64,000 nucleotides of DNA from an uncultured Lactobacillus sp. (lineage in GTDB: Bacteria; Bacillota; Bacilli; Lactobacillales; Lactobacillaceae): the NCBI RefSeq assembly GCF_910589175.1, contig NZ_CAJURR010000009.1, positions 1-64,000 of the forward strand. Direction: 5' to 3'. The notes under the pieces were generated by a model. That model did not search any database. It was not told where the DNA came from and was given only the letters and a program-made list of their open reading frames with translations. The translations under genes and the position numbers were made by a program. This document shows positions 1 through 64,000 of the stretch, piece by piece. Numbering within the stretch: the first letter of the stretch is position 1; every line of letters starts with the position of its first letter.

Positions 1-16
1 TTTCTCTGTTTTTTTA

Positions 17-58
17 TCTGGAATAAAAGCCTAGTTTTTTCCCAGACACTTTTTTTTG
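17..58 (+). terminator. Putative plus-strand terminator left of whiA
   Basis: TCTGG and CCAGA arms enclose a loop that can pair further (AAAA with TTTT), followed by a run of eight T. The T-run is on the plus strand, so it would stop a rightward transcript from a gene outside the window, converging on whiA. No matching T-run is seen for whiA itself. The pairing is short, so the call is tentative. Confidence 0.4.
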
Positions 59-59
59 T

Positions 60-1001
60 CTAATTTTCTTCTTTTAATTGCTTCGCTATTTCACGAATTT
101 TTTGAAAACGATGGTTAACCCCTGACTTTGAGATTGGACCATCTGGTACTTGTGCTGCAACTTCCTTAAGAGAAAGTTCTGGATGCGTTAACCTAAAACG
201 GGCTAACACAGTCAATTTTTCAGGTAAATTTTCTAAGCCAAATTTTTCTTCAATCAATTGAATATCTTCAACTTGCTTAGCTGCTGCATTTGCAGTTTTT
301 TTAAGATTTGCTGTATCGCAATTCACTAAACGATTTACTGAATTACGCATATCACGCATAATTCTCAAATCTTCAAAAGCTAGCATTGCATTTACTGCAC
401 CAACTACATGGAGAAAATCACCAATTTTTTCTGCTTCTTTTAAATAAACAATATAGCCACTTCGTCTTCTCGTTTCCTTTGCATTTAAATAAAAGAAATT
501 ATTCATTAGCTTTAATAAATCTTGATTATGATCTTCATAAAGAGAATAAATCTCTAAATGATACCGACTAGTTTCTGGATTATTTACACTTCCAGACGCT
601 AAAAAAGCTCCTCTTAAATAGGACATTGCCCTTTGTTCCGAAGACATAATCTTTTCAGGGATTCCCGTAATAAGACCGTTGTTACTATCAAAAATTTCTA
701 AATCAGCTAGGATTTCATGAACTTGTTTTTGAAGTCTAACTAAATACTGATAATTTTTCTTTAATTTCATCTTTTTAGAAACAATTAATAATGGTTCAAT
801 TCCATAAGCAGTCTTAATAAGAGAAAAAATTCTTCGTGCAATCGCTGGATTTTCAGTTGTAATATCCAAGCTAAATTGATGATCGTGCAGGCTAAGTACT
901 CCGTTCATTCGCAAAAAAGCTGCTAATTCTGCCTTAGCGTGTTCCGGATGAACTGGCAGACTTGTAAGTTCTTTTTTTACATCACTTGCGTATGAAACCA
1001 T
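60..1001 (-). CDS. whiA: WhiA, DNA-binding sporulation/division regulator homologue
   Basis: This 313-aa protein matches WhiA of Firmicutes in length and layout. The N-terminal two thirds resemble a LAGLIDADG homing-endonuclease fold without nuclease function. The C-terminal part (about 225-310, with [20 protein letters not shown]) is a helix-turn-helix. In Bacillus, WhiA influences cell division and chromosome segregation; in actinomycetes it controls sporulation. It follows yvcK by 3 nt and is last of the conserved rapZ-yvcK-whiA set, so it is probably cotranscribed. Family assignment is firm; its role in a non-sporulating lactobacillus is inferred. Confidence 0.95.
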
Positions 1002-1004
1002 TAA

Positions 1005-2042
1005 CTAATCCTGTTCCTTCTGTCTTCGACTATATGCTTCAAAAGCTAAATTTAAAATTTCATCAGCTACTTTTTTTCCATCATGAAAAACCAATCCACT
1101 ATGTTGATCAATAAAGTCAGCTGTAATTACTCGACAATCTTGAGCCCGCAATCCAGCAAAATCATTTCTTACCGGTTCAAGATAAGCATCATAATCGGCC
1201 GGGTTAAATTTAGTCATATCAATCTTAGCTCCGTTAACCAAAGCCGTATTAATATAGTGTCCTCCTAAATGATCATTAATAACTTGTACATGCTCAGCTG
1301 CTGTAAAATGATCTGTTTCACCTTGCTGAGTCATAATATTACAAATATAAATTACTTCAGCTTTAGTTTGTCTTACAGCATCCCCTAAATTAGAAATCAT
1401 CAAATTAGGTAAAATCGATGTAAATAAACTTCCCGGTCCTAAAACTACTGCATCTGCCTGCATAATAGCTGCTAAAACTGGTAACACAGCTTTAGGCTCA
1501 TCATCTGAATCAGTATCTGTGACCCATACACGTTTAATTCTCTTGTCTTTTGATGTTATTTCTGTTTCTCCAGATTCAGTTGTCCCATCGACAAATTCCG
1601 CATTTAAAGTCAAAGGCTCATTCGAAGCAGGAAAAATTCTTCCATCAATTCGCATCATCCTAGATAAAGACTGCACAGCATCAAAAATATTTCCCTGCAT
1701 TTCATCCAAAGCAGCAATAATTAAGTTTCCAATTGCATGACCTGCAAAAAACGAGTCAGATGAATTAAATCGATATTGAAAAATATCTTTTTCTTCTTGT
1801 GGCAAATCAGATAAAGAAACCAATACATTTCTAATATCGCCTGGTGGCACCACATTAATATAATCTCTAATTGTACCGGATGATCCGCCATCGTCAGCTA
1901 CAGTAACAATAGCTGTTATATCAGCATTTTGCTCCTTTAAAGCATTCAAAATAACAGGTAAACCTGTTCCTCCGCCAATAACAACTATTTTAGGCCGACG
2001 TCCACGAATGACACGTACAATTTTATTTTCTCCGTACGCCAT
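1005..2042 (-). CDS. yvcK: YvcK/CofD-like gluconeogenesis factor
   Basis: About 345 aa from the preferred ATG at 2042, which has AAAGGAG upstream. A longer in-frame reading to 2096 would run into rapZ and is rejected. The N-terminal [19 protein letters not shown] is the glycine-rich nucleotide-sugar binding loop of the CofD/YvcK fold. In Bacillus, YvcK is needed for growth on gluconeogenic carbon sources and affects cell shape and peptidoglycan synthesis, and it binds UDP-sugars. It lies 10 nt behind rapZ and 3 nt ahead of whiA, so one transcript is likely. Confidence 0.95.
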
Positions 2043-2052
2043 CTTCGCTCCT

Positions 2053-2928
2053 TTATTGTCCAATATAACGACTAATTTCTCGGTGAGAAATATCAACAGG
2101 ATATTTTTTAGCTAAATCAACTGCCAATTGACGTGCAATTGAAACGCTTCTATGTTGACCACCGGTACAACCAATTGCAATAGTTAATTTTTCTTTTCCT
2201 TCAGCAATATATCCTGGAATAGCCGTCTCCAACATATCTAAAAACTTAGCATAAAACTCTTTAGTTTCTTTCTTGCTCATTACATAATCAAAAACTCGAC
2301 GGTCTAAGCCAGTAAATGGCTTAAGTTGAGGAATATAGAATGGATTCGGCAAAAATCTTACATCCATTACAATATCTGCATCAATTGGAATACCATATTT
2401 AAATCCAAAACTCATTACCTCAATTGAAAACGTCCGAGTTCGATTATCTCCAAACTTATCTACTAATTTTGTCTTTAATTCTTTAGTAGATAAATGGGAA
2501 GTATCAATAATTATGTTTGAAATATTTTTGGTTCTTGATAAAATATTTCTTTCTTCTTGAATTCCATCAAGCAAGCGACCTGTATGAGCTAAAGGAGGCA
2601 AGCGTCTCGTCTCTTTATATCTAGATACTAAAACATCGTCTGAAGCATCTAAAAACAAAACTGTTGACTGAACATTTTGACTATCTTCCAAAGATTTGAT
2701 TTCATCAACCAAATCCTTATAAAAACTCTTTACTCTCAAATCAACAACTACTGCTGCCTTGCTAAAATCCGAAGAATTGTTAATTAATTCCCAGAAACTT
2801 CCCAATAATTCTGGTGGTAAATTGTCTACTACAAAATACCCCATATCTTCTAATGCTTTAATAGCAACAGTTTTACCTGCACCACTCATACCAGTAACAA
2901 TTAATAATTGTTTTTTCTGTTCAGCCAT
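2053..2928 (-). CDS. rapZ: RapZ (YvcJ) nucleotide-binding protein
   Basis: A 291-aa protein of RapZ/YvcJ type. Walker A is [20 protein letters not shown] at about residues 12-30. The C-terminal domain contains [12 protein letters not shown], typical of the family. In E. coli RapZ delivers a small RNA to RNase E; in Bacillus YvcJ hydrolyses ATP/GTP and affects competence, with no small RNA partner known. The ATG at 2928 has AAGGAGG at good spacing. It is the first gene of rapZ-yvcK-whiA and is separated from the upstream membrane gene by a terminator. Confidence 0.95.
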
Positions 2929-2986
2929 AGCTATTCCTCCTTAACCGACATTATAACATACCGGGTGTTCCATTTTTTAAATAAAA

Positions 2987-3033
2987 TAAAAAGTCGTTAT
3001 CTTTGGTAGTTTTCCAACGATATACGACTTTTT
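2987..3033 (-). terminator. Intrinsic terminator after the DUF308 gene
   Basis: AAAAAGTCGT and ACGACTTTTT arms with an inner TTGG/CCAA stem form a long hairpin between the DUF308 gene and rapZ. Read on the minus strand it ends in TTTTTATTTTATTT. Confidence 0.8.
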
Positions 3034-3037
3034 AATT

Positions 3038-3577
3038 TTATCTATGCATCCATGAAACAAAAATTTCATTGATTCCAAATACCATTAGCCAAAATGCTAC
3101 TAAGTAAACTAAAGTAATAGCAGCTAACATTGGGTTAAATAGTAAAGCAAAAGCAATAATTAAACTAATAATGTTTAAAATTAAGCAAAGAACAAAGTAC
3201 CCAGTTGAATACTCACGTAAGTGCCATGAAAAAATAATTCCAATAATCGAATCGGTCAAGAACCAAATAGCAAATAAAATAGCTAAAGTTAATCCCCCAA
3301 TTTCACGTGAACATAGGAACAAAACACCAATTACAATATCAATAATTGCTGAAACTATTGTTACCCAGCTCAAATCAAAAATATTGTGAAATTTAACATA
3401 TGCTGAAATCCAAATTAGTCCTTGTAAAATTGATAAAATACCGAATACAAATACAAATGCTTGTAGGCCGCGACCAGGGTAGCGTAACAACAAGAATGAT
3501 GCTATAACAAACAAAATACCTGCTATAAATGAGCCCCAATCAAAGCCTTGATGTCTAGAATTATAAATGTCGTTCAT
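3038..3577 (-). CDS. HdeD-like DUF308 membrane protein
   Basis: 179 aa, almost wholly hydrophobic, with five or six predicted membrane helices separated by short polar turns, which is the DUF308/HdeD layout. In E. coli HdeD is linked to acid resistance at high cell density; no activity is established for the lactobacillar members. The ATG at 3577 has a strong GGGAGGA site. It stands alone between uvrA and rapZ, with its own terminator downstream. The function is unknown; only membrane location is safe to state. Confidence 0.75.
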   Translation of the reverse strand: MNDIYNSRHQGFDWGSFIAGILFVIASFLLLRYPGRGLQAFVFVFGILSILQGLIWISAYVKFHNIFDLSWVTIVSAIIDIVIGVLFLCSREIGGLTLAILFAIWFLTDSIIGIIFSWHLREYSTGYFVLCLILNIISLIIAFALLFNPMLAAITLVYLVAFWLMVFGINEIFVSWMHR

Positions 3578-3626
3578 TTTTATATCCTCCCAGATAATAT
3601 TCTACACTTAATTTTCTAAAACACCA

Positions 3627-6494
3627 TTAACTTTCTTCTTGCTCTTCTTTTCTATTTATCATTTGCTTAGTTAACTCAGTATCTCTTTCAAGGACAGGTT
3701 TTAAATATTGACCAGTATAACTTTCTTTTACTTGGGCAACTTCTTCAGGAGTACCAGTAGCCACAACTTGTCCACCGCCATCTCCTCCTTCAGGTCCCAA
3801 ATCTATTAACCAATCTGCATTTTTAATGACGTCTAAGTTATGTTCAATAATTAAAACTGTATTTCCTTCATCAACTAAGCGCTGCAATACTTCTAATAGA
3901 CGCTTAATATCATCAGTGTGCAAACCTGTTGTGGGTTCATCCAAGATATAAAAGTTATTTCCAGTAGAAAGTTTTTGTAATTCAGAAGCTAACTTCATTC
4001 TTTGTGCTTCCCCACCAGACAGAGTAGTTGCTGATTGTCCTAACTTTACATATCCTAATCCTACATCAACAATTGTTTGTAACTTACGATGAATTTTAGG
4101 AATATTTTCAAAGAATTTGCATGCTTCATTAATTGTCATGTTTAAAACTTGAGAAATATTTTTTTCTCGATAAGTTACTTCTAAAGTTTCTGAATTATAT
4201 CTTGTTCCATGACAAACCTCACAAGGAACATACACATCAGGCAGGAAATTCATTTCTATCTTAATGATTCCATCTCCATGACATGCTTCACAGCGACCTC
4301 CCTTAACATTAAAAGAAAATCTAGCCTTAGTATATCCACGCATTTTTGCTTCATTAGTCTGTGCAAATAAAGTCCGAATATCATCAAATACACTAGTATA
4401 TGTTGCTGGATTACTACGAGGAGTTCGTCCAATCGGACTTTGATCAATATCTATAATTTTTTCAATATTTTTATATCCCTTAATTGATTTATACTTACCG
4501 GGCTTTGCAGAATTATTATTCAACTTCTGTGCCAGAGCACGTTTCAAAATCAAATTAACTAGTGTTGATTTCCCTGAACCCGAGACTCCGGTTACAACAA
4601 CTAATTTACCTAAAGGAAAATCGACAGAAATATCTTTTAAATTATTTTCTTTTGCACCAGTAACAGTTATTTTTTTACCATTACCCTTTCTTCGCTCTAG
4701 AGGAACTGGAACAATCTTTTTACCAGACAAATACTCTCCAGTTAAAGAATGTGGATTCTCCATGACTTCTTCAGGTGTACCAGCAGCCATCACCTTTCCA
4801 CCGTATACTCCTGCTCCAGGTCCCATATCAACTAAGTAATCAGCTTGCTTCATGGTCTCATCATCATGTTCTACTACAATTAGTGAATTTCCAAGATCTC
4901 TCATTTTCTTAAGAGAAGAAATAAGACGATCATTATCACGCTGATGAAGACCAATCGATGGTTCATCTAGAATATACATGACTCCTGACAAATTAGAACC
5001 AATTTGAGTTGCTAACCTAATTCTTTGAGCTTCTCCACCAGATAAAGTACCAGCAGAACGAGATAGAGTAAGATAGTCTAACCCAACATTAATTAAAAAT
5101 GTTAAGCGATCACGTACTTCTTTCAAAATTGGTTTAGCAATTATTTCTTCTTGTTCACTTAATTTTACTGAGTTGAAAAATTCTAATGCTTTTGCAATCG
5201 AAAGATCCGATGCTTCAGCAATATCTTTACCGTTTACTTTTACGGCTAAAGCCTTCTCATTCAATCTTTTACCATGACAAGTTGAACAAGTAAGTTCAGT
5301 CATATACTTCCCCATTGCCTCGCGCATGAACTTAGACATAGGATGATGATATCGACGATTGATATTATTTAAAATTCCTTCAAATTCTTGAACTGTATCG
5401 TTTACTCCAAAGTCTCCTTCAAGATGGAATTTAATTTTCTTTCCCTTAGATCCATTTAAAATTAAATCTTTTTGTCTTTTAGTTAATTTTTTATATGGTT
5501 TATCTAAAGGTATTTTCAAGGCTGTACAAGCTTGTTCTAACATAGCCGTATAGTACTTAGAATTAGCCCATGGAACTAGAGCTTCTTCGCTTAATGACTT
5601 ATCCTTATTAGGAATTACTAAATCTTCATCTACTGACAGCTTCATCCCCAATCCATCACAATCAGGACAAGCTCCAAAAGGTGCATTAAATGAAAATAAC
5701 CGTGGTTCCATTTCACCAACAGTAAAACCACAAATAGGACAAGCATAGTATTCTGAAAAATTGATGCGTTCGCCCTTAATTACATCAACATCCATGTATC
5801 CATCTGCTAAACGAAGGGCTGCTTCTACTGAATCAAATAACCGACTACGAATATTTTCTTTAACAATTAAACGATCCACAACAATATCAATACTGTGTCG
5901 TTTGTTTTTATCTAGCTCAAACTCATCAGTAATTTCATGCATTTCTCCATCTACAATTACCCGTACATACCCTGCACGCTGAATTCGCTTAAATACCTCT
6001 TTATGTTCTCCTCTTTTAGAACGAATAACTGGAGCTAAAATTTGAATTCTACTTCTTTCAGGCAAATCCATTACTCGGTCTACCATTTGATCTACACTTT
6101 GTCTTTCAATTAAAGTTCCATCATTTGGACAAATTGGATGACCTACACGAGCCCATAATAAACGTAAATAATCGTTAATTTCTGTTACAGTTCCAACTGT
6201 TGAGCGCGGATTGTGTGAAGTTGTCTTTTGGTCAATTGAAATTGCTGGATTTAATCCATCAATTGAGTCAACATCAGCTTTATCCATTTGTCCTAAAAAT
6301 TGTCTAGCATAACTTGATAACGATTCTACATATCGTCTTCTACCTTCAGCATATAAGGTATCAAATGCCAGTGAACTTTTTCCAGAACCTGATAAACCAG
6401 TAATAACCACTAATTTATCTTTTGGAATTGATAAACTTATATCTTTTAAATTATGTTCCCGTGCTCCGTGAATAACAATTTTATCATTTACCAT
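3627..6494 (-). CDS. uvrA: UvrA, excinuclease ABC subunit A
   Basis: 955 aa, full length. It has two ABC ATPase halves: Walker A GLSGSGKSSLAFD near residue 33 and GVSGSGKSTLVNLIL near 640, each with an LSGGEAQR signature. Zinc-finger cysteines are visible (CPICGF; CEACHGDG with CEVCHGTR). UvrA dimers find bulky DNA lesions and load UvrB. It begins 14 nt after uvrB, with GGAGG before the ATG at 6494, so the pair forms a uvrB-uvrA operon. The SOS-type site ahead of uvrB should govern both. uvrC is not in the window. Confidence 0.98.
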   Translation of the reverse strand: MVNDKIVIHGAREHNLKDISLSIPKDKLVVITGLSGSGKSSLAFDTLYAEGRRRYVESLSSYARQFLGQMDKADVDSIDGLNPAISIDQKTTSHNPRSTVGTVTEINDYLRLLWARVGHPICPNDGTLIERQSVDQMVDRVMDLPERSRIQILAPVIRSKRGEHKEVFKRIQRAGYVRVIVDGEMHEITDEFELDKNKRHSIDIVVDRLIVKENIRSRLFDSVEAALRLADGYMDVDVIKGERINFSEYYACPICGFTVGEMEPRLFSFNAPFGACPDCDGLGMKLSVDEDLVIPNKDKSLSEEALVPWANSKYYTAMLEQACTALKIPLDKPYKKLTKRQKDLILNGSKGKKIKFHLEGDFGVNDTVQEFEGILNNINRRYHHPMSKFMREAMGKYMTELTCSTCHGKRLNEKALAVKVNGKDIAEASDLSIAKALEFFNSVKLSEQEEIIAKPILKEVRDRLTFLINVGLDYLTLSRSAGTLSGGEAQRIRLATQIGSNLSGVMYILDEPSIGLHQRDNDRLISSLKKMRDLGNSLIVVEHDDETMKQADYLVDMGPGAGVYGGKVMAAGTPEEVMENPHSLTGEYLSGKKIVPVPLERRKGNGKKITVTGAKENNLKDISVDFPLGKLVVVTGVSGSGKSTLVNLILKRALAQKLNNNSAKPGKYKSIKGYKNIEKIIDIDQSPIGRTPRSNPATYTSVFDDIRTLFAQTNEAKMRGYTKARFSFNVKGGRCEACHGDGIIKIEMNFLPDVYVPCEVCHGTRYNSETLEVTYREKNISQVLNMTINEACKFFENIPKIHRKLQTIVDVGLGYVKLGQSATTLSGGEAQRMKLASELQKLSTGNNFYILDEPTTGLHTDDIKRLLEVLQRLVDEGNTVLIIEHNLDVIKNADWLIDLGPEGGDGGGQVVATGTPEEVAQVKESYTGQYLKPVLERDTELTKQMINRKEEQEES

Positions 6495-6508
6495 TTAGCT
6501 GTCCTCCT

Positions 6509-8524
6509 CTACTTTTTCTTTTCATGCACCTGTTTTTTTAAATCCATAATTGCATCACGCAAGTTAGCTGCTTCTTCAAAGTCCAGTTTCTTAGCAGCTT
6601 CCTGCATTTGTGCAGTTAGAGTCTTAATCATATTTTGTTTTTGTTTCTTAGTCAATTCATCAAAGTTTAAGTCAGCAAAACTTTCTTTATTCTCTTTATC
6701 ATCACTATCCTTAGTGATAGAAATTACATCTCTAATCGGCTTAACGATAGTTTTAGGAGTAATACCGTGTTCGTTGTTGAACTTCATTTGTAAACTACGT
6801 CTTCTTTCCGTAGCATCAATTGCTGCACGCATTGAATCGGTAATTGAATCAGCATACATAATTACCTTACCATTTGAGTTTCTAGCAGCCCGACCAATTG
6901 TTTGAACTAAAGGTCTGGTAGAACGGAGAAAACCTTCTTTATCAGCATCTAGAATTGCAACTAGAGAGACTTCAGGCACATCAATACCTTCTCTTAAAAG
7001 ATTAATCCCTATTAGTACATCAAACTTTCCTAGTCTTAAGTCTCTAATAATTTCAAGACGTTCTAAAGTTTTAATATCAGAATGTAGATATCGTACTTTT
7101 ATTCCCAAATCCTTCAAATAATCAGTTAAGTCTTCTGCCATTTTCTTAGTTAAAGTTGTAACAAAGACACGTTCATCACGTTCAATCCGCTTATTAACTT
7201 CACCAACTAAATCATCAATTTGTCCCTTAATTGGTCTAACTTCAATTTCAGGGTCAAGCAATCCAGTAGGACGGATAATTTGCTCAACCTTATGATCAGT
7301 TTGATTAAGTTCATAATCACCAGGAGTTGCTGATACGTACATGATTTGATTTACATGTTTTTCAAACTCTTCTAATTTTAAAGGTCGGTTATCTAAAGCA
7401 GATGGAAGTCTAAAACCATAATCAATTAAGGTTTGCTTACGTGCCCTATCTCCATTGTACATTGCCTTTAATTCTGGCATAGTGGCATGTGATTCATCAA
7501 TTAAAATTAAGAAGTCATCAGGGAAGAAATCTAACAAAGTATGTGGTGGTTGGCCAGCTTTTCGTCCTTCCATGTGTCTAGAATAGTTTTCAATTCCATT
7601 AGTGTAGCCAACTTCACTCATCATTTCCATATCATAAGTGGTTCTTTGTTTAATTCGTTGAGCCTCTAAAAGTTTTCCTTCCCCTTCAAACTTTTTCACC
7701 TGAATATTCATTTCATCTTTAATTGAGGCCAAAGCTCTTTCCATAATTTGTTCATTAGTAACAAAGTGAGTGGCTGGGAAAATAGAAACTTGTTCCCGCT
7801 CTCCAATTACCTCACCAGTCAAAGAATCTACTTCAACTATTCGATCAATCTCATCACCAAAAAATTCAACTCTAAATGCATGATCAGAATATCCCGCTGG
7901 AAAAATTTCTACTACATCCCCGCGTACTCTAAAGCGCCCACGCTGAAAATCAATATCATTACGATCATATTGAATATTAACTAAATCTCGCAATAACACA
8001 TCTCGACTAATTTCTTGTCCTTCAGACAAGGATACTACACTAGCCGCATATTCTCTTGGATCACCTAAACCATAAATGCACGATACTGAAGCTACAACAA
8101 TCACATCATTTCTCGACATTAAATCACTAGTGGTCTTATGACGCAATTGATCAATTTCATCATTAATTGAGGAATCTTTCTCAATATAAGTATCAGATTG
8201 TGGTACATAAGCTTCCGGTTGATAGTAATCATAATAAGACACAAAATAATCAACGGCATTCTTAGGGAAAAATTCTTTAAATTCACCATACAGTTGACCA
8301 ACTAAAGTTTTATTATGAGAAATTACTAAAGTTGGCTTATTTAACTTAGCTATTACATTCGCCATAGTAAAAGTCTTACCGGTTCCAGTAGCACCTTCAA
8401 GGATCTGTGCTTTTTCTCCTTGCTCAAATCCATCAGTCAACTTTTTAATTGCTTGCTCTTGATCTCCTGCTGGTTGAAATTTAGAGACAAGTTCAAATTT
8501 TTTATTTTTTTGTCGTCTAATCAT
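6509..8524 (-). CDS. uvrB: UvrB, excinuclease ABC subunit B
   Basis: 671 aa, the normal UvrB length. Walker [15 protein letters not shown] is near residue 42, the DESH helicase motif near 340, and the helicase C half ends with [11 protein letters not shown]-terminal UVR domain (about 625-660), [20 protein letters not shown], contacts UvrC. UvrB verifies damage and holds the pre-incision complex. It is first in uvrB-uvrA. A LexA-type box and promoter lie just upstream, overlapping the pgcA terminator. Confidence 0.98.
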
Positions 8525-8537
8525 TTTTCTTCCTCCG

Positions 8538-8568
8538 CAAAAAAAGTTGGACTAAAATAGCCCAACTT
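8538..8568 (-). terminator. Terminator of pgcA, overlapping the uvrB start region
   Basis: AAGTTGG and CCAACTT arms, extended by CTA/TAG, enclose a short loop. On the minus strand they are followed by seven T. It would stop transcripts coming from pgcA. The proposed uvrB transcription start (about 8564) lies inside the first-transcribed arm, so uvrB transcripts would lack that arm and escape termination. Confidence 0.75.
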
Positions 8569-8570
8569 CT

Positions 8571-8609
8571 ATATAACGTATTCATTTTACTACAGCGAAC
8601 GTATTTTCG
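8571..8609 (-). promoter_or_regulatory. uvrB promoter with LexA (SOS) box
   Basis: The SOS-type palindrome CGAACGTATTTTCG occupies 8596-8609. It matches the Gram-positive LexA box (CGAAC N4 GTTCG type) except for one position. A possible promoter reads TTCGCT (8594-8599), 17-nt spacer, TTATAT (8571-8576), so the box overlaps the -35. The -35 is a weak match. LexA repression of uvrBA is inferred from position and from the general SOS regulon of Firmicutes. Confidence 0.6.
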
Positions 8610-8622
8610 CACTATTTTTGCA

Positions 8623-10347
8623 TTACTTTAATAAATTAGCTAATGCAACTTGATACTCTTCTGCGGCCTTTTCTGCAGTTTCAATATCTTTCTTATTTAC
8701 TCCAACATAAGCCTTAATTACAGGTTCAGTTCCTGATGGACGAAGAGCAACCCAAGTTTCATCATCTAAGAAGTACTTCAAAACATTAGACTTAGGGAAA
8801 CCAGTTAATGGGGTTTTCTTTCCATCTTCAATAGTTTCTTGAGTTTCAAAGTCTTGAATCTTAACAACTTTTGCACCATTAATTTCAGTTAAATGTTCTT
8901 TACGTAACTTACTCATTAATTCAGCCATCTTCTTTTGACCACCAATACCAGGCATTTCGATAGCCTTGGTAATTTCGTAAGCTACACCATATTTTTGCCA
9001 GATTTCTTGTAATCCATCAAAAACAGTCATTCCTTTAGATGCATAGTAACTTGCTACTTCTGCAAACATTAATGCACCTTGCATAGCATCCTTATCTCTA
9101 GCGAATGGCTTAAATAAGTAGCCGTAACTTTCTTCAAATCCCATCAAGAATTTACCGTCATTTTCTTTATTCATTCGGTCAACTTCTTCACCAATGTACT
9201 TGAACCCAGTTAGCACATGCTTAGTTTTAATACCAAAATCATCAGCAATCTTAAATGGAAGTGCACTTGAAACTACTGAAGTTACTAATTCATAGTCGGA
9301 TGAAAGAGTTCCGTTTTCCTTCATATGAACTAATAAGTAATAGGCCATTAATGTAGCAATTTGATTACCAGTTAAAACTTGGAAATCACCATCTGATTTT
9401 CTAACAGCAGCACCCATTCTATCAGCATCTGGGTCCGTTGCAATAATAACATTTGCATCAACTTCATTAGCAAGCTTAAATCCTGGTTCAAATACATCAC
9501 GGTATTCTGGGTTAGGTTTGATAGTTGTAGGGAATTCTGGATCAATGATAGATTGGCTTGGAACTGGAATCACATTGTCAAAACCACCTTGTCTGAATGC
9601 ACGATCATATAACATCTTTCCAGTACCATGTAATGGAGTGTAAATGATCTTTAATTTATCAGCATTAGCCTTAACCATTTCAGGATCAACAGTAACATCC
9701 TTTAAATGAGCTAAATATGCTTCATCTACATCTTCGCCAATCAATTGTAGAGTGTCATTAGCACGTAATTCTTCCACTGGAGCAGCTTTAACACTAAAAA
9801 TGTCATCAACTTTTTGAGCATAAGCAAATAAACGATCAGCATTTTCTGGAGCCATTTGAGCACCATCTTCGCCATAAACCTTGTAACCATTATATTGCTT
9901 AGCATTATGTGAAGCAGTAATGTTAATTCCAGCAAAGGTATTTAAATGACGAACAGCAAATGATAATTCAGGAGTTGGTCTTAAATCATCAAATAAGTAT
10001 ACATGAATTCCATGTGCACCTAAAATACGAGCTGCATGCTCCGCAAATTCTCTTGAGTGATAACGCGAATCAAAAGAAATTGCAACGCCACGTTTCTTAG
10101 CTTCTTCACCATTTTCATCAATTAATCTTGCAAGACCTTCGGTTACTCTTCCCACAGTAAACAAATTAATTCTGTTTGTACCTGGTTCAAGTCTACCTCT
10201 CATCCCGGCAGTACCAAAATTAATATCTTGTCCGAAAGCATCTTCAATCCACTTTTCATCTTTACCTAGATCATTTAATTGATCTTTTAAATAATCAGGT
10301 AAATTATTTGCATTAGTCCATTGACTATAAATTTCTTTTGCGTTCAT
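8623..10347 (-). CDS. pgcA: Phospho-sugar mutase (alpha-phosphoglucomutase)
   Basis: 574 aa, the size of Firmicute PgcA-type enzymes. Catalytic serine motif TASHNAKQYNGYKVY is near residue 146, the metal loop DPDADRMG near 307, the sugar-binding GFEESYGY near 405, and the phosphate-binding RPSGTEPVIK near the C-terminus. It interconverts glucose-1-phosphate and glucose-6-phosphate. Lying just downstream of galK-galT-galM, it supplies the step that feeds Leloir product into glycolysis. It has its own terminator, and a 13-bp inverted repeat lies upstream. Phosphomannomutase activity cannot be excluded. Confidence 0.93.
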   Translation of the reverse strand: MNAKEIYSQWTNANNLPDYLKDQLNDLGKDEKWIEDAFGQDINFGTAGMRGRLEPGTNRINLFTVGRVTEGLARLIDENGEEAKKRGVAISFDSRYHSREFAEHAARILGAHGIHVYLFDDLRPTPELSFAVRHLNTFAGINITASHNAKQYNGYKVYGEDGAQMAPENADRLFAYAQKVDDIFSVKAAPVEELRANDTLQLIGEDVDEAYLAHLKDVTVDPEMVKANADKLKIIYTPLHGTGKMLYDRAFRQGGFDNVIPVPSQSIIDPEFPTTIKPNPEYRDVFEPGFKLANEVDANVIIATDPDADRMGAAVRKSDGDFQVLTGNQIATLMAYYLLVHMKENGTLSSDYELVTSVVSSALPFKIADDFGIKTKHVLTGFKYIGEEVDRMNKENDGKFLMGFEESYGYLFKPFARDKDAMQGALMFAEVASYYASKGMTVFDGLQEIWQKYGVAYEITKAIEMPGIGGQKKMAELMSKLRKEHLTEINGAKVVKIQDFETQETIEDGKKTPLTGFPKSNVLKYFLDDETWVALRPSGTEPVIKAYVGVNKKDIETAEKAAEEYQVALANLLK

Positions 10348-10363
10348 AATTTCCTCTTTACGT

Positions 10364-10434
10364 AAATTTTATGGTTTCATCTGCTATTTTAACGCAACTC
10401 ATTATGAAATTGCTATCATATAACCATAAAATTT
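10364..10434. repeat. 13-bp perfect inverted repeat upstream of pgcA
   Basis: AAATTTTATGGTT (10364-10376) and its exact reverse complement AACCATAAAATTT (10422-10434) are separated by 45 bp, between galM and pgcA. On the minus strand a possible TTGCGT / CATAAA promoter (18-nt spacer) lies between and over the proximal arm. The arms could be paired operators or a leader stem; neither can be decided from sequence. Confidence 0.55.
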
Positions 10435-10473
10435 TTCTATGCATCAAAGATACTTATGATCCTTACTTTATAA

Positions 10474-11460
10474 TCACTTGAAATTCCACTTGATTTTACG
10501 TTCAAACTTCTCATAAGGAAGTAACGTAATCTCTCCTAAATCGGTTCCCTCCGTAGGTGGACATTGGGCTTCTAATGTAATTCCACCATACTGTCCAATA
10601 TTATTTGCAACACCAGTATGATTAAAGTGATTAGCTGTATACATCACAATTGCAGGTGCATTCGTAGTCATAATCATTTGATGACTTTTTGATGTTAAGA
10701 TTGCAGCCGGCTGCATCCCATTTAAGATAAAAGGATGATCTAACCCATTACGCAATTTAATTTGATCATCATTACTGTTTAAAGCTAGAGAAATTTTCTT
10801 TTTCTTTCTAAAATCAAAAGGAGTATTTTTGACATTCTTCATTCCTTGATTTGGTAAACCATCTTCACCAACAGGCAAGTAATAGTCTGCTGCAAGTTGT
10901 AGTTCTAAGTCATCTGCTTTTTCTCCTAGATTAAAATAAGTATGATTAGCTGGATTAAAAATTGTTAATTGGTCACTTACAGCCATAAGTATATAAGTTA
11001 GGTTGTTCTCATTATCTAACTTATAACGAGCATGTAATTTCATATTACCAGGATAACCATTCTCACCATCTGCATCAAAGAGAACTAGCTCGACCTGAGC
11101 CTCTTGATCAGAATTTTTTAACTTAAAATTCCAAATCTTCATGTCAGTTCCCCGGCCTCCATGAATATGATTTTTTCCATCATTTTGAGGTAATTGCTGG
11201 ATCTGTCTTCCATGTTTCCATTGTCCTAGACGAACGCGACCACAAATCCGGCCAACTGTCCCACCTAAAAAGTTTCTTTCTTTTGAATAATCTTCTGGAC
11301 TATTCAAAGTCAAAATCATATTCTCCTGATTTAGTAAAACTTTCTCTAAAGTAGCACCATAATTGAGAATCTTAACCTGCATTCCATGATCATTTTCAAG
11401 GCTGATCTCACACAAATCTTGGCTATCTTTACGTCCATACTTTTTAAAACTAGTTTTCAT
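10474..11460 (-). CDS. galM: Aldose 1-epimerase (galactose mutarotase)
   Basis: 328 aa, the usual GalM length. Expected active-site residues are present: His100 in NHIHGG, His173 in NHTYFNLG as proton donor, and Glu297 in GGITLEAQ as base. It interconverts beta- and alpha-galactose, giving the anomer that GalK uses. It starts directly after the galT stop, so galK-galT-galM is read as one operon. No convincing terminator follows before pgcA, so some read-through into pgcA is possible. Confidence 0.95.
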   Translation of the reverse strand: MKTSFKKYGRKDSQDLCEISLENDHGMQVKILNYGATLEKVLLNQENMILTLNSPEDYSKERNFLGGTVGRICGRVRLGQWKHGRQIQQLPQNDGKNHIHGGRGTDMKIWNFKLKNSDQEAQVELVLFDADGENGYPGNMKLHARYKLDNENNLTYILMAVSDQLTIFNPANHTYFNLGEKADDLELQLAADYYLPVGEDGLPNQGMKNVKNTPFDFRKKKKISLALNSNDDQIKLRNGLDHPFILNGMQPAAILTSKSHQMIMTTNAPAIVMYTANHFNHTGVANNIGQYGGITLEAQCPPTEGTDLGEITLLPYEKFERKIKWNFK

Positions 11461-12930
11461 TTATTTATCTACCTCGCTTATCAAAGCATCAGTAAACTTT
11501 TGCCAACCTATTTCTCCATCTTTATTATTCTTAAAAACACCTGCACACTCGAGTACTTGATCAAATATTTCGACTAAAGCTTGCTGTAAAACTTGGTCGA
11601 CATTTTCTTTGATAATTTGAGAATCTGCTTTCAGTTTTTTAGCCCAATCAAGGTGGCTATCAGCTATTTGATTATCTTGATTAAGTAAATACTTCTTAAC
11701 TTCCCCTAGTTCTCCTTTAAGCCTTCCAGGTAAAATTGCTCTACCCATCACTTCGATTAAACCAATATTTTCTTTTTTAATATGCCAAAGTTCAGCATGT
11801 GGGTGGAAAATTCCTAATGGATATTTCTCACTAGTATTATTATCACGAAGAACTAAATCTAAAATAAAACTTTCTCCCTCACGGTGCATGATTGGCGTAA
11901 CAGTATGGTGTTTACTATTACCCTCAAAAGCTTTAATTTGACGAGCTGGATCGCTATACTGATCCCAAAAATCAATAATTTTACTGCCTAAATCAATTAA
12001 ATCTAATGAATTTTTACTAATCAAACGTAGATCGCTCATTGGCCAATCAACTATGCCAGCCTTAACTTCAGGATATTTTTCAAAATAAATCTCTTTTTTT
12101 ATTTTAGCCTTCATCATTGGAAAAATATGGCGTCCACCTTGATAATGTTCATGAGCTAGCATTGAACCACCAACAATTGGTAAATCTGCATTTGAACCAA
12201 CAAAATATTCAGGCAGCTGCTTTTCAATATCAACTAAATTAATTAAAGTTTGTTGATTAATAATCATTGGGATATGCTTTTGATCCAAGAAAATACAATG
12301 CTCATTAAAATAGGCATACGGTGAATATTGAAAGCCCCAAGGTCTTCCAGCGATCATCATCCGGATTATTCGTAAATTGCTACGAGCATTTTTTCCATAT
12401 CCGCCTAGATAGCCTTCATTTTCTAAGCACAGCGCACATTTAGGATACTTGTTTTCCACATTACGAGCTGCAGCTGCTATTGCTTTAGGATCTTTTTCAG
12501 GTTTTGAAAGATTAATGGTGATTTCTAATTCATGATTTTTAGAACTTTTTCCAGAAAAAACAATGTTTTTAGCAATAGCTTCTTTTTTAACATAATTATT
12601 CTCAACACAAAGTCGATAAAACCAATCAGTTGCAGTCTTAGGTAACTTTTGCATCTTTTGCCAGAAAATTTCATTTACCTTTGAAGGTGTTGGTATTTTT
12701 AAATCATATAATTCATCATTCAAAATTTCACGTGAGGTAATATCATCAGGGATAATTTCATGATCCACGGCCATTTGAACCAGTTGCTTTACAGGAGAGA
12801 GATTTTCATCATATTCTTCATCTTCATCTCCTACCAAAGCCTTAATCTTATTAACTAAGTAAACATAATCCATTTCTTTATAGGTTCCACTATCAATCAC
12901 TTCACGCGCAAATTTTTCAATAACTTTCAT
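11461..12930 (-). CDS. galT: UDP-glucose--hexose-1-phosphate uridylyltransferase (class II)
   Basis: 489 aa, the length of the Firmicute GalT family, which is longer than the E. coli enzyme. The conserved segment GGSMLAHEHYQGGRHIFPM near residue 255 and the downstream GIFHPHAELWHIKKENIGL carry the histidines expected of this class. It exchanges galactose-1-phosphate with UDP-glucose. It lies 18 nt after galK and abuts galM. galE, needed to complete the Leloir pathway, is not in this window. Confidence 0.95.
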   Translation of the reverse strand: MKVIEKFAREVIDSGTYKEMDYVYLVNKIKALVGDEDEEYDENLSPVKQLVQMAVDHEIIPDDITSREILNDELYDLKIPTPSKVNEIFWQKMQKLPKTATDWFYRLCVENNYVKKEAIAKNIVFSGKSSKNHELEITINLSKPEKDPKAIAAAARNVENKYPKCALCLENEGYLGGYGKNARSNLRIIRMMIAGRPWGFQYSPYAYFNEHCIFLDQKHIPMIINQQTLINLVDIEKQLPEYFVGSNADLPIVGGSMLAHEHYQGGRHIFPMMKAKIKKEIYFEKYPEVKAGIVDWPMSDLRLISKNSLDLIDLGSKIIDFWDQYSDPARQIKAFEGNSKHHTVTPIMHREGESFILDLVLRDNNTSEKYPLGIFHPHAELWHIKKENIGLIEVMGRAILPGRLKGELGEVKKYLLNQDNQIADSHLDWAKKLKADSQIIKENVDQVLQQALVEIFDQVLECAGVFKNNKDGEIGWQKFTDALISEVDK

Positions 12931-12948
12931 TTTTGTAGCCCCTTAAGT

Positions 12949-14118
12949 TTAAATTTTCTTAGTTCCATCTACAATTTCTGCGTCATAGAAACTTGCATCA
13001 TAACCTACTTTATCGCGATATATTTCACCAACATTTTTCTTAAACGCTTCTGCTTTATCTTTTTTTACAATTGCGATTGCACTGCCGCCAAAGCCGCCAC
13101 CAATCATTCTGGCACCTAAAACACCATCTTGTTTCCAAGCAGCTTCTGCTAGTGTATCCAGTTCTTTACCTGTTACTTCATAATCATAGTGGAGAGAAAC
13201 ATGAGATGCGTTTATCAAATGACCCAATTTTTCAAGACCATTATCCTTCATAGCCTTAGTTGCTCTGATTGTTCTTTCATTTTCATTAACTGCATGACGA
13301 GCACGTTTTATTTCTGTCTCATCATTAATTAAATATGCATATTCGTCAAAAGTCTGACTATCTAATTCACCTAAAGAAGTAATATCAAGCTTAGTTTTCA
13401 ATTTTTCTAAGGCATTCTTACATTCTCTTACCCGATCGTTGTAAGCAGAATCAGCTAGTGTATGCTCTTTATTGGTAGACATAATAATAATTTCATAGTC
13501 TCCTAGCTTAAGAGGCATATATTCATATTCCATGGTGTTGCAATCAAGAAAAATAGCACTATCCTTCTTACCCATAATGCAAGCAAACTGATCCATAATT
13601 CCCGAGTTTAAGCCAACAAACTCATTTTCTGTTTTTTGACCAAGTCGGGCTAAGTCTGGTCGATTAATATCTAAATCAAATTCATCTTTTAAGATCATCC
13701 CCATTAACATTTCAATGGCTGCACTTGAAGATAAACCAGATCCGGAAGGTAAATCAGCCTTAATATATAAATTAAAACCATGATTAATCTTATTTCCATC
13801 TTCTCTTTGTCGTAAATAAGTTATCATTCCTTTAAAATAATTTGCCCAGAATCGATCATCTTTTTCTACTGTATCGTCATTTAAGTCAAATTTTACAATT
13901 TCACCGTCTACATTACCTGAATAAAGACAAACTTTATTATCATTTCTTGGACCGTAAACGCCATAAACCCCTAGACTAATAGCTGCCGGAAAAACATGGC
14001 TACCATTATAATCAGTATGCTCTCCAATTACATTAATTCGGCCTGGTGAAAAAAATACGTCTTTTTCATTTTTACCAAATACTTTTTGATAATTTTTAAT
14101 CAATTCATCTTTATTCAT
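12949..14118 (-). CDS. galK: Galactokinase
   Basis: 389 aa, a GHMP-family kinase. Motif 1, GRINVIGEHTDYNG, is near residue 27. The ATP-binding LPSGSGLSSSAAIEML is near 130, and motif 3, GARMIGGGFGGSA, is near 340. It phosphorylates galactose to galactose-1-phosphate. It is first of galK-galT-galM; the ATG at 14118 has GAGG upstream. The promoter in front carries a perfect cre site and an AT-rich palindrome, implying carbon catabolite repression and probably a local repressor. Confidence 0.97.
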   Translation of the reverse strand: MNKDELIKNYQKVFGKNEKDVFFSPGRINVIGEHTDYNGSHVFPAAISLGVYGVYGPRNDNKVCLYSGNVDGEIVKFDLNDDTVEKDDRFWANYFKGMITYLRQREDGNKINHGFNLYIKADLPSGSGLSSSAAIEMLMGMILKDEFDLDINRPDLARLGQKTENEFVGLNSGIMDQFACIMGKKDSAIFLDCNTMEYEYMPLKLGDYEIIIMSTNKEHTLADSAYNDRVRECKNALEKLKTKLDITSLGELDSQTFDEYAYLINDETEIKRARHAVNENERTIRATKAMKDNGLEKLGHLINASHVSLHYDYEVTGKELDTLAEAAWKQDGVLGARMIGGGFGGSAIAIVKKDKAEAFKKNVGEIYRDKVGYDASFYDAEIVDGTKKI

Positions 14119-14148
14119 AATTTTTACCTCGTAAATTAATCAGTTATA

Positions 14149-14162
14149 TGTAATCGTTTTCA
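14149..14162 (-). promoter_or_regulatory. cre site at the galK promoter
   Basis: TGTAATCGTTTTCA fits the catabolite responsive element TGWNANCGNTNWCA at every fixed position. It begins at the predicted transcription start of galK, a position where CcpA/HPr-Ser-P binding would block initiation. The match is read directly; the binding is inferred. Confidence 0.8.
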
Positions 14163-14168
14163 TCAATG

Positions 14169-14207
14169 ATTATAAAACTATTTATCATTTTAGTAAATAA
14201 ATTTACT
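14169..14207 (-). promoter_or_regulatory. galK promoter and candidate GalR operator
   Basis: On the minus strand TTTACT (14192-14197), 17-nt spacer, TATAAT (14169-14174). The palindrome AGTAAATAAATTTACT (14192-14207, arms of 7) overlaps the -35 and is a natural operator candidate for the neighbouring LacI-family regulator. It is very AT-rich, so the operator reading is less secure than the promoter. Confidence 0.65.
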
Positions 14208-14212
14208 ATTTT

Positions 14213-14246
14213 TATAAAAAAAGTGCATTAAATTTTTAATGCACTT
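14213..14246 (-). terminator. Terminator of the LacI-family regulator gene
   Basis: AAGTGCATTAAA and its complement form a hairpin of about 12 bp with a T-rich tail on the minus strand. The stem reaches into the regulator's stop codon and ends just before the galK promoter. Confidence 0.9.
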
Positions 14247-15243
14247 AGTTAAAACTTTTTCTTATAACTAAATTAGTATTCATGGTTAAATGAACTTTTG
14301 GCAAATCTGAGTTAGTAATTCGCATAAGTAAAACAGAAATTGCTAATTTACTCAAAGCAATTTGATCAATATTGTATGATGTGAGCGGTGGTGAAACATA
14401 TTTTACGACATCACTGTTGTTAATGCTAATAATAGCGGTATCTTTTGGTACTCTAATTCCTACCTCGTTAAAGTACTGCAAAACACCCACACTCAGTGTA
14501 TCAGAAGCAATAATAAAGGCATCGGGTAACTTTTTCCCTAATTTATTAACTACTTCTTTTGCTAAATTATAACCATTTTTAACACTAACAATTCCTTTGG
14601 CAAATACTTCAATATTCTTTATCCCTCGGGTTTTACAATACTCCGTAAAAGTAATCTCTCGAATATCACGTTGCGATTTATGATCTAAGGTAAAACTTTC
14701 AGCACCGATGTAGCCCAAATTGTTATAACCATGCGCTATTAATTCCTTGATTGCATCCTGTATCGTTAATTCTAGATTAGGCTGAACCGAATCAAACAGC
14801 TCTGGAGCCGGGTTAATATCAATAAAGACACCGTTGGGTAAAACATCGTGTAGTTTCTTTAATTCTTTATAGGTAAGTTCAGCTGTTCCTACTCCGATAA
14901 AACCTTGAAAAATTGAGGCTTGTTGTATTAACTCATTCAATTCAGTGAATAAAGTTAATTTAATACCTTTTTCTTTTCCTACTTTATTAACAGCATCCCG
15001 TAAAAAAGAAAAATATTCATCCTGAAGTTGTTCATTTCCATTTACTCGATAAAGTAATGCAATTTCAGGCTTTAAGTCACTTACATTATTAATCTTTTTA
15101 AAATATCCTAATTCATTGGCTACTTTTAATATCTTACTTTTCGTTTCAGGAGTAACTGACAAACGCGGATCATTATTTAATAAGCGTGATACAGTTGCCG
15201 GTGAAAATCCAGATTTGGCAGCTATTTCTTTAATTGTTGTCAT
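14245..15243 (-). CDS. galR: LacI-family transcriptional regulator, probably GalR
   Basis: About 332 aa from the ATG at 15243; two GTG codons upstream give at most four extra residues. The N-terminal helix-turn-helix TTIKEIAAKSGFSPATVSRL is followed by the LacI hinge region, then a periplasmic-binding-protein-like sugar sensor domain. It lies directly upstream of galK-galT-galM on the same strand, so it most likely represses those genes in the absence of galactose. A similar AT-rich motif occurs twice in front of its own gene, suggesting autoregulation. The effector is inferred from context only. Confidence 0.85.
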   Translation of the reverse strand: MTTIKEIAAKSGFSPATVSRLLNNDPRLSVTPETKSKILKVANELGYFKKINNVSDLKPEIALLYRVNGNEQLQDEYFSFLRDAVNKVGKEKGIKLTLFTELNELIQQASIFQGFIGVGTAELTYKELKKLHDVLPNGVFIDINPAPELFDSVQPNLELTIQDAIKELIAHGYNNLGYIGAESFTLDHKSQRDIREITFTEYCKTRGIKNIEVFAKGIVSVKNGYNLAKEVVNKLGKKLPDAFIIASDTLSVGVLQYFNEVGIRVPKDTAIISINNSDVVKYVSPPLTSYNIDQIALSKLAISVLLMRITNSDLPKVHLTMNTNLVIRKSFN

Positions 15244-15307
15244 ATTTTCCACCACTTTTTCTATTCACAAATACTGTATCATAATCCTAATTAATCCGCT
15301 ATTACTG

Positions 15308-15338
15308 AATAATTTATTACCTAAGTAAATAATTTATT
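15308..15338. repeat. Paired AATAATTTATT motifs upstream of the LacI-family gene
   Basis: AATAATTTATT occurs at 15308-15318 and 15328-15338, start to start 20 bp, about two helical turns. The second copy is preceded by AGTA, giving AGTAAATAATTTATT, close to the palindrome at the galK promoter. Candidate operators for autoregulation. The AT-rich composition raises the chance of coincidence. Confidence 0.45.
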
Positions 15339-15372
15339 GATTCTTTCACAATATAAACAATTTTATATACAA

Positions 15373-15399
15373 AAAAGCTGTCTATGATAGACAGCTTTT
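15373..15399 (-). terminator. Terminator of trxB
   Basis: AAAAGCTGTCT and AGACAGCTTTT arms around ATGAT, followed on the minus strand by a T-run. It separates trxB from the downstream regulator gene. Confidence 0.9.
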
Positions 15400-15410
15400 C
15401 ATTTATGACC

Positions 15411-16346
15411 TTAATCTTCATCAAGACCTTGGTAATAGTTATATACTTCTTGACCAGCAATACTTCCTTCACCGACAGCAGTTGCAATTTGACGAAGTTC
15501 TTTTGCTCGAACATCACCCAAAGCAAAGACCCCATCAACTTTAGTACGCATATGATCATCAGTTAAGATCCAACCTTGTTCATCAGTAATGCCTAAATCT
15601 CTAAAAGCAGCAGTTTGGGGTTGAATACCAACATAAATAAATACACCAGCTACTTTAACTTCTTTTTCTTCACCAGTTTCTTTATCCTTATATTTCACAC
15701 CAGTTACTTTATTGCCATCTCCGACAATTTCTTCAGTTTGAGCATTCCAGATAAACTTCATCTTATCATTTTCGAAAGCTTTCTTTTGTAATTCAGCTTT
15801 TGCACGAAGTTGATCGCGCCGATGGATCACAGTGACTGACTTAGCAGACTGTGCCAAATATAGCCCCTCTTGAATAGCTGAATCTCCGCCACCTATTACA
15901 GCAACATCTTCATCTCTAAAGAAAGCGGCGTCACAAACAGCACAATATGATACACCTTTTCCAGCATATTCTTCTTCACCTGGAACTCCAAGATGCTTAT
16001 GAACTGCACCAGTAGCAATAACGACGGCACCAGCTTCGTATTCACCTGAATCAGTTTTAACGATCTTTTTATTGCCATCTTGGGTAATACTTTGTACATC
16101 GCCATAAGCAAATTCAGCTCCGGCATTTGTAGCAGTTTGATACATTTTTTCGCCTAATTCAGGTCCTTGAATATCAACAAAGCCAGGATAATTATCTATA
16201 CCTGCAGTATTATTCATTTGGCCGCCATAAATACCACGATCCAAAATAACTACTTTCAAATTAGCTCGAGCGGCATATAAAGCAGCAGTTAAACCGCCAG
16301 GGCCTGCTCCAATTACAATTACATCGTAGCTTTTTTTCTCAGCCAT
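15411..16346 (-). CDS. trxB: Thioredoxin reductase
   Basis: 311 aa, typical low-molecular-weight bacterial TrxB. The FAD loop GAGPGGLTAALYAARA is near residue 13, the redox pair CAVC at Cys135/Cys138, and the NADPH loop GGGDSAIQEGLYL near 152. The C-terminal FAD contact reads GVFALGDVR. It passes electrons from NADPH to thioredoxin and is a main thiol-repair route in catalase-negative lactobacilli. It lies 71 nt after gpsA and ends with its own terminator. Confidence 0.97.
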   Translation of the reverse strand: MAEKKSYDVIVIGAGPGGLTAALYAARANLKVVILDRGIYGGQMNNTAGIDNYPGFVDIQGPELGEKMYQTATNAGAEFAYGDVQSITQDGNKKIVKTDSGEYEAGAVVIATGAVHKHLGVPGEEEYAGKGVSYCAVCDAAFFRDEDVAVIGGGDSAIQEGLYLAQSAKSVTVIHRRDQLRAKAELQKKAFENDKMKFIWNAQTEEIVGDGNKVTGVKYKDKETGEEKEVKVAGVFIYVGIQPQTAAFRDLGITDEQGWILTDDHMRTKVDGVFALGDVRAKELRQIATAVGEGSIAGQEVYNYYQGLDED

Positions 16347-16417
16347 ATTCTCGCCTCTATTCTTACTTTTTGTAAGTATATATTACTATGAACAAATAAA
16401 AATTGCAATCTTTTTGC

Positions 16418-17437
16418 TTATAGTTGAATTTCTGGCTTAGGATTTCTTCCCATCATTGTCTTAATTTCTTGATCTACATCGGCATTTTCATATAAAACAC
16501 GGTAAATAGCTTCACTAATTGGCATATCAATATTCTTTTCTTCTGCTAATTCATGTACTGCCTTAACAGTCGTAGCTCCCTCTACAACTTGGCCCATATG
16601 ATCTAGAACATAATCAAGGCTCTTTCCTTCTCCAATTTGCTTACCTGCACGCCAATTACGAGAATTTTGAGAAGTTGCTGTTACAATTAAATCACCAATT
16701 CCTGAAAGACCGGAAAAAGTCATTGGTTTTGCGCCGAAGTACTTAACTCCTAAACGAGTAATCTCAGCCAAGCCTCTAGTCATTAAAGCAGCCTTTGCAT
16801 CGTCACCATACCCCTTACCCACTAGGATACCGGCAGCGATTGCAATAACATTTTTAACTGCACCACCTACTTCCACTCCTACTAAATCATCATTGGTGTA
16901 GAAACGGACATAGTTATTTGAAAATACTTTTTGTACTCTCTTAGCATTTTCTTCACTAGTGGATGCACAAGCAATTGCAGTTAAATCCTTTTGAGCAACA
17001 TTTTCAGCATGACTAGGTCCTGAAATGGCCACTATTTTTTCACTATCGTTTGGATAAACTTCTTCAGTTAAAATATCTGAAATTAGTTTTTTACTCCCTG
17101 GTTCAATTCCTTTAGTTGCAGTTACCAATAAAGGAGTAGCGCCAGTTTTATCTAATATTTTATGTACATTTTTAGCAACGATACGGACTGCTTTAGTTGG
17201 TAAAACAAATAAAACAATTTCGGCACCATCCAATGCTTTTTCTAAATCTCCAGTAGCAGGTACATTAGGATTAAGTTTCCAATTTTTCATGTAGTGAGTA
17301 TTAGTATGATGTTCATTAATTTCTTGGTTAACACTGTCAATGTTTCCATACAATACTACATCATTTCCGTTATCAGCTAACATTGAACCAAGAACAGAAC
17401 CCCATGAACCATTACCTAAAACTGCAATCTTTGCCAT
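16418..17437 (-). CDS. gpsA: NAD(P)H-dependent glycerol-3-phosphate dehydrogenase
   Basis: 339 aa from the ATG at 17437; a TTG twelve bases upstream is possible but poorly spaced from a ribosome site. The dinucleotide loop GNGSWGSVLGSMLADNG is near residue 7. The catalytic lysine segment VGGAVKNVIAIAAG is near 185. It makes sn-glycerol-3-phosphate from dihydroxyacetone phosphate for phospholipid and teichoic acid synthesis. It is 36 nt after lgt, in an hprK-lgt-gpsA run. Lgt, PgsA and GpsA, all of lipid metabolism, are each in this window. Confidence 0.96.
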   Translation of the reverse strand: MAKIAVLGNGSWGSVLGSMLADNGNDVVLYGNIDSVNQEINEHHTNTHYMKNWKLNPNVPATGDLEKALDGAEIVLFVLPTKAVRIVAKNVHKILDKTGATPLLVTATKGIEPGSKKLISDILTEEVYPNDSEKIVAISGPSHAENVAQKDLTAIACASTSEENAKRVQKVFSNNYVRFYTNDDLVGVEVGGAVKNVIAIAAGILVGKGYGDDAKAALMTRGLAEITRLGVKYFGAKPMTFSGLSGIGDLIVTATSQNSRNWRAGKQIGEGKSLDYVLDHMGQVVEGATTVKAVHELAEEKNIDMPISEAIYRVLYENADVDQEIKTMMGRNPKPEIQL

Positions 17438-17473
17438 TTTTTTACTCAAACTTTCTATAAAAAATTATTTCTT

Positions 17474-18310
17474 TCAATCTCTATTATACGGGTATTTTAA
17501 ACCGCTGCCAGCCAAATACCACTTTGGCTTTACAACTTTACGACGATAAATCCAAAGAATAATTGCGCCAAAAAACAAAATCAAGCTTAATGCTTGTGAA
17601 ACTCTAATCGTATTAGCAATGTATAAACTATCTGTTCTCATTCCTTCAACAAAGAAACGGACAGCAGAATACCAAATTACATAACTTAGAAATATTTCTC
17701 CACGCTTAAAAAGATGTTTTCTATGGCGTAAACTCAAAATCAAAATTAAGCCAATTAAATTTAAAGTCGACTCATATAAATAAGTTGGTTGATAATATGA
17801 ACCATTAATGTACATCTGCTGAATAATAAAATGGGGTAAATGTAGACTTTCTAAGAAAGACAAGGTTGTTTTAGCACCATGTGCTTCTTGATTCATAAAA
17901 TTACCCCATCGAGCAATTACTTGGGCAGCCATTACACCTGGAGCAATGATATCAAGCATTAGAAATGGCGGTAGCATTCGTTGATGACAAAAAATTAATA
18001 ATACAATTAGTCCAGCAATCAAACCACCATAAATGGCAATACCACCATTCCAAATAGCAATTATTTGATCAGGATGTTGAGAAAAATAGCCCCACTCAAA
18101 AACTACATAATATATTCGAGCCCCAATAAAACCAATCGGAACTGCCCATAGGAGAAAATCAATGAAGTCATCCGGCATAATATGCCTTTTCTTTCCTTCA
18201 TTAATTGCCATTAAGGTTGCTACTAAAACTCCAGTAGCCATTAAAATACCATACCACTTAACTTGAAGCGGGGCCAGATTAAAAGCTACAGGATTTAAAG
18301 CTAAACTCAT
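17474..18310 (-). CDS. lgt: Prolipoprotein diacylglyceryl transferase
   Basis: 278 aa with about seven membrane helices. The Lgt signature segment [14 protein letters not shown] is near residue 132, and the conserved GARIYYV near 63. It transfers diacylglycerol from phosphatidylglycerol to the lipobox cysteine of prolipoproteins. It overlaps hprK by 4 nt. The hprK-lgt pairing is conserved in Firmicutes, although no shared function is known. Confidence 0.96.
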
Positions 18311-19266
18311 TTCCTGCTTTCACCCTCGTCTTTTTTAGAATTGTCTGAAATTAATTCAGTTAGATTTTGTTCAAATTTTTGACTAGCATCATAACCCATT
18401 TTCTTAGCTCTGAAGTTCATAGCAGCTACTTCAATAATAATAGCTAAATTCCGTCCGACTTTAACTGGAACCGTTACTTGCGGTACATCTACTTCAAAAA
18501 TCTCACGCGTCTTTTCATTAAATCCTAAGCGATCATAATTAGCTTTTGGATCCCAATTTTGCAAACAGATTATTAATTGAATTTCAGTACTATCCTTAAC
18601 CGCTCCAGCACCAAAAAGATTCATCACATCAATAATTCCAATTCCGCGAATCTCCATTAAATGCTTTAGAATTTTAGGAGCTTCTCCAACTACAGTCTTG
18701 TCATCTTTTTGATATACATCAACTCGATCATCTGCAATCAACCGATGTCCACGCTTTACCAAGTCTAGGGCGGTTTCGGATTTACCAACACCAGAATTTC
18801 CAATAATCAATACACCCATTCCGTAAATTTCTACTAAAACACCATGAATACTCTTTCGAGGCGCAAGCTTTTCATCTAGAAATTGAGTAATGACACTTGA
18901 TAAATGTGTTGTAGCCATATTACTAGAAAGAACAGGTATCTTTTCTTTCTCAGCTGCTTCAAGCATTTCTGAAGGAATTGGTAAACCTCGTGACACAATG
19001 AAGCAAGGCGTTTCTGGAGTTGCCATTTTGTTAAATACTCGCTCACGCAAATCATGATCTAAACGTGCACTATAAGAAATTTCCGTTCTTCCTAGCAATT
19101 GGATTCTATTTTTAGGATAGAAATCAAAATAACCTGTCAATTCCAAACCTGGACGAGAAATATCAGAAGTATTAATTAATTTTTGATCTAAATATTCCTT
19201 TCCTTCAACCACTCTAAGTGAAGGAAGATCTTTTACTAATTCACTAACTTTAACTGCTTCAACCAT
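18307..19266 (-). CDS. hprK: HPr kinase/phosphorylase
   Basis: 319 aa. His141 in HGVLVEIYG, Walker [10 protein letters not shown] at about 156-164, the acidic ADDRVD just after, and the C-terminal signature around [20 protein letters not shown] all fit HprK/P. It phosphorylates HPr on Ser46 when glycolytic intermediates are high and removes the phosphate when they are low, so it sets CcpA-dependent repression. Its substrate HPr is encoded at 52933-53199. It overlaps the upstream small membrane gene by 8 nt and lgt by 4 nt. Confidence 0.97.
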
Positions 19267-19537
19267 TTTTGTTATCCTCTTTATCTTCTACATCTTTGAC
19301 TGAAACATCTCGTGCTTTCTTTCGCTTTTGATTATTAGTGGACTGCTGCACAGGATTATGGCTATTAGTTTCATCTGTATCTTTTTTATTGCCAGAAAAC
19401 TTAGCTAGCAGCCAAATAATCAAAGCAACAATTATAGCAACAGGTAACAAGCCAATAAAGAATTTAAATATTGAAAATAAAATACTTAAAATCACCAAAG
19501 CAGCTAATACCAATATTAAAATAGTTACAAATCCCAT
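19259..19537 (-). CDS. Small membrane protein upstream of hprK
   Basis: 92 aa. Residues 1-45 form one or two hydrophobic helices. The rest is a charged tail rich in Lys, Asp and Asn. GGAAAAG precedes the ATG at 19537. No family recognised. In many Firmicutes hprK is preceded by PspC-like or holin-like membrane genes, so this may be a reduced relative, but the sequence gives no proof. The 8-nt overlap with hprK argues for cotranscription and translational coupling. Confidence 0.7.
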
Positions 19538-19555
19538 AGATCTTTTCCTTAAACT

Positions 19556-20672
19556 TTAGTTCGGATTTTTTTGGCTTAAGAGCCACTGTAAGTAGGCATA
19601 AATAAAATTATCTAGTTTTCCATCCATTACACCATTTACATCACTAGTTTCAAAATTAGTTCGATGATCTTTTACCATATTGTAAGGATGAAAAACGTAA
19701 GAACGAATTTGAGAACCAAAGCCAATTTCTTTTTGATTACCTTTAAGTTTCTCTGTCTGTTTTCTTTTTTTCTCTTCTTCTAGCTGGAATAACTTTGCCC
19801 GTAACATATTCATCGCAGTTTCTCTATTTTGCAATTGCGACCTCTGAGCCTGCGATGAGGTAACAATTCCAGTAGGTAAGTGAGTAATTCGAACTGCACT
19901 AGAAGTCTTATTAATATGCTGCCCACCAGCACCACTTGAGCGATAAACGTCAATTCTTAAATCATCTGGATTAATATCAACCTCAATGCTTTGATCAATC
20001 TCTGGTATCACTTCTACAGAGGCAAAAGATGTATGCCGTCTTTTTGCCGAATCAAAAGGAGATATTCTTACTAATCTATGAACACCATTTTCAGATTTAA
20101 GTAATCCGAATGCATTCTTACCTTGAATTCGGATGCTTACACTTTTAACACCAGCTCCTTCGCCAGCCTCGTAATCTTCAATTTCAAATTTTAAATCATG
20201 GCTAACTGCATAGCGTTGATACATCCTCAAAAGCATATCAGCCCAATCCATAGCTTCAGTACCACCAGCACCTGGATGAATTTCCATTAGGGCATTATGT
20301 TGATCATATTTATCTGACAACAATAATGATAATTCATAATCATGAAAACTTTGTGATAACGAAACCATTTCTTCAGATAATTCTTCACTCAATTCAGGAT
20401 CCGGATCTGCTTTAAGTAATTCTAATGCAGTTTGAGCATCATCAAATTTTGCTTCAAGTTGCTTAAAGTTTTCACTTTTTTCCTTCATTCGATTAGTATT
20501 ATTAATTAAACTCTGCGCCTGCTCTTGATTATCCCAAAAACCAGGTTCTGCCATTTTTTGCTCATTAATAGCAATGCCTTCATTTAATGAATCGAAGTCA
20601 AAGAGACCTCCTGAAATGCTCTAACTTAGGACTAAGATCATTTAATTCTGCTTGAATTTCGCTAATCTCCAT
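19556..20672 (-). CDS. prfB: Peptide chain release factor 2, with programmed +1 frameshift
   Basis: Translation starts at the ATG at 20672 (GAGGA upstream). It reads 24 codons to CTT and meets an in-frame UGA (20598-20600). A +1 slip at CUU-UGA-C gives continuation with GAC from 20599 to the stop at 19556, about 371 aa in all. AGGAGGT (20606-20612) just before the slip is the internal Shine-Dalgarno-like stimulator. The GGQ loop (SGAGGQHINKTS) and SPF codon-recognition tripeptide are present. RF2 ends translation at UGA/UAA. Low RF2 raises frameshifting, so the gene regulates itself. It follows secA, as in Bacillus. Confidence 0.97.
20596..20612 (-). promoter_or_regulatory. prfB recoding signal
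   Basis: Shine-Dalgarno-like AGGAGGT, three bases, then CTTTGAC, the classical RF2 slippery site with an in-frame UGA. The downstream phase continues the RF2 reading without a further break. Confidence 0.95.
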
Positions 20673-20719
20673 TTTTATTTTCCTCACATTACAAAATTAA
20701 TTTTTACTTTAATAATAGC

Positions 20720-20747
20720 AAAAAAGAGAGACATTATCTGCCTCCCT
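20720..20747 (-). terminator. Terminator of secA
   Basis: On the minus strand GGGAGGCA pairs with TGTCTCTC (two G-U pairs) around GATAA, followed by TTTTTT. It lies between secA and prfB, so prfB probably needs its own start or read-through. Confidence 0.7.
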
Positions 20748-20753
20748 TTGTTT

Positions 20754-23153
20754 TTATCGACTAATGTTTTGTCTTATTTGAGCCTTCATAAATAGACGGG
20801 TGGCATCAAATTCGATATTACTAATCATTTCCTCAAACATTCTATAGCCAGCTTCTTGATATTCAACTAATGGATTTAGTTGTCCATATCCTCTTAGACT
20901 AATAGATTGTCGTAATTGATCCATGGCATCAATATGATCAGTCCAACGTTCATCTACAACACGCAAGATAACAACTTTTTCAAATTCTAGCATTTGCTCA
21001 GGATCAGCAAGTTGCTTTTCTTTTTCAGCATAATTGTCTTCTGCAATCTGATAAAGTCTCTTCTTAAGTTCTTCCGCGCTTAAGTGCTTCATATTAAGCT
21101 TTTTAGTAGTTTCTTCATCAGTAATAGCAGAGGAAATGAAGTCTCTTATTTGATCATTACGCCAATCTTTTTTGTCCCCTTGGGTGTACATATCAATTTG
21201 ATGATCAATAGTCCGTTTAATCATTGGCATTAAAACAGGTTTCAATGATTTTTCCTCAGAAATAACTTGCATTCTTTCCCCGTAAATAATTTCACGTTGC
21301 GTACGCATAACATCATCGTATTGTAAAGTTTGCTTACGGGTATCATAGTTATTTCCTTCAACACGCTTTTGAGCTGATTCAACTTGTCTAGTAATCATAC
21401 GTGATTCAATGACTTTATCATCATCATTATCAGATATTCGATCAAGGAATAATTTTACTCGATCTCCACCAAAACGCTTCATCAAATCGTCTTCTAGAGA
21501 AAGATAAAATCTTGTTACACCTGGATCCCCTTGACGACCGGATCTACCACGAAGCTGATTATCAATACGACGAGACTCATGACGTTCAGTACCAATAACA
21601 GCTAAACCGCCTAATTCTTTAACACCGGGTCCTAATTTAATATCAGTACCACGACCAGCCATGTTAGTAGCAATTGTAACTGCTCCTCTTTGACCAGCAT
21701 TCATGATAATTTCTGCTTCTTTAGCATGGTTTTTAGCATTCAAAACTGCGTGCGGAATACCTGCTTGATTAAGCATTTGGCTTAAACGTTCAGAGCTTTC
21801 AATAGCAACAGTACCAACCAATACCGGTTGTCCTTTCGCGTGACGTTCCTTAATTTCTTTTACTACAGCTTCAAATTTAGAATCTAAAGTTGGATATAAA
21901 ATATCAGGCAAGTCTTTACGAGCAATTGGACGGTTAGTTGGAATAGTGATTACTTCCATGTTATAGATTTCACGAAATTCTTCCTCTTCCGTCTTTGCTG
22001 TACCTGTCATACCTGCCAGCTTTTTATACATTCTAAAGAAATTCTGGTAAGTGATAGTTGCTTGAGTTTTAGACTCTTCTTGAATCTTAACTCCTTCTTT
22101 TGCTTCAATAGCCTGGTGAAGTCCATCAGAATAACGACGACCTTCCATTACACGTCCAGTGAAAGAATCAACAATCATAACTTCGCCATTTTGAACCACA
22201 TAGTCGATGTCTTTCAACATAATGTAGTTAGCTCTTAACGCTTGATCAATATGGTGAACTAAGACTTGGTTATCAATATCATACAAGTTCTTCAAACCAA
22301 AGTGCTCACAAGCCTTTTTAATTCCTTGATTAGTCAGATTAATTGTTTTAGTTGGCCAATCAATCTTGTAATCACCATGGTCTTCATCATCATCTACATC
22401 GTCATCACTTTTATCTTCAACTAAAGTTTTAACAAAACGATCGGCACGAATATATTCACTGTTTGCTTGCTCTGCTTGTCCAGAAATAATTAACGGTGTT
22501 CTAGCTTCATCAATTAAAATTGAATCAACCTCATCGATAATTGCATAGTTAAGTGGACGTTGAACCATTTGATCTTTGTAGACAACCATATTGTCTCTTA
22601 AATAATCAAATCCTAATTCAGAGTTAGTTGAATAAGTAACGTCGCAATTATAAGCGTCTCTCTTTTCGTCTGCAGACATCGAATTAAGGTTCAAACCTAC
22701 AGATAAACCGAGCCACTTATATAATTGCCCCATTTCACTTTCATCACGACTAGATAGGTATTCATTAACTGTTACTACATGAACACCCTTCCCGGTTAGA
22801 GCATTTAAATAAACTGGCAAAGTAGCAGTTAAGGTTTTACCTTCCCCAGTCATCATTTCGGCGATATTACCGTAATGCAGTGCAATACCACCAATAATTT
22901 GAACACGGAAAGGATATAATCCTAAAACTCTTTTTGCACCTTCACGTGCTGTAGCAAATGCTTCTGGCAAAATATCATCTAGTGCTTCACCATTTTCCAA
23001 ACGTTTACGAAACTCTGGTGTCTTTGCTTGTAGTTGCTCATCAGACAATTTTTCGTACTCGTCTGCTAAAGATTCTACCTTAGTTGCTAATTTTTCAAAT
23101 TTCTTTAATTCTCTTCTATCGTTATCGTAAATTTTTTTAAGAATATTAGCCAT
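20754..23153 (-). CDS. secA: SecA, preprotein translocase ATPase
   Basis: 799 aa. Walker [11 protein letters not shown] is near residue 101, the DEVD motif near 208, and the helicase II motif [10 protein letters not shown] near 530. It drives secretory proteins through SecYEG. The protein ends at ...RQNISR without the C-terminal cysteine-rich zinc domain found in E. coli and B. subtilis SecA. The downstream stop is clean, so this is a short natural form rather than a truncation. It sits in hpf-secA-prfB order, as in Bacillus. Confidence 0.98.
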
Positions 23154-23251
23154 TTAATCGGTCCTTAAATTTAAATTTTGTGCACAAATCTAAAATAATA
23201 CTATGTAATTTTAACATTAATTTGTAAAAATGAGAAACCTACTATTGCAAG

Positions 23252-23287
23252 AAAAAGCCTCTTAAGCTTATCACTGCTCAAGAGACT
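23252..23287 (-). terminator. Terminator of hpf
   Basis: CTCTT/AAGAG and AGC/GCT pairing forms a hairpin followed by TTTTTC on the minus strand, just after the hpf stop codon. Confidence 0.8.
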
Positions 23288-23311
23288 CTTAATTTATAAG
23301 ATTGTTTTAAT

Positions 23312-23857
23312 TTATTCGTTAGTTTCAATCAAGCCATAACGACCATCATTTCTGCGATATACAATACTTGTTCCATTAGTATCTGCATCTTCAAAAACAA
23401 AGAAATCATGACCCAATAAGTCCATTTGTAAAACTGCTTCTTCTGCACTCATTGGCTTTAAATCTAAATGTTTGTTACGAACAATATCAAATTCTTTAGG
23501 TGCTTTCGTTTCTTCTTCTAAGTCTTCATAGAAGAAATCCTTTAATCCCTTCTCACGGCTCTTTCTGTTAATACGAGTCTTGTATTTTCTAATTTGACGT
23601 TCTAATTTTTCAGAAACGAAGTCGATGCTCTTGTACATGTCATCAGTTGTATCTTCAGCACGTAAAACTAAGTATGGAAGTGGAATAGTTACTTCAACCT
23701 TAGCAGTATGATCTGGATAAACTTTTAAATTGATATGAGCAATTACATCAGAATTAATTTCGAAGTACTTTTCGAGCTTATTCAATCTCTTTTGAACATA
23801 ATCTCTTAAGGCATCAGTAACTTCGACATTTTCTCCACGAACATTGTATTTTAACAT
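23312..23857 (-). CDS. hpf: Long-form hibernation promoting factor
   Basis: 181 aa from the ATG at 23857, which has GGAGAA at good spacing; an in-frame extension upstream would cover the promoter. Residues 1-105 are the S30AE ribosome-binding domain. Residues about 120-181 are the C-terminal dimerisation domain (KHLDLKPMSAEEAVLQMDLL), so it is the long form that joins 70S ribosomes into 100S dimers in stationary phase. The promoter has an extended -10 and a cre-like site. Confidence 0.95.
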   Translation of the reverse strand: MLKYNVRGENVEVTDALRDYVQKRLNKLEKYFEINSDVIAHINLKVYPDHTAKVEVTIPLPYLVLRAEDTTDDMYKSIDFVSEKLERQIRKYKTRINRKSREKGLKDFFYEDLEEETKAPKEFDIVRNKHLDLKPMSAEEAVLQMDLLGHDFFVFEDADTNGTSIVYRRNDGRYGLIETNE

Positions 23858-23904
23858 TGTAGATTCTCCTTCCAACGTCTTATGACGTTTTTCTTTACAC
23901 TTAT

Positions 23905-23930
23905 AGTATAGCAAAGTGTAAGCGGTTTTA
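23905..23930 (-). promoter_or_regulatory. hpf promoter with cre-like site
   Basis: Minus strand: the extended -10 TGCTATACT ends at 23905. TGTAAGCGGTTTTA (plus strand, 23917-23930) matches 13 of 14 positions of the cre consensus and covers the spacer and -35 region. Repression by CcpA in rich sugar, released on starvation, would suit a ribosome hibernation gene. The regulation is inferred. Confidence 0.55.
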
Positions 23931-23938
23931 CTAATGAT

Positions 23939-24610
23939 TTATCTACTAATTGTAAAACTATTTATTTTACAATTAGGGTAAGCTTCTAGAAGCGCATCCC
24001 GTGCATGATACAACGTTCGACCAGTTGTATAAATATCATCTAATAATAAAATTTTTCCACTGATATTTTTATTATCAATAGCTGAAAATGTTTGTTTAGT
24101 TAATAAGCGTTCTTCTCTATTCTTTTCTCCCTGAGCTTTCTCCGTATCTGCCTTAACTAATAATTTTGTTAAAGGAACTAAATGTTGATAAATAGAAGAA
24201 ATTGTATCAAACCCTCTTTTTTCTAGATGACTGGGCGAGCTCGGAACGGGAACATAATAATCAGCACCTGGCAACTGATCAATTAATTCAGCTAGGACAT
24301 GACACAAAATATAATCTCCATACCTTTTATAACGCACCATAACATCATGAAAAGTATCATTATATTGATATAAAGAACGATTGTCTAACAAATTGCCTGG
24401 ATATTTCTGCTTCCACTGTAGACAATCATTACATAGTCTTCCTGTATCTACTTCTTTATTACACCCTGAACATATTTTTCCTTTCTTTTTGACAAACTTT
24501 TTTAGACATTCATAACAAATATATTTTTCCTTGTACTTAACAAATAAAAATAATTTTTCATAGTTTATCTCTCTGCGAAAAGAAGAGTGACACAATAAAC
24601 AATTATTCAC
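23939..24610 (-). CDS. comFC: ComFC, phosphoribosyltransferase-like competence protein
   Basis: 223 aa. The N-terminal 70 residues carry paired cysteines (CLLC, CYEC, CSGC, CNDC) that probably bind zinc. The C-terminal half is a PRTase fold with the PRPP loop ILLLDDIYTTGRTL near residue 190. ComFC works with the ComFA helicase during uptake of single-stranded DNA. It overlaps comFA by 4 nt (ATGA), so the two are translationally coupled. In lactobacilli these genes are usually kept even where natural transformation is unknown. Confidence 0.93.
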   Translation of the reverse strand: MNNCLLCHSSFRREINYEKLFLFVKYKEKYICYECLKKFVKKKGKICSGCNKEVDTGRLCNDCLQWKQKYPGNLLDNRSLYQYNDTFHDVMVRYKRYGDYILCHVLAELIDQLPGADYYVPVPSSPSHLEKRGFDTISSIYQHLVPLTKLLVKADTEKAQGEKNREERLLTKQTFSAIDNKNISGKILLLDDIYTTGRTLYHARDALLEAYPNCKINSFTISR

Positions 24611-25794
24611 TTATTCATCATCCTAATCTGTTTCATCGCTTGTCGGATATTTTTTGTATATTTGTGATAACAAAATAAAACTAGCCCATCTCTATCATCT
24701 GCACTTCTTCCTACTCGACCGGCAATCTGAACTAGACTTGGAGTATTGTAAATCGGATCGTCTGCAGCAATCACAATTACTTGAACATGTTTAAAAGTTA
24801 CTCCTCGTTCTAGAATCGTTGTTGTCAGCAAAATATCAATTTCTTGATTACGAAATCTAGCAACTTTAGTTTGCCTTTCTTTGTCACCCGCATATACACT
24901 TACAATCTTTTTCTCTTTAAAAACAGCAGTCAGATGTTTTTTATATATGGGTAAATCTTTAATTCTTGGTACAAATATCAGAAGAGGTTTGCTCATATTT
25001 ATAATTTTACTAATCTGTTTAATCAAAGCAGGATGAACTTTTCCTTTACTAGAAATAAAAGGTTTAAAGAAATATTTTTCTTTTGGTACAGGCAGTAATC
25101 CTTTATGAAATCTTCTCTTAAGCAAAGAATAATTAATTACCTTACCTTTTGCCTGTTTTAACAATTTTTCATCTGGAGTTGCAGTTAGAAAAAATGTACA
25201 GCCCTTTTCTTTTACAGCATTTTTTGCTGCAAAATGAAGCATTTTATTTTCATAAAAGGGAAAAGAATCTACTTCATCAATCACAATCAAATCAAAAGCC
25301 TGGTAAAATTTTAAAAGTTGATGTGTTGTGCATATGACAAACTGCTCATCTTTTGCATCATGATATTCACGTCCATGGTATTTTCCAATTTCTACTTTTT
25401 CAAATGCCGCTTGAAAGCGGGGAAATAATTCATCAACTACATCAATTCGAGGCGTAGCAATTGCTATTCGGAAGCCATTTTTTAAAACTTCTTCTACCAC
25501 TTTAAAGAGCATCTCTGTCTTACCAGCCCCAGTTACCGCATGAATTAAATGATTTCGTCGTTCTTTAAAAGAATTAACTAACTCATTAGAAATCAACTCC
25601 TGTTGATCAGTTAATTTTCCCTGCCAACTTAGTGGAGTAACTATTTTAGGATAAGTATTTTTTTCAATGTTTCTTTCTAAATTCTTCTCTTCACTTATTC
25701 TTCCAACTCCAATACATTCTCGGCAATATAAATATCCATTAGGTAATGTTGCATCTGCTTTAGTGTTACATCGTTGGCATAAACCATTTATCAT
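24607..25794 (-). CDS. comFA: ComFA, DEAD-like DNA-uptake helicase
   Basis: 395 aa. The N-terminal zinc site is Cys6, Cys9, Cys24 and Cys27. Walker A AVTGAGKTEM starts near 86. The DEVD box is at about 172. The C-terminal helicase half includes ILERGVTFKHVQVIV and QIAGRVGRS. ComFA is the cytoplasmic ATPase that helps pull transforming DNA through the ComEC channel. It leads comFA-comFC, with hpf downstream. No perfect ComX-type box was recognised ahead of it. Confidence 0.95.
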   Translation of the reverse strand: MINGLCQRCNTKADATLPNGYLYCRECIGVGRISEEKNLERNIEKNTYPKIVTPLSWQGKLTDQQELISNELVNSFKERRNHLIHAVTGAGKTEMLFKVVEEVLKNGFRIAIATPRIDVVDELFPRFQAAFEKVEIGKYHGREYHDAKDEQFVICTTHQLLKFYQAFDLIVIDEVDSFPFYENKMLHFAAKNAVKEKGCTFFLTATPDEKLLKQAKGKVINYSLLKRRFHKGLLPVPKEKYFFKPFISSKGKVHPALIKQISKIINMSKPLLIFVPRIKDLPIYKKHLTAVFKEKKIVSVYAGDKERQTKVARFRNQEIDILLTTTILERGVTFKHVQVIVIAADDPIYNTPSLVQIAGRVGRSADDRDGLVLFCYHKYTKNIRQAMKQIRMMNK

Positions 25795-25916
25795 TGCAGG
25801 AACTTTTGTCGTTTTACTATTTATGTTATGGTTATTTTGACTATCTATTCATTGTCGTCCTTTTAATTCACTCATCAATATCACCCTATATTAATTACGC
25901 AATTGGAGGCGATTTT

Positions 25917-26582
25917 TTGTCATCAAAGCAACTAAACTATTTAACAATCAGTAAATCGGGTCAACATGAGATAGTTATCAAAAAAAGTAGATTCATCTGC
26001 TCGTTAGCTCGTACTAAAACAGTGGAAGAAGCCCAAACATTTATTGAGCAAATTTCTAAAAAATATCACGATGCCACTCACAATACATATGCTTATACTT
26101 TAGGATTAAATGATAATCAAGTTAAGGCCAGTGATAATGGTGAACCTTCCGGAACAGCAGGCATCCCTGAACTAAAAGCTCTTCAATTAATGAAATTAAA
26201 AGATGTGACTGCTGTAGTCACCAGATATTTTGGTGGTATTAAATTGGGCGCTGGTGGATTAATCCGCGCTTATTCAAATTCCGTAACTGAAGCTGCTCAA
26301 AATATTGGTGTTGTAAAGTGCGTTATGCAGCAATTAATTGAATTTACAATTCCATATAATCGACTGGATGAAGTTAATCACTATTTAAATGAAAATAAAA
26401 TTCTCATTGTTAATCAAATATATACTACTGATGTAACAATCCAAATTTTCCTAGATCTAGATCAAATCACTCAAGTTGAAGAGGAACTAATTAATTTATT
26501 ATCTGGAAAAGTAGATTTCAAAAAAATAGACCAAAGATTTAATGAGATTCCTGTTACTGATTTAAACTTCCATGAACAATAA
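25917..26582 (+). CDS. yigZ: YigZ/IMPACT family protein
   Basis: The preferred start is TTG at 25917, seven bases after GGAGG. An in-frame ATG at 25794 would add 41 residues, including a hydrophobic stretch, and would overlap the comFA start; it is rejected. That leaves 221 aa, the usual family length. The family core SDNGEPSGTAGIPELKAL and VTRYFGGIKLGAGGLIRAYS is present, with a C-terminal DUF1949-type ferredoxin-like domain. The biochemical role of bacterial YigZ is unsettled. It is transcribed away from comFA and converges on tagO. Confidence 0.9.
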   Translation: MSSKQLNYLTISKSGQHEIVIKKSRFICSLARTKTVEEAQTFIEQISKKYHDATHNTYAYTLGLNDNQVKASDNGEPSGTAGIPELKALQLMKLKDVTAVVTRYFGGIKLGAGGLIRAYSNSVTEAAQNIGVVKCVMQQLIEFTIPYNRLDEVNHYLNENKILIVNQIYTTDVTIQIFLDLDQITQVEEELINLLSGKVDFKKIDQRFNEIPVTDLNFHEQ

Positions 26583-26617
26583 AAAAGATTTACGCTGTTT
26601 TAACGTAAATCTTTTTT
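26581..26617. terminator. Bidirectional terminator shared by yigZ and tagO
   Basis: AAAAAAGATTTACG and CGTAAATCTTTTTT form a 14-bp perfect stem. It starts in the yigZ stop codon and includes the last tagO codons (Asp-Leu-Arg-stop). T-runs occur on both strands, so it can serve both genes. Confidence 0.92.
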
Positions 26618-27742
26618 ATTTGTATTCTTTTTATTTAATCGTCTTACTTTTACTTCAGGATCTGCACGTTCCATTTTATTAATAGTATGTTGAAAAAAAT
26701 GTAAAAGTGGCTTATATTTTTCGCCCAATAATCCGATCGTTTCAACAAAAAGTTCAACTGCGAATAATAGACCTAAAATTAATAGCCAGATTCCCCACCG
26801 AGGAGATACTAATGAAAGTAATGAGACAAAAGAAAAAATAAGTGAAATTCCATAAATAGCTAACACAGTTTGACGATGGGTTAATCCCATTCGCATTAAT
26901 TGATGATGTAAATGATGTTTGTCAGCTTGAGAGATATTTTTTTTATTTAATTTCCGCCTGATCATGGCATAAACTGTATCAGTAATTGGAACACCTAAAA
27001 TAAGGATTGGCACTAATAATGACACAAAAGTTACATTTTTTAAACCCTTTAAAGAGAGAACGGAAATCATAAATCCAATATATAAGGCACCCGTATCTCC
27101 CAAAAATATCTTCGCAGGATGAAAATTATAAGGTAAAAAACCCAATAAACAAGCTGCTAACATAATACACATAATTGGAACATAATGTTGCCAACTCTTT
27201 AAAAAGAAGAAACCAACAATTCCCATCGTTACCAGAGAAATCAAGGTAACACCAGTTGCTAAGCCATCTAAACCATCAATAAGATTAACAGCATTTGTTA
27301 AGGCAAGAATCCAAAAAATAGTAAGAGGGAAACTCCACCAACCTAGTTGAATATGGCCTAAAAATGGCAAGCTTAATTCCCTTACCTTAATTCCAGCTAA
27401 AAAATATACAACTAGGGATGCAACAAAAATCCCAAACATTTTTTGTCTAGGTTTTAATTCTAAAATATCATCAATCAAACCAGTTAAGATAATAACACTG
27501 GATGCTAATAATACTGAAAAAAGTTCATGAGTCGGAAAGTCCTTACGTAATAAGACAAATTCTCCAATATTAAAAGCTACAAATATTGCTAATCCACCAA
27601 TAGTAGGCATAGGCTTTTTATTGATGCGACGAGCATTTGGATTATCAACCGCACCTAATACAAAAGCTAATTTTCTAATAAAAGGAGTTATAGCAGCAGT
27701 AATAATTACTAATAAGAATATTTTAACAATTGTTTGAAACAT
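26600..27742 (-). CDS. tagO: Undecaprenyl-phosphate GlcNAc-1-phosphate transferase
   Basis: 380 aa with about eleven membrane helices. Family landmarks are NPNARRINKKPMPTIGGLAI near residue 38, NAVNLIDGLDGLATGV near 150 with the catalytic aspartates, FLGDTGALYIGF near 213, and HLHHQLMRMGLTHRQT near 280. It loads UDP-GlcNAc-1-phosphate onto undecaprenyl phosphate and commits the carrier to wall teichoic acid or wall polysaccharide. No polysaccharide genes flank it. Its 3' end forms part of the shared terminator. Confidence 0.93.
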   Translation of the reverse strand: MFQTIVKIFLLVIITAAITPFIRKLAFVLGAVDNPNARRINKKPMPTIGGLAIFVAFNIGEFVLLRKDFPTHELFSVLLASSVIILTGLIDDILELKPRQKMFGIFVASLVVYFLAGIKVRELSLPFLGHIQLGWWSFPLTIFWILALTNAVNLIDGLDGLATGVTLISLVTMGIVGFFFLKSWQHYVPIMCIMLAACLLGFLPYNFHPAKIFLGDTGALYIGFMISVLSLKGLKNVTFVSLLVPILILGVPITDTVYAMIRRKLNKKNISQADKHHLHHQLMRMGLTHRQTVLAIYGISLIFSFVSLLSLVSPRWGIWLLILGLLFAVELFVETIGLLGEKYKPLLHFFQHTINKMERADPEVKVRRLNKKNTNKKDLR

Positions 27743-27815
27743 AACAATCTACTTTCTTAAACTTGTTTTTTTCATTATACCTACACCCCAATATAAACAC
27801 AATAAAGCGGTAAAC

Positions 27816-27844
27816 AAAAAAGACGAATCTTAAGATTCGTCTTT
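27816..27844 (-). terminator. Terminator of rny
   Basis: AAAGACGAATCT directly followed by its complement, then TTTTTTG on the minus strand, at the rny stop codon. Confidence 0.88.
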
Positions 27845-29465
27845 ATTTAGCTATTGCAACAGCACGTTTTTCTCGAATAACAGTAACTTTGATGTTACCA
27901 GGATATTCCATATCTTGTTCAATTTGATTTCTAATGTCATGAGCAAGAATAGTAGTACGAGCATCTGAGATCTTATCTGGCTCAACCATTACCCTTATCT
28001 CACGGCCTGCTTGAATTGCATATGCTTGTTTTACACCAATGTGTCCCTTTGCAATCGTTTCTAGTTGTTCTAGTCGACGAATATAGTTTTCTAGAGATTC
28101 GCTTCTAGCACCTGGTCGAGCTGAAGAAATTGTATCAGCAGCTACAACTAATTCTGCAATAAATGATAACTTAGGAACATCATCATGGTGAGCAGCAATT
28201 GCATTCACAACCAAATCTGGTTCATGATACTTTCGTGCAAGTTCAACACCAATTTCTACATGGGAGCCCTCAATTTCATGATCAATTGACTTCCCAATAT
28301 CGTGTAATAATCCTGCGCGTACCGCTATTTTTTCGTCTAAACCAAGTTCAGCAGCCATCACACCTGTTAATTTACCCACTTCAATAGAATGAGATAAAAC
28401 ATTTTGTCCATAAGACGTACGATACTTTAAGCGTCCTAAAATCTTTACCAATTCTGGATGCATCTTATGAATACCAAGTTCCATTAAGGCACTTTCACCA
28501 GCTTCGTAAATGTCATCATTTACTTCTTTACGAGCTCGATCAACCATTTCTTCTATCCGTGCTGGATGAATTCGACCATCTTTAATTAAACGCTCTAATG
28601 CTCTTTTTGCAATTTCACGTCTAATTGGGTCAAAGCCACTTAAGACCACTACATCTGGAGTATCATCAATAATTACATCTACACCAGTTAAGGCTTCAAA
28701 TGAACGAATATTTCTACCTTCACGGCCGATGATACGACCTTTCATATCATCACTTGGTAAATTAACAACTGAAACAGTTTTTTCAGAAACCGTATCGGCT
28801 GCACTACTTTGAATTGCATCAACAATTACTTTACGAGCAAAATGATCGGCTTTTGCCTTAGCAAGTTGATTACTTTCTTCAATCATTTCTGCTCTTTCCT
28901 TAACCAATTGGTCTGAAAGCTTATCTAAAACGATCTTTTTAGCATCTTCTTGATTCAACTCTGCAACTTCATAGAGCTTTTTCTCTCGCTCGGTCACTAA
29001 TTGATCGGCTCTGTTTTCTTTTTCTAAAACTTGAGCCTGCAATTTTTTAATTTGGTTTTCTTTCTGTGTGAGTTGTGAATCTTTTTGATCCAACAAACTA
29101 TCTTTGTGATCAATAGCATCTTCACGTTGCAGTAAGCGATTTTCTTGTCTGGAAACCTCCTGACGTCGTTCATTAAGCTCATTATCCACTCTTTCGCGAT
29201 AATGATGAATTTCTTCTTGTGCTTCCAGAATTTTTTCTTTTTTTGCATCCGCTGCTGCTTTCTTCATTGCTTCTTTTTGTGAAGCAAGGTCAGCTTTTAC
29301 AGCTTTAGCTTTACTTTCTGCATCCGCCAAGATGTGTTTTGCATCATGGGCTGCATTCTGTGCTTGAGTTTCCCATTTATTTTTACGGATACTATAGCCA
29401 GCGCAACCTCCAACTAAGACAGAAACAATAGCGACAGCAACAGGAACTAAAATTGTATTTACCAT
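27843..29465 (-). CDS. rny: Ribonuclease Y
   Basis: 540 aa. It has an N-terminal membrane anchor (residues 4-24), a long coiled coil rich in Glu, Lys and Gln to about 200, a KH domain with [19 protein letters not shown] near 240, and an HD domain ([17 protein letters not shown]) near 385. RNase Y is the membrane-bound endonuclease that begins decay of most mRNAs in Firmicutes. It is monocistronic with its own terminator and lies next to recA, as in Bacillus. Confidence 0.97.
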
Positions 29466-29544
29466 ATTTTTACTATCGCCTTTTTTATAGAATTATTTCA
29501 CACATTATTAATAATAAAAGTATCCGGAAGTGATGTCAATCATA

Positions 29545-29576
29545 CAAAAAACCTTGGCCTTTAAAAGCCAAGGTTT
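29545..29576 (-). terminator. Terminator of recA
   Basis: AAACCTTGGC and GCCAAGGTTT arms around a short loop; TTTTTT follows on the minus strand. Confidence 0.9.
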
Positions 29577-29591
29577 AACTGTATCTGTCGA

Positions 29592-30683
29592 TTATTTTTT
29601 TTCGCTTTTCTCATCGGAAGTATCTTTGTTTAATGGTACTTCCTTGTCCTGTTTTACCTTTTCAGGATTTTCCCGCTCTTCAATTGCTTTAGCATCAATT
29701 CCATAAGCTTCACGAACTTTTTCTTTTACTTCTTCGTAAACATCAGGATGCTCTTCTAGATATTGCTTAGCATTTTCACGGCCTTGTCCAATACGATCAT
29801 CACCATATGAATACCATGATCCAGCTTTCTTAATGATATCTTTATCAGCAGCCATATCAATTAACTCACCAGTTTGAGAAATTCCTTTACCATACATGAT
29901 ATCGACTTCTGCTACTTTAAATGGAGGCGCAACTTTATTTTTTACAACTTTTAATTTAACTCGGTTACCAATTACGTCCGATCCTTGCTTAATTTGCTCT
30001 GCTCTACGTACTTCTAGTCTAATCGTAGAGTAAAACTTCAAAGCGCGTCCACCAGGAGTAGTTTCTGGATTTCCAAACATAACCCCAACTTTTTCACGAA
30101 TTTGGTTAATGAAAACAGCAATAGTTTTAGTTTTAGAGATATTTCCTGAGAGTTTACGTAATGCCTGACTCATTAATCTAGCTTGTAAACCAACATGTGA
30201 ATCTCCCATATCACCATCAATTTCAGCTCGTGGCACTAAGGCTGCCACAGAATCCACAACTAAGATATCAATTGCACCACTGGCAATAAGAGTATCTGCA
30301 ATTTGTAAACCTTCTTCACCAGTGTTTGGTTGAGATAAAATTAAGGAATCAATATCAACACCTAATGCTTCGGCATAAGCAGGATCCATCGCATTTTCGG
30401 CATCAATATAAGCTGCTGTTCCTCCACGCTTTTGAACTTCTGCCACAGCATGAAGAGCCACAGTTGTTTTACCGGAACTTTCTGGTCCATATACTTCAAT
30501 AATTCGTCCGCGGGGATATCCACCAACTCCAAGAGCTGCATCTAAAGCTAGTGAACCGGAAGGAATAGTGGAAATTTGAGTGTCTACTTTTTCACCCATG
30601 CGCATAACTGCGCCTTTTCCAAAGTCTTTTTCAATCTTCTTTAAGGCAATGTCTAAAGCCTTCTTTTTATCATCTTTAGCCAA
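29592..30683 (-). CDS. recA: RecA recombinase
   Basis: 363 aa. Walker [10 protein letters not shown] begins at residue 66. The loop-1 segment [15 protein letters not shown] and the acidic, lysine-rich C-terminal tail are typical. The start is TTG at 30683, seven bases after GGAGG. RecA forms filaments on single-stranded DNA, drives strand exchange and triggers LexA self-cleavage. A TATAAT promoter and a LexA-type box lie upstream. In B. subtilis cinA lies between pgsA and recA; no cinA is present here. Confidence 0.98.
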
Positions 30684-30702
30684 ATCTCTTCCTCCTTATT
30701 CC

Positions 30703-30764
30703 ATTTATAATAATTATACTTGGTTTGACTACCTAAAAGCAAGAAAAATACGAACTAGCGTTCA
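30703..30764 (-). promoter_or_regulatory. recA promoter with LexA (SOS) box
   Basis: Minus strand: CGAACTAGCGTTCA (30751-30764 on the plus strand; arms GAAC/GTTC) lies just upstream of TTGCTT, an 18-nt spacer and TATAAT. This is the usual place for autorepression by LexA. The outermost bases deviate from the consensus. Confidence 0.7.
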
Positions 30765-30813
30765 ATATTATATTTCTCTATTTTTTATTACGCATTTTTT
30801 ATTAATTTTTTTC

Positions 30814-30841
30814 AAAAAAAAGAAGCATCCCTGCTTCTTTT
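30814..30841 (-). terminator. Terminator of pgsA
   Basis: AAAGAAGCA and TGCTTCTTT arms around a 4-base loop, followed by eight T on the minus strand. It closes the ymfF-to-pgsA gene run before the recA promoter. Confidence 0.88.
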
Positions 30842-30845
30842 AATC

Positions 30846-31409
30846 TTAAATTTCACCTTTAAATACATCGCCGCTTTGCTTGAAGTAATCGTAACCAGAG
30901 TAAATAGTAAAGATTAAGCAAATGTACAATAAAATCGTACCGATGTAGTACACATCGCCAAGTAATAAGAAGATAATTGATAGCATTTGAGTAGTAGTTT
31001 TAATTTTACCAGGCATTTTCGCTGCTAAAACTTGTCCCTTATTTTCAGCTAAAATCAAACGTAAACCAGTGACAGCCAATTCACGACAAACAATAATAGC
31101 CACTACCCATGCAGGCGCTAAATTTAATGAAATTAAAAATACAAAAGCTGTCATCGTTAACATTTTATCTGCTAATGGATCAGCAAATTTTCCGAAGTTA
31201 GTAACTAAGTTTCTTGAACGAGCAATATGTCCATCCAAAAAATCAGTTATTGATGCCACCGCAAAAATTATAGCTGCTAACACATGAGACCAATAAATAT
31301 GTGCTCCTAGGAAAGTTGCACCGCCTGCTGGCCAATTAAAAATTAAGACTAGCATAAAAACTGGAATCATGAAAATTCTAAACATAGTTAATTTATTTGG
31401 TAAATTCAT
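30846..31409 (-). CDS. pgsA: CDP-diacylglycerol--glycerol-3-phosphate 3-phosphatidyltransferase
   Basis: 187 aa, membrane protein of the CDP-alcohol phosphatidyltransferase family. The signature aspartates lie in ITDFLDGHIARSRNLVTNFG and FADPLADK near residues 58-82. It makes phosphatidylglycerol phosphate, the first committed step to phosphatidylglycerol and cardiolipin. It overlaps the RodZ-like gene by one base (TAATG) and ends the operon. Confidence 0.96.
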   Translation of the reverse strand: MNLPNKLTMFRIFMIPVFMLVLIFNWPAGGATFLGAHIYWSHVLAAIIFAVASITDFLDGHIARSRNLVTNFGKFADPLADKMLTMTAFVFLISLNLAPAWVVAIIVCRELAVTGLRLILAENKGQVLAAKMPGKIKTTTQMLSIIFLLLGDVYYIGTILLYICLIFTIYSGYDYFKQSGDVFKGEI

Positions 31410-32458
31410 TAACGGTTACTTTGACCTCCATTATTTTGGGTAGTATTAGTTTGACCTTGTGTGTTCTGCGTATTTTGCGTATTGTTTTGAGTAGCTTGGC
31501 CATTTTGTGTATTTTGATTTTGTTGGTTTTGTTGTGTTTGAGTATTTACATTATTAGTTGAACGTTGAGTAGTTGCGCTACTTTGACGAGTACTACTGCT
31601 TTGGCTACTTTGATTGCTTTGTCCAGCAAACGTAAATCTAATTGTCATTGGAGAAGCTGGATTAGTTGCATTATGTGCATTTACCTTCTTACCAGCTAAA
31701 GTCAAAGTGGTTGACACACTGTTCCCCATTTGTACAGAAACATTGTTTACATTTTCTGGTAATTGAACTGAATGTTTCTCATTAGCTTTCAAAGTTCCTT
31801 GCCAAACAGAAGAACCGTTCACTAAAATTTGTGCCCAAACATCATTCTTAGTAGTACCCAAGGTTAAAGTTCGATCATTCTTCAATCCACTAACACGGTA
31901 ACTATTATTACCTAAACTAGAAATTTTAACTTCTGAGGTTGTAGTTTTTGAAGTTGATTTCTTCTTTGATGAAGTTTTAGATTTGGAAGATTGGATATGA
32001 GAAGAAACTGTCACATTCTCAGCTTGATTTGCTGACTGTTGATTAGTTCCAGTAAAGAAGCGAGTATAAACAATATAAACTACTAGAATTAATAGAACAA
32101 TACCAACTACTGTTGCAATTTGAGGTAAATAGTTACGCCATAGTCCTTTACGGCTATTAGTTGTCTCTTTAATTCTTTCGCTCTTATTGTCGATTGAATT
32201 TTCAACATATTCTTCTGGTTTTGCTTCAGGTACTTCAGATTTATAATCTGCTAACAATTCCTTGCCGTTAAGACCAACAACATCAGCAAATTGTCTAATA
32301 AAGGCTCTAACGTAAAAATCTCCAGGTAATTGATCAAAATCATCATTTTCAATTGCTGTAAGATACCGACGTTGAATCTTAGTTATTTTTTCTACATCTT
32401 CAATTGACATGCCCTTTGCCTTACGAGCACTGCGTAATTTATCTCCAATATCTGCCAT
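31409..32458 (-). CDS. rodZ: RodZ-like helix-turn-helix membrane protein (YmfM type)
   Basis: 349 aa. Residues 1-70 are a cytoplasmic helix-turn-helix (GDKLRSARKAKGMSIEDVEK). One membrane helix lies near 108-132. A Ser/Thr/Lys linker follows, then an external beta-rich DUF4115-type domain (about 170-270). The tail from about 275 is low complexity, almost only Gln, Asn, Thr and Ser. RodZ ties MreB to the wall-elongation machine in rods; the same layout and the place before pgsA match Bacillus YmfM. The tail is not part of the family core. Confidence 0.88.
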   Translation of the reverse strand: MADIGDKLRSARKAKGMSIEDVEKITKIQRRYLTAIENDDFDQLPGDFYVRAFIRQFADVVGLNGKELLADYKSEVPEAKPEEYVENSIDNKSERIKETTNSRKGLWRNYLPQIATVVGIVLLILVVYIVYTRFFTGTNQQSANQAENVTVSSHIQSSKSKTSSKKKSTSKTTTSEVKISSLGNNSYRVSGLKNDRTLTLGTTKNDVWAQILVNGSSVWQGTLKANEKHSVQLPENVNNVSVQMGNSVSTTLTLAGKKVNAHNATNPASPMTIRFTFAGQSNQSSQSSSTRQSSATTQRSTNNVNTQTQQNQQNQNTQNGQATQNNTQNTQNTQGQTNTTQNNGGQSNR

Positions 32459-32516
32459 AATATCCTCTCAACTTTTTGCAATAATTCAAATATGAGTATA
32501 CCAAACTAATCAACCA

Positions 32517-33245
32517 TTAAACAAGCCAGCCACCATCGACATAAATAGTTTGTCCAGTTAAATAGTCTGAACGTTCATCAAGTAAATTTTCTACCCAAAA
32601 AGATATATCTTTTGGATCTGCTAATCTTCCTGCAGGAATTTCATTTTTAACTTCGTTTAAAGTTTCATCATCAAAAATTGCATTCATAGGAGTATCAACT
32701 GCTCCAGGAGCAATTACATTTACAGTTAAATTAGCCGATGCCACCTCACGTGCATACCCTTGTACAAAGCTTGATAATCCACCTTTACTGGCGCTATATA
32801 CACTTTCTAGCGCACTTGCTTGTCCTCCATACACAGATCCAATAAATATTATTCGGCCATGTGCCTGCTTTAAAAGCTGGGATTCTAAAAGGGAAGTTAT
32901 CTTTATCGGAGCTAATAAATTAATTTGAATAATCTTCTCAATTTCATCTAATTTTTGACTTCCAAGAAACTGATAATTAGTAATTCCTTGTGTAAAAATC
33001 ACAGCATTTATTGGTAAGAGGTTTGATACTATTTTTTTTATCACATCATCTTCAGCCAAAAAATTTAATTTTAATGAAAAAAATTCTTGGTCTGGATAGT
33101 TTTCAATGAATTCCTGTACCATTTTACCGGCTTCTTGTTGGTTATGATTGTAATGAATATATAAAGACCAGCCATTTGCAGCCATATTTTCTGCAATAGC
33201 TCTGCCTATTCCACCAGTTGCTCCGAAAATTATTGCACGCTTCAT
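32517..33245 (-). CDS. ymfI: YmfI-type short-chain dehydrogenase
   Basis: 242 aa. The cofactor loop GATGGIGRAIAENMAANG is near residue 8, and the catalytic Ser, Tyr-x-x-x-Lys in YSASKGGLSSFVQGYAREVA is near 157. The fold is FabG-like, but position in ymfF-ymfH-ymfI-rodZ-pgsA marks it as YmfI. In B. subtilis YmfI reduces the 5-aminopentanone on elongation factor P. Whether the same substrate applies here is inferred from synteny. It abuts ymfH directly. Confidence 0.88.
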   Translation of the reverse strand: MKRAIIFGATGGIGRAIAENMAANGWSLYIHYNHNQQEAGKMVQEFIENYPDQEFFSLKLNFLAEDDVIKKIVSNLLPINAVIFTQGITNYQFLGSQKLDEIEKIIQINLLAPIKITSLLESQLLKQAHGRIIFIGSVYGGQASALESVYSASKGGLSSFVQGYAREVASANLTVNVIAPGAVDTPMNAIFDDETLNEVKNEIPAGRLADPKDISFWVENLLDERSDYLTGQTIYVDGGWLV

Positions 33246-34481
33246 TTAGTTAGCTTCCTCTTTACCTTTTAAAGTTGTAGTAAATATATCACTTTTATCC
33301 AATATATTTTCAACAGCTGTATAAAATTCATTAAAACTTAAAGATTGAATTGCTTGAGCTGCCGAATTAAAATTGGCATTTTCAAGTCCATATTCTGCTT
33401 CTTCAATAGCAATTGTACTAAGATCATCAAATTCTCTAATAGTCTGTGCCAATGCTTCCTTCTTTTGAAATACGAACGACTCTTCCGTGACTGGAACTTC
33501 CAAGAGTTGGCTCTTAATATTCTTTAAAAACAAATCCGGTTTACTTGAAGCGCCGATAATTGTAGCAAAATTACCCGCAGTCGTATATGAAACCTGTAGT
33601 TCCATCGGTGAATTTAAAATACCTTGTTTTTGCATCTTTTCAAACCAAGGACTAGTCACTCCTAGCTTTGCCTGGAGCATCATCTCAAAGATACTTTGTG
33701 CTGTATTATTTTCCAAACCTACTTTTTTAAAGTCAGGTAGTTTTATTCCTATACCAACCCTAGAAGTAATTAAATCAGACTCAATAATTTTATTATGCTC
33801 TTTTTGAGAATTTACAATGGATAATTTTTTAGGTGCAACTTTTTTAGAAATTAAATATTTACTCTCAAGTTTCCCTACCTCACGTAAAATTTCTTTAGTT
33901 TGGTTTTCACTGAATCCACCACAAGCAACAAATTCCATCCGACAACTAACATAGTTATTGTCATAAATTTCTTGTAAAATTTCTGGCGTCATTTTTTTCA
34001 AACTAGATTTTGTACCGGTTAAATCTTCTGCCAAATTTGTTTTTGGAAACATCATTTGCATTAGCTCATAATTTACTTGCCAGTTAGGATCATCTTGGCA
34101 CATTGCTAATTCTTGAGCAATAATTTTTGATTCTTTAGCAACATTGCTTTTGTTAAAATGTGTTGTTCCGACTAATTCAAAAATTAATGGTAAAACCTGA
34201 CGCCAATGTTCAGTAAAGCTCGCATAAAACATCGTTTCATTATATGTAGTAAACGCATTCGTAGAAGCTCCAAGTTCTTCAAAACGTTGTGAAATGTCAC
34301 CATCTTTTTTAGTAAATAACTTATGTTCTAAAAAATGTGCTCCACCACATAAATTTTGAGGGTCACTGCCTCCAAAATCTACAATTATTCCCATAAATTT
34401 TTGCGCAAAAAGTGGTCTCCTAATTACTTTTGCACGAAATCCAGACTTGTATTCTCTAGTTGTTACATCTAATTTTTTCAT
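33246..34481 (-). CDS. ymfH: M16-family peptidase YmfH
   Basis: 411 aa from the ATG at 34481, which overlaps the ymfF stop (ATGA); a TTG three codons upstream is possible. The inverted zinc motif HFLEH at about 49-53, preceded by GGA, is the active site of M16 (insulinase-like) peptidases. It pairs with ymfF, which lacks the motif. The arrangement resembles two-chain M16 processing peptidases, one catalytic and one not. The substrate is unknown. Confidence 0.9.
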   Translation of the reverse strand: MKKLDVTTREYKSGFRAKVIRRPLFAQKFMGIIVDFGGSDPQNLCGGAHFLEHKLFTKKDGDISQRFEELGASTNAFTTYNETMFYASFTEHWRQVLPLIFELVGTTHFNKSNVAKESKIIAQELAMCQDDPNWQVNYELMQMMFPKTNLAEDLTGTKSSLKKMTPEILQEIYDNNYVSCRMEFVACGGFSENQTKEILREVGKLESKYLISKKVAPKKLSIVNSQKEHNKIIESDLITSRVGIGIKLPDFKKVGLENNTAQSIFEMMLQAKLGVTSPWFEKMQKQGILNSPMELQVSYTTAGNFATIIGASSKPDLFLKNIKSQLLEVPVTEESFVFQKKEALAQTIREFDDLSTIAIEEAEYGLENANFNSAAQAIQSLSFNEFYTAVENILDKSDIFTTTLKGKEEAN

Positions 34482-35692
34482 TTTAAACAATAGCTTTCGT
34501 TAAAGTATAATTTTTGGCTGAATTCAACTAATTTATCTATCTTAAAGTGATCCACCTCAGTAATTCTCTGTGCAAAAGTATAATCATGCCCTCTTAGAGC
34601 ATTGGCTAACATTTGAATCAAAATTAAATCTTGGCGATCAGTACTAATTTGGTAGTTACGCTTTAAGGCAGATTTGGCCTTAGAGAAAATCCCCTCATCT
34701 ACTTTTCCATCCTGCACTGCCTTTACACCCATTTTAATCGCTCTAGAAGCAGCTGCTATCTTATCTTTAGAAATCCCTGTACTAATCAAAAATAGCGAAT
34801 TATTGAGATAATTAGTAGCATCAATTGCATATGTCGCTCCTAGTTTTTTTCTAACTTCAGTAAATAGCTTCGAGGATTCATCCCCAGCAAGATACTCTCC
34901 TAAAAATAACCCACCAAATTGTTTTAAATATACTGGAAGAGATTGATCATAACCATACCCAATTAGAAGCTGGGCTTGTTCACTCTTAAATTGTATTTCT
35001 CTTTCAATTGGATTTTCTTCTGCAGGAAGCGACAAAGTAGAAACTACAAAATCATCAAAATAACCGGGCCAATCAAGTTGTGCTTGAACTAAATCAGTTA
35101 AGCTATCAGGATCTTGTGCTTGCCCTAAGCAAAAAGCGGGAGCATTTTTTAACGTATTAAAAAATGACTTAATTTCTTCTAAACTAGTGTTTTTGAGTGT
35201 CTTTTCATCCCCAAAAACACTATCTTGGTAACTAGGCATATTTCGGTACCAAGTATTAAAAAATCCACTTAAAGAAACATTTGCTGGCAGTTCATAATAT
35301 TGTTTTCTTTCTTGCTCGAGTTGCCTTTTTGCTAATTCTAGTAATTGATCATCAAAAAGGGGTTCTTTTATCACCTTAAAGAAAGCATCCATTATTACTT
35401 CATAATTATAGTCAGGATCTAAGATTTCACGTGGTTCAACGAAATTTATAGTGTAAAAAACGACGATTTGATTTCCAAATACTTCAGGGAAAACTTGCAA
35501 ACTCGCATTATAAAGGTTAGAAAAAGTTTTTGCCTGTAAGTTTATGCCCGGAAATTCTTTACTGGCATTGCTTTGCATACATGCTAAGATATTCGCCAAT
35601 GCCAGTGTTTTTTTATCTAAAGGTAAACGTAAAAAACAGCCCAACGTGGCTGTTTTAAATTTTAAATTATGGTCAATTCTAATATTTGTCAT
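34478..35692 (-). CDS. ymfF: M16-like peptidase homologue YmfF, no zinc motif
   Basis: 404 aa, M16 fold by overall similarity and by pairing with ymfH. No HxxEH is present in the N-terminal domain, where the sequence runs LANILACMQSNASKEFPGIN, so it is probably non-catalytic. In related heterodimeric M16 enzymes the inactive subunit helps bind substrate. The stop overlaps the ymfH start by 4 nt. It starts 2 nt after ftsK, so one transcript from ftsK through pgsA is plausible. Confidence 0.88.
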   Translation of the reverse strand: MTNIRIDHNLKFKTATLGCFLRLPLDKKTLALANILACMQSNASKEFPGINLQAKTFSNLYNASLQVFPEVFGNQIVVFYTINFVEPREILDPDYNYEVIMDAFFKVIKEPLFDDQLLELAKRQLEQERKQYYELPANVSLSGFFNTWYRNMPSYQDSVFGDEKTLKNTSLEEIKSFFNTLKNAPAFCLGQAQDPDSLTDLVQAQLDWPGYFDDFVVSTLSLPAEENPIEREIQFKSEQAQLLIGYGYDQSLPVYLKQFGGLFLGEYLAGDESSKLFTEVRKKLGATYAIDATNYLNNSLFLISTGISKDKIAAASRAIKMGVKAVQDGKVDEGIFSKAKSALKRNYQISTDRQDLILIQMLANALRGHDYTFAQRITEVDHFKIDKLVEFSQKLYFNESYCLK

Positions 35693-35694
35693 AA

Positions 35695-38118
35695 TTACTG
35701 GTCATCATCCTTTTCTGGTGGAATAAGCACTTGTCTAGGTTTTGATCCCTCTGATGGTCCCACAATTCCTTTGGCTTCCATTTCGTCTACAATTCTTGCA
35801 GCTCTATTATAGCCAATCCTAAATCGGCGTTGGAGCATCGACACACTTGCTGATTGTTGCTTTCTCACTAAGGCTACTGCCTGATCATAAAATTCATCTT
35901 CAGGCTCATCTTCGTTCTCAGCTTGGCCTTCAGAATCATTTTTCGAAGGAATCATATCTTCGTTATAGACTGCCTCTTGTTGGTCCTTTACCCAGGATAC
36001 TATTTTTTCCACCTCAGTTACAGAGATATACGCTCCCTGAACCCGTTCAGGTTTAGCAGCACCAATTGGCAAGAAGAGCATATCTCCGCGTCCTAGAAGT
36101 TTTTCAGCACCAACTTGATCTAAAATAGTTCGCGAATCTACTCCACTAGAAACAGCAAAGGAGATTCTTGAAGGAACATTTGCCTTAATTAACCCAGTGA
36201 TGACATCAACACTAGGTCTTTGAGTTGCTAAAATCATGTGAATACCTGCTGCTCGCGCCATCTGAGCTAAACGAACAATTGCATCTTCTACATCATGTCC
36301 GGCAACCATCATTAAATCACTTAACTCATCAACGATCACTACAATATACGGCAACTTTTCCATTACTGAATTATTTTTATCGGCATTATTTTCAGCTACT
36401 TTTTGATTGTATTCAGTAATATTCCGAACGCCTCCAGCAGCAAAAAGTTGGTAGCGTCTTTCCATTTCTTTAACAGTCTTACGTAAGGCATTCGTTGCTA
36501 ATTTTGCATCTGTCACAACAGGAATTAACAAATGAGGAATCCCATTATATACAGAAAGTTCAACCATTTTTGGATCAATTAGTACTAATTTTACATCCTC
36601 AGGGTAAGCCTTCATCAAGACACTAGTAATAATTGTATTAATTGCAACGGACTTACCAGATCCAGTAGATCCTGCAATTAACAAGTGTGGCATCTTCCGT
36701 AAATCTGCTGAAATTACTTTTCCCTCAACATCTTTACCTAATGGTACATCAAGCGAAATCTCTTTTGATTTTGCATCTTGATGAGCCATAACATCTTTAA
36801 ATGAAACGGCAGAAGTAGTTCGATTAGGTACTTCAATACCAATTAATGGTTTACCTGGAATTGGGGCTTCAATACGGATATCTTTTGCAGCTAAAGCCAA
36901 AGCAAGATCGTCAGCTAAGTTTACAATTTTACTTACTTTCACCCCAACTGCTGGCTGGACTTCATACCGAGTGACTGTTGGACCTAATACAGCTTTTTTT
37001 ACGATAACATGCACGCCAAAACTCTTAAAAGTTGACTCTAAAACTTCTGTATTTTTCTGAATTAGAGCCTTGTCTTGACTCTGATCTACATTTTTTATAG
37101 GTGACAATAGATTAATTGGTGGTTTTTTATAGTTAGGGTTCTTTGACTGAGTAGTTTGTTTTGTCTCCAAATCCCCATGATCAATATCTTGAAGCTCTTG
37201 TTTCATCTTTTGGTCTTCTTCAGCGTAAGAATGTGAAGCTGGCAAATCGTCTATAACCTTATCCTCAACTTCTGTTGATACCGGGGTACTTTCTTGCGAG
37301 ATTTCAATTGGTGGTTCAAACTCGGGTCTACTTTCTTCCTTAACTTTATTAGAAGACACCGGTTCATTATTAAAATCCGCCATACTTGGAAAAATATCGT
37401 CATGATTATCTAAAGGATCAGTTAGTTTTTCTCGATTATTTAATTTTTCTTGCTTATTTTGTTCATGTTTTTCAACTAAATCGCTGTATTTACTTTTTAA
37501 AGCCTCTCCAGCATCTTTATTCTTCTCAATTACTAATTGTGAGCCTTTTTGGAAACCGGACAGCAACGTAGCAAATTTTACGTTACAAATCATTAAAATG
37601 CCGATTAGCATCATTAACAAAGAGATTACTTCAGATCCTATGGTCCCTAAAATTGGAAAAACAAGTTGATAAAACATGCTTCCAATAAAGCCTCCACCAA
37701 CTTTAGTCGTAATCTGGGCCCGGGAAAATTCTTCACCAATTGATGTCAAAAAAGCATTTACAAATCCCTGGTGAATCATCATTTGATTAAAAACGCGAGA
37801 ACTTTCCCAAAGGAGTAAGCCCAAGTAAAATACACCTAACCCGCTCCCACGCTTCAAGCTAAAATGCGGGGGTTGATTATAAATAACCATCACTAGGCCA
37901 AACAAACCAAGAATAATGCTAGCTAAATAGTGGCTATCACCAACAAAAAATCGAATTAAATTAATTAGTTGTTGACTAAATAAACCGAAATGAACGCAAC
38001 TTAAAACTGCTACTAAAACAAGTACTATTCCAGTAATAACCCAGTCCATACTTTGCTTTTTCTTTTTAGTAGTTGTTTTTTTCTTTTTTGTTGCCCTGCG
38101 TTTTCGCTTTTTAGCCAT
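35695..38118 (-). CDS. ftsK: FtsK/SpoIIIE DNA translocase
   Basis: 807 aa from the ATG at 38118, with AAGGTG upstream. A very basic N-terminus, about four membrane helices to residue 175, a charged linker, then the motor with Walker A GSTGSGKSVAIN near 481 and Walker B VVIVDELSDLMM near 600. A C-terminal gamma winged helix (SVSMLQRRFRIGYNRAARIV) reads polar DNA motifs. It clears chromosomal DNA from the closing septum and helps dimer resolution. It heads the run to pgsA, as in Bacillus. Confidence 0.96.
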   Translation of the reverse strand: MAKKRKRRATKKKKTTTKKKKQSMDWVITGIVLVLVAVLSCVHFGLFSQQLINLIRFFVGDSHYLASIILGLFGLVMVIYNQPPHFSLKRGSGLGVFYLGLLLWESSRVFNQMMIHQGFVNAFLTSIGEEFSRAQITTKVGGGFIGSMFYQLVFPILGTIGSEVISLLMMLIGILMICNVKFATLLSGFQKGSQLVIEKNKDAGEALKSKYSDLVEKHEQNKQEKLNNREKLTDPLDNHDDIFPSMADFNNEPVSSNKVKEESRPEFEPPIEISQESTPVSTEVEDKVIDDLPASHSYAEEDQKMKQELQDIDHGDLETKQTTQSKNPNYKKPPINLLSPIKNVDQSQDKALIQKNTEVLESTFKSFGVHVIVKKAVLGPTVTRYEVQPAVGVKVSKIVNLADDLALALAAKDIRIEAPIPGKPLIGIEVPNRTTSAVSFKDVMAHQDAKSKEISLDVPLGKDVEGKVISADLRKMPHLLIAGSTGSGKSVAINTIITSVLMKAYPEDVKLVLIDPKMVELSVYNGIPHLLIPVVTDAKLATNALRKTVKEMERRYQLFAAGGVRNITEYNQKVAENNADKNNSVMEKLPYIVVIVDELSDLMMVAGHDVEDAIVRLAQMARAAGIHMILATQRPSVDVITGLIKANVPSRISFAVSSGVDSRTILDQVGAEKLLGRGDMLFLPIGAAKPERVQGAYISVTEVEKIVSWVKDQQEAVYNEDMIPSKNDSEGQAENEDEPEDEFYDQAVALVRKQQSASVSMLQRRFRIGYNRAARIVDEMEAKGIVGPSEGSKPRQVLIPPEKDDDQ

Positions 38119-38139
38119 CAAGACACCTTCTCAATCTTT

Positions 38140-38574
38140 TTATTTATCATCTTTATCTTTTTGATTATTCTTATTTAACTCGTTAAAATTCGACTTAAAA
38201 CTAAGGTTAACTGGGTGGTCTAAAGTTAATTGGGTAATTTCATAAGTCAAAGTTTCGATTTCTTCAACTAAAGGTCTAGAAAGTAGTTGATAATCTGACG
38301 GTTCTAAATCTGAACCATCCCCAAAATAATCAACAAATTGAACTACTCTAGTAATTACCCCACTAACTGTAAAGTCTCCTGGAGAAGGTGCTACTTCAAA
38401 AGGAACAGCAATTTCAAAATATTTACCGTTCTTGCCTTCATCTTGACTGCCGTCTTCTAAATCTTGGTAGACCTGTCTTAATGAAACATTAACTTCATTT
38501 TTTACCATTTGTTCATCATTTAAATCGTAGTGGAAAGAACGAACTACGATTGGAGTCATATTTTTAAAATCCAT
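38140..38574 (-). CDS. DUF1149 family protein
   Basis: 144 aa, soluble and acidic, with no signal peptide. The overall pattern (VRSFHYDLNDEQMVKNEVNV near the start; FEIAVPFEVAPSPGDFTVSG in the middle) resembles DUF1149 of lactobacilli and streptococci. Structures of this family look SecB-like, which suggests binding of unfolded proteins, but no function is shown. It lies 18 nt upstream of ftsK and one base after trmL on the same strand. Confidence 0.75.
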   Translation of the reverse strand: MDFKNMTPIVVRSFHYDLNDEQMVKNEVNVSLRQVYQDLEDGSQDEGKNGKYFEIAVPFEVAPSPGDFTVSGVITRVVQFVDYFGDGSDLEPSDYQLLSRPLVEEIETLTYEITQLTLDHPVNLSFKSNFNELNKNNQKDKDDK

Positions 38575-38575
38575 C

Positions 38576-39133
38576 TTAATTATCTCCTAAATTTCTTTCA
38601 TAACGTTCTGGACGATTGTAATTATCCTTTAACTTATCATTTTCATAGTGATGGCTCTTTTCCATATTTGGAAAACCTTGTTGTCTTAAAGCTTCTAACA
38701 GAACCATAGCAACTGAATTTGATAAATTATAACAACGAATATTATCGGACATTGGAATTCTAAGATTCCGGTCATAATATTCTCTCATAAAAGTTTCTGG
38801 CAAGCCTGTTGTCTCCTTACCAAAAACAAAATAATAATCTTTATTAGGATCGGTATAGTCGACTTGAGCATAATTTTTCGAAGAAAACTTTGAAATTAAG
38901 TACATTTCATCATTTGGACCAAGTGTATTCAAAAAAGCTTCTAAATCATCATGCATTCGAATATCAACTTTATCCCAATAATCTAAACCGGCACGCTTCA
39001 TTTTTTTATTATCAATCTGAAAGCCTAGCGGTTCGATTAAATCTAAAACTGTATTAGTACCTGCACAAGTACGAGCAATATTTCCCGTATTTGCTGGCAT
39101 CAATGGTTCATAAAGTACAACGTGATTTGTCAT
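38576..39133 (-). CDS. trmL: tRNA (cytidine(34)-2'-O)-methyltransferase
   Basis: 185 aa from the ATG at 39133, with GAGGAG upstream. A longer reading would include the upstream terminator and is rejected. It has a SPOUT (trefoil knot) fold: NTGNIARTCAGTN near residue 15, FGKETTGLPE near 100 and IRCYNLSNSVAMVLLEALRQ near 125 form the SAM knot. TrmL methylates the wobble base of tRNA-Leu isoacceptors. The product of the lactobacillar enzyme has not been tested here; family match is strong. Confidence 0.93.
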   Translation of the reverse strand: MTNHVVLYEPLMPANTGNIARTCAGTNTVLDLIEPLGFQIDNKKMKRAGLDYWDKVDIRMHDDLEAFLNTLGPNDEMYLISKFSSKNYAQVDYTDPNKDYYFVFGKETTGLPETFMREYYDRNLRIPMSDNIRCYNLSNSVAMVLLEALRQQGFPNMEKSHHYENDKLKDNYNRPERYERNLGDN

Positions 39134-39148
39134 AAGAAACTCCTCTTG

Positions 39149-39187
39149 TAAAAAAACGCAGCACCTGTAATATGGCAAGTACCACGC
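39149..39187 (-). terminator. Terminator of the AI-2E-family gene
   Basis: On the minus strand GCGTGGTACTTG pairs with CAGGTGCTGCGT over 12 bp (several G-U) around an 8-base loop, followed by TTTTTTT. It ends 16 nt before the trmL ATG. Confidence 0.75.
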
Positions 39188-39205
39188 TTAATTCTATCTT
39201 CAATT

Positions 39206-40384
39206 TTACTCTTTACTGCCTTGAGTATCACTATCTTCGATTGCATCATCATAAAGATTTGAAATCTTACGATAATAATTGAATAGTCTAGTTACAATTA
39301 TTTTGATTACGGCATAGACAGGGATGGCAAAAATAACTCCCCATAAACCAGCTACTGCGCTTGCACCAATTAATAGCAAAATAGTTGTAACAGGATTCAT
39401 ATTCATTCTATTTCCCATTACTAATGGCGAAATAACACGGCCCTCAAGTGTTTGTTCTATAGCAAAAACTATTAAGACTTTGATCAACATCATTGGAGAG
39501 TTAATTAATCCTAAAATAATTGCGGGAATAAAGGCAATAAATGTACCAAAATATGGAATCATATTTAAAATTCCAGCTAAAACTGCCAATGTAATTCCAT
39601 AATTCAATCCAATTACTGAATAACCTATCGCAAACATTACTCCAACCCAGAAGGCAACAGTAATTTGGCCTCGAATGTAGGAAGCAACTGCTCCATTAAT
39701 ATCACTAAGTAAGCTCGAAAAACTAGGTTGTAATTTTTTAGGAGCAAATTTAGTCACATATGGATTCAAACGATGCCCATCTTTTAGCATAAAGAATAAA
39801 ACAAACGGTGCTGTTAATAGGGTCATAAAAATCATTGTAATTACGTTAACAGCAGATGACAAATTACTCAAGGCTAAATTGAAGCTATCTTGACCTGTCT
39901 TAAACATTTTAGTTTGTGCATCAGAAACAGCTTGATTAATTCCTCCGCGAACTCCATTTAAGCGTGGATCGCGAATCATTTTTTCAAAACCTTTTTGTGC
40001 ATCTTTCCAATAAGTTGGCCAATTCTTTACTAGGGAATCAGTTTGATGCTGAATAATAGGGATCAAAGTATTAATGATCCAAATCAATCCTCCTACAACA
40101 ATAACAAATAGTAGAATAATCGTAATTATTCTGGGAACTTTTAATTTTTTCTCCATCCAGTCAACTACTGGATCCATTAAATAGTATTGAATTGATGCAA
40201 CTAAAATTGGTGGAAAAATTGCATTAAAAAATGTCCAAAAAGGATTTAACACAAAAGAAATTTGGTTAAATACCAAAATAATCAAGAAGAACAATAAAAT
40301 ATTAAGTAAGGCTATGCTAAAACGGTTATTCAAAAACCACTTAACAAAAAAATTACTCTTCTGACGATGTTTTTTTACATCCAT
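39206..40384 (-). CDS. AI-2E family transporter
   Basis: 392 aa, about eight membrane helices in the AI-2E (PerM/TqsA) pattern, with a large soluble loop between about 115 and 180 and the conserved NMIPYFGTFIAFIPAIILG near 278. Members include an autoinducer-2 exporter and sodium/proton antiporters; family membership does not choose between them. It follows a small hypothetical gene by 11 nt and ends at a terminator. Confidence 0.85.
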   Translation of the reverse strand: MDVKKHRQKSNFFVKWFLNNRFSIALLNILLFFLIILVFNQISFVLNPFWTFFNAIFPPILVASIQYYLMDPVVDWMEKKLKVPRIITIILLFVIVVGGLIWIINTLIPIIQHQTDSLVKNWPTYWKDAQKGFEKMIRDPRLNGVRGGINQAVSDAQTKMFKTGQDSFNLALSNLSSAVNVITMIFMTLLTAPFVLFFMLKDGHRLNPYVTKFAPKKLQPSFSSLLSDINGAVASYIRGQITVAFWVGVMFAIGYSVIGLNYGITLAVLAGILNMIPYFGTFIAFIPAIILGLINSPMMLIKVLIVFAIEQTLEGRVISPLVMGNRMNMNPVTTILLLIGASAVAGLWGVIFAIPVYAVIKIIVTRLFNYYRKISNLYDDAIEDSDTQGSKE

Positions 40385-40395
40385 AGCTTCCCCTC

Positions 40396-40776
40396 TTATC
40401 TATGTTCATAGGTAATCCAGTCGCCTACCTTAAATTCAGGCATTTTTTCTTTAGAATCTTTTTCTAAATAGATAGCATTAGTCATTGGCTTTTTCGGAAC
40501 TTCATTAGTAAATACTAAAGTAGCATGACCAATAGCTTGCATATTCATTTGAACCATTGGACCAACATATAGAGCTAGATACGTAGCGCCATCAATTGTG
40601 ATAGAATCGTCTTTTTTAAAGACAAATTTTTCTACTGGCGTTGCTGGATCGAACTCTTGCAATACAGCAACATCCCGCAACTTATCAGTAGCTTTATTAT
40701 CAAATAAAATTACGATGTTATCTGCTGGATCTAATGCTTCCGAACCAATAGCAGTAATTGTAGAATTCCATTTCAT
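40396..40776 (-). CDS. Hypothetical protein, about 126 aa
   Basis: The start is best placed at the ATG at 40776, with GAGG nine bases upstream. It is soluble, slightly acidic, with regular alternation suggesting a beta-rich fold (DNIVILFDNKATDKLRDVAV; GATYLALYVGPMVQMNMQAI). No family recognised and no catalytic motif seen. It lies 11 nt before the AI-2E-family gene, so the two are probably cotranscribed. Confidence 0.75.
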   Translation of the reverse strand: MKWNSTITAIGSEALDPADNIVILFDNKATDKLRDVAVLQEFDPATPVEKFVFKKDDSITIDGATYLALYVGPMVQMNMQAIGHATLVFTNEVPKKPMTNAIYLEKDSKEKMPEFKVGDWITYEHR

Positions 40777-40915
40777 TTTTATCAACCTCTTTATTAAATT
40801 TTACCATATCAACTTATTTATCCAATAACACTTAATTACGATTGCCTATTCTTACTAAAAGGTAGAAAATAAATATGTTATGGAAAGTTTTTATCAGGAG
40901 GCTAACATAAAAATT

Positions 40916-41938
40916 ATGAAAGTTTGGTTTGGTGGCTATACGAGCCATGACTCAAAAGGCATTTATACCGCTAATGTTGAAAATGATGGAACTGATATTA
41001 AACTAACTAATATTAAAAATACTGTTGAAGTTGAAAGACCAACATATTTCCAATTAGTTGGTGATTTATTGTTTACTATCATCCAAAAAGGCGACCAGAG
41101 CGGAATTGCTACCTATAGAATTAAAAATGGTGAAGCTGAAAAATTAGATACCTATTTTCACAAAGGAGCAGCTCCTTGCTACATCAGTGTTGATCCACAA
41201 AAGAATTTAGTTTTCACTGCAAATTATCACTTAGCAACTGTTAGTGTGTTTTCTTACGACAAAAATGGAAAATTAACCTTCATTACTAACGACAAGCATG
41301 AGGGTCATGGACCAAGAGTAGAACAAGATCAGGCTCACCCACATTTCTTCGATGAGACTCCTGCTGGTAATTTAGTTTCATGTGATTTAGGAATTGATGC
41401 TGTTGATTTTTATAAGTTAGATGACAACAAATTAAAACACCTAGCACGCTATCAAATGGAAAAGGGCTTTGGTACTCGACACATTACCTTTTCACCAGAC
41501 GGTAAAACTATGTACATTGTTGGTGAATTATCTAGTCAGGTTAATGTTGCCCGTTTAAATGAAGATACTTGGGAAGTTGAGGATATAGCAACATATAAGA
41601 CTATCCCTGATGATTTTACTGATCATAATGGGGCTGCTGCAATTAGAATTTCTAAAGATGGAAAATTTGTTTATATTTCTAATCGTGGTCATGATTCAAT
41701 CGCTGTCTTTAAAGTTTTAGATGATGGAAAACTAGAATTAGCTCAAAGAATTTCTGTCTTTGGTTCCTTCCCACGTGATTTTAACTGGGATAAGACAGAA
41801 AAGTACCTAGTTGTAGCTAATCAAAATACTAATAATGCAACTCTTTACCGTCGAAACTCTGAAACTGGTAGTCTAACTCCAATTCAAAAAGATATTTCTG
41901 TTCCTGAAGCTACACGCGTATTATTTGAAGAATATTAA
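40916..41938 (+). CDS. Lactonase family protein (6-phosphogluconolactonase-like)
   Basis: About 340 aa from the ATG at 40916. AGGAGG lies 14 nt upstream, longer than usual; an in-frame ATG at 40880 is less likely. Repeated blades of a seven-bladed propeller are visible (GTRHITFSPDGKTMYIVGEL; ISKDGKFVYISNRGHDSIAV). The family includes YbhE/Pgl 6-phosphogluconolactonase and muconate lactonising enzymes. The substrate is not certain; a role in the pentose phosphate route is the usual guess. Monocistronic, with a terminator at 41954. Confidence 0.85.
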   Translation: MKVWFGGYTSHDSKGIYTANVENDGTDIKLTNIKNTVEVERPTYFQLVGDLLFTIIQKGDQSGIATYRIKNGEAEKLDTYFHKGAAPCYISVDPQKNLVFTANYHLATVSVFSYDKNGKLTFITNDKHEGHGPRVEQDQAHPHFFDETPAGNLVSCDLGIDAVDFYKLDDNKLKHLARYQMEKGFGTRHITFSPDGKTMYIVGELSSQVNVARLNEDTWEVEDIATYKTIPDDFTDHNGAAAIRISKDGKFVYISNRGHDSIAVFKVLDDGKLELAQRISVFGSFPRDFNWDKTEKYLVVANQNTNNATLYRRNSETGSLTPIQKDISVPEATRVLFEEY

Positions 41939-41953
41939 GCTCATTCTATAAAT

Positions 41954-41982
41954 TAAGCCATGAATATTCATGGCTTTTCTTT
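41954..41982 (+). terminator. Terminator of the lactonase gene
   Basis: AAGCCATGAATATTCATGGCTT is a perfect palindrome followed by TTCTTT. An in-frame ATG inside this stem could be mistaken for the start of the next gene. Confidence 0.9.
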
Positions 41983-42007
41983 ATTTATTGGAAAAAGGAT
42001 ATACACG

Positions 42008-43237
42008 ATGCAAAATAATGCAGCTGATAAACTTTCACCTTTCAAAAAATTAACAGTAGAACAACAAGATCTAATTACTCAGATTATTTCTTTTACTAAA
42101 CAATACATTAATCAAAACTTTCCCGCTGTTTTCACCATCTATGGCGAGGCTGGTACAGGAAAAAGCGTTGTTCTCTCTTCCCTGTTTTACCAAATACAAA
42201 AATTATGCCATGATAAAACTAGTAGTATTTACCAAACCAGCAATTACTTTCTTGTTAATCATCCAGAGATTTTAAAAGTTTATCGTCAAATTGCCGGAAC
42301 TTTACCTAAACTCTTAAAGAAAAATTTTCAAAGACCAACTACTTTTATTAATCAATTAGATAAGAAAAATGAACATGCTGATATTGTGGTAATCGACGAA
42401 GCTCACTTACTTCTTTCTAAGCCAGATCATTACAATAATTTTTATCATGAAAATCAGTTAACTGAAATTATTAAAAGAAGCAAGGTAGTGATTTTAGTAT
42501 TTGACCCATATCAAGTACTAAAAATGAAAACTCTTTGGACTAAAGATCGCCTAGAAAAAATTATCGCTCCCTATCCCCATCAAAAATATCATTTAAAACA
42601 TCAATTTAGGATGACCGCTCCTTCTGAGTTACTTACTTGGTTTAATTCATTTACTAAACATAAAATCATCGATCCTATCCCTCAAAATGTTAACAGCAAC
42701 TATGATTTTCGTATTTTCGATGATGCTGAAAAAATGCGAGAGGAAATCGTTAAGCGGAACTGTGAAGTAGGATTAAGTAGAATTCTCTCTACATCTGGCT
42801 ATCCTTCGACCTTAGATGGAGGCAAACATTACATCCAAGAAGGGAAATTCAAAATGCCATGGGACCAATATAATTACACTGCCACTCCTTGGGCTGAAAT
42901 ACCAAAAACAATTGATGAGGTAGGCTCAATATATACTTGTCAGGGATTTGATTTAAACTATGCTGGTATTATTATCGGACCTCCCATTAGTCAAATCCCG
43001 GGTAAAAACAAAATTCGTGTTAATTTAGACAAAATAACTGATGTAGAAATGTTTAAAAAGAGAAAAGATCTCTCTGATCCTCATGAAATCAAAACTCTTG
43101 AAGAAGAAATGGTTCTTAATTCTTTAAATGTTTTATTTAAGCGGGGAATCAAAGGAACCTATCTTTACGCTCATGATCCCTTGCTTAGAAAAACGTTAAT
43201 CTCTATGTTCAAGCAAGCAACACAGAAGACAAAATAA
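42008..43237 (+). CDS. DUF2075 family ATPase/helicase-like protein
   Basis: 409 aa from the ATG at 42008, with AAGGAT upstream; an earlier ATG at 41960 falls in a terminator stem. Walker A GEAGTGKSVVLSS is near residue 45, Walker B VVIDEAHLLLS near 123, and further superfamily-1 helicase-like motifs (LKHQFRMTAPSELLTW; SIYTCQGFDLNYAGIIIG) follow. DUF2075 domains occur alone and in Schlafen-type or defence-linked proteins. No partner gene (nuclease, methylase) is adjacent, so the role is unknown. Confidence 0.82.
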   Translation: MQNNAADKLSPFKKLTVEQQDLITQIISFTKQYINQNFPAVFTIYGEAGTGKSVVLSSLFYQIQKLCHDKTSSIYQTSNYFLVNHPEILKVYRQIAGTLPKLLKKNFQRPTTFINQLDKKNEHADIVVIDEAHLLLSKPDHYNNFYHENQLTEIIKRSKVVILVFDPYQVLKMKTLWTKDRLEKIIAPYPHQKYHLKHQFRMTAPSELLTWFNSFTKHKIIDPIPQNVNSNYDFRIFDDAEKMREEIVKRNCEVGLSRILSTSGYPSTLDGGKHYIQEGKFKMPWDQYNYTATPWAEIPKTIDEVGSIYTCQGFDLNYAGIIIGPPISQIPGKNKIRVNLDKITDVEMFKKRKDLSDPHEIKTLEEEMVLNSLNVLFKRGIKGTYLYAHDPLLRKTLISMFKQATQKTK

Positions 43238-43272
43238 AAGATTATGGTTTAAAACAAGCCATAATCTTTTTT
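43237..43272 (+). terminator. Terminator of the DUF2075 gene
   Basis: AAAGATTATGG and CCATAATCTTT arms with a short loop, followed by a T-run. It lies between this gene and the convergent oleate hydratase gene. Confidence 0.9.
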
Positions 43273-43305
43273 TGTTAATTCTCATTCAAATAAATTGTTA
43301 CATCT

Positions 43306-45081
43306 TTAAATTAGATTTGCTTCTTCAAGCAACTCTTCAATCCATGTTCCCTTAATCTTTTTCATACCAGCTTTTACAGCTAACTTTTCTGGTAATGGGA
43401 TTTCTTGGTCTACTAACTTCTTTTTATCAGACATGTAATACATAGCACGAAGTAATTCCCGGATATCATAAACAGAACTCCAAACTTCTGGAACTCCTCG
43501 ATCTACATTAAGTAGTGTATAAACAGATTCCATAGCTGTTCTAACTGAATATTCTGTCGTAAACACAGTATCTCTAGTGGGACTTTCAGCAAAGTTACCA
43601 ATAAATGCCAAATTTTTTGATCCTTCTGGTACAACAGCTGGCCGGTCCCCATCATGACGAGGCATGAAGTAACTAGTAATATAAGGCATATATACCGGAA
43701 CAGTGTTCATATTTTCTTCTGAAGACAATTCTTTAATTTCACTTTCTGGCACACCCAAATGATAAAGCATTTCTTCAGCAATTTCTTGTCCAGTACAGTC
43801 GACTACCTTTTTCTTAATATAATTCCCCTCAGTATCTGAATACAAAGCATAGATCCAGACTACAATTTCATTTGGCTTTTGAGTTGGAAAATGAGGTTGA
43901 CGGTGAATAGTAAAACTTAGACCCCAATTTGAATCTGTAACCGTAATAATTCCACCAGTATTTACTTTTCCATCATACAAACTACGTTTAGTCAATCTTT
44001 CAAAGTAAGGAGCCACTTTTTTATTCTTTAATGTTGTAGTTGCAGAAACAAACCATGATTTTTCAGGTAAGTTTTCACTAAAGACATCAGGGTGACCAAA
44101 TGCCGGATCTTGTTTAGCTAAGTTTTCCCATAGCTTCCAAGATCCACCCTTAGCATGAGTAATTGGCGCAGGCGTAGTTTGGTTCCCATAAGTAGAGCTT
44201 TCAGTAATTGATCCATTAGTTACAAAGACAATGTCATCTTCAGTTAAATCAACATCTTCTTGCTTACCGTCTTTCTTCATCACAATCTTTTTAGCAACTT
44301 TTTCATTTCCTTCATGGTCAACTAATACATTTTCTACTTGAACACCATATTCAAACTTAACACCATGATCTTTTAGGTATTTAAGTAGTGGCTTCACCAT
44401 AGAATCATATTGATCATATTTGTTAAACTTCAAGGCAGTAAAGTCAGGTAATCCATCAATATGGTGAATGAAGCGCATGCAATAGCGTCTCATTTCTGCT
44501 AAAGAATGCCATTTTTCAAAGGCAAACATCGTTGACCAATAAGTCCAAAAATTAGTTTCAAAAAATTCAGGTGAAAACCATTCTTCAATTGTTTTTCCTT
44601 GAATTTCAGATTCTGGTGTTAAAACTAACTTAACAATTTCACTAGCATGCGAACCCAATTGATATAGTCCATCTGTTGGCAATTCATTACCACGCTTATG
44701 AATCAACCGACAATTCGAGGAGTTCGGATCTTCTTTATCGAGCCAATAATATTCATCTAAGTAAGAAGCACCTGGTATTCGCAATGAAGGAACTGATCGA
44801 TACATGTCCCACATACATTCAAAGTGGTCTTCCATTTCTCTACCACCCCGAACGACAAAACCAGCATTAGGACGATTAGTCCCATCTAGAGATCCTCCTG
44901 CAACATCCAATTCTTCTAAAATATGAATTTTATCACCAGACATCTTAGCATCTCGAACCAAAAAGAATGCTGCTGAAAGGCCCGCTAAGCCACTACCAAT
45001 TATGTAAGCCGACTTCTTGTCTACATCAGCAGGCTTTTTCGTATCCGCAAAAGCTTCATAATTTCCTTTTGAATAGTACAT
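43306..45081 (-). CDS. ohyA: Oleate hydratase (MCRA family)
   Basis: 591 aa, the common length of the myosin-cross-reactive-antigen family, now known as FAD-dependent fatty acid hydratases. The dinucleotide loop [19 protein letters not shown] starts near residue 26. The conserved [15 protein letters not shown] near 78 matches the active-site and FAD region. It adds water to the cis-9 or cis-12 double bond of free unsaturated fatty acids, which detoxifies them. A promoter with a palindrome in the spacer lies upstream. Monocistronic. Confidence 0.95.
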
Positions 45082-45133
45082 ACAAGTGATCCTCTTTTCT
45101 ATATTCGAATAGTATTAACACTTCTTATATACA

Positions 45134-45162
45134 ATTCTATGTAAAGCGGTTACAATAGTCAA
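45134..45162 (-). promoter_or_regulatory. ohyA promoter with palindromic operator in the spacer
   Basis: Minus strand TTGACT (45157-45162), 17-nt spacer, TAGAAT (45134-45139). The spacer contains TGTAACCGCTTTACA (arms TGTAA/TTACA). It resembles cre but has one base too many between the conserved blocks, so another repressor (for example a fatty-acid sensor) or a variant cre is possible. Confidence 0.6.
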
Positions 45163-45179
45163 TCAATTTAGCTGTTATA

Positions 45180-46079
45180 TTATAATTTATTACTTATCAT
45201 GTTATTCCATAATGTTTCCATATCAGTAGGATCTGATATTTCAATTTTTTGTCTTTTTTCTGAAAAAGGATCATCAAATTCAAGATAAAAACAATTTAAT
45301 GCTTGGCGCTTAAAATTATCTTTAATTCCATACAATGGATCACCAAACAAAGGATGCCCTAAATATTGCATATGCACCCTAATTTGATGAGTTCGTCCAG
45401 TTAAAAGCTGTAATTCTACTAAACTAGCACCTCTAACTTGATCTAAAACGCGATATTTTGTGACTGACCGCTGGCCAGCCTTTACTACTCCGCGCTTGAC
45501 TCCAGTATCTATTTTACCAATTGGTGCATCAATAATTCCCTGGCTTTGTGTTTCTTCAAAATTTCCATGCACAATTGCATGATATTTCTTAACAAAGTCA
45601 TTCTTTTCCATCTTACTAAAACGTGCATGCGCAACTGCGTTTTTTCCTACCAAAACTAATCCAGAGGTATCTCGATCAAGTCTTGTAATAACGTGTGGCT
45701 TAAGATCAGTTTGTTTTTGTTGTTGAAAATAGTGCAGTAGCCGATTTACTACTGCATCACTATCTTCATAGCGCGATGGAATTGATAATATTCCGGCCTC
45801 TTTATTAATAATTAAATAATCTTTTTGTTCAAAAACGATATTTAGCTTCTTAGAAGAAGGCTTCAACCATTTATTTTCTTTTTCTTCTCCTAAAATAAAA
45901 ATCACTTCATCTCCAGCATGCAGCAAGTAGCTAGTATACCGTCGGTGATGATTTACTAAAATCATCCCACCATGATGTTGGCTATTAGTCAAAGCACGTT
46001 TAGAAAAACCATTTCTTAACAAAAAACGCCCCAATCTCTGAGGTGTTTTATTTTCAAATTTTAATTTAAAATATTGCAT
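45180..46079 (-). CDS. RluA/RluD family 23S rRNA pseudouridine synthase
   Basis: 299 aa. An S4-like N-terminal region is followed by the synthase domain with the catalytic Asp in RLDRDTSGLVLVG near residue 135 and the TGRTHQIRVHMQYLGHPLFG block near 215. It corresponds to Bacillus YjbO, last of the yjbM-nadF-yjbO group. It modifies uridines in 23S rRNA; the exact position cannot be assigned from sequence. Its start overlaps the nadK stop (TAATG). Confidence 0.93.
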   Translation of the reverse strand: MQYFKLKFENKTPQRLGRFLLRNGFSKRALTNSQHHGGMILVNHHRRYTSYLLHAGDEVIFILGEEKENKWLKPSSKKLNIVFEQKDYLIINKEAGILSIPSRYEDSDAVVNRLLHYFQQQKQTDLKPHVITRLDRDTSGLVLVGKNAVAHARFSKMEKNDFVKKYHAIVHGNFEETQSQGIIDAPIGKIDTGVKRGVVKAGQRSVTKYRVLDQVRGASLVELQLLTGRTHQIRVHMQYLGHPLFGDPLYGIKDNFKRQALNCFYLEFDDPFSEKRQKIEISDPTDMETLWNNMISNKL

Positions 46080-46891
46080 TATTGTTTATCTTTAGGTTGG
46101 CCGATAAAGGCATCCTCTACACGATTCCAAAAATGAGTATGTTGATACTTATCAAAGCGAATAACATGTTGAGAAATACGGTACTCAATTTTTTTAATAT
46201 GTTTGTGATTAAATTCATACCCATCAAATGTAACTACATAATGATCATCACTACCCGTTTCTGGCTTAATAGTGATCCATTCATCTGGTGCAATTACAAT
46301 TGGAGATGAGAGCGTTCTAAACACCCGGTTATTAATTGAAGCTATTTCAGTCATTTGTAAAGCTTTTAAACGTGGATGAATAACAGCACCACCTAATGAC
46401 TTACTATAGGCAGTAGAACCTGTAGGGGTAGAAACACATAAGCCATCCCCCTTAAAACTTTCAAAAAACTGGTCTCGGATGTAAACATCAGCCTTTAAAG
46501 TCTTAGAAACTCGTTTAATAGTTGCCTCATTTAATGCAAGCAACTTTTTCTTTTCACCTGCTCCAGTAGTAATGATCAATTCCAATAGTGGATAGGAAGC
46601 AGAAGATGGTTGCTTCTTAGTCAAATTATCTACCATTTTGTTAATTTCAAAATTACGCCAATCAGTATAAAAACCTAAGTGCCCAGTATGAACACCGATG
46701 AATCGAATTTTATCAACTAGATTTTGGTATTTATGAAATCCGGAAATTAATGTTCCATCTCCTCCAACAGTAATTACTACGTCAGGATTTTCAGGATCAA
46801 TCTCAATTTTTCTAGCATCTAGTAATTTTTCTAATGCTTTAACTACTGCTAAGGTTTCAACTTTATTATTATAAACGAGTGCGACTTTCAT
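46079..46891 (-). CDS. nadK: NAD kinase
   Basis: 270 aa. The GGDGT phosphate motif is at 43-47, and CVSTPTGSTAYSKSLGGA near 155 matches the NAD-binding core. It phosphorylates NAD to NADP and is the sole source of NADP. It sits between relQ and the pseudouridine synthase with one-base overlaps on both sides, the same order as Bacillus yjbM-nadF-yjbO. Confidence 0.96.
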   Translation of the reverse strand: MKVALVYNNKVETLAVVKALEKLLDARKIEIDPENPDVVITVGGDGTLISGFHKYQNLVDKIRFIGVHTGHLGFYTDWRNFEINKMVDNLTKKQPSSASYPLLELIITTGAGEKKKLLALNEATIKRVSKTLKADVYIRDQFFESFKGDGLCVSTPTGSTAYSKSLGGAVIHPRLKALQMTEIASINNRVFRTLSSPIVIAPDEWITIKPETGSDDHYVVTFDGYEFNHKHIKKIEYRISQHVIRFDKYQHTHFWNRVEDAFIGQPKDKQ

Positions 46892-47517
46892 TATTGCTCT
46901 TTTCCTTTAGATTTAGTAAAAATTCTCTGTGCTTCCTGCACTTCATCTTTAATTGATGACATTTCTTCATCTAACTTATAAGCAGCTTCAGCTGTTGTCT
47001 TAAGTCGCTTAGAAATATCTTCTGGGTACTTCCCCTGATATTTATAGTTCAGTGTGTGTTCTACTGTTGCCCAGAAATTCATTGCTAAGGTACGAATTTG
47101 AATTTCAGCAATTATTTTCTTTGGTCCATCAGGTAAAAAAACTGAATATTCAATTACCATGTGATAGGATCGATATCCTGATGGTTTAGCATTTTGAATA
47201 TAGTCTCTTTCCTCAACTACCTGCATATCTTGCCGTTCATGAATTAGATCAACTACTCGATAAATATCATCGACAAATTGACACATAATTCTAATACCAG
47301 CAATATCTTGCATATCATTTTCAATGACCTCAGGGGCAATAACACGCCGTGTCATTTTCTCTTTAATTGAATCAACTGTTTTAACGCGTCCGACCACGAA
47401 TTCAATCGGCGAATGCTCACCCTTGTTTAAAAAACTTTGTCTAAGTGATCGAAATTTAACTTTTAATTCAGAAACAGCCTGTTGATAAGGCCATAAAAAT
47501 AAATCCCAATCTTTCAT
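46891..47517 (-). CDS. relQ: Small alarmone synthetase (RelQ/YjbM)
   Basis: 208 aa, the single-domain RelA/SpoT synthetase form. AGIRIMCQFVDDIYRVVDLI near residue 75 and GYRSYHMVIEY with EIQIRTLAMNFWATVEH near 115-150 are the synthetase core. No hydrolase or regulatory domain is present. RelQ makes pppGpp/ppGpp under cell-wall or other stress, independently of the ribosome. It starts the relQ-nadK-rluD operon and is divergent from the CYTH gene by 77 nt. Confidence 0.95.
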   Translation of the reverse strand: MKDWDLFLWPYQQAVSELKVKFRSLRQSFLNKGEHSPIEFVVGRVKTVDSIKEKMTRRVIAPEVIENDMQDIAGIRIMCQFVDDIYRVVDLIHERQDMQVVEERDYIQNAKPSGYRSYHMVIEYSVFLPDGPKKIIAEIQIRTLAMNFWATVEHTLNYKYQGKYPEDISKRLKTTAEAAYKLDEEMSSIKDEVQEAQRIFTKSKGKEQ

Positions 47518-47594
47518 GTATAAATCCTTTCCGTTTCAAACAAAATTATTCTACCATATAGAGGGATAACATTAACTAGTGAAAGGATAAAATT

Positions 47595-48218
47595 ATGAGT
47601 AAAAATTTAGAAATCGAATCAAAAACTCTACTAGATAAAGAAACCTATGAGAAAATGCGTGCAGCTTTTACCGCAAAATCTGATTTTATTCAAAAGAATT
47701 ATTATTTTGATACACCAGACTTTGATTTAAAAAATAGTGGTGCTAGCTTAAGAATCAGAATTCTTGTTGATCATGCAGAACAAACTATTAAAGTTAAAGA
47801 AACTAATCCTAAGGAAAAGAAATATAGTGAACGAGTTGAAATTAATGATTTACTATCTGTAGCACAAGCTGAACAAATGACTCAAAGTTCATATGAAGGT
47901 ACCTTCTTTTTATTTGGAGGGGATGTTGGTGATTACCTCCAAAAGCATTATTCCAATGAAGCAATTCACTCTTTGAAATTAATTTCCTGGAGTCAAACTC
48001 GAAGAATACTAGCTAACGGTCCAGAAAACTGTGAATTGACTTTAGATTTAACAGAATTTCCAGATGGATACTATGACTTTGAATTAGAAATTGAAAATGA
48101 CGATCCTGATATTATTAAAAAGGTACTTTCTCAATTAGAAAAGCAATTTAATTTTACAGTTAATAAGGAAAATACTAATCAAAGTAAAGTACAACGTGCT
48201 TGGGAACATAAAAAATAA
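47595..48218 (+). CDS. yjbK: CYTH domain protein (YjbK type)
   Basis: 207 aa. The N-terminal LEIESKTLL carries the ExExK motif of CYTH triphosphate tunnel enzymes, and alternating charged strands (RIRILVDHAEQTIKVKETNP; YYDFELEIENDD) fit the tunnel. Likely an inorganic triphosphatase or nucleotide-binding protein; the substrate is unknown. In Bacillus yjbK lies beside yjbM (relQ), as here but divergent. GAAAGGA precedes the ATG. Expression upstream of spxH is probably shared. Confidence 0.88.
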   Translation: MSKNLEIESKTLLDKETYEKMRAAFTAKSDFIQKNYYFDTPDFDLKNSGASLRIRILVDHAEQTIKVKETNPKEKKYSERVEINDLLSVAQAEQMTQSSYEGTFFLFGGDVGDYLQKHYSNEAIHSLKLISWSQTRRILANGPENCELTLDLTEFPDGYYDFELEIENDDPDIIKKVLSQLEKQFNFTVNKENTNQSKVQRAWEHKK

Positions 48219-48288
48219 AACAAATTTTTTTCCATTTCATTCATTTTCTGATACAGTATTCATGAACTTGGATGGAGGAAATAACAAA

Positions 48289-48894
48289 ATGTTTGAAATA
48301 TTTTTCTTTGTTAATCCAATTGGGATTAACTGTTATCAAAATGAGCAGGAAATAATCGCTGCAGTCAGTGGTTACAATCAAAATATTTCTTACCACTTTA
48401 TTCCCATGACTACGATGAACACAATTCGTAACGATATCAAAGCTAGACATCTTTCTTCAAATAATGTCGAAGTTTTCAACACTTTTAGTCAAAGTGCTTA
48501 CAACGCCACTAAAGATTATCACACCTTAAAATTAATTGTCGGCAATAAAAAGGCTAGACAATATATCATTAATTTGCAGCATGCGATTAATGATATGAAT
48601 AAAACTTATTCTCCAGAGCTCGTTGATGAGATTCTAAATTCTTTAGATGTTTCAATAAAAAACTTCAAAAAAAATCGAGAATCAAACTACATAAAGCTTT
48701 CAATGGATAAAGATTTAAAACTCGCTGACGACTTAAATGTTGTCACTACTCCTACAACCATCATTTTTAACTACGATGATGACCGAGGAGATTCTGGTAT
48801 GATGATCGAAGGCTGTACAAATCGTGAAGAAATTGAGTCTGCAATCGCTGGGGATAAACAGACTAGTAGTGATAATAGTTTACGCTTGTTATAA
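48289..48894 (+). CDS. spxH: SpxH/YjbH, ClpXP adaptor of DsbA fold
   Basis: 201 aa from the ATG at 48289, with GGAGG upstream; an earlier in-frame ATG would overlap yjbK and is rejected. It has a thioredoxin/DsbA-like fold. In Bacillus YjbH the N-terminal redox motif is CPECW; here the matching place reads FFFVNPIGINCYQNEQ, with a single cysteine, so redox activity is doubtful. YjbH feeds Spx to ClpXP; spx is 1.7 kb away in this window. A terminator follows, overlapping the coiA end. Confidence 0.85.
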   Translation: MFEIFFFVNPIGINCYQNEQEIIAAVSGYNQNISYHFIPMTTMNTIRNDIKARHLSSNNVEVFNTFSQSAYNATKDYHTLKLIVGNKKARQYIINLQHAINDMNKTYSPELVDEILNSLDVSIKNFKKNRESNYIKLSMDKDLKLADDLNVVTTPTTIIFNYDDDRGDSGMMIEGCTNREEIESAIAGDKQTSSDNSLRLL

Positions 48895-48899
48895 TTCAA

Positions 48900-49781
48900 T
48901 TAGGCTAGATGATTTTTTGAATCATCTAGCTTTTTTTGTAGATAAGTTATTATTGGACTCTTTTCCTTAGGCCCTCTCAATTCTAAAAATAATTCGTTAG
49001 GTATATCTTCTATTGAAGAATGCAATTGGTATAACAAAGAAGCAACCTCTAACCCTAATTTACTTTTCTGGGTAAGTTGTTTCTGCAAATATATTTTTTG
49101 ATCTTTAATAGAAGAGGATTTTATATTTTGCTTATTAGCTGGAACAAAAGTAAATAACTTTGCAATTCCTTTCTCATCTAAAGAAAACTGTTTTATCTCA
49201 TAACTTATTTCCGAACTAAGTGCAGCCCTCAAAATATTATATTTTAATGTAATTACACAACTAAATGGATTAATTTCTAAATAATACCAGTGCCAGTGCG
49301 AACTATACCTTAAAAAGATTTCTTTTGAGCAATTAATTTTATTTTTTAAATAGTGCCTTTTACCAACAATCCAAATATCTTTTATGGATAATTTTTCATA
49401 TAAACTATGACGATGATTAAACTCTTTTTCACTTAAAGGTGCGCATTGCACTTCAAAAGCTAATTTATTTTCTACTAATACATCAGCTCTCAATTGTTGA
49501 TCGAATAAAGGAACCTCAACTTCTGCATTAATTCCATTTGCTTTTAGTGCAGTACATAAAAGTTGCTTAGATTGATAATGTTCTTCCTTTTCTCCTGTTC
49601 CTTTTACTTGATAAAAATGTTTAAAAAATGGTAGTTTTTCTTCTGATATAATCAAAATCATTCGTTTTCTACAAGACGGACAAGTATAGTAATCTTGATT
49701 CAATTTCTTAAAACCGTTATTAACTTGTTCTGCTTCGTTGATTGCTAAGACTAATTTTTTATTTAAAATAGCCGCATACAT
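48900..49781 (-). CDS. coiA: CoiA, competence-type nuclease-like protein
   Basis: About 293 aa from the ATG at 49781; a TTG four codons earlier is possible. CPSCRKRM near residue 35 could bind zinc. A PD-(D/E)xK-like core is suggested by RADVLVENKLAFEVQCAPLS near 105. CoiA acts in recombination of transforming DNA with RecA. It lies between mecA and spxH in the conserved Bacillus group, without the pepF gene found there. Its ATG is only about 23 nt after the mecA terminator, so a promoter must overlap that hairpin. Its 3' end is part of the spxH terminator. Confidence 0.88.
   Translation of the reverse strand: MYAAILNKKLVLAINEAEQVNNGFKKLNQDYYTCPSCRKRMILIISEEKLPFFKHFYQVKGTGEKEEHYQSKQLLCTALKANGINAEVEVPLFDQQLRADVLVENKLAFEVQCAPLSEKEFNHRHSLYEKLSIKDIWIVGKRHYLKNKINCSKEIFLRYSSHWHWYYLEINPFSCVITLKYNILRAALSSEISYEIKQFSLDEKGIAKLFTFVPANKQNIKSSSIKDQKIYLQKQLTQKSKLGLEVASLLYQLHSSIEDIPNELFLELRGPKEKSPIITYLQKKLDDSKNHLA
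48904..48937 (+). terminator. Terminator of spxH, inside the coiA 3' end
   Basis: GCTAGATGATT and AATCATCTAGC arms around TTTTG, followed by seven T on the plus strand. The stem encodes the last residues of coiA on the other strand. Confidence 0.92.
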
Positions 49782-49804
49782 TTTATCGCCCAATATTATA
49801 TACG

Positions 49805-49841
49805 CAAAAAAGAGAGATGATTTTTTTCATCTCCCTTTTTT
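49805..49841 (-). terminator. Terminator of mecA
   Basis: GGGAGATGA and TCATCTCTC-type arms form a stem followed by TTTTTT on the minus strand. It ends about 23 nt before the coiA ATG. Confidence 0.85.
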
Positions 49842-50496
49842 AATCGAAATATTCTCTTATATTCCCTAGTGCATCTTGGCCAATTAAGCACTTAGCATTT
49901 TTCTTTATTCTTTGGAATTGTTTTTCAGTCATTCCAGTTCCATATTCATTAGCAATTACCCAAGTATCTTCGGGTTTCAATTCTACATAATTATCATCTA
50001 AATAGGCTAAATCTAAATAGTATTCATGATGATAGGTATATAAACTGGAGGCTAATCCTTCAACCTTTAAAGCATCGGCTAAGGCTGCAACTAAATCAAT
50101 ACTATCCAGCTTAAAGATGCGACGATTATCACTGACTAATTTTTCATGATCATCATTAATTTCAGTTTTGCGTTGATCGTCATCTTCGCCAGCTCCTAGT
50201 CCCTTTAAAAGATCTCGTAATTGATCATTCGGATTGTTACTACTATCATCATCACTATCAGGTACTTTTGAAATAAGTAATTCTAATCCAGAACTACTTG
50301 GCATAACCTGAAACGTAACGGGATCTCCTTTAGCAAAAGTATGATCTGTGTCGACTTCACTTAAAATTTGATAGAAGAAATGTTGAATTTGACTTTTGTT
50401 TCCTAACAAGTCGAGCATTGTTATTCCGCGTTCTTTAAGTTCATCTGCGTCCATTGTTACACGAATGGTATTTTCACTTATTCTGTGTACTTCCAC
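49840..50496 (-). CDS. mecA: MecA, ClpC adaptor protein
   Basis: 218 aa, GTG start at 50496 with GAGGTG seven bases upstream. The N-terminal substrate-binding region begins MEVHRISENTIRVTMDADEL. An acidic linker (DSDDDSSNNPNDQLRDLLKG) separates it from the C-terminal Clp-binding domain. In Bacillus MecA targets ComK, Spx and others to ClpCP. It follows spx on the same strand, as in Bacillus, but both genes have their own terminators here. Confidence 0.95.
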   Translation of the reverse strand: MEVHRISENTIRVTMDADELKERGITMLDLLGNKSQIQHFFYQILSEVDTDHTFAKGDPVTFQVMPSSSGLELLISKVPDSDDDSSNNPNDQLRDLLKGLGAGEDDDQRKTEINDDHEKLVSDNRRIFKLDSIDLVAALADALKVEGLASSLYTYHHEYYLDLAYLDDNYVELKPEDTWVIANEYGTGMTEKQFQRIKKNAKCLIGQDALGNIREYFD

Positions 50497-50556
50497 TTAT
50501 TATCACCTCGAAGTCTCTATCTTTAATACATTGTAACCTATTTTCCTACTCATATA

Positions 50557-50587
50557 AAAACGCTAGCTTAAAAAAGCTAACGTTTTT
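50557..50587 (-). terminator. Terminator of spx
   Basis: AAAACGCTAGCTT pairs with AAGCTAACGTTTT (one mismatch); TTTTT follows on the minus strand. Confidence 0.9.
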
Positions 50588-50598
50588 ACAATTTTTAA

Positions 50599-51000
50599 TT
50601 ACAAATCAGCAGTCATTGCTTGGATCTCTTCAAGTTCTAAGCGACGAACTTTACGAGGAAGAAATCTTCTAATTTCATCTTCGTTGTAGCCTACCTGTAA
50701 ACGTCTGTCATCCATAATGATTGGCCGTCTTAATAGGCTAGGATTCTTTTCAACAAGATCAATTAGTTGATCAATTGATAAATCATCTAAATTAATCTTT
50801 AAGTTTTGGAAAGTACGAGAACGAGTAGAAATAATTTCTTCTGTGCCGTTTTCAGTCATTCGTAAAACTTGCATGATTTCCTCTTTATTTAGTGGATTGG
50901 CGAAAATATTTCTTTCCTTAAATGAAATATCGTGTTCCTTCAACCATGCTTTAGCTTTACGACATGAAGTACAACTTGGTGATGTATATAAATTTAACAC
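50599..51000 (-). CDS. spx: Spx, redox-sensitive RNA polymerase regulator
   Basis: 133 aa of the ArsC/Spx fold with the redox switch Cys10-x-x-Cys13 ([10 protein letters not shown]) and conserved [20 protein letters not shown] near 91-110. GTG start at 51000. Spx binds the RNA polymerase alpha subunit under disulfide stress. In the leader CTACAC and GTGTGG can pair and place AAGGA in the loop, so initiation might be modulated by RNA structure. Proteins affecting its turnover (SpxH, MecA, Clp) are encoded nearby. Confidence 0.93.
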
Positions 51001-51057
51001 TTAACTCCACACTCCTTTGCGTGTAGAAAAATAACTACTGTTTCACTTACATAAGAC

Positions 51058-51086
51058 ATTGTATCACAAATACTTGTCTTTTATAA
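51058..51086 (-). promoter_or_regulatory. spx promoter
   Basis: Minus strand TTATAA (51081-51086), 17-nt spacer, TACAAT (51058-51063), with TG one base before the -10 (extended -10). Confidence 0.65.
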
Positions 51087-51162
51087 GTTGTAATCATATT
51101 TCTTTTATTAGCTTACATAATATACTTTAGCAACAAATATTGAAGTTTGTGTGAAGTTCTAA

Positions 51163-51192
51163 CAAAAAAAGAGTACTTTTAGTACTCTTTTT
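51163..51192 (-). terminator. Terminator of ptsHI
   Basis: AAAAAAGAGTAC and GTACTCTTTTTT arms around TTTTA; T-run on the minus strand. Confidence 0.92.
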
Positions 51193-51193
51193 T

Positions 51194-52933
51194 CTAATCA
51201 AGAATATTAAGTTTCTTCATAGTTTCTTCAACTAATTTCTTGTTTTCATCAGCAGTTTCTGAAACAAAACAAGCTTTATTTGCTAATTCTTTAATATCGT
51301 CAGTATTGATCTTCTTCATCAAACTTCTGATACGTAAGATTGAAGTTGCACTCATTGAATATTCATCAAGTCCCATTGACAAAAGGATTGGGAACATAAT
51401 GTCATCACCAGCAGCTTCACCACACATACCACACCAAATACCGTTTTCATGAGCACCATCAATAGTATGCTTAATCAAACGTAAAACAGATGGGTTGTAT
51501 GGTTGGTAAAGATAAGAAACGTTATCATTACCACGATCAGCAGCCATAGTGTATTGGATTAAGTCGTTAGTTCCAATTGAGAAGAAATCAACTTCTTTAG
51601 CAAATTGATCAGCTAATACAGCAGCAGCTGGAACTTCGATCATCATACCAACTTGTAAGTCGTCACCGATCTTAACGCCTTCTTTGGCAAGTTTATCTTT
51701 TTCTTCAGCTAAGATTTGCTTTGCTTCACGTAATTCTGCCAAAGTACCAATCATTGGGAACATAATTCCTAATGGACCATATGCAGATGCACGAAGTAAA
51801 GCTCTTAATTGAGTTCTAAAGATATCCTTGTATTGCATTGAAAGACGGATAGCACGAACACCTAAGAATGGGTTCATTTCTTCTGGAAGATCCCAGTAGT
51901 CTAAGTGCTTGTCTCCACCAATATCACAAGTTCTAATGATAGTTTGCTTACCATCCATGTCTTCGATAACTTTCTTGTAAGCATCAAATTGAGCTTCTTC
52001 AGATGGGAAGTCCTTTGAATCCATGTATAAGAATTCAGTTCTGTACAAACCAATTGTTTCAGCACCGTTTTCTTTTACACCCTTCATATCATTAGGAGTA
52101 CCAATATTAGCAGCGATAATGAACTTCTTGCCATTTGCAGTTACAGATGGTTCATTCTTTAGCTTCTTCCATTCTTCCTTTTGCTTAGCGAAGGCTTCAC
52201 CCTTCTTAGTGTATTCTTCGATTTGAGCATCAGTTGGATTAATGATCGCATCGCCGTCTAAACCATCGGCAATAAGCATATCGCCATCTTTAACATCTTT
52301 AGTAATAGTTTCAGTACCAACAACAGCTGGAATTTCCAATGAACGAGCCATGATTGCTGAGTGAGCAGTTCTACCACCAACATCAGTTACAAATCCCTTA
52401 ACGTACTTCTTGTTAAGTTGAGCTGTATCACTTGGTGTTAAATCGTAGGCTACTACTACAACTTCATGGTCAATAGCTGCAGGATCTGGTAATTTCTTAC
52501 CAAGAAGATGTGCCATAAGACGCTTTGAAACATCGCGTACGTCAGCTGCACGTTCTTGCATATATGCATTGTCAGTCATGCCTTCAAAAATAGTAATAAA
52601 TTTTTGAGCAGTTTCATCTAATGCAGCTTCAGCATTAATTTTTTGATCTTTGATTTCTTTTTCAATGGCCCCAGTAAATTCTGGGTCGCTTAAGAATAGA
52701 AGGTGAGCATCAAAAACTTGTGCTTCTTCTGCTCCTAAACTTTCCTTAGCTTTATCACGAACTTTTTCAAGTTCTTTAGTTGATTCTTCAACAACTTTTT
52801 TAAAGCGAGCTACTTCAGCATCAACATCGCTAACTGAGGTTTTAGAAAACGAAAGGTCAGGTTCTACCAAAAGGTAGGCTGGTGCAACTGCAATACCATC
52901 ACTGGCTGCAATTCCCTTTAAAGTTTTCGACAT
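51194..52933 (-). CDS. ptsI: PTS enzyme I (phosphoenolpyruvate-protein phosphotransferase)
   Basis: 579 aa. The phosphorylated His191 lies in [15 protein letters not shown]. The PEP-binding barrel includes [11 protein letters not shown] near 298, the [14 protein letters not shown] segment near 400, and the signature [20 protein letters not shown] near 455. It takes phosphate from PEP and passes it to HPr His15, starting uptake of all PTS sugars. It overlaps the ptsH stop by one base (TAATG). Confidence 0.98.
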
Positions 52934-53199
52934 TATTCAGCTAAACCTTCCTTTTTCATAGTGTCAGCAATAGCTTCAATTGCTTCTTTAGCGTCGTCAC
53001 CATCAGCAGTAATAGTTACATCTGCACCTTGGCCAACACCTAAAGACATAACACCCATGATTGACTTCAAGTTTACTGATTTACCATTGTATTCCAAGTT
53101 AATATCTGAGTTAAACTTAGAAGCAGCTTGTACCAACAAAGTAGCTGGACGAGCATGAATACCAGTTTCAGCAATAATATGAAATTCGCGTTTTTCCAT
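52933..53199 (-). CDS. ptsH: HPr, phosphocarrier protein
   Basis: 88 aa. His15 in [10 protein letters not shown] receives phosphate from enzyme I, and Ser46 in [13 protein letters not shown] is the HprK target, so both transport and regulatory functions are kept. HPr-Ser-P is the CcpA corepressor. It leads ptsH-ptsI; AAAGGAG precedes the ATG. A near-palindromic cre-like site lies upstream. Confidence 0.98.
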
Positions 53200-53291
53200 T
53201 TTAAATTATCTCCTTTAAAATCAAAAATAATCGGGAGTTTTATACCCACTCGTTTATTAGGTTATCATGTTTTCTAAATGAAAACAACACA

Positions 53292-53312
53292 AATGTAAAT
53301 GTTTACATTATA
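53292..53312 (-). promoter_or_regulatory. cre-like palindrome and possible -10 upstream of ptsH
   Basis: AATGTAAA and TTTACATT flank two bases at 53292-53309. The core TGTAAATGTTTACA fits cre at 13 of 14 positions on one strand. TATAAT on the minus strand at 53307-53312 touches it. A good -35 was not found. Confidence 0.5.
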
Positions 53313-53318
53313 AAGTAC

Positions 53319-53501
53319 TTAATTTTCATTATCAGATAAGGTATAAATTATATCCCCACCTCTTTGAGCAATCCCAGTTATACTCTGTCTCTTCCCATAG
53401 CTTCTAAGAGCCAATTGGAATTGAAAAGCATCTTTGGGACTAACCCTATATTCTTTCAATTCACCGCTTATGAGTTTATCTAATATTTCTTTATAATCCA
53501 T
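53319..53501 (-). CDS. Small hypothetical protein, 60 aa
   Basis: 60 aa: an N-terminal helical, charged part (ILDKLISGELKEYRVSPKDA), then a basic stretch (LALRSYGKRQSITGIAQRGG) and a C-terminal strand. It looks like a complete small soluble protein, possibly nucleic-acid binding from its basic middle. AAGGAG lies about 15 nt before the ATG, longer than ideal. It is between divergent clpE and ptsH. No family recognised. Confidence 0.55.
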   Translation of the reverse strand: MDYKEILDKLISGELKEYRVSPKDAFQFQLALRSYGKRQSITGIAQRGGDIIYTLSDNEN

Positions 53502-53597
53502 TTCTTATATTTTTTCTCCTTAAAGTTTCTATATTTTTATAAAAATCTATTCTTTTTCATATTATATCAATTTTCTATAAAAATCTGGGTTTACCAC

Positions 53598-53662
53598 TTG
53601 CAATTAGTAAGTATCCGTACTATGATATTAGCAAGTTAGCACTCACATATTAAGAGTGCTAA
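53598..53662 (+). promoter_or_regulatory. clpE promoter with CIRCE element
   Basis: TTGCAA (53598-53603), 17-nt spacer, TATGAT (53621-53626). Immediately downstream is TTAGCACTC (53636-53644), nine bases, GAGTGCTAA (53654-53662), a perfect CIRCE inverted repeat. HrcA bound there would block transcription from this promoter. No CtsR-type direct repeat was seen. Confidence 0.95.
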
Positions 53663-53706
53663 AATAAAAATATAGCCTGAATATTATAAGAAAGGCGGAA
53701 ATATTA

Positions 53707-55872
53707 ATGCTATGTGATAACTGTCATGAACGTCCTGCCTCTATTCATCTTTATACAAATGTAAATGGGCAAGATCGTGAAATTTCATTATGTCAACAAT
53801 GTTATCAAGAATTGAAAAATCAACAAGGACAAAATAATAGTATGAATAATAACAATGCATTTTTTGGCGATTTTGATGATTTATTCAACGCCTTAAATAA
53901 TAACAATGAACAAAATAATCCTCAAGGCCGTGATCCACGTATGCAAATGGGTGGTGGCCGTCGAGGTGGAAATAACGGTGGTCAAAAATCCCTACTCGAC
54001 CAGTATGGTACGGATTTAACCGACTTAGCAAAAAAGGGTAAAATTGATCCAGTTATTGGTCGTGATAAAGAAATTGCTCGCGTTATTGAAATTTTAAACA
54101 GACGGACTAAAAATAACCCTGTTCTTATCGGAGAAGCCGGTGTTGGTAAAACTGCTGTTGTTGAAGGTTTAGCACAACAAATTGTCGATGGTTCAGTCCC
54201 TGCTAAACTTCAAGACAAGAGAATCATTTCTTTAAATATGGTCTCAATGGTTCAAGGTACTGGAATTCGCGGTCAATTTGAACAAAGAATGCAGCAATTA
54301 ATCAAAGAATTAGAACAAAACGATAATATCATCCTATTTATTGACGAAATTCATGAATTAGTTGGCGCAGGTAATGCTGAAGGTGGTATGGATGCTGGTA
54401 ACATTATTAAACCAGCCTTAGCTCGTGGAGATTTCCAATTAATTGGTGCCACTACCATTAAGGAATATCGAAACATCGAAAAGGATTCTGCCCTTGCTCG
54501 TAGATTCCAACCAGTGGAGGTTAAAGAACCTACAACTGAAGAAACAATTAAGATTTTACAAGGCATTCGTAAGCGTTACGAAGACTACCATCATGTTCAC
54601 TATACAGATGAATCTATACAAGCTGCAGTAGATCTTTCCTCACGCTACATTCAAGATCGTTTCTTACCTGATAAAGCCATCGATCTTTTAGACGAGGCCG
54701 GTTCAAGAATGAATCTCACCATTCCTTATGTTGATAGTGAAAAGATCAAGGAAAGACTGGATGCTGCTGAAAGCTTAAAGCAAGATGCTTTAAAAAACGA
54801 AGATTATGAAAAAGCTGCCTACTATCGTGATCAAATTGAAAAGTATGAAAAATTAAAAGATCAGAAAGTAGATCCTGATCAAACACCTAAAATTACTGAA
54901 AAGATCATGAATAAGATCGTGGAGGAAAAAACTAATATTCCTGTCGGCGACTTACAGAAACAAGAAGAAACGCAATTAAAGAACTTAGCTACTGACCTTA
55001 AAGATAATGTAATTGGTCAAAACAAAGCTGTTGAAACTGTTGCTCGTGCAATAAGACGAAATCGGGTTGGATTTAACAAATCTGGTCGTCCAATCGGCTC
55101 ATTCCTATTTGTGGGCCCCACTGGTGTAGGTAAAACAGAATTAGCTAAACAATTAGCCAAACAAATCTTTGGTACAGAAGATGCGATGATTCGGTTTGAT
55201 ATGAGTGAATATATGGAACAATATTCCGTATCGAAATTAATCGGATCGGCTCCAGGTTACGTGGGCTATGAGGAAGCTGGTCAATTAACAGAAAGAGTAC
55301 GTCATAATCCATATAGCTTAATTTTATTTGATGAAATTGAAAAAGCTCATCCTGATGTACTTCACCTATTCTTGCAAATTCTCGACGATGGTCGCTTAAC
55401 TGATTCGCAAGGTCGCACAGTTTCATTTAAAGATACCATTATCATTATGACCTCTAATGCTGGCCAAGGAATCAAAGAAGCTAGTGTAGGTTTTGCAGCT
55501 GAAAATAGTCATCAAGAACAATTTAAGAACAGCTTAGGTCAATACTTTAAACCTGAATTCTTAAATAGACTTGATGATATCGTTGAATTTAGTGCACTTG
55601 ATAAGAAAGACTTAATCAAGATCGTTGATTTAATGCTTGCAAATACCAACGCTATGGTAAAAGATCAAGGCCTTCATATTGATGTTACATCTGACGCAAA
55701 AGAACTTCTTGTCGAAAAAGGTTATGATCCATCTATGGGTGCTCGTCCACTTCGTCGTACAATACAAGAAGAAATTGAAGATAAAGTAGCAGACTATAAA
55801 CTAGATAATCCAACAGCTAAAGACCTAAAGGCTGATGTAGTTGATAGTGAAATAGTAATTAGTGAAAATTAA
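53707..55872 (+). CDS. clpE: ClpE, class I Clp/Hsp100 ATPase
   Basis: 721 aa. The ClpE-specific N-terminal zinc finger is Cys3, Cys6, Cys29 and Cys32, followed by an Asn/Gln/Gly-rich linker. Walker A GEAGVGKT is at about 142 and GPTGVGKT at about 470, with a UVR/coiled-coil segment ([20 protein letters not shown]) near 365. It unfolds aggregated or tagged proteins for ClpP. ClpE is heat-inducible; here a CIRCE element replaces the usual CtsR site. A terminator with a large loop follows. Confidence 0.96.
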
Positions 55873-55888
55873 TTATCTAAGAATAAAT

Positions 55889-55956
55889 AAGAGGCACAAG
55901 TTCTACAATGTCTTAACTTAATGACGTCGGCAACTTTTGTGACTCTTATTTTTATT
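55889..55956 (+). terminator. Terminator of clpE, long loop
   Basis: AAGAGGCACAAGTT pairs with AACTTTTGTGACTCTT (one mismatch, two-base bulge) across a loop of about 29 nt, followed by a T-rich tail. The loop is unusually large for an intrinsic terminator. Confidence 0.65.
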
Positions 55957-56029
55957 TTTATAAATTCTACAAAAAAGGTTATACTTAAATTGGGATTTTA
56001 AAGACACATTATATATCGAGGTTATAAAT

Positions 56030-56311
56030 ATGATGCATTTAATTGATGTTACAAATAGCTACCGTGATTTAGTCCAAAGACAATTAGCAGCTACTAATAG
56101 TCAATTCGTAAAAGTTTACTCTTTAGGTAATACCACAGTAGTATACAGCGAAACAGCTGATAAAATTGAAATCGTTATGGAAAATCATAAACGTCCTATT
56201 AGACAAGATGAAGTAGAATTTGTTATTAAGCGTCTAATTCATGAAGATCGAATTTATGATATAACAGTTGATAAAAGTAGAAAAATTATTTCTATCACTT
56301 GTGATCGTTAA
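56030..56311 (+). CDS. Small conserved protein, DUF1827-like
   Basis: 93 aa, no membrane segment. The text LIDVTNSYRDLVQRQLAATN followed by KVYSLGNTTVVYSETADKIE resembles DUF1827 of lactic acid bacteria. Function unknown. The first of two adjacent ATG codons, with GAGG upstream, is taken. Lies alone between clpE and prfC; shares a bidirectional terminator with prfC. Confidence 0.75.
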   Translation: MMHLIDVTNSYRDLVQRQLAATNSQFVKVYSLGNTTVVYSETADKIEIVMENHKRPIRQDEVEFVIKRLIHEDRIYDITVDKSRKIISITCDR

Positions 56312-56317
56312 AATCGC

Positions 56318-56350
56318 AAAAAAAGCCGTGGAGAAATCCCACGGCTTTTT
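56318..56350. terminator. Bidirectional terminator between the DUF1827-like gene and prfC
   Basis: AAAAAAGCCGTGG and CCACGGCTTTTT arms around a short loop; T-runs on both strands. Confidence 0.93.
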
Positions 56351-56355
56351 CTATC

Positions 56356-57924
56356 TTATAATCTTGAAGTTAATTCAACGTCAGGATACTTGTCTTTAAA
56401 CCATCTTTCAGCAAATGCATTTTCAAATAAGAATAACGGCTCGCCATCCCTATCCTTAACCAACAAGTTACGGGATGATGACATTTTAGGATCCAATTGA
56501 TCTGGATTAATCCAACGCGCTACACGATTTCCTAAAGTATGGAGCTCAACTTCTGAGTTATATTCATTTTTCATTCGGAAAGAGAATACTTCAAATTGTA
56601 ATTGACCAACTGCTCCTAAAATATAATCATCAGTTGAATAGCCACGGTAAAGTTGAATTGCACCTTCTTGAACTAATTGATTCATCCCTTTATGGAATGA
56701 CTTTTGTTTCATAACATTCTTAGCAGTTACTCGCATAAAAATTTCAGGCGTAAATTGTGGTAACTCTGGATAGACAATTTTCTTCTTTCCAGCATAAATT
56801 GAGTCACCAATCTGAAAATTACCCGTATCGTACAAACCAACTATATCTCCAGCTACTGCATCAGAAACCTGTACACGTTCACTAGACATAAACTCAGTTG
56901 CATTATTTAATCTAACAGGCTTACCAGTTCGAGCTAAAGTTACATCAATTCCCTTTTTAAATTCACCGCTTCCAATTCTTACAAAAGCAATTCGATCACG
57001 GTGGTTAGGATTCATATTTGCCTGAATTTTAAAGACAAAGCCAGAGAATTCTGGATCATCTGCAGCTAGCTTTTCATCGTCATTAACCACATGTTCTTGA
57101 GGAGCAGGTGCTAAATTAACAAAACTATCCAAGAAAGTTTCTACACCAAAATTAGTTAAAGCAGACCCAAAGAAGACTGGTGTTTGATCTCCTCTTAAAA
57201 TCTTATCTTTGTCAAAAGTATTTCCAGCTTCTTTCAACAAGTCGATATCATCTAAAGTCGATTGGTATAAACTATCCTGTGCTAAAGCCTCATCTTCAGA
57301 TAATTTACCATTTTCATCTAATGGCAAATAACGATCATCATCGTCTTTTCGATAAAGTTCAACTCGATTGTTCGCAATATCGTATAATCCTTTTAACTGC
57401 TTTCCCATACCAATTGGCCAGTTCATTGCTACACCTTCAATGCCTAGCAAATCTTCTAATTCAGCAATTAGGTCTAGTGGTTCACGTCCATCCCGATCTA
57501 ATTTGTTCATGAAAGTAAAGATCGGAATACCTCTCTTCTTTACAACTTTAAACAGCTTTTTAGTTTGAGGTTCGATACCTTTAGCAGAATCAATAACCAT
57601 TACTGCAGCATCAACAGCCATTAAGGTCCGATAGGTATCTTCAGAGAAATCTTGGTGTCCAGGAGTATCTAGAATATTAATTCTCTTTCCTTGGTATTCA
57701 AATTGCATTACTGAACTAGTAACTGAAATACCACGCTTTTTTTCAATTGCCATCCAGTCACTAGTTGCATAGTGACCACTTTTACGTGCTTTAACTGTAC
57801 CTGCGCTTCGAATTACTCCACCAAAAAGGAGCATTTGTTCAGTAATTGTAGTCTTACCCGCATCCGGGTGAGAAATAATCGCAAATGTGCGTCTTTTTTT
57901 CACTTCATCCGTTAACTTTGTCAT
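56356..57924 (-). CDS. prfC: Peptide chain release factor 3
   Basis: 522 aa GTPase. G1 SHPDAGKTT is near residue 18, G3 DTPGHQDF near 86 and G4 NKLD near 140, followed by EF-G-like domains. RF3 recycles RF1/RF2 from the ribosome after termination. It abuts the corC-like gene (one-base overlap) on the same strand, so they are probably cotranscribed. Confidence 0.96.
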
Positions 57925-58790
57925 TAATCTTTAGCTTCTTCCTTTTCTTGTTTTTCTGGAATTGTGAGCAGCAGTGTTAATAAACGAGAACCTTTCATTC
58001 GTCTCGTGGTTAAAACCATCCCATTATCAAGTTTAACGCTCAACTTCTCTCCCTTAGCGGGAATTAGACCTAATTTAGTAATTACATATCCAGCAACAGT
58101 ATCCACATTTTCCATTGCCAAATCAGTTCCAAATTCTTCATTGAAGTCAGCTAAAGGCATTTTTCCATAAATAACATACTCTCTTGGACCAATTTTTGAA
58201 AATAATACCTCCGCCTTATCAACTTCATCGTCAATATCGCCGACAATTTCTTCAATTAAATCTTCAATTGTTGCGAGTCCAACAACGCCGCCGTACTCAT
58301 CAGTCAAAATAGCAAGCTGTCTTTGAGTCTCCTGCATCTCGACTAACAATTCTCCTAATTCAATAGTTTCAGGTGCAAATAAAGGCTTAAACATAACCTG
58401 ATCGTAGTCTAGCTTATCAAAACCAACTTTATGAGCTTTTCGTAAAACAGTTCTAATATGAATGACGCCTACAATCTTATCTTTATCCCCATCATAAACA
58501 GGCACTCTTGAATAAGGCTCTTTTAAGATCTTATCTAAGTTTTCTTGAAAACTATCATTAATATCGACCATGAAAGCATCAGTTCGAGGCACCATTACTT
58601 CTCGTGCCATCTTTTCCTCAAATTCAAGAATACCTTCCATCATTGAATATTCACGATCGCTGATTTCTTTTTGCTCATGTAATTTATTTAAAATTTTATT
58701 TAGCTTACGTTGGCCATCAATATCTTCATCGCCACGAAATTTAGCTCTTAATTTGCTAAATATATCCCCCGCACCGGGATCACTACTCAT
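57924..58790 (-). CDS. CorC/HlyC-like protein with paired CBS domains
   Basis: 288 aa from the ATG at 58790, which has GAGAGA upstream; earlier in-frame starts lack a ribosome site. A CBS pair spans about 60-185 ([36 protein letters not shown]). The C-terminal CorC_HlyC domain follows ([20 protein letters not shown]). No DUF21 membrane domain is present, so it is the short, soluble, CorC-type form. Members are linked to magnesium/cobalt resistance; no haemolysin activity is implied. One-base overlap with prfC. Confidence 0.88.
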
Positions 58791-58905
58791 CTTTAAATTC
58801 TCTCTTTCTATTGATGTGTTAAGGCCCATTTTAATCACAATTATCGGTAATTATATCACATGCAAATATATGATAAAATAAGGAACAAGAAATGGGGTCC
58901 TATAG

Positions 58906-59367
58906 ATGAAAAAACAAAACATCTACTTAGTATTTACTTTTTTACTATTAATTCCGTATCTTTGCAGTTTAACCCTAGTTGGTATCTGTTATAATGCCTT
59001 AGTTAGACATTCTAGTGACATTTTTAGAAGTTTTATCGGTGCCTTAGTTGGTACAATTATTATGTTTGCAATTAAGGCCACTATTCAACGTCCACTTGAT
59101 TTAGTCTCTGATGAAGTACCAAATAACTTGTTTAAACAGATTTTACGTTTTTATAGTATTCGTAGACGTAAATTTCTACTTATTTGTAATTGTTTAGTTG
59201 ACTTTGCCCTCTGCTGGCTTGCCATGGACTTAGTAAGAAAATTCTTCTCACTATCTTTTATTATTGGCAATTCCGTTGGGATAGTCTTATTGATCATGCT
59301 AATTTCAACATGTATTGGCGCTTATATTGAATATGATAATCTTTCTATTGACCCTAAACAGAAGTAA
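58906..59367 (+). CDS. Membrane protein of unknown function, 153 aa
   Basis: Four predicted membrane helices (about 7-30, 40-62, 90-115, 120-143) with short basic loops. No family recognised. The ATG at 58906 has only a weak GGGG site. Its stop codon directly touches the stop codon of the convergent gene at 59368, and its terminator lies inside that gene. Confidence 0.75.
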   Translation: MKKQNIYLVFTFLLLIPYLCSLTLVGICYNALVRHSSDIFRSFIGALVGTIIMFAIKATIQRPLDLVSDEVPNNLFKQILRFYSIRRRKFLLICNCLVDFALCWLAMDLVRKFFSLSFIIGNSVGIVLLIMLISTCIGAYIEYDNLSIDPKQK

Positions 59368-59865
59368 TTATTTTGAACTTTCTTCAGAACTGGCATCTAG
59401 ATATAAAATCTGGGCCAGTTCTTTTGTTTCTAAGTTTAATTTAGCTAAAACATATGGTTTTTCACTATCGCCTAAATTTTCGTACATAGTAACGCCAGCT
59501 TTTGACAACTTATCTAAAAAAGTAGGAATAACAAAATTTAAAGGTTGGCTAAAGAAAGCTAAATTACTATCTGGTGTATCAATTTCTGCAATTTCTGAAG
59601 CAGGTAATTCAAATTTATTTAATCCTGCAACAGGCATTTGTTTGTCATCAGCCAAGATTCCATACCAAAACATAAAGTTTTCTGGTCCAAATACCACCAA
59701 GCTTGCTCGTTCATTTTCATACCCATTGTCTTTGATAAACTTTTGGAATACAGGATCATTTTCCATCTCTTGAATAGCAGCTGTATATGTCTTATTTTCG
59801 TCAATTTGATTTGGCATAAAAACCTTACCGATAAAGTTATGTGCCGAGTATTTTTCTTTCTTCAT
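59368..59865 (-). CDS. Hypothetical protein, 165 aa
   Basis: Soluble, acidic protein. The ATG at 59865 has GGGGAG at good spacing. No signal peptide or catalytic motif is seen; [20 protein letters not shown] in the middle may be a beta-rich core. It overlaps the upstream ntdP gene by 29 nt, so the two are probably translated together. Its last codons on the opposite strand form the terminator of the neighbouring membrane gene. Function unknown. Confidence 0.78.
59386..59429 (+). terminator. Terminator of the 153-aa membrane gene, inside the opposing CDS
   Basis: AGAACTGGC (59386-59394) and GCCAGTTCT (59414-59422) form a 9-bp perfect stem with a 19-nt loop, followed by TTTGTTTC on the plus strand. 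It lies in the coding 3' end of the minus-strand gene at 59368. Confidence 0.75.
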
Positions 59866-60427
59866 TTTCTCTCCCCTTAAAAAAGCTTCGATCTAAGTCA
59901 GGACGTAATTGGTTATAGCGTTCGTACCAAATTTGTACAAACTTTTTAGCAAATGGTCCCTTCTTTTGATCAATCCAATCTAATAATTCAAAACTAGTAC
60001 TACGCAAAATACTATCAATCTCTTCGCTATAATGCCAGCGTTTTTTGTTCATTGCATACTCATCGGCATCTAGAAGTCTTTTTTCTCCATCTGGAAAAAC
60101 TTTAATATCTAGATCATAGTCGATATATTTTAATGCTTCTCGATCTAAAATAAATGGACTAGCTAAATTTGCGTAGTATGCAACACCATCTGGCCTAAGC
60201 ATTGCTATCACATTAAACCAAAGTTTACGATGAAAATAAACAATTGCTGGTTCACGACTAATCCATTTTCTACCGTCTTCTTCGGTAATTAAAGTCCGAT
60301 CATTAACGCCAATAATAATATTTTGTTCTGTTTTAACTACCATAGTGTCACGCCAATTTCGGTGTAGCGTACCATTATGTTTATAACTTTGTATTGCGAT
60401 ATAATCGCCTTCACGAGGCATCTCCAT
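59837..60427 (-). CDS. ntdP: Nucleoside tri-/diphosphatase, DUF402 (YgaC/Ntdp type)
   Basis: 196 aa. The DUF402 core ([60 protein letters not shown]) carries the acidic residues that bind metal in the staphylococcal and Bacillus enzymes, which hydrolyse nucleoside tri- and diphosphates. GGAGG precedes the ATG at 60427. It overlaps the downstream hypothetical gene by 29 nt and lies 36 nt after recX. Confidence 0.88.
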
Positions 60428-60463
60428 GATATTCGCCTCCTAACTAAATATTATACCAGCAAA

Positions 60464-61279
60464 TTAATATTCATCTATTTCTTCTAAATTTACTACTTCA
60501 CCACTTAAAAAACTATCAATCTCTCCACTGGAAAAACCATGTTGAAATAAGTATCTTTTAACCTTCTGTCGTCTCTTAAAGTCATCATCTCTTCGATAAC
60601 GACGCCAAGCTTTAATTCCTTGTTTTTTCAAAGCCTCTAGTTGATCATCTTCTGTACTTTCTAAGTCTAACTGATCAACTACAAGTTCTCCTAGCTCTTG
60701 ATTAAAACCATGTGTTTGTAGTTTTTTTAGCGCTTTTTGCTTAATTTCTTTATATGACATTTTTCCTACTTGATGACCAATTGAATGTATTAAGCGCATA
60801 CCAGCTTCTATCCATTCTTCATCATCTATTTCATAAAGAGAATCCTGAATAATATCGTTAGCTACACCTTTTTGTTTTAATTTACTACTGATCGATCTTG
60901 GGCCATCTTTTCCTACTCTAAGGTTATTCTGGATAAATAAGCGTGCAAAATTATTATCATCAAGATAATTTAATTCTATTAAGTTTTCTATAGCACTTTG
61001 ACTAGCTTCCGGACTAATCCCCTGCTTATTTAAATAAGTTAAAACTTCATATACACTACGCGGCTGATAGCTTAAATAAGACATAGCTAGCTGGAGCGCA
61101 TGACTATCTGCTTCAGCTTTTTTTATTTTTTCAATATCTTCAAGGCTTAGTTCAGTTCCTTTTAACAGTCTTTTTTCAGCTAAGGTTCTTTCACTGACAC
61201 TGAAGGCATATTCATTATCAATAAAAATATTATAGCGTCCCTTTCGCTTTTGCGTACTAATCTTAGTAATAATTGGCAT
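60464..61279 (-). CDS. recX: RecX, regulator of RecA
   Basis: 271 aa from the ATG at 61279, with GAAGG upstream; a GTG two codons earlier is possible. Helical repeats typical of RecX are clear (YLSYQPRSVYEVLTYLNKQG; LIELNYLDDNNFARLFIQNN). The length is that of the long Firmicute form. RecX inhibits RecA filament growth. It is over 30 kb from recA and next to ntdP. No SOS box was seen in front. Confidence 0.9.
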   Translation of the reverse strand: MPIITKISTQKRKGRYNIFIDNEYAFSVSERTLAEKRLLKGTELSLEDIEKIKKAEADSHALQLAMSYLSYQPRSVYEVLTYLNKQGISPEASQSAIENLIELNYLDDNNFARLFIQNNLRVGKDGPRSISSKLKQKGVANDIIQDSLYEIDDEEWIEAGMRLIHSIGHQVGKMSYKEIKQKALKKLQTHGFNQELGELVVDQLDLESTEDDQLEALKKQGIKAWRRYRRDDDFKRRQKVKRYLFQHGFSSGEIDSFLSGEVVNLEEIDEY

Positions 61280-61407
61280 TATCACACCTTCTTCATTTTT
61301 TTATTTCTTCTATATTATAATAAATTAAATACTTGTATCACTTGAAAATAACGCTTATGCTTATTGTGACACTTTTTTCATGAATCAATCGAAATGAGGG
61401 CCTTATT

Positions 61408-62787
61408 TTGACAAAATTTACTAAAAACAAACAAGAAAAAAATATTATCATCACTATTAAACGCTTGGGTATTAATGGTGAAGGTATTGGATACTATAAA
61501 AAGAAAATTATTTTTATTCCGGGTGCGCTTCCGAATGAGGTAGTTGTTGCTAAGATCGTTGATCGCCATCCACACTATTTGGAAGGTGAATTAGTAAGAA
61601 TTAAAGAAAAATCTCCTGACAGAGTTACCTTTCCTAAAGGAGTTGATCCTGCAGTTGGTGGGCTAGAACTCGCACATCTTTCTTATCCAAAACAACTTGA
61701 ATTTAAACAGCATCTAATTCTAGAATCGCTTAGAAAATATCATCCAAGAGACTATATTAAATATAAAGTTAAAAAGACAATTCCTGCACCAAACGCTTGG
61801 AATTATCGAAATAAAGCTCAATATCAAATTGAATTTAATAAGGGGAAGAGTAAACTTGGTCTCTATGCTCCTAATTCCCGTCGTCTTATTGACCTGCCTG
61901 ATATGCCCACTCAAACAAAAGAGACTCAAAAAGTAGAACGTGAAATTAAGAAACTAATCGATAAACTTCACATCCGAATTGCCGACTTTAGACGTCATAC
62001 CGATGGAATTAAAACCATTGCCGTTCGTCAAAGCAATGCTACTGGTGAAATTCAGGTAACTTTAATTACAATTGATAAAAAAATTAAAGATCTCAAGTTA
62101 CTTGCTAGTCATATTATGAAACTTCCGAATGTAGTTTCCGTTTTCCAAAATGAAACTCAATGGCAAAATCCTCAAGTTTGGGGCAATAAAACTATTAAAT
62201 TGTTCGGAAAGTCACATATTACAGAAGAAATACTAGGTAAAAAATTTAAGCTTTCACCACGCGCATTTTTCCAGCTTAACCCTGAACAAACTACTACTCT
62301 TTACTCAGAAGCCCTTAAATATCTTGACTTAACTCCCGATCAAACTTTAATCGATGCTTATGCGGGCGTTGGTACTTTGGGAATCTTAGCTAGCGATCAA
62401 GTAAGACAGGTTATTGGAATTGAATCCATTCCTGAAGCCGTAATCGATGCTCAAGAAAACTGCCGCTTAAATCATGTAAGAAATGCGGAATATATTCAAG
62501 GAAATGTGGAAAAATTACTTCCAGAACTAAAAAATCAAGGTGTTCCAATTAATGCATTAATCGTCGACCCACCACGTACGGGATTAAGCAAAAAGTTAAT
62601 TAAAACTCTACTTGAAGTAAAACCTGAAACCTTTGTTTACGTTTCTTGCAATCCTGCTACTCTGGCAAAGGATTTAGTTCTTCTAAGTGAAGCTTATGAT
62701 GTTAGAGTTATTCAACCAGTTGATATGATGCCGCAAACACCACGTTGGGAAGGCGTTACTAAACTAGTTTTAAGAAAAAATAAGTAA
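61408..62787 (+). CDS. rlmCD: 23S rRNA (uracil-5-)-methyltransferase, RlmCD/TrmA-like
   Basis: 459 aa. TTG start at 61408, seven bases after GAGGG. An N-terminal TRAM domain (about 12-70), SAM motif DAYAGVGTLGILASDQ near 316, and the catalytic cysteine in VYVSCNPATLAKDLVLL near 414. The usual Fe-S cysteines near residues 75-90 are absent; the place reads KGVDPAVGGLELAHLSYPKQ. In Gram-positives this family methylates U747 and U1939; the target here is inferred. Followed by a terminator. Confidence 0.9.
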   Translation: MTKFTKNKQEKNIIITIKRLGINGEGIGYYKKKIIFIPGALPNEVVVAKIVDRHPHYLEGELVRIKEKSPDRVTFPKGVDPAVGGLELAHLSYPKQLEFKQHLILESLRKYHPRDYIKYKVKKTIPAPNAWNYRNKAQYQIEFNKGKSKLGLYAPNSRRLIDLPDMPTQTKETQKVEREIKKLIDKLHIRIADFRRHTDGIKTIAVRQSNATGEIQVTLITIDKKIKDLKLLASHIMKLPNVVSVFQNETQWQNPQVWGNKTIKLFGKSHITEEILGKKFKLSPRAFFQLNPEQTTTLYSEALKYLDLTPDQTLIDAYAGVGTLGILASDQVRQVIGIESIPEAVIDAQENCRLNHVRNAEYIQGNVEKLLPELKNQGVPINALIVDPPRTGLSKKLIKTLLEVKPETFVYVSCNPATLAKDLVLLSEAYDVRVIQPVDMMPQTPRWEGVTKLVLRKNK

Positions 62788-62798
62788 TTATATTAATT

Positions 62799-62827
62799 TA
62801 AGCAGTCGATTTGACTGCTTTTTTTGT
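62799..62827 (+). terminator. Terminator of the rlmCD-like gene
   Basis: AAGCAGTC and GACTGCTT arms around GATTT, followed by a T-run. Confidence 0.93.
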
Positions 62828-62833
62828 GCTTAT

Positions 62834-62871
62834 AAAAAAGGTTGTAGACTGCCTGGTCTACAACCTTTTTT
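62834..62871. terminator. Bidirectional terminator closing the candidate small RNA
   Basis: GGTTGTAGAC and GTCTACAACC form a 10-bp perfect stem around TGCCTG, flanked by six A and six T. On the minus strand it ends the proposed RNA; on the plus strand it is a second stop behind rlmCD. Confidence 0.93.
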
Positions 62872-63062
62872 CAAGTGGATGAGGTAAATACTATCTAGCG
62901 CCATAACGTCAGTATCTGGGTTTGATATTATGACTTGATCAACATCACTTGTTTGCATCTGTATTGAATAACGACTATTTGATCTTACTAAGAGAATCTT
63001 GTCTTTAAAACACTACAATCTGGAGATAAAAACTATTTACAATATTATTCTACCTCTCCACA
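62835..63062 (-). ncRNA. Candidate structured small RNA, 6S-like outline
   Basis: No convincing protein fills the 310 nt between rlmCD and mvaS. Read on the minus strand there is a promoter, then about 190 nt, then a strong terminator. The two ends of the body (63046-63061 and 62875-62890) pair over 15 bp as GUGGA/UCCAC, GAGGUA/UACCUC and AAUA/UAUU with two single-base bulges. That closing stem, and a body of 187 nt, fit the outline of 6S RNA, but I could not build the full central bubble and rod. The identity is therefore open; the existence of an RNA gene is better supported than its name. Confidence 0.6.
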
Positions 63063-63068
63063 CATCTT

Positions 63069-63096
63069 ATTATAACAACTATGTAAGCGAATACAA
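63069..63096 (-). promoter_or_regulatory. Promoter of the candidate small RNA
   Basis: Minus strand TTGTAT (63091-63096), 16-nt spacer, TATAAT (63069-63074) preceded by TG one base away (extended -10). It starts right after the mvaS stop codon and should give a start near 63062, at the first base of the pairing arm. Confidence 0.7.
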
Positions 63097-63097
63097 G

Positions 63098-64000
63098 TTA
63101 TTTAACTTGGTATTGTCGGATATCATTATGAATACCAGCAAAATAATATCTACCTTTTTCTTCATCACTTGTAAGTTCAACATTATTTTCTGGATCTTCC
63201 AAGCCTGCAGAAAAGATTTCTTCATATTCAGCAACACTAAGTTTGCTTCGATTATCTAATAAAGCTTTATCCCCAACCTTATCAAGTTGTTTTTCATAAC
63301 CTTCAACTACATTTGCGGAATAAAATTCAGCCATTGCACCTGAACCATAAGAAAATAGACCGACTAAGTCTCCAGCTTTTAACTTTCCATTTTCAAGTAA
63401 ACTAAGGAGACTCAAGTATAACGATCCGGTGTAAATATTACCTACATTTGCATTCAATTCTTTAGCTGCAGTAAAGCTGTCCATTAACCGGGCATTTGTT
63501 TCTTCATCCGTTCCCTCAACAGCTAATCTATTTGCCTTTAATCCCATCTTAGTAAAAGGTAAGTGGTAGACAATAGCAGCAAAATCTTTTGTTTCAAGAT
63601 TCTTTTGTTCTTTGTAAGCAGAAAAAGTATGTTTGAAAAAGTCTAAGTAAACCTGGGTAGAATACTTTCCATCTACCTTGGCTGTTTTAGAATAGTTAGG
63701 ACGCCAGAAATCATTGATATCCTCACTATAAGCACTATGGCCTTCATTTAATTCTAAAATTCTTGGATTACTGGAAATTAATAAACTAACACTTCCAGCT
63801 CCTTGAGTAACTTCACCAGCAGTATTAACCCCATAGCGAGCAATATCACTGCCGATAATAATAGCAGTTTGATCAGGATGAAGTCGTACAAAATCTTGGG
63901 CAATCATCAAGCCAGCAGTTAAGCCAAAACATGCTTCCTTAACTTCAAAAGCTCTCACAGTAGGATCTAACCCTAATGCCGATTTTACAAATAAAGAACC
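63098..64000 (-). CDS. mvaS: Hydroxymethylglutaryl-CoA synthase (5' part cut by window edge)
   Basis: The frame runs to the right edge at 64000 without a start, giving the C-terminal 300 aa of an enzyme usually near 385 aa. The catalytic cysteine lies in FEVKEACFGLTAGLM (codon about 63929-63931). It condenses acetyl-CoA with acetoacetyl-CoA in the mevalonate pathway that lactobacilli use for isoprenoids. A GTG at 63958 is internal, not the start. No terminator is seen between its stop and the small RNA promoter. Confidence 0.95.
   Translation of the reverse strand, partial: GSLFVKSALGLDPTVRAFEVKEACFGLTAGLMIAQDFVRLHPDQTAIIIGSDIARYGVNTAGEVTQGAGSVSLLISSNPRILELNEGHSAYSEDINDFWRPNYSKTAKVDGKYSTQVYLDFFKHTFSAYKEQKNLETKDFAAIVYHLPFTKMGLKANRLAVEGTDEETNARLMDSFTAAKELNANVGNIYTGSLYLSLLSLLENGKLKAGDLVGLFSYGSGAMAEFYSANVVEGYEKQLDKVGDKALLDNRSKLSVAEYEEIFSAGLEDPENNVELTSDEEKGRYYFAGIHNDIRQYQVK

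Follow-up and report, generated by a model that had tools for sequence, protein, structure and literature searches.

A candidate catabolite-repressed, structured RNA gene adjoining rlmD in Lactobacillus

The gap between mvaS and rlmD in a 64,000-nt stretch of DNA from an uncultured Lactobacillus (the window, i.e. the whole stretch analysed) is, as judged from its sequence, occupied by an independent RNA gene with its own promoter and terminator and with a structure that is held by compensatory changes. We consider it fairly probable that the product is a stand-alone, structured and catabolite-repressed regulatory RNA of Lactobacillus, which is apparently non-coding and would act in trans. Comparison of related loci establishes the orthology on the rlmD side, the compensated closing stem (P1) and inner hairpin (P4), the conservation of the motif UUUUAUCUCC, the spacing of promoter and cre-like box, and the terminator. 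In addition, the RNA probably belongs to a larger, so far undescribed family of Lactobacillaceae RNAs.

The RNA gene between mvaS and rlmD

The gap comprises 310 nt, as had been noted in a preliminary description of this DNA. The mvaS gene (63098-64000, minus strand) is truncated at the edge of the window, has TIGR01835 and PF08540 as its best families, and its stop codon ends at 63098; rlmD (61408-62787, plus strand; TIGR00479) has its stop at 62787. The RNA gene (62834..63062) is located on the minus strand and has a predicted transcript of about 228 nt, whose start was derived from the -10 box and whose end was placed at the T-run. Direct reading of the letters confirmed both signals given in the preliminary description. 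The promoter consists of a weak -35 hexamer TTGTAT (63091..63096, minus strand), which agrees with the consensus at three of six positions, a spacer of 16 nt and an extended (TG) -10 hexamer TATAAT (63069..63074, minus strand), both hexamers being aligned across 25 sequences. The intrinsic terminator (62834..62865, minus strand) is formed by a 10-bp stem (62865-62856 with 62849-62840), a loop of 6 nt and T6 at 62839-62834, and nine of its pairs were recovered in the fold of a stretch ending one base short. A scan for consensus promoters and terminators listed neither signal, the promoter because of its poor -35 hexamer and the terminator probably because A6/T6 lengthens its stem. As the terminator is nearly symmetric, it possibly acts in both directions. 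A plus-strand terminator behind rlmD (62800-62820) faces it, so that the two together span 62800-62865 of the window.

Promoter, closing stem and terminator follow each other in the correct order on the minus strand, and the proposal of an RNA gene outside Rfam with its own promoter and terminator is upheld. A 42-codon open reading frame (62958-62830) also starts inside the RNA, which might suggest a short mRNA for a small peptide. This frame extends through the terminator, its start codon is missing at that place in three copies (L010-L012) and insertions and deletions, as judged by eye, do not occur in threes, all of which makes the peptide reading scarcely credible.

Distribution, gene neighbours and the cre-like box

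A DNA search with the gap matched 25 of 75 genomes of the genus, and a strict pattern made from the aligned copies was found in 34 of 75, with one match each and none in the reversed control. For a wider search a sequence-only model of the promoter and the 5' end (R1) was made from the alignment of 25 sequences. It matches 59 of the 75 genomes at E<=1e-3, a number that includes seven weak matches which were not read (G040, G041, G049, G052, G056, G057 and G065). Fourteen R1 matches, largely weak ones, were retrieved and read, and the 3' end of rlmD is present in 13 of them, the exception being L240. Altogether rlmD lies in the stretch at 50 of 53 loci (51 of the genus and two of a neighbouring genus), many of the counted copies being close relatives. 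Where flanks of about 1.5 kb were available, mvaS was found in 30 of 39 loci; an alpha/beta hydrolase gene instead of mvaS lies directly upstream in 22 of the 39, with mvaS beyond it in 13.

These neighbours bear on whether the RNA is merely the 3' UTR of mvaS, cut from its mRNA. The preliminary description had treated release from the mvaS 3' region as an equal option, and it is true that no terminator separates mvaS from the RNA and that the -35 hexamer begins one base past the mvaS stop codon. However, promoter and cre-like box are kept where the hydrolase gene is directly upstream (22/39 loci), and they are also kept in other genera without a nearby mvaS; at five other-genus loci the stretch contains neither mvaS nor rlmD and the promoter is present. 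The two options are thus not equal and the 3' UTR reading is quite improbable, whereas read-through from mvaS into the RNA is possible.

In 84,980 species genomes, named carriers include L. johnsonii, L. taiwanensis, L. hominis, L. delbrueckii, L. jensenii, L. acetotolerans and L. kalixensis. The pattern scan of these genomes gave 53 stretches, 28 of which fall outside Lactobacillus; among the matches listed, these resemble coding sequence by eye, and none of the 28 passes a stricter pattern that demands GTGG just upstream. One record titled Faecalicatena absiana (L134; JAEDAG010000001.1, 5277-5315) carries the Lactobacillus RNA with a core identical to that of G002 (L023), and it looks like a wrong name or a mixed record.

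The -35 hexamer is overlapped by a cre-like CcpA site, TGTATTCGCTTACA (63082..63095), with one mismatch to what we take to be the cre consensus. Scored in the same way, the boxes at this place have no mismatch in five of 48 copies, at most one in 34 and at most two in 46, where mononucleotide shuffles lead to an expectation of 0.10 copies with at most one mismatch; 28 of the 48 copies were obtained with a pattern without the promoter and 20 via R1, which includes it, and many of the 48 are close relatives. The distance of the box over the -35 hexamer is nearly fixed among the copies. The criterion for a CcpA-repressed gene is a cre that overlaps the promoter, and the predicted box of the RNA gene has this position. 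Its left half is damaged in the window (TGTATT) and weakened throughout the window's clade. Two short orthologues of 182-185 nt, L171 (G039) and L172 (G044), have three mismatches and no recognisable cre, and catabolite control may therefore have been lost in their lineages.

Structure, conserved stretch and forms in other genera

In the fold of 62841-63064 the molecule is closed by the pairing of two arms, as had been proposed. The 5' strand of P1, GTGGAGAGGTAG (63061-63050, minus strand), pairs with the 3' strand, TTACCTCATCCAC (62887-62875, minus strand), and the helix continues inward. This fold has an MFE of -52 kcal/mol with z = -2.65 (2 of 200 shuffles equally low); without the terminator z is just -1.94 (7 of 200), so that fold energy alone is modest evidence and the comparison has to decide.

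Compensatory changes in the arms, which the preliminary description had suggested looking for, are present. In total 27 distinct strand pairs from the genus and its neighbour genus were compared, excluding L169 together with the copies sharing its strands as well as L015, which was omitted because its stem has a 3-nt bulge. The strands were positioned by hand, which favours the stem, and a script located them in their loci; there is little freedom in this placement, as the 3' strand lies ahead of the terminator. Ten of 13 pairs are changed on both sides (maximum of 1000 shuffles: 8), 87.1% of cells are paired (77.4% in shuffles) and 29 cells are changed on both sides (shuffle maximum 18), each of these three values exceeding all 1000 shuffles. 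The number of further pair types is unremarkable, being reached by 15 of 1000 shuffles. Examples of the exchanged strands are AATTAGAGGGGAGC with GCGTTCCCCTCTAATT in L236, AGAGAGGAAGA with TCTTCCTCTCT in L233 and GTGAA-GAGAAA with TTTCTCATTCAC in L240. An automatic duplex search that was not restricted to the stretch before the terminator picked spurious partners in ten loci (e.g. L021, L071 and L234). In all 37 folded sequences P1 is predicted above 0.5.

The inner hairpin P4, CATAATATCA...TGACGTTATG (62902..62932, minus strand), was taken from the window's own fold together with the inner six pairs of P1, and both were counted in the 12 sequences of the short clade. Here 94.4% of cells are paired, and six pairs show two-sided changes, all of them within P4 (six of its nine pairs), the inner P1 pairs being nearly invariant in this clade. 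Paired cells, two-sided changes and covariation score were reached by none of 500 shuffles and the pair types, which are unremarkable, by 280 of 500; shifting the partner by one to three columns reduced pairing to 35-52%. By eye, P1 also seemed able to alternate with a 5' hairpin (GAGGUAGAAA with UUUUUAUCUC), but this switch was rejected, its mean probability being 0.01 over the 37 sequences.

Measured to the end of P1, the RNAs of the genus are between 98 and 313 nt long, L233 (G048), L236 (G047), L238 (G055) and L239 (G051) being minimal forms with about 100 nt. CCCGAACAAGTGAATGT, for which no partner was found, is almost constant in the 11 long forms of one group, e.g. L136, as is AACAAGTGATGTT in most short forms.

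The motif UUUUAUCUCC is widely kept among the copies of the genus. In the window the conserved stretch TTTTTATCTCCAGA (63019..63032, minus strand) is predicted to be mostly single-stranded (unpaired 0.80). It is constant in the alignment of 25 sequences, which is a circular result since the search pattern contained it. In the 14 copies fetched through R1, TTTTATCTCC is exact in seven, has one change in four and two changes in two (L238 and L239) and is absent in one (L240), where it has to be considered that R1 contains promoter and motif, the latter less strictly than the pattern does, so that copies found through it carry both partly by construction. In 29 of the 37 folded sequences the motif is less paired than the interior of the RNA (mean 0.61 vs 0.45), and in eight its pairing is not below average; in L237 the script measured a different ATCTC. 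The motif is exact in L233 and L236, where the adjoining P1 sequence has wholly changed.

Possible targets were sought with TGGAGATAAAA, which has 57 exact matches in 12 genomes. In 11 of these genomes one match is the RNA gene itself (the exception is G039, whose copy differs), which leaves 46 others, and in three genomes the RNA gene is the sole match. Thirty loci were fetched, eight of which proved to be the RNA gene (including L256 and L257). Among the 22 foreign loci examined of 46, a gene is shared by just one pair of close relatives and no recurrent mRNA has the 11-nt complement at its start codon, and a single long antisense target was rejected on these grounds.

In the whole family R1 matches 219 of 397 genomes at E<=0.01, and these matches probably comprise true relatives as well as ordinary cre promoters. 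Two loci of one neighbouring genus, L168 and L170, are clear orthologues with the same inner motifs; mvaS lies beside both and rlmD also beside L170. From further genera 40 loci were fetched, of which 34 could be scored (five had no recognised start and one no terminator). In 25 of the 34 a purine-rich 5' end pairs just before the terminator in a way that at most 2% of control 16-mers match, and these percentages are optimistic, since the best of up to four terminators was taken and there were just 17 to 82 control 16-mers per locus. L180 and L227 pass this mark with doubtful helices; nine loci miss it, including L178, where the terminator was overlooked though its stem exists. The pairs formed by the 5' end and the stretch before the terminator differ by genus, namely GTGGAAGGAA/TTCCTTCC, TGGAAGAGAT/GTCTCTTCCA and GAGGAAAGG/CCTTTCCTC, and in one genus an RNA of about 250-300 nt has a conserved interior that is peculiar to this genus. 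Read by eye, L173-L177 and 12 other-genus loci did not reveal the Lactobacillus motif, with the exceptions L168 and L170. RNAs with the same frame in other Lactobacillaceae genera, about 100 to 800 nt long apart from one of about 950, are probable homologues. The loci L175 and L176, from two genomes of one genus, share a conserved long RNA behind rpiA, estimated by eye at about 650 nt; a RAGATH-18 match is also present in L176 (2413-2478).

Proposed role and comparison with known RNAs

A scan with all Rfam families, as had been recommended, was run, and no family of Rfam 15 exceeds its gathering cut-off in the whole window. The same holds for the RNA itself in the 44 related loci that were scanned, where the matches above cut-off all lie outside the RNA (tRNAs, two in L177 and one in L186, a T-box in L212 and the RAGATH-18 in L176). 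Sub-threshold matches touch the 3' end of the RNA in L217 (27.6 bits against a cut-off of 174.8) and L218 (39.3 against 60), and in L012 a further one (36.9 against 48) adjoins the RNA on the opposite strand. In the literature, no description of the RNA was found in titles and beginnings of abstracts among the matches listed; the transcript may be listed unnamed in supplementary RNA-seq tables.

The preliminary description had also noted a fit to 6S RNA, next to the possibility of another conserved RNA class, and the 6S identity is not supported. The RNA resembles the 6S RNAs of lactic acid bacteria (RF00013; RF01710) in having about 200 nt in the window's clade, a closing stem, an open region on the 5' side and its own promoter and terminator, and over a third of the 6S genes of these bacteria are reported to have a cre as well (PMC8414754, in the excerpts used here). 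It differs from them in locus, in interior (the long forms appear to have several hairpins in place of a rod) and in the lack of a model match, and both RNAs occur in the same genomes. In detail, neither RF00013 nor RF01710 matches the gap at E<=10, and the 6S models did not match 12 related loci at E<=1. RF00013 alone is no test, because it matches none of the 75 genomes of the genus and therefore misses the genus's own 6S RNA too. The excerpts of PMC8414754 place the 6S locus of lactic acid bacteria between rarA and usp and report one 6S copy. As RF01710 (Lacto-usp) is flanked by rarA and usp in all 22 genomes tested, the protein families of its two neighbours being confirmed in G001, we infer from this locus that it is the 6S RNA of the genus, whereas the RNA described here adjoins rlmD (50/53 loci). 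An identity of this RNA with 6S RNA, or with a second 6S paralogue mimicking an open promoter, is thus very improbable.

CcpA is established as a repressor under good sugar supply. In the reading that we prefer, CcpA would bind the cre-like box over the -35 hexamer and repress transcription while a preferred sugar is available, so that the RNA would accumulate once sugar runs low. P1 would join the two ends of the RNA immediately ahead of the terminator, exposing UUUUAUCUCC in the adjoining open region. From there the motif would act in trans; it would most likely serve as a short seed that pairs with Shine-Dalgarno sequences of the GGAGA type in several mRNAs, or else as a protein site. The pairing of UCUCC with GGAGA is our simplest guess, and this trans step is the least certain one.

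The protein site leads to a different reading, in which P1 and UUUUAUCUCC form a scaffold or decoy for RNA polymerase or a cold-shock or KH-type RNA-binding protein and the RNA functions in an RNP instead of pairing with mRNAs. The exact motif next to a fully changed P1 in L233 and L236 suits this reading, as does a length that varies within the genus as in RNAs with a small protein-binding core, and the lack of a recurrent long complement among the 22 foreign loci examined of 46 leaves room for an RNP. The protein partner is, however, only hypothetical, the motif is also suited to Shine-Dalgarno pairing, and it was not noticed in the other-genus forms that were read, save L168 and L170. We regard the scaffold or decoy as possible but rather unlikely.

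Returning to the trans-acting regulatory RNA, we tentatively suggest, with less confidence than for Lactobacillus itself, that it represents a family-wide Lactobacillaceae class as basic as 6S RNA. Its fixed frame would consist of the cre over the promoter, the purine-rich 5' end and the closing stem before the terminator, around an interior that may reach from about 100 nt up to several hundred. A core specific to each genus (UUUUAUCUCC in Lactobacillus) would be the active part and would couple carbon catabolite control broadly to translation or transcription. Few regulatory RNAs have been studied so far in the lactobacilli, which are used in food and as probiotics. A conserved and apparently catabolite-controlled RNA would offer a handle on their reprogramming when sugar is exhausted, and it suggests that lactic acid bacteria have a family of regulatory RNAs that is missing from the catalogues. 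One frame with interiors of very different size, down to the forms of about 100 nt in L233, L236, L238 and L239, constitutes a natural series for the role of the minimal core.

Among known systems, the proposed RNA is also comparable to the CcpA-linked sRNAs of other Firmicutes such as RsaI of Staphylococcus, which are likewise trans-acting RNAs under catabolite control. We know of no sequence shared between them, and in contrast to these sRNAs the RNA shows no Rfam family over cut-off. With OLE, ROOL and raiA/ModT it has in common that these are structured stand-alone RNAs of Bacillota. We take ROOL to be the 520-nt RNA of L. salivarius. The excerpts of PMC5643018 used here describe that RNA as abundant and located on a megaplasmid, which sets it apart from the RNA described here. 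OLE, ROOL and raiA/ModT also differ from it in that none of their Rfam models matches at the RNA. Finally, its length varies strongly, unlike that of OLE, ROOL and raiA/ModT.
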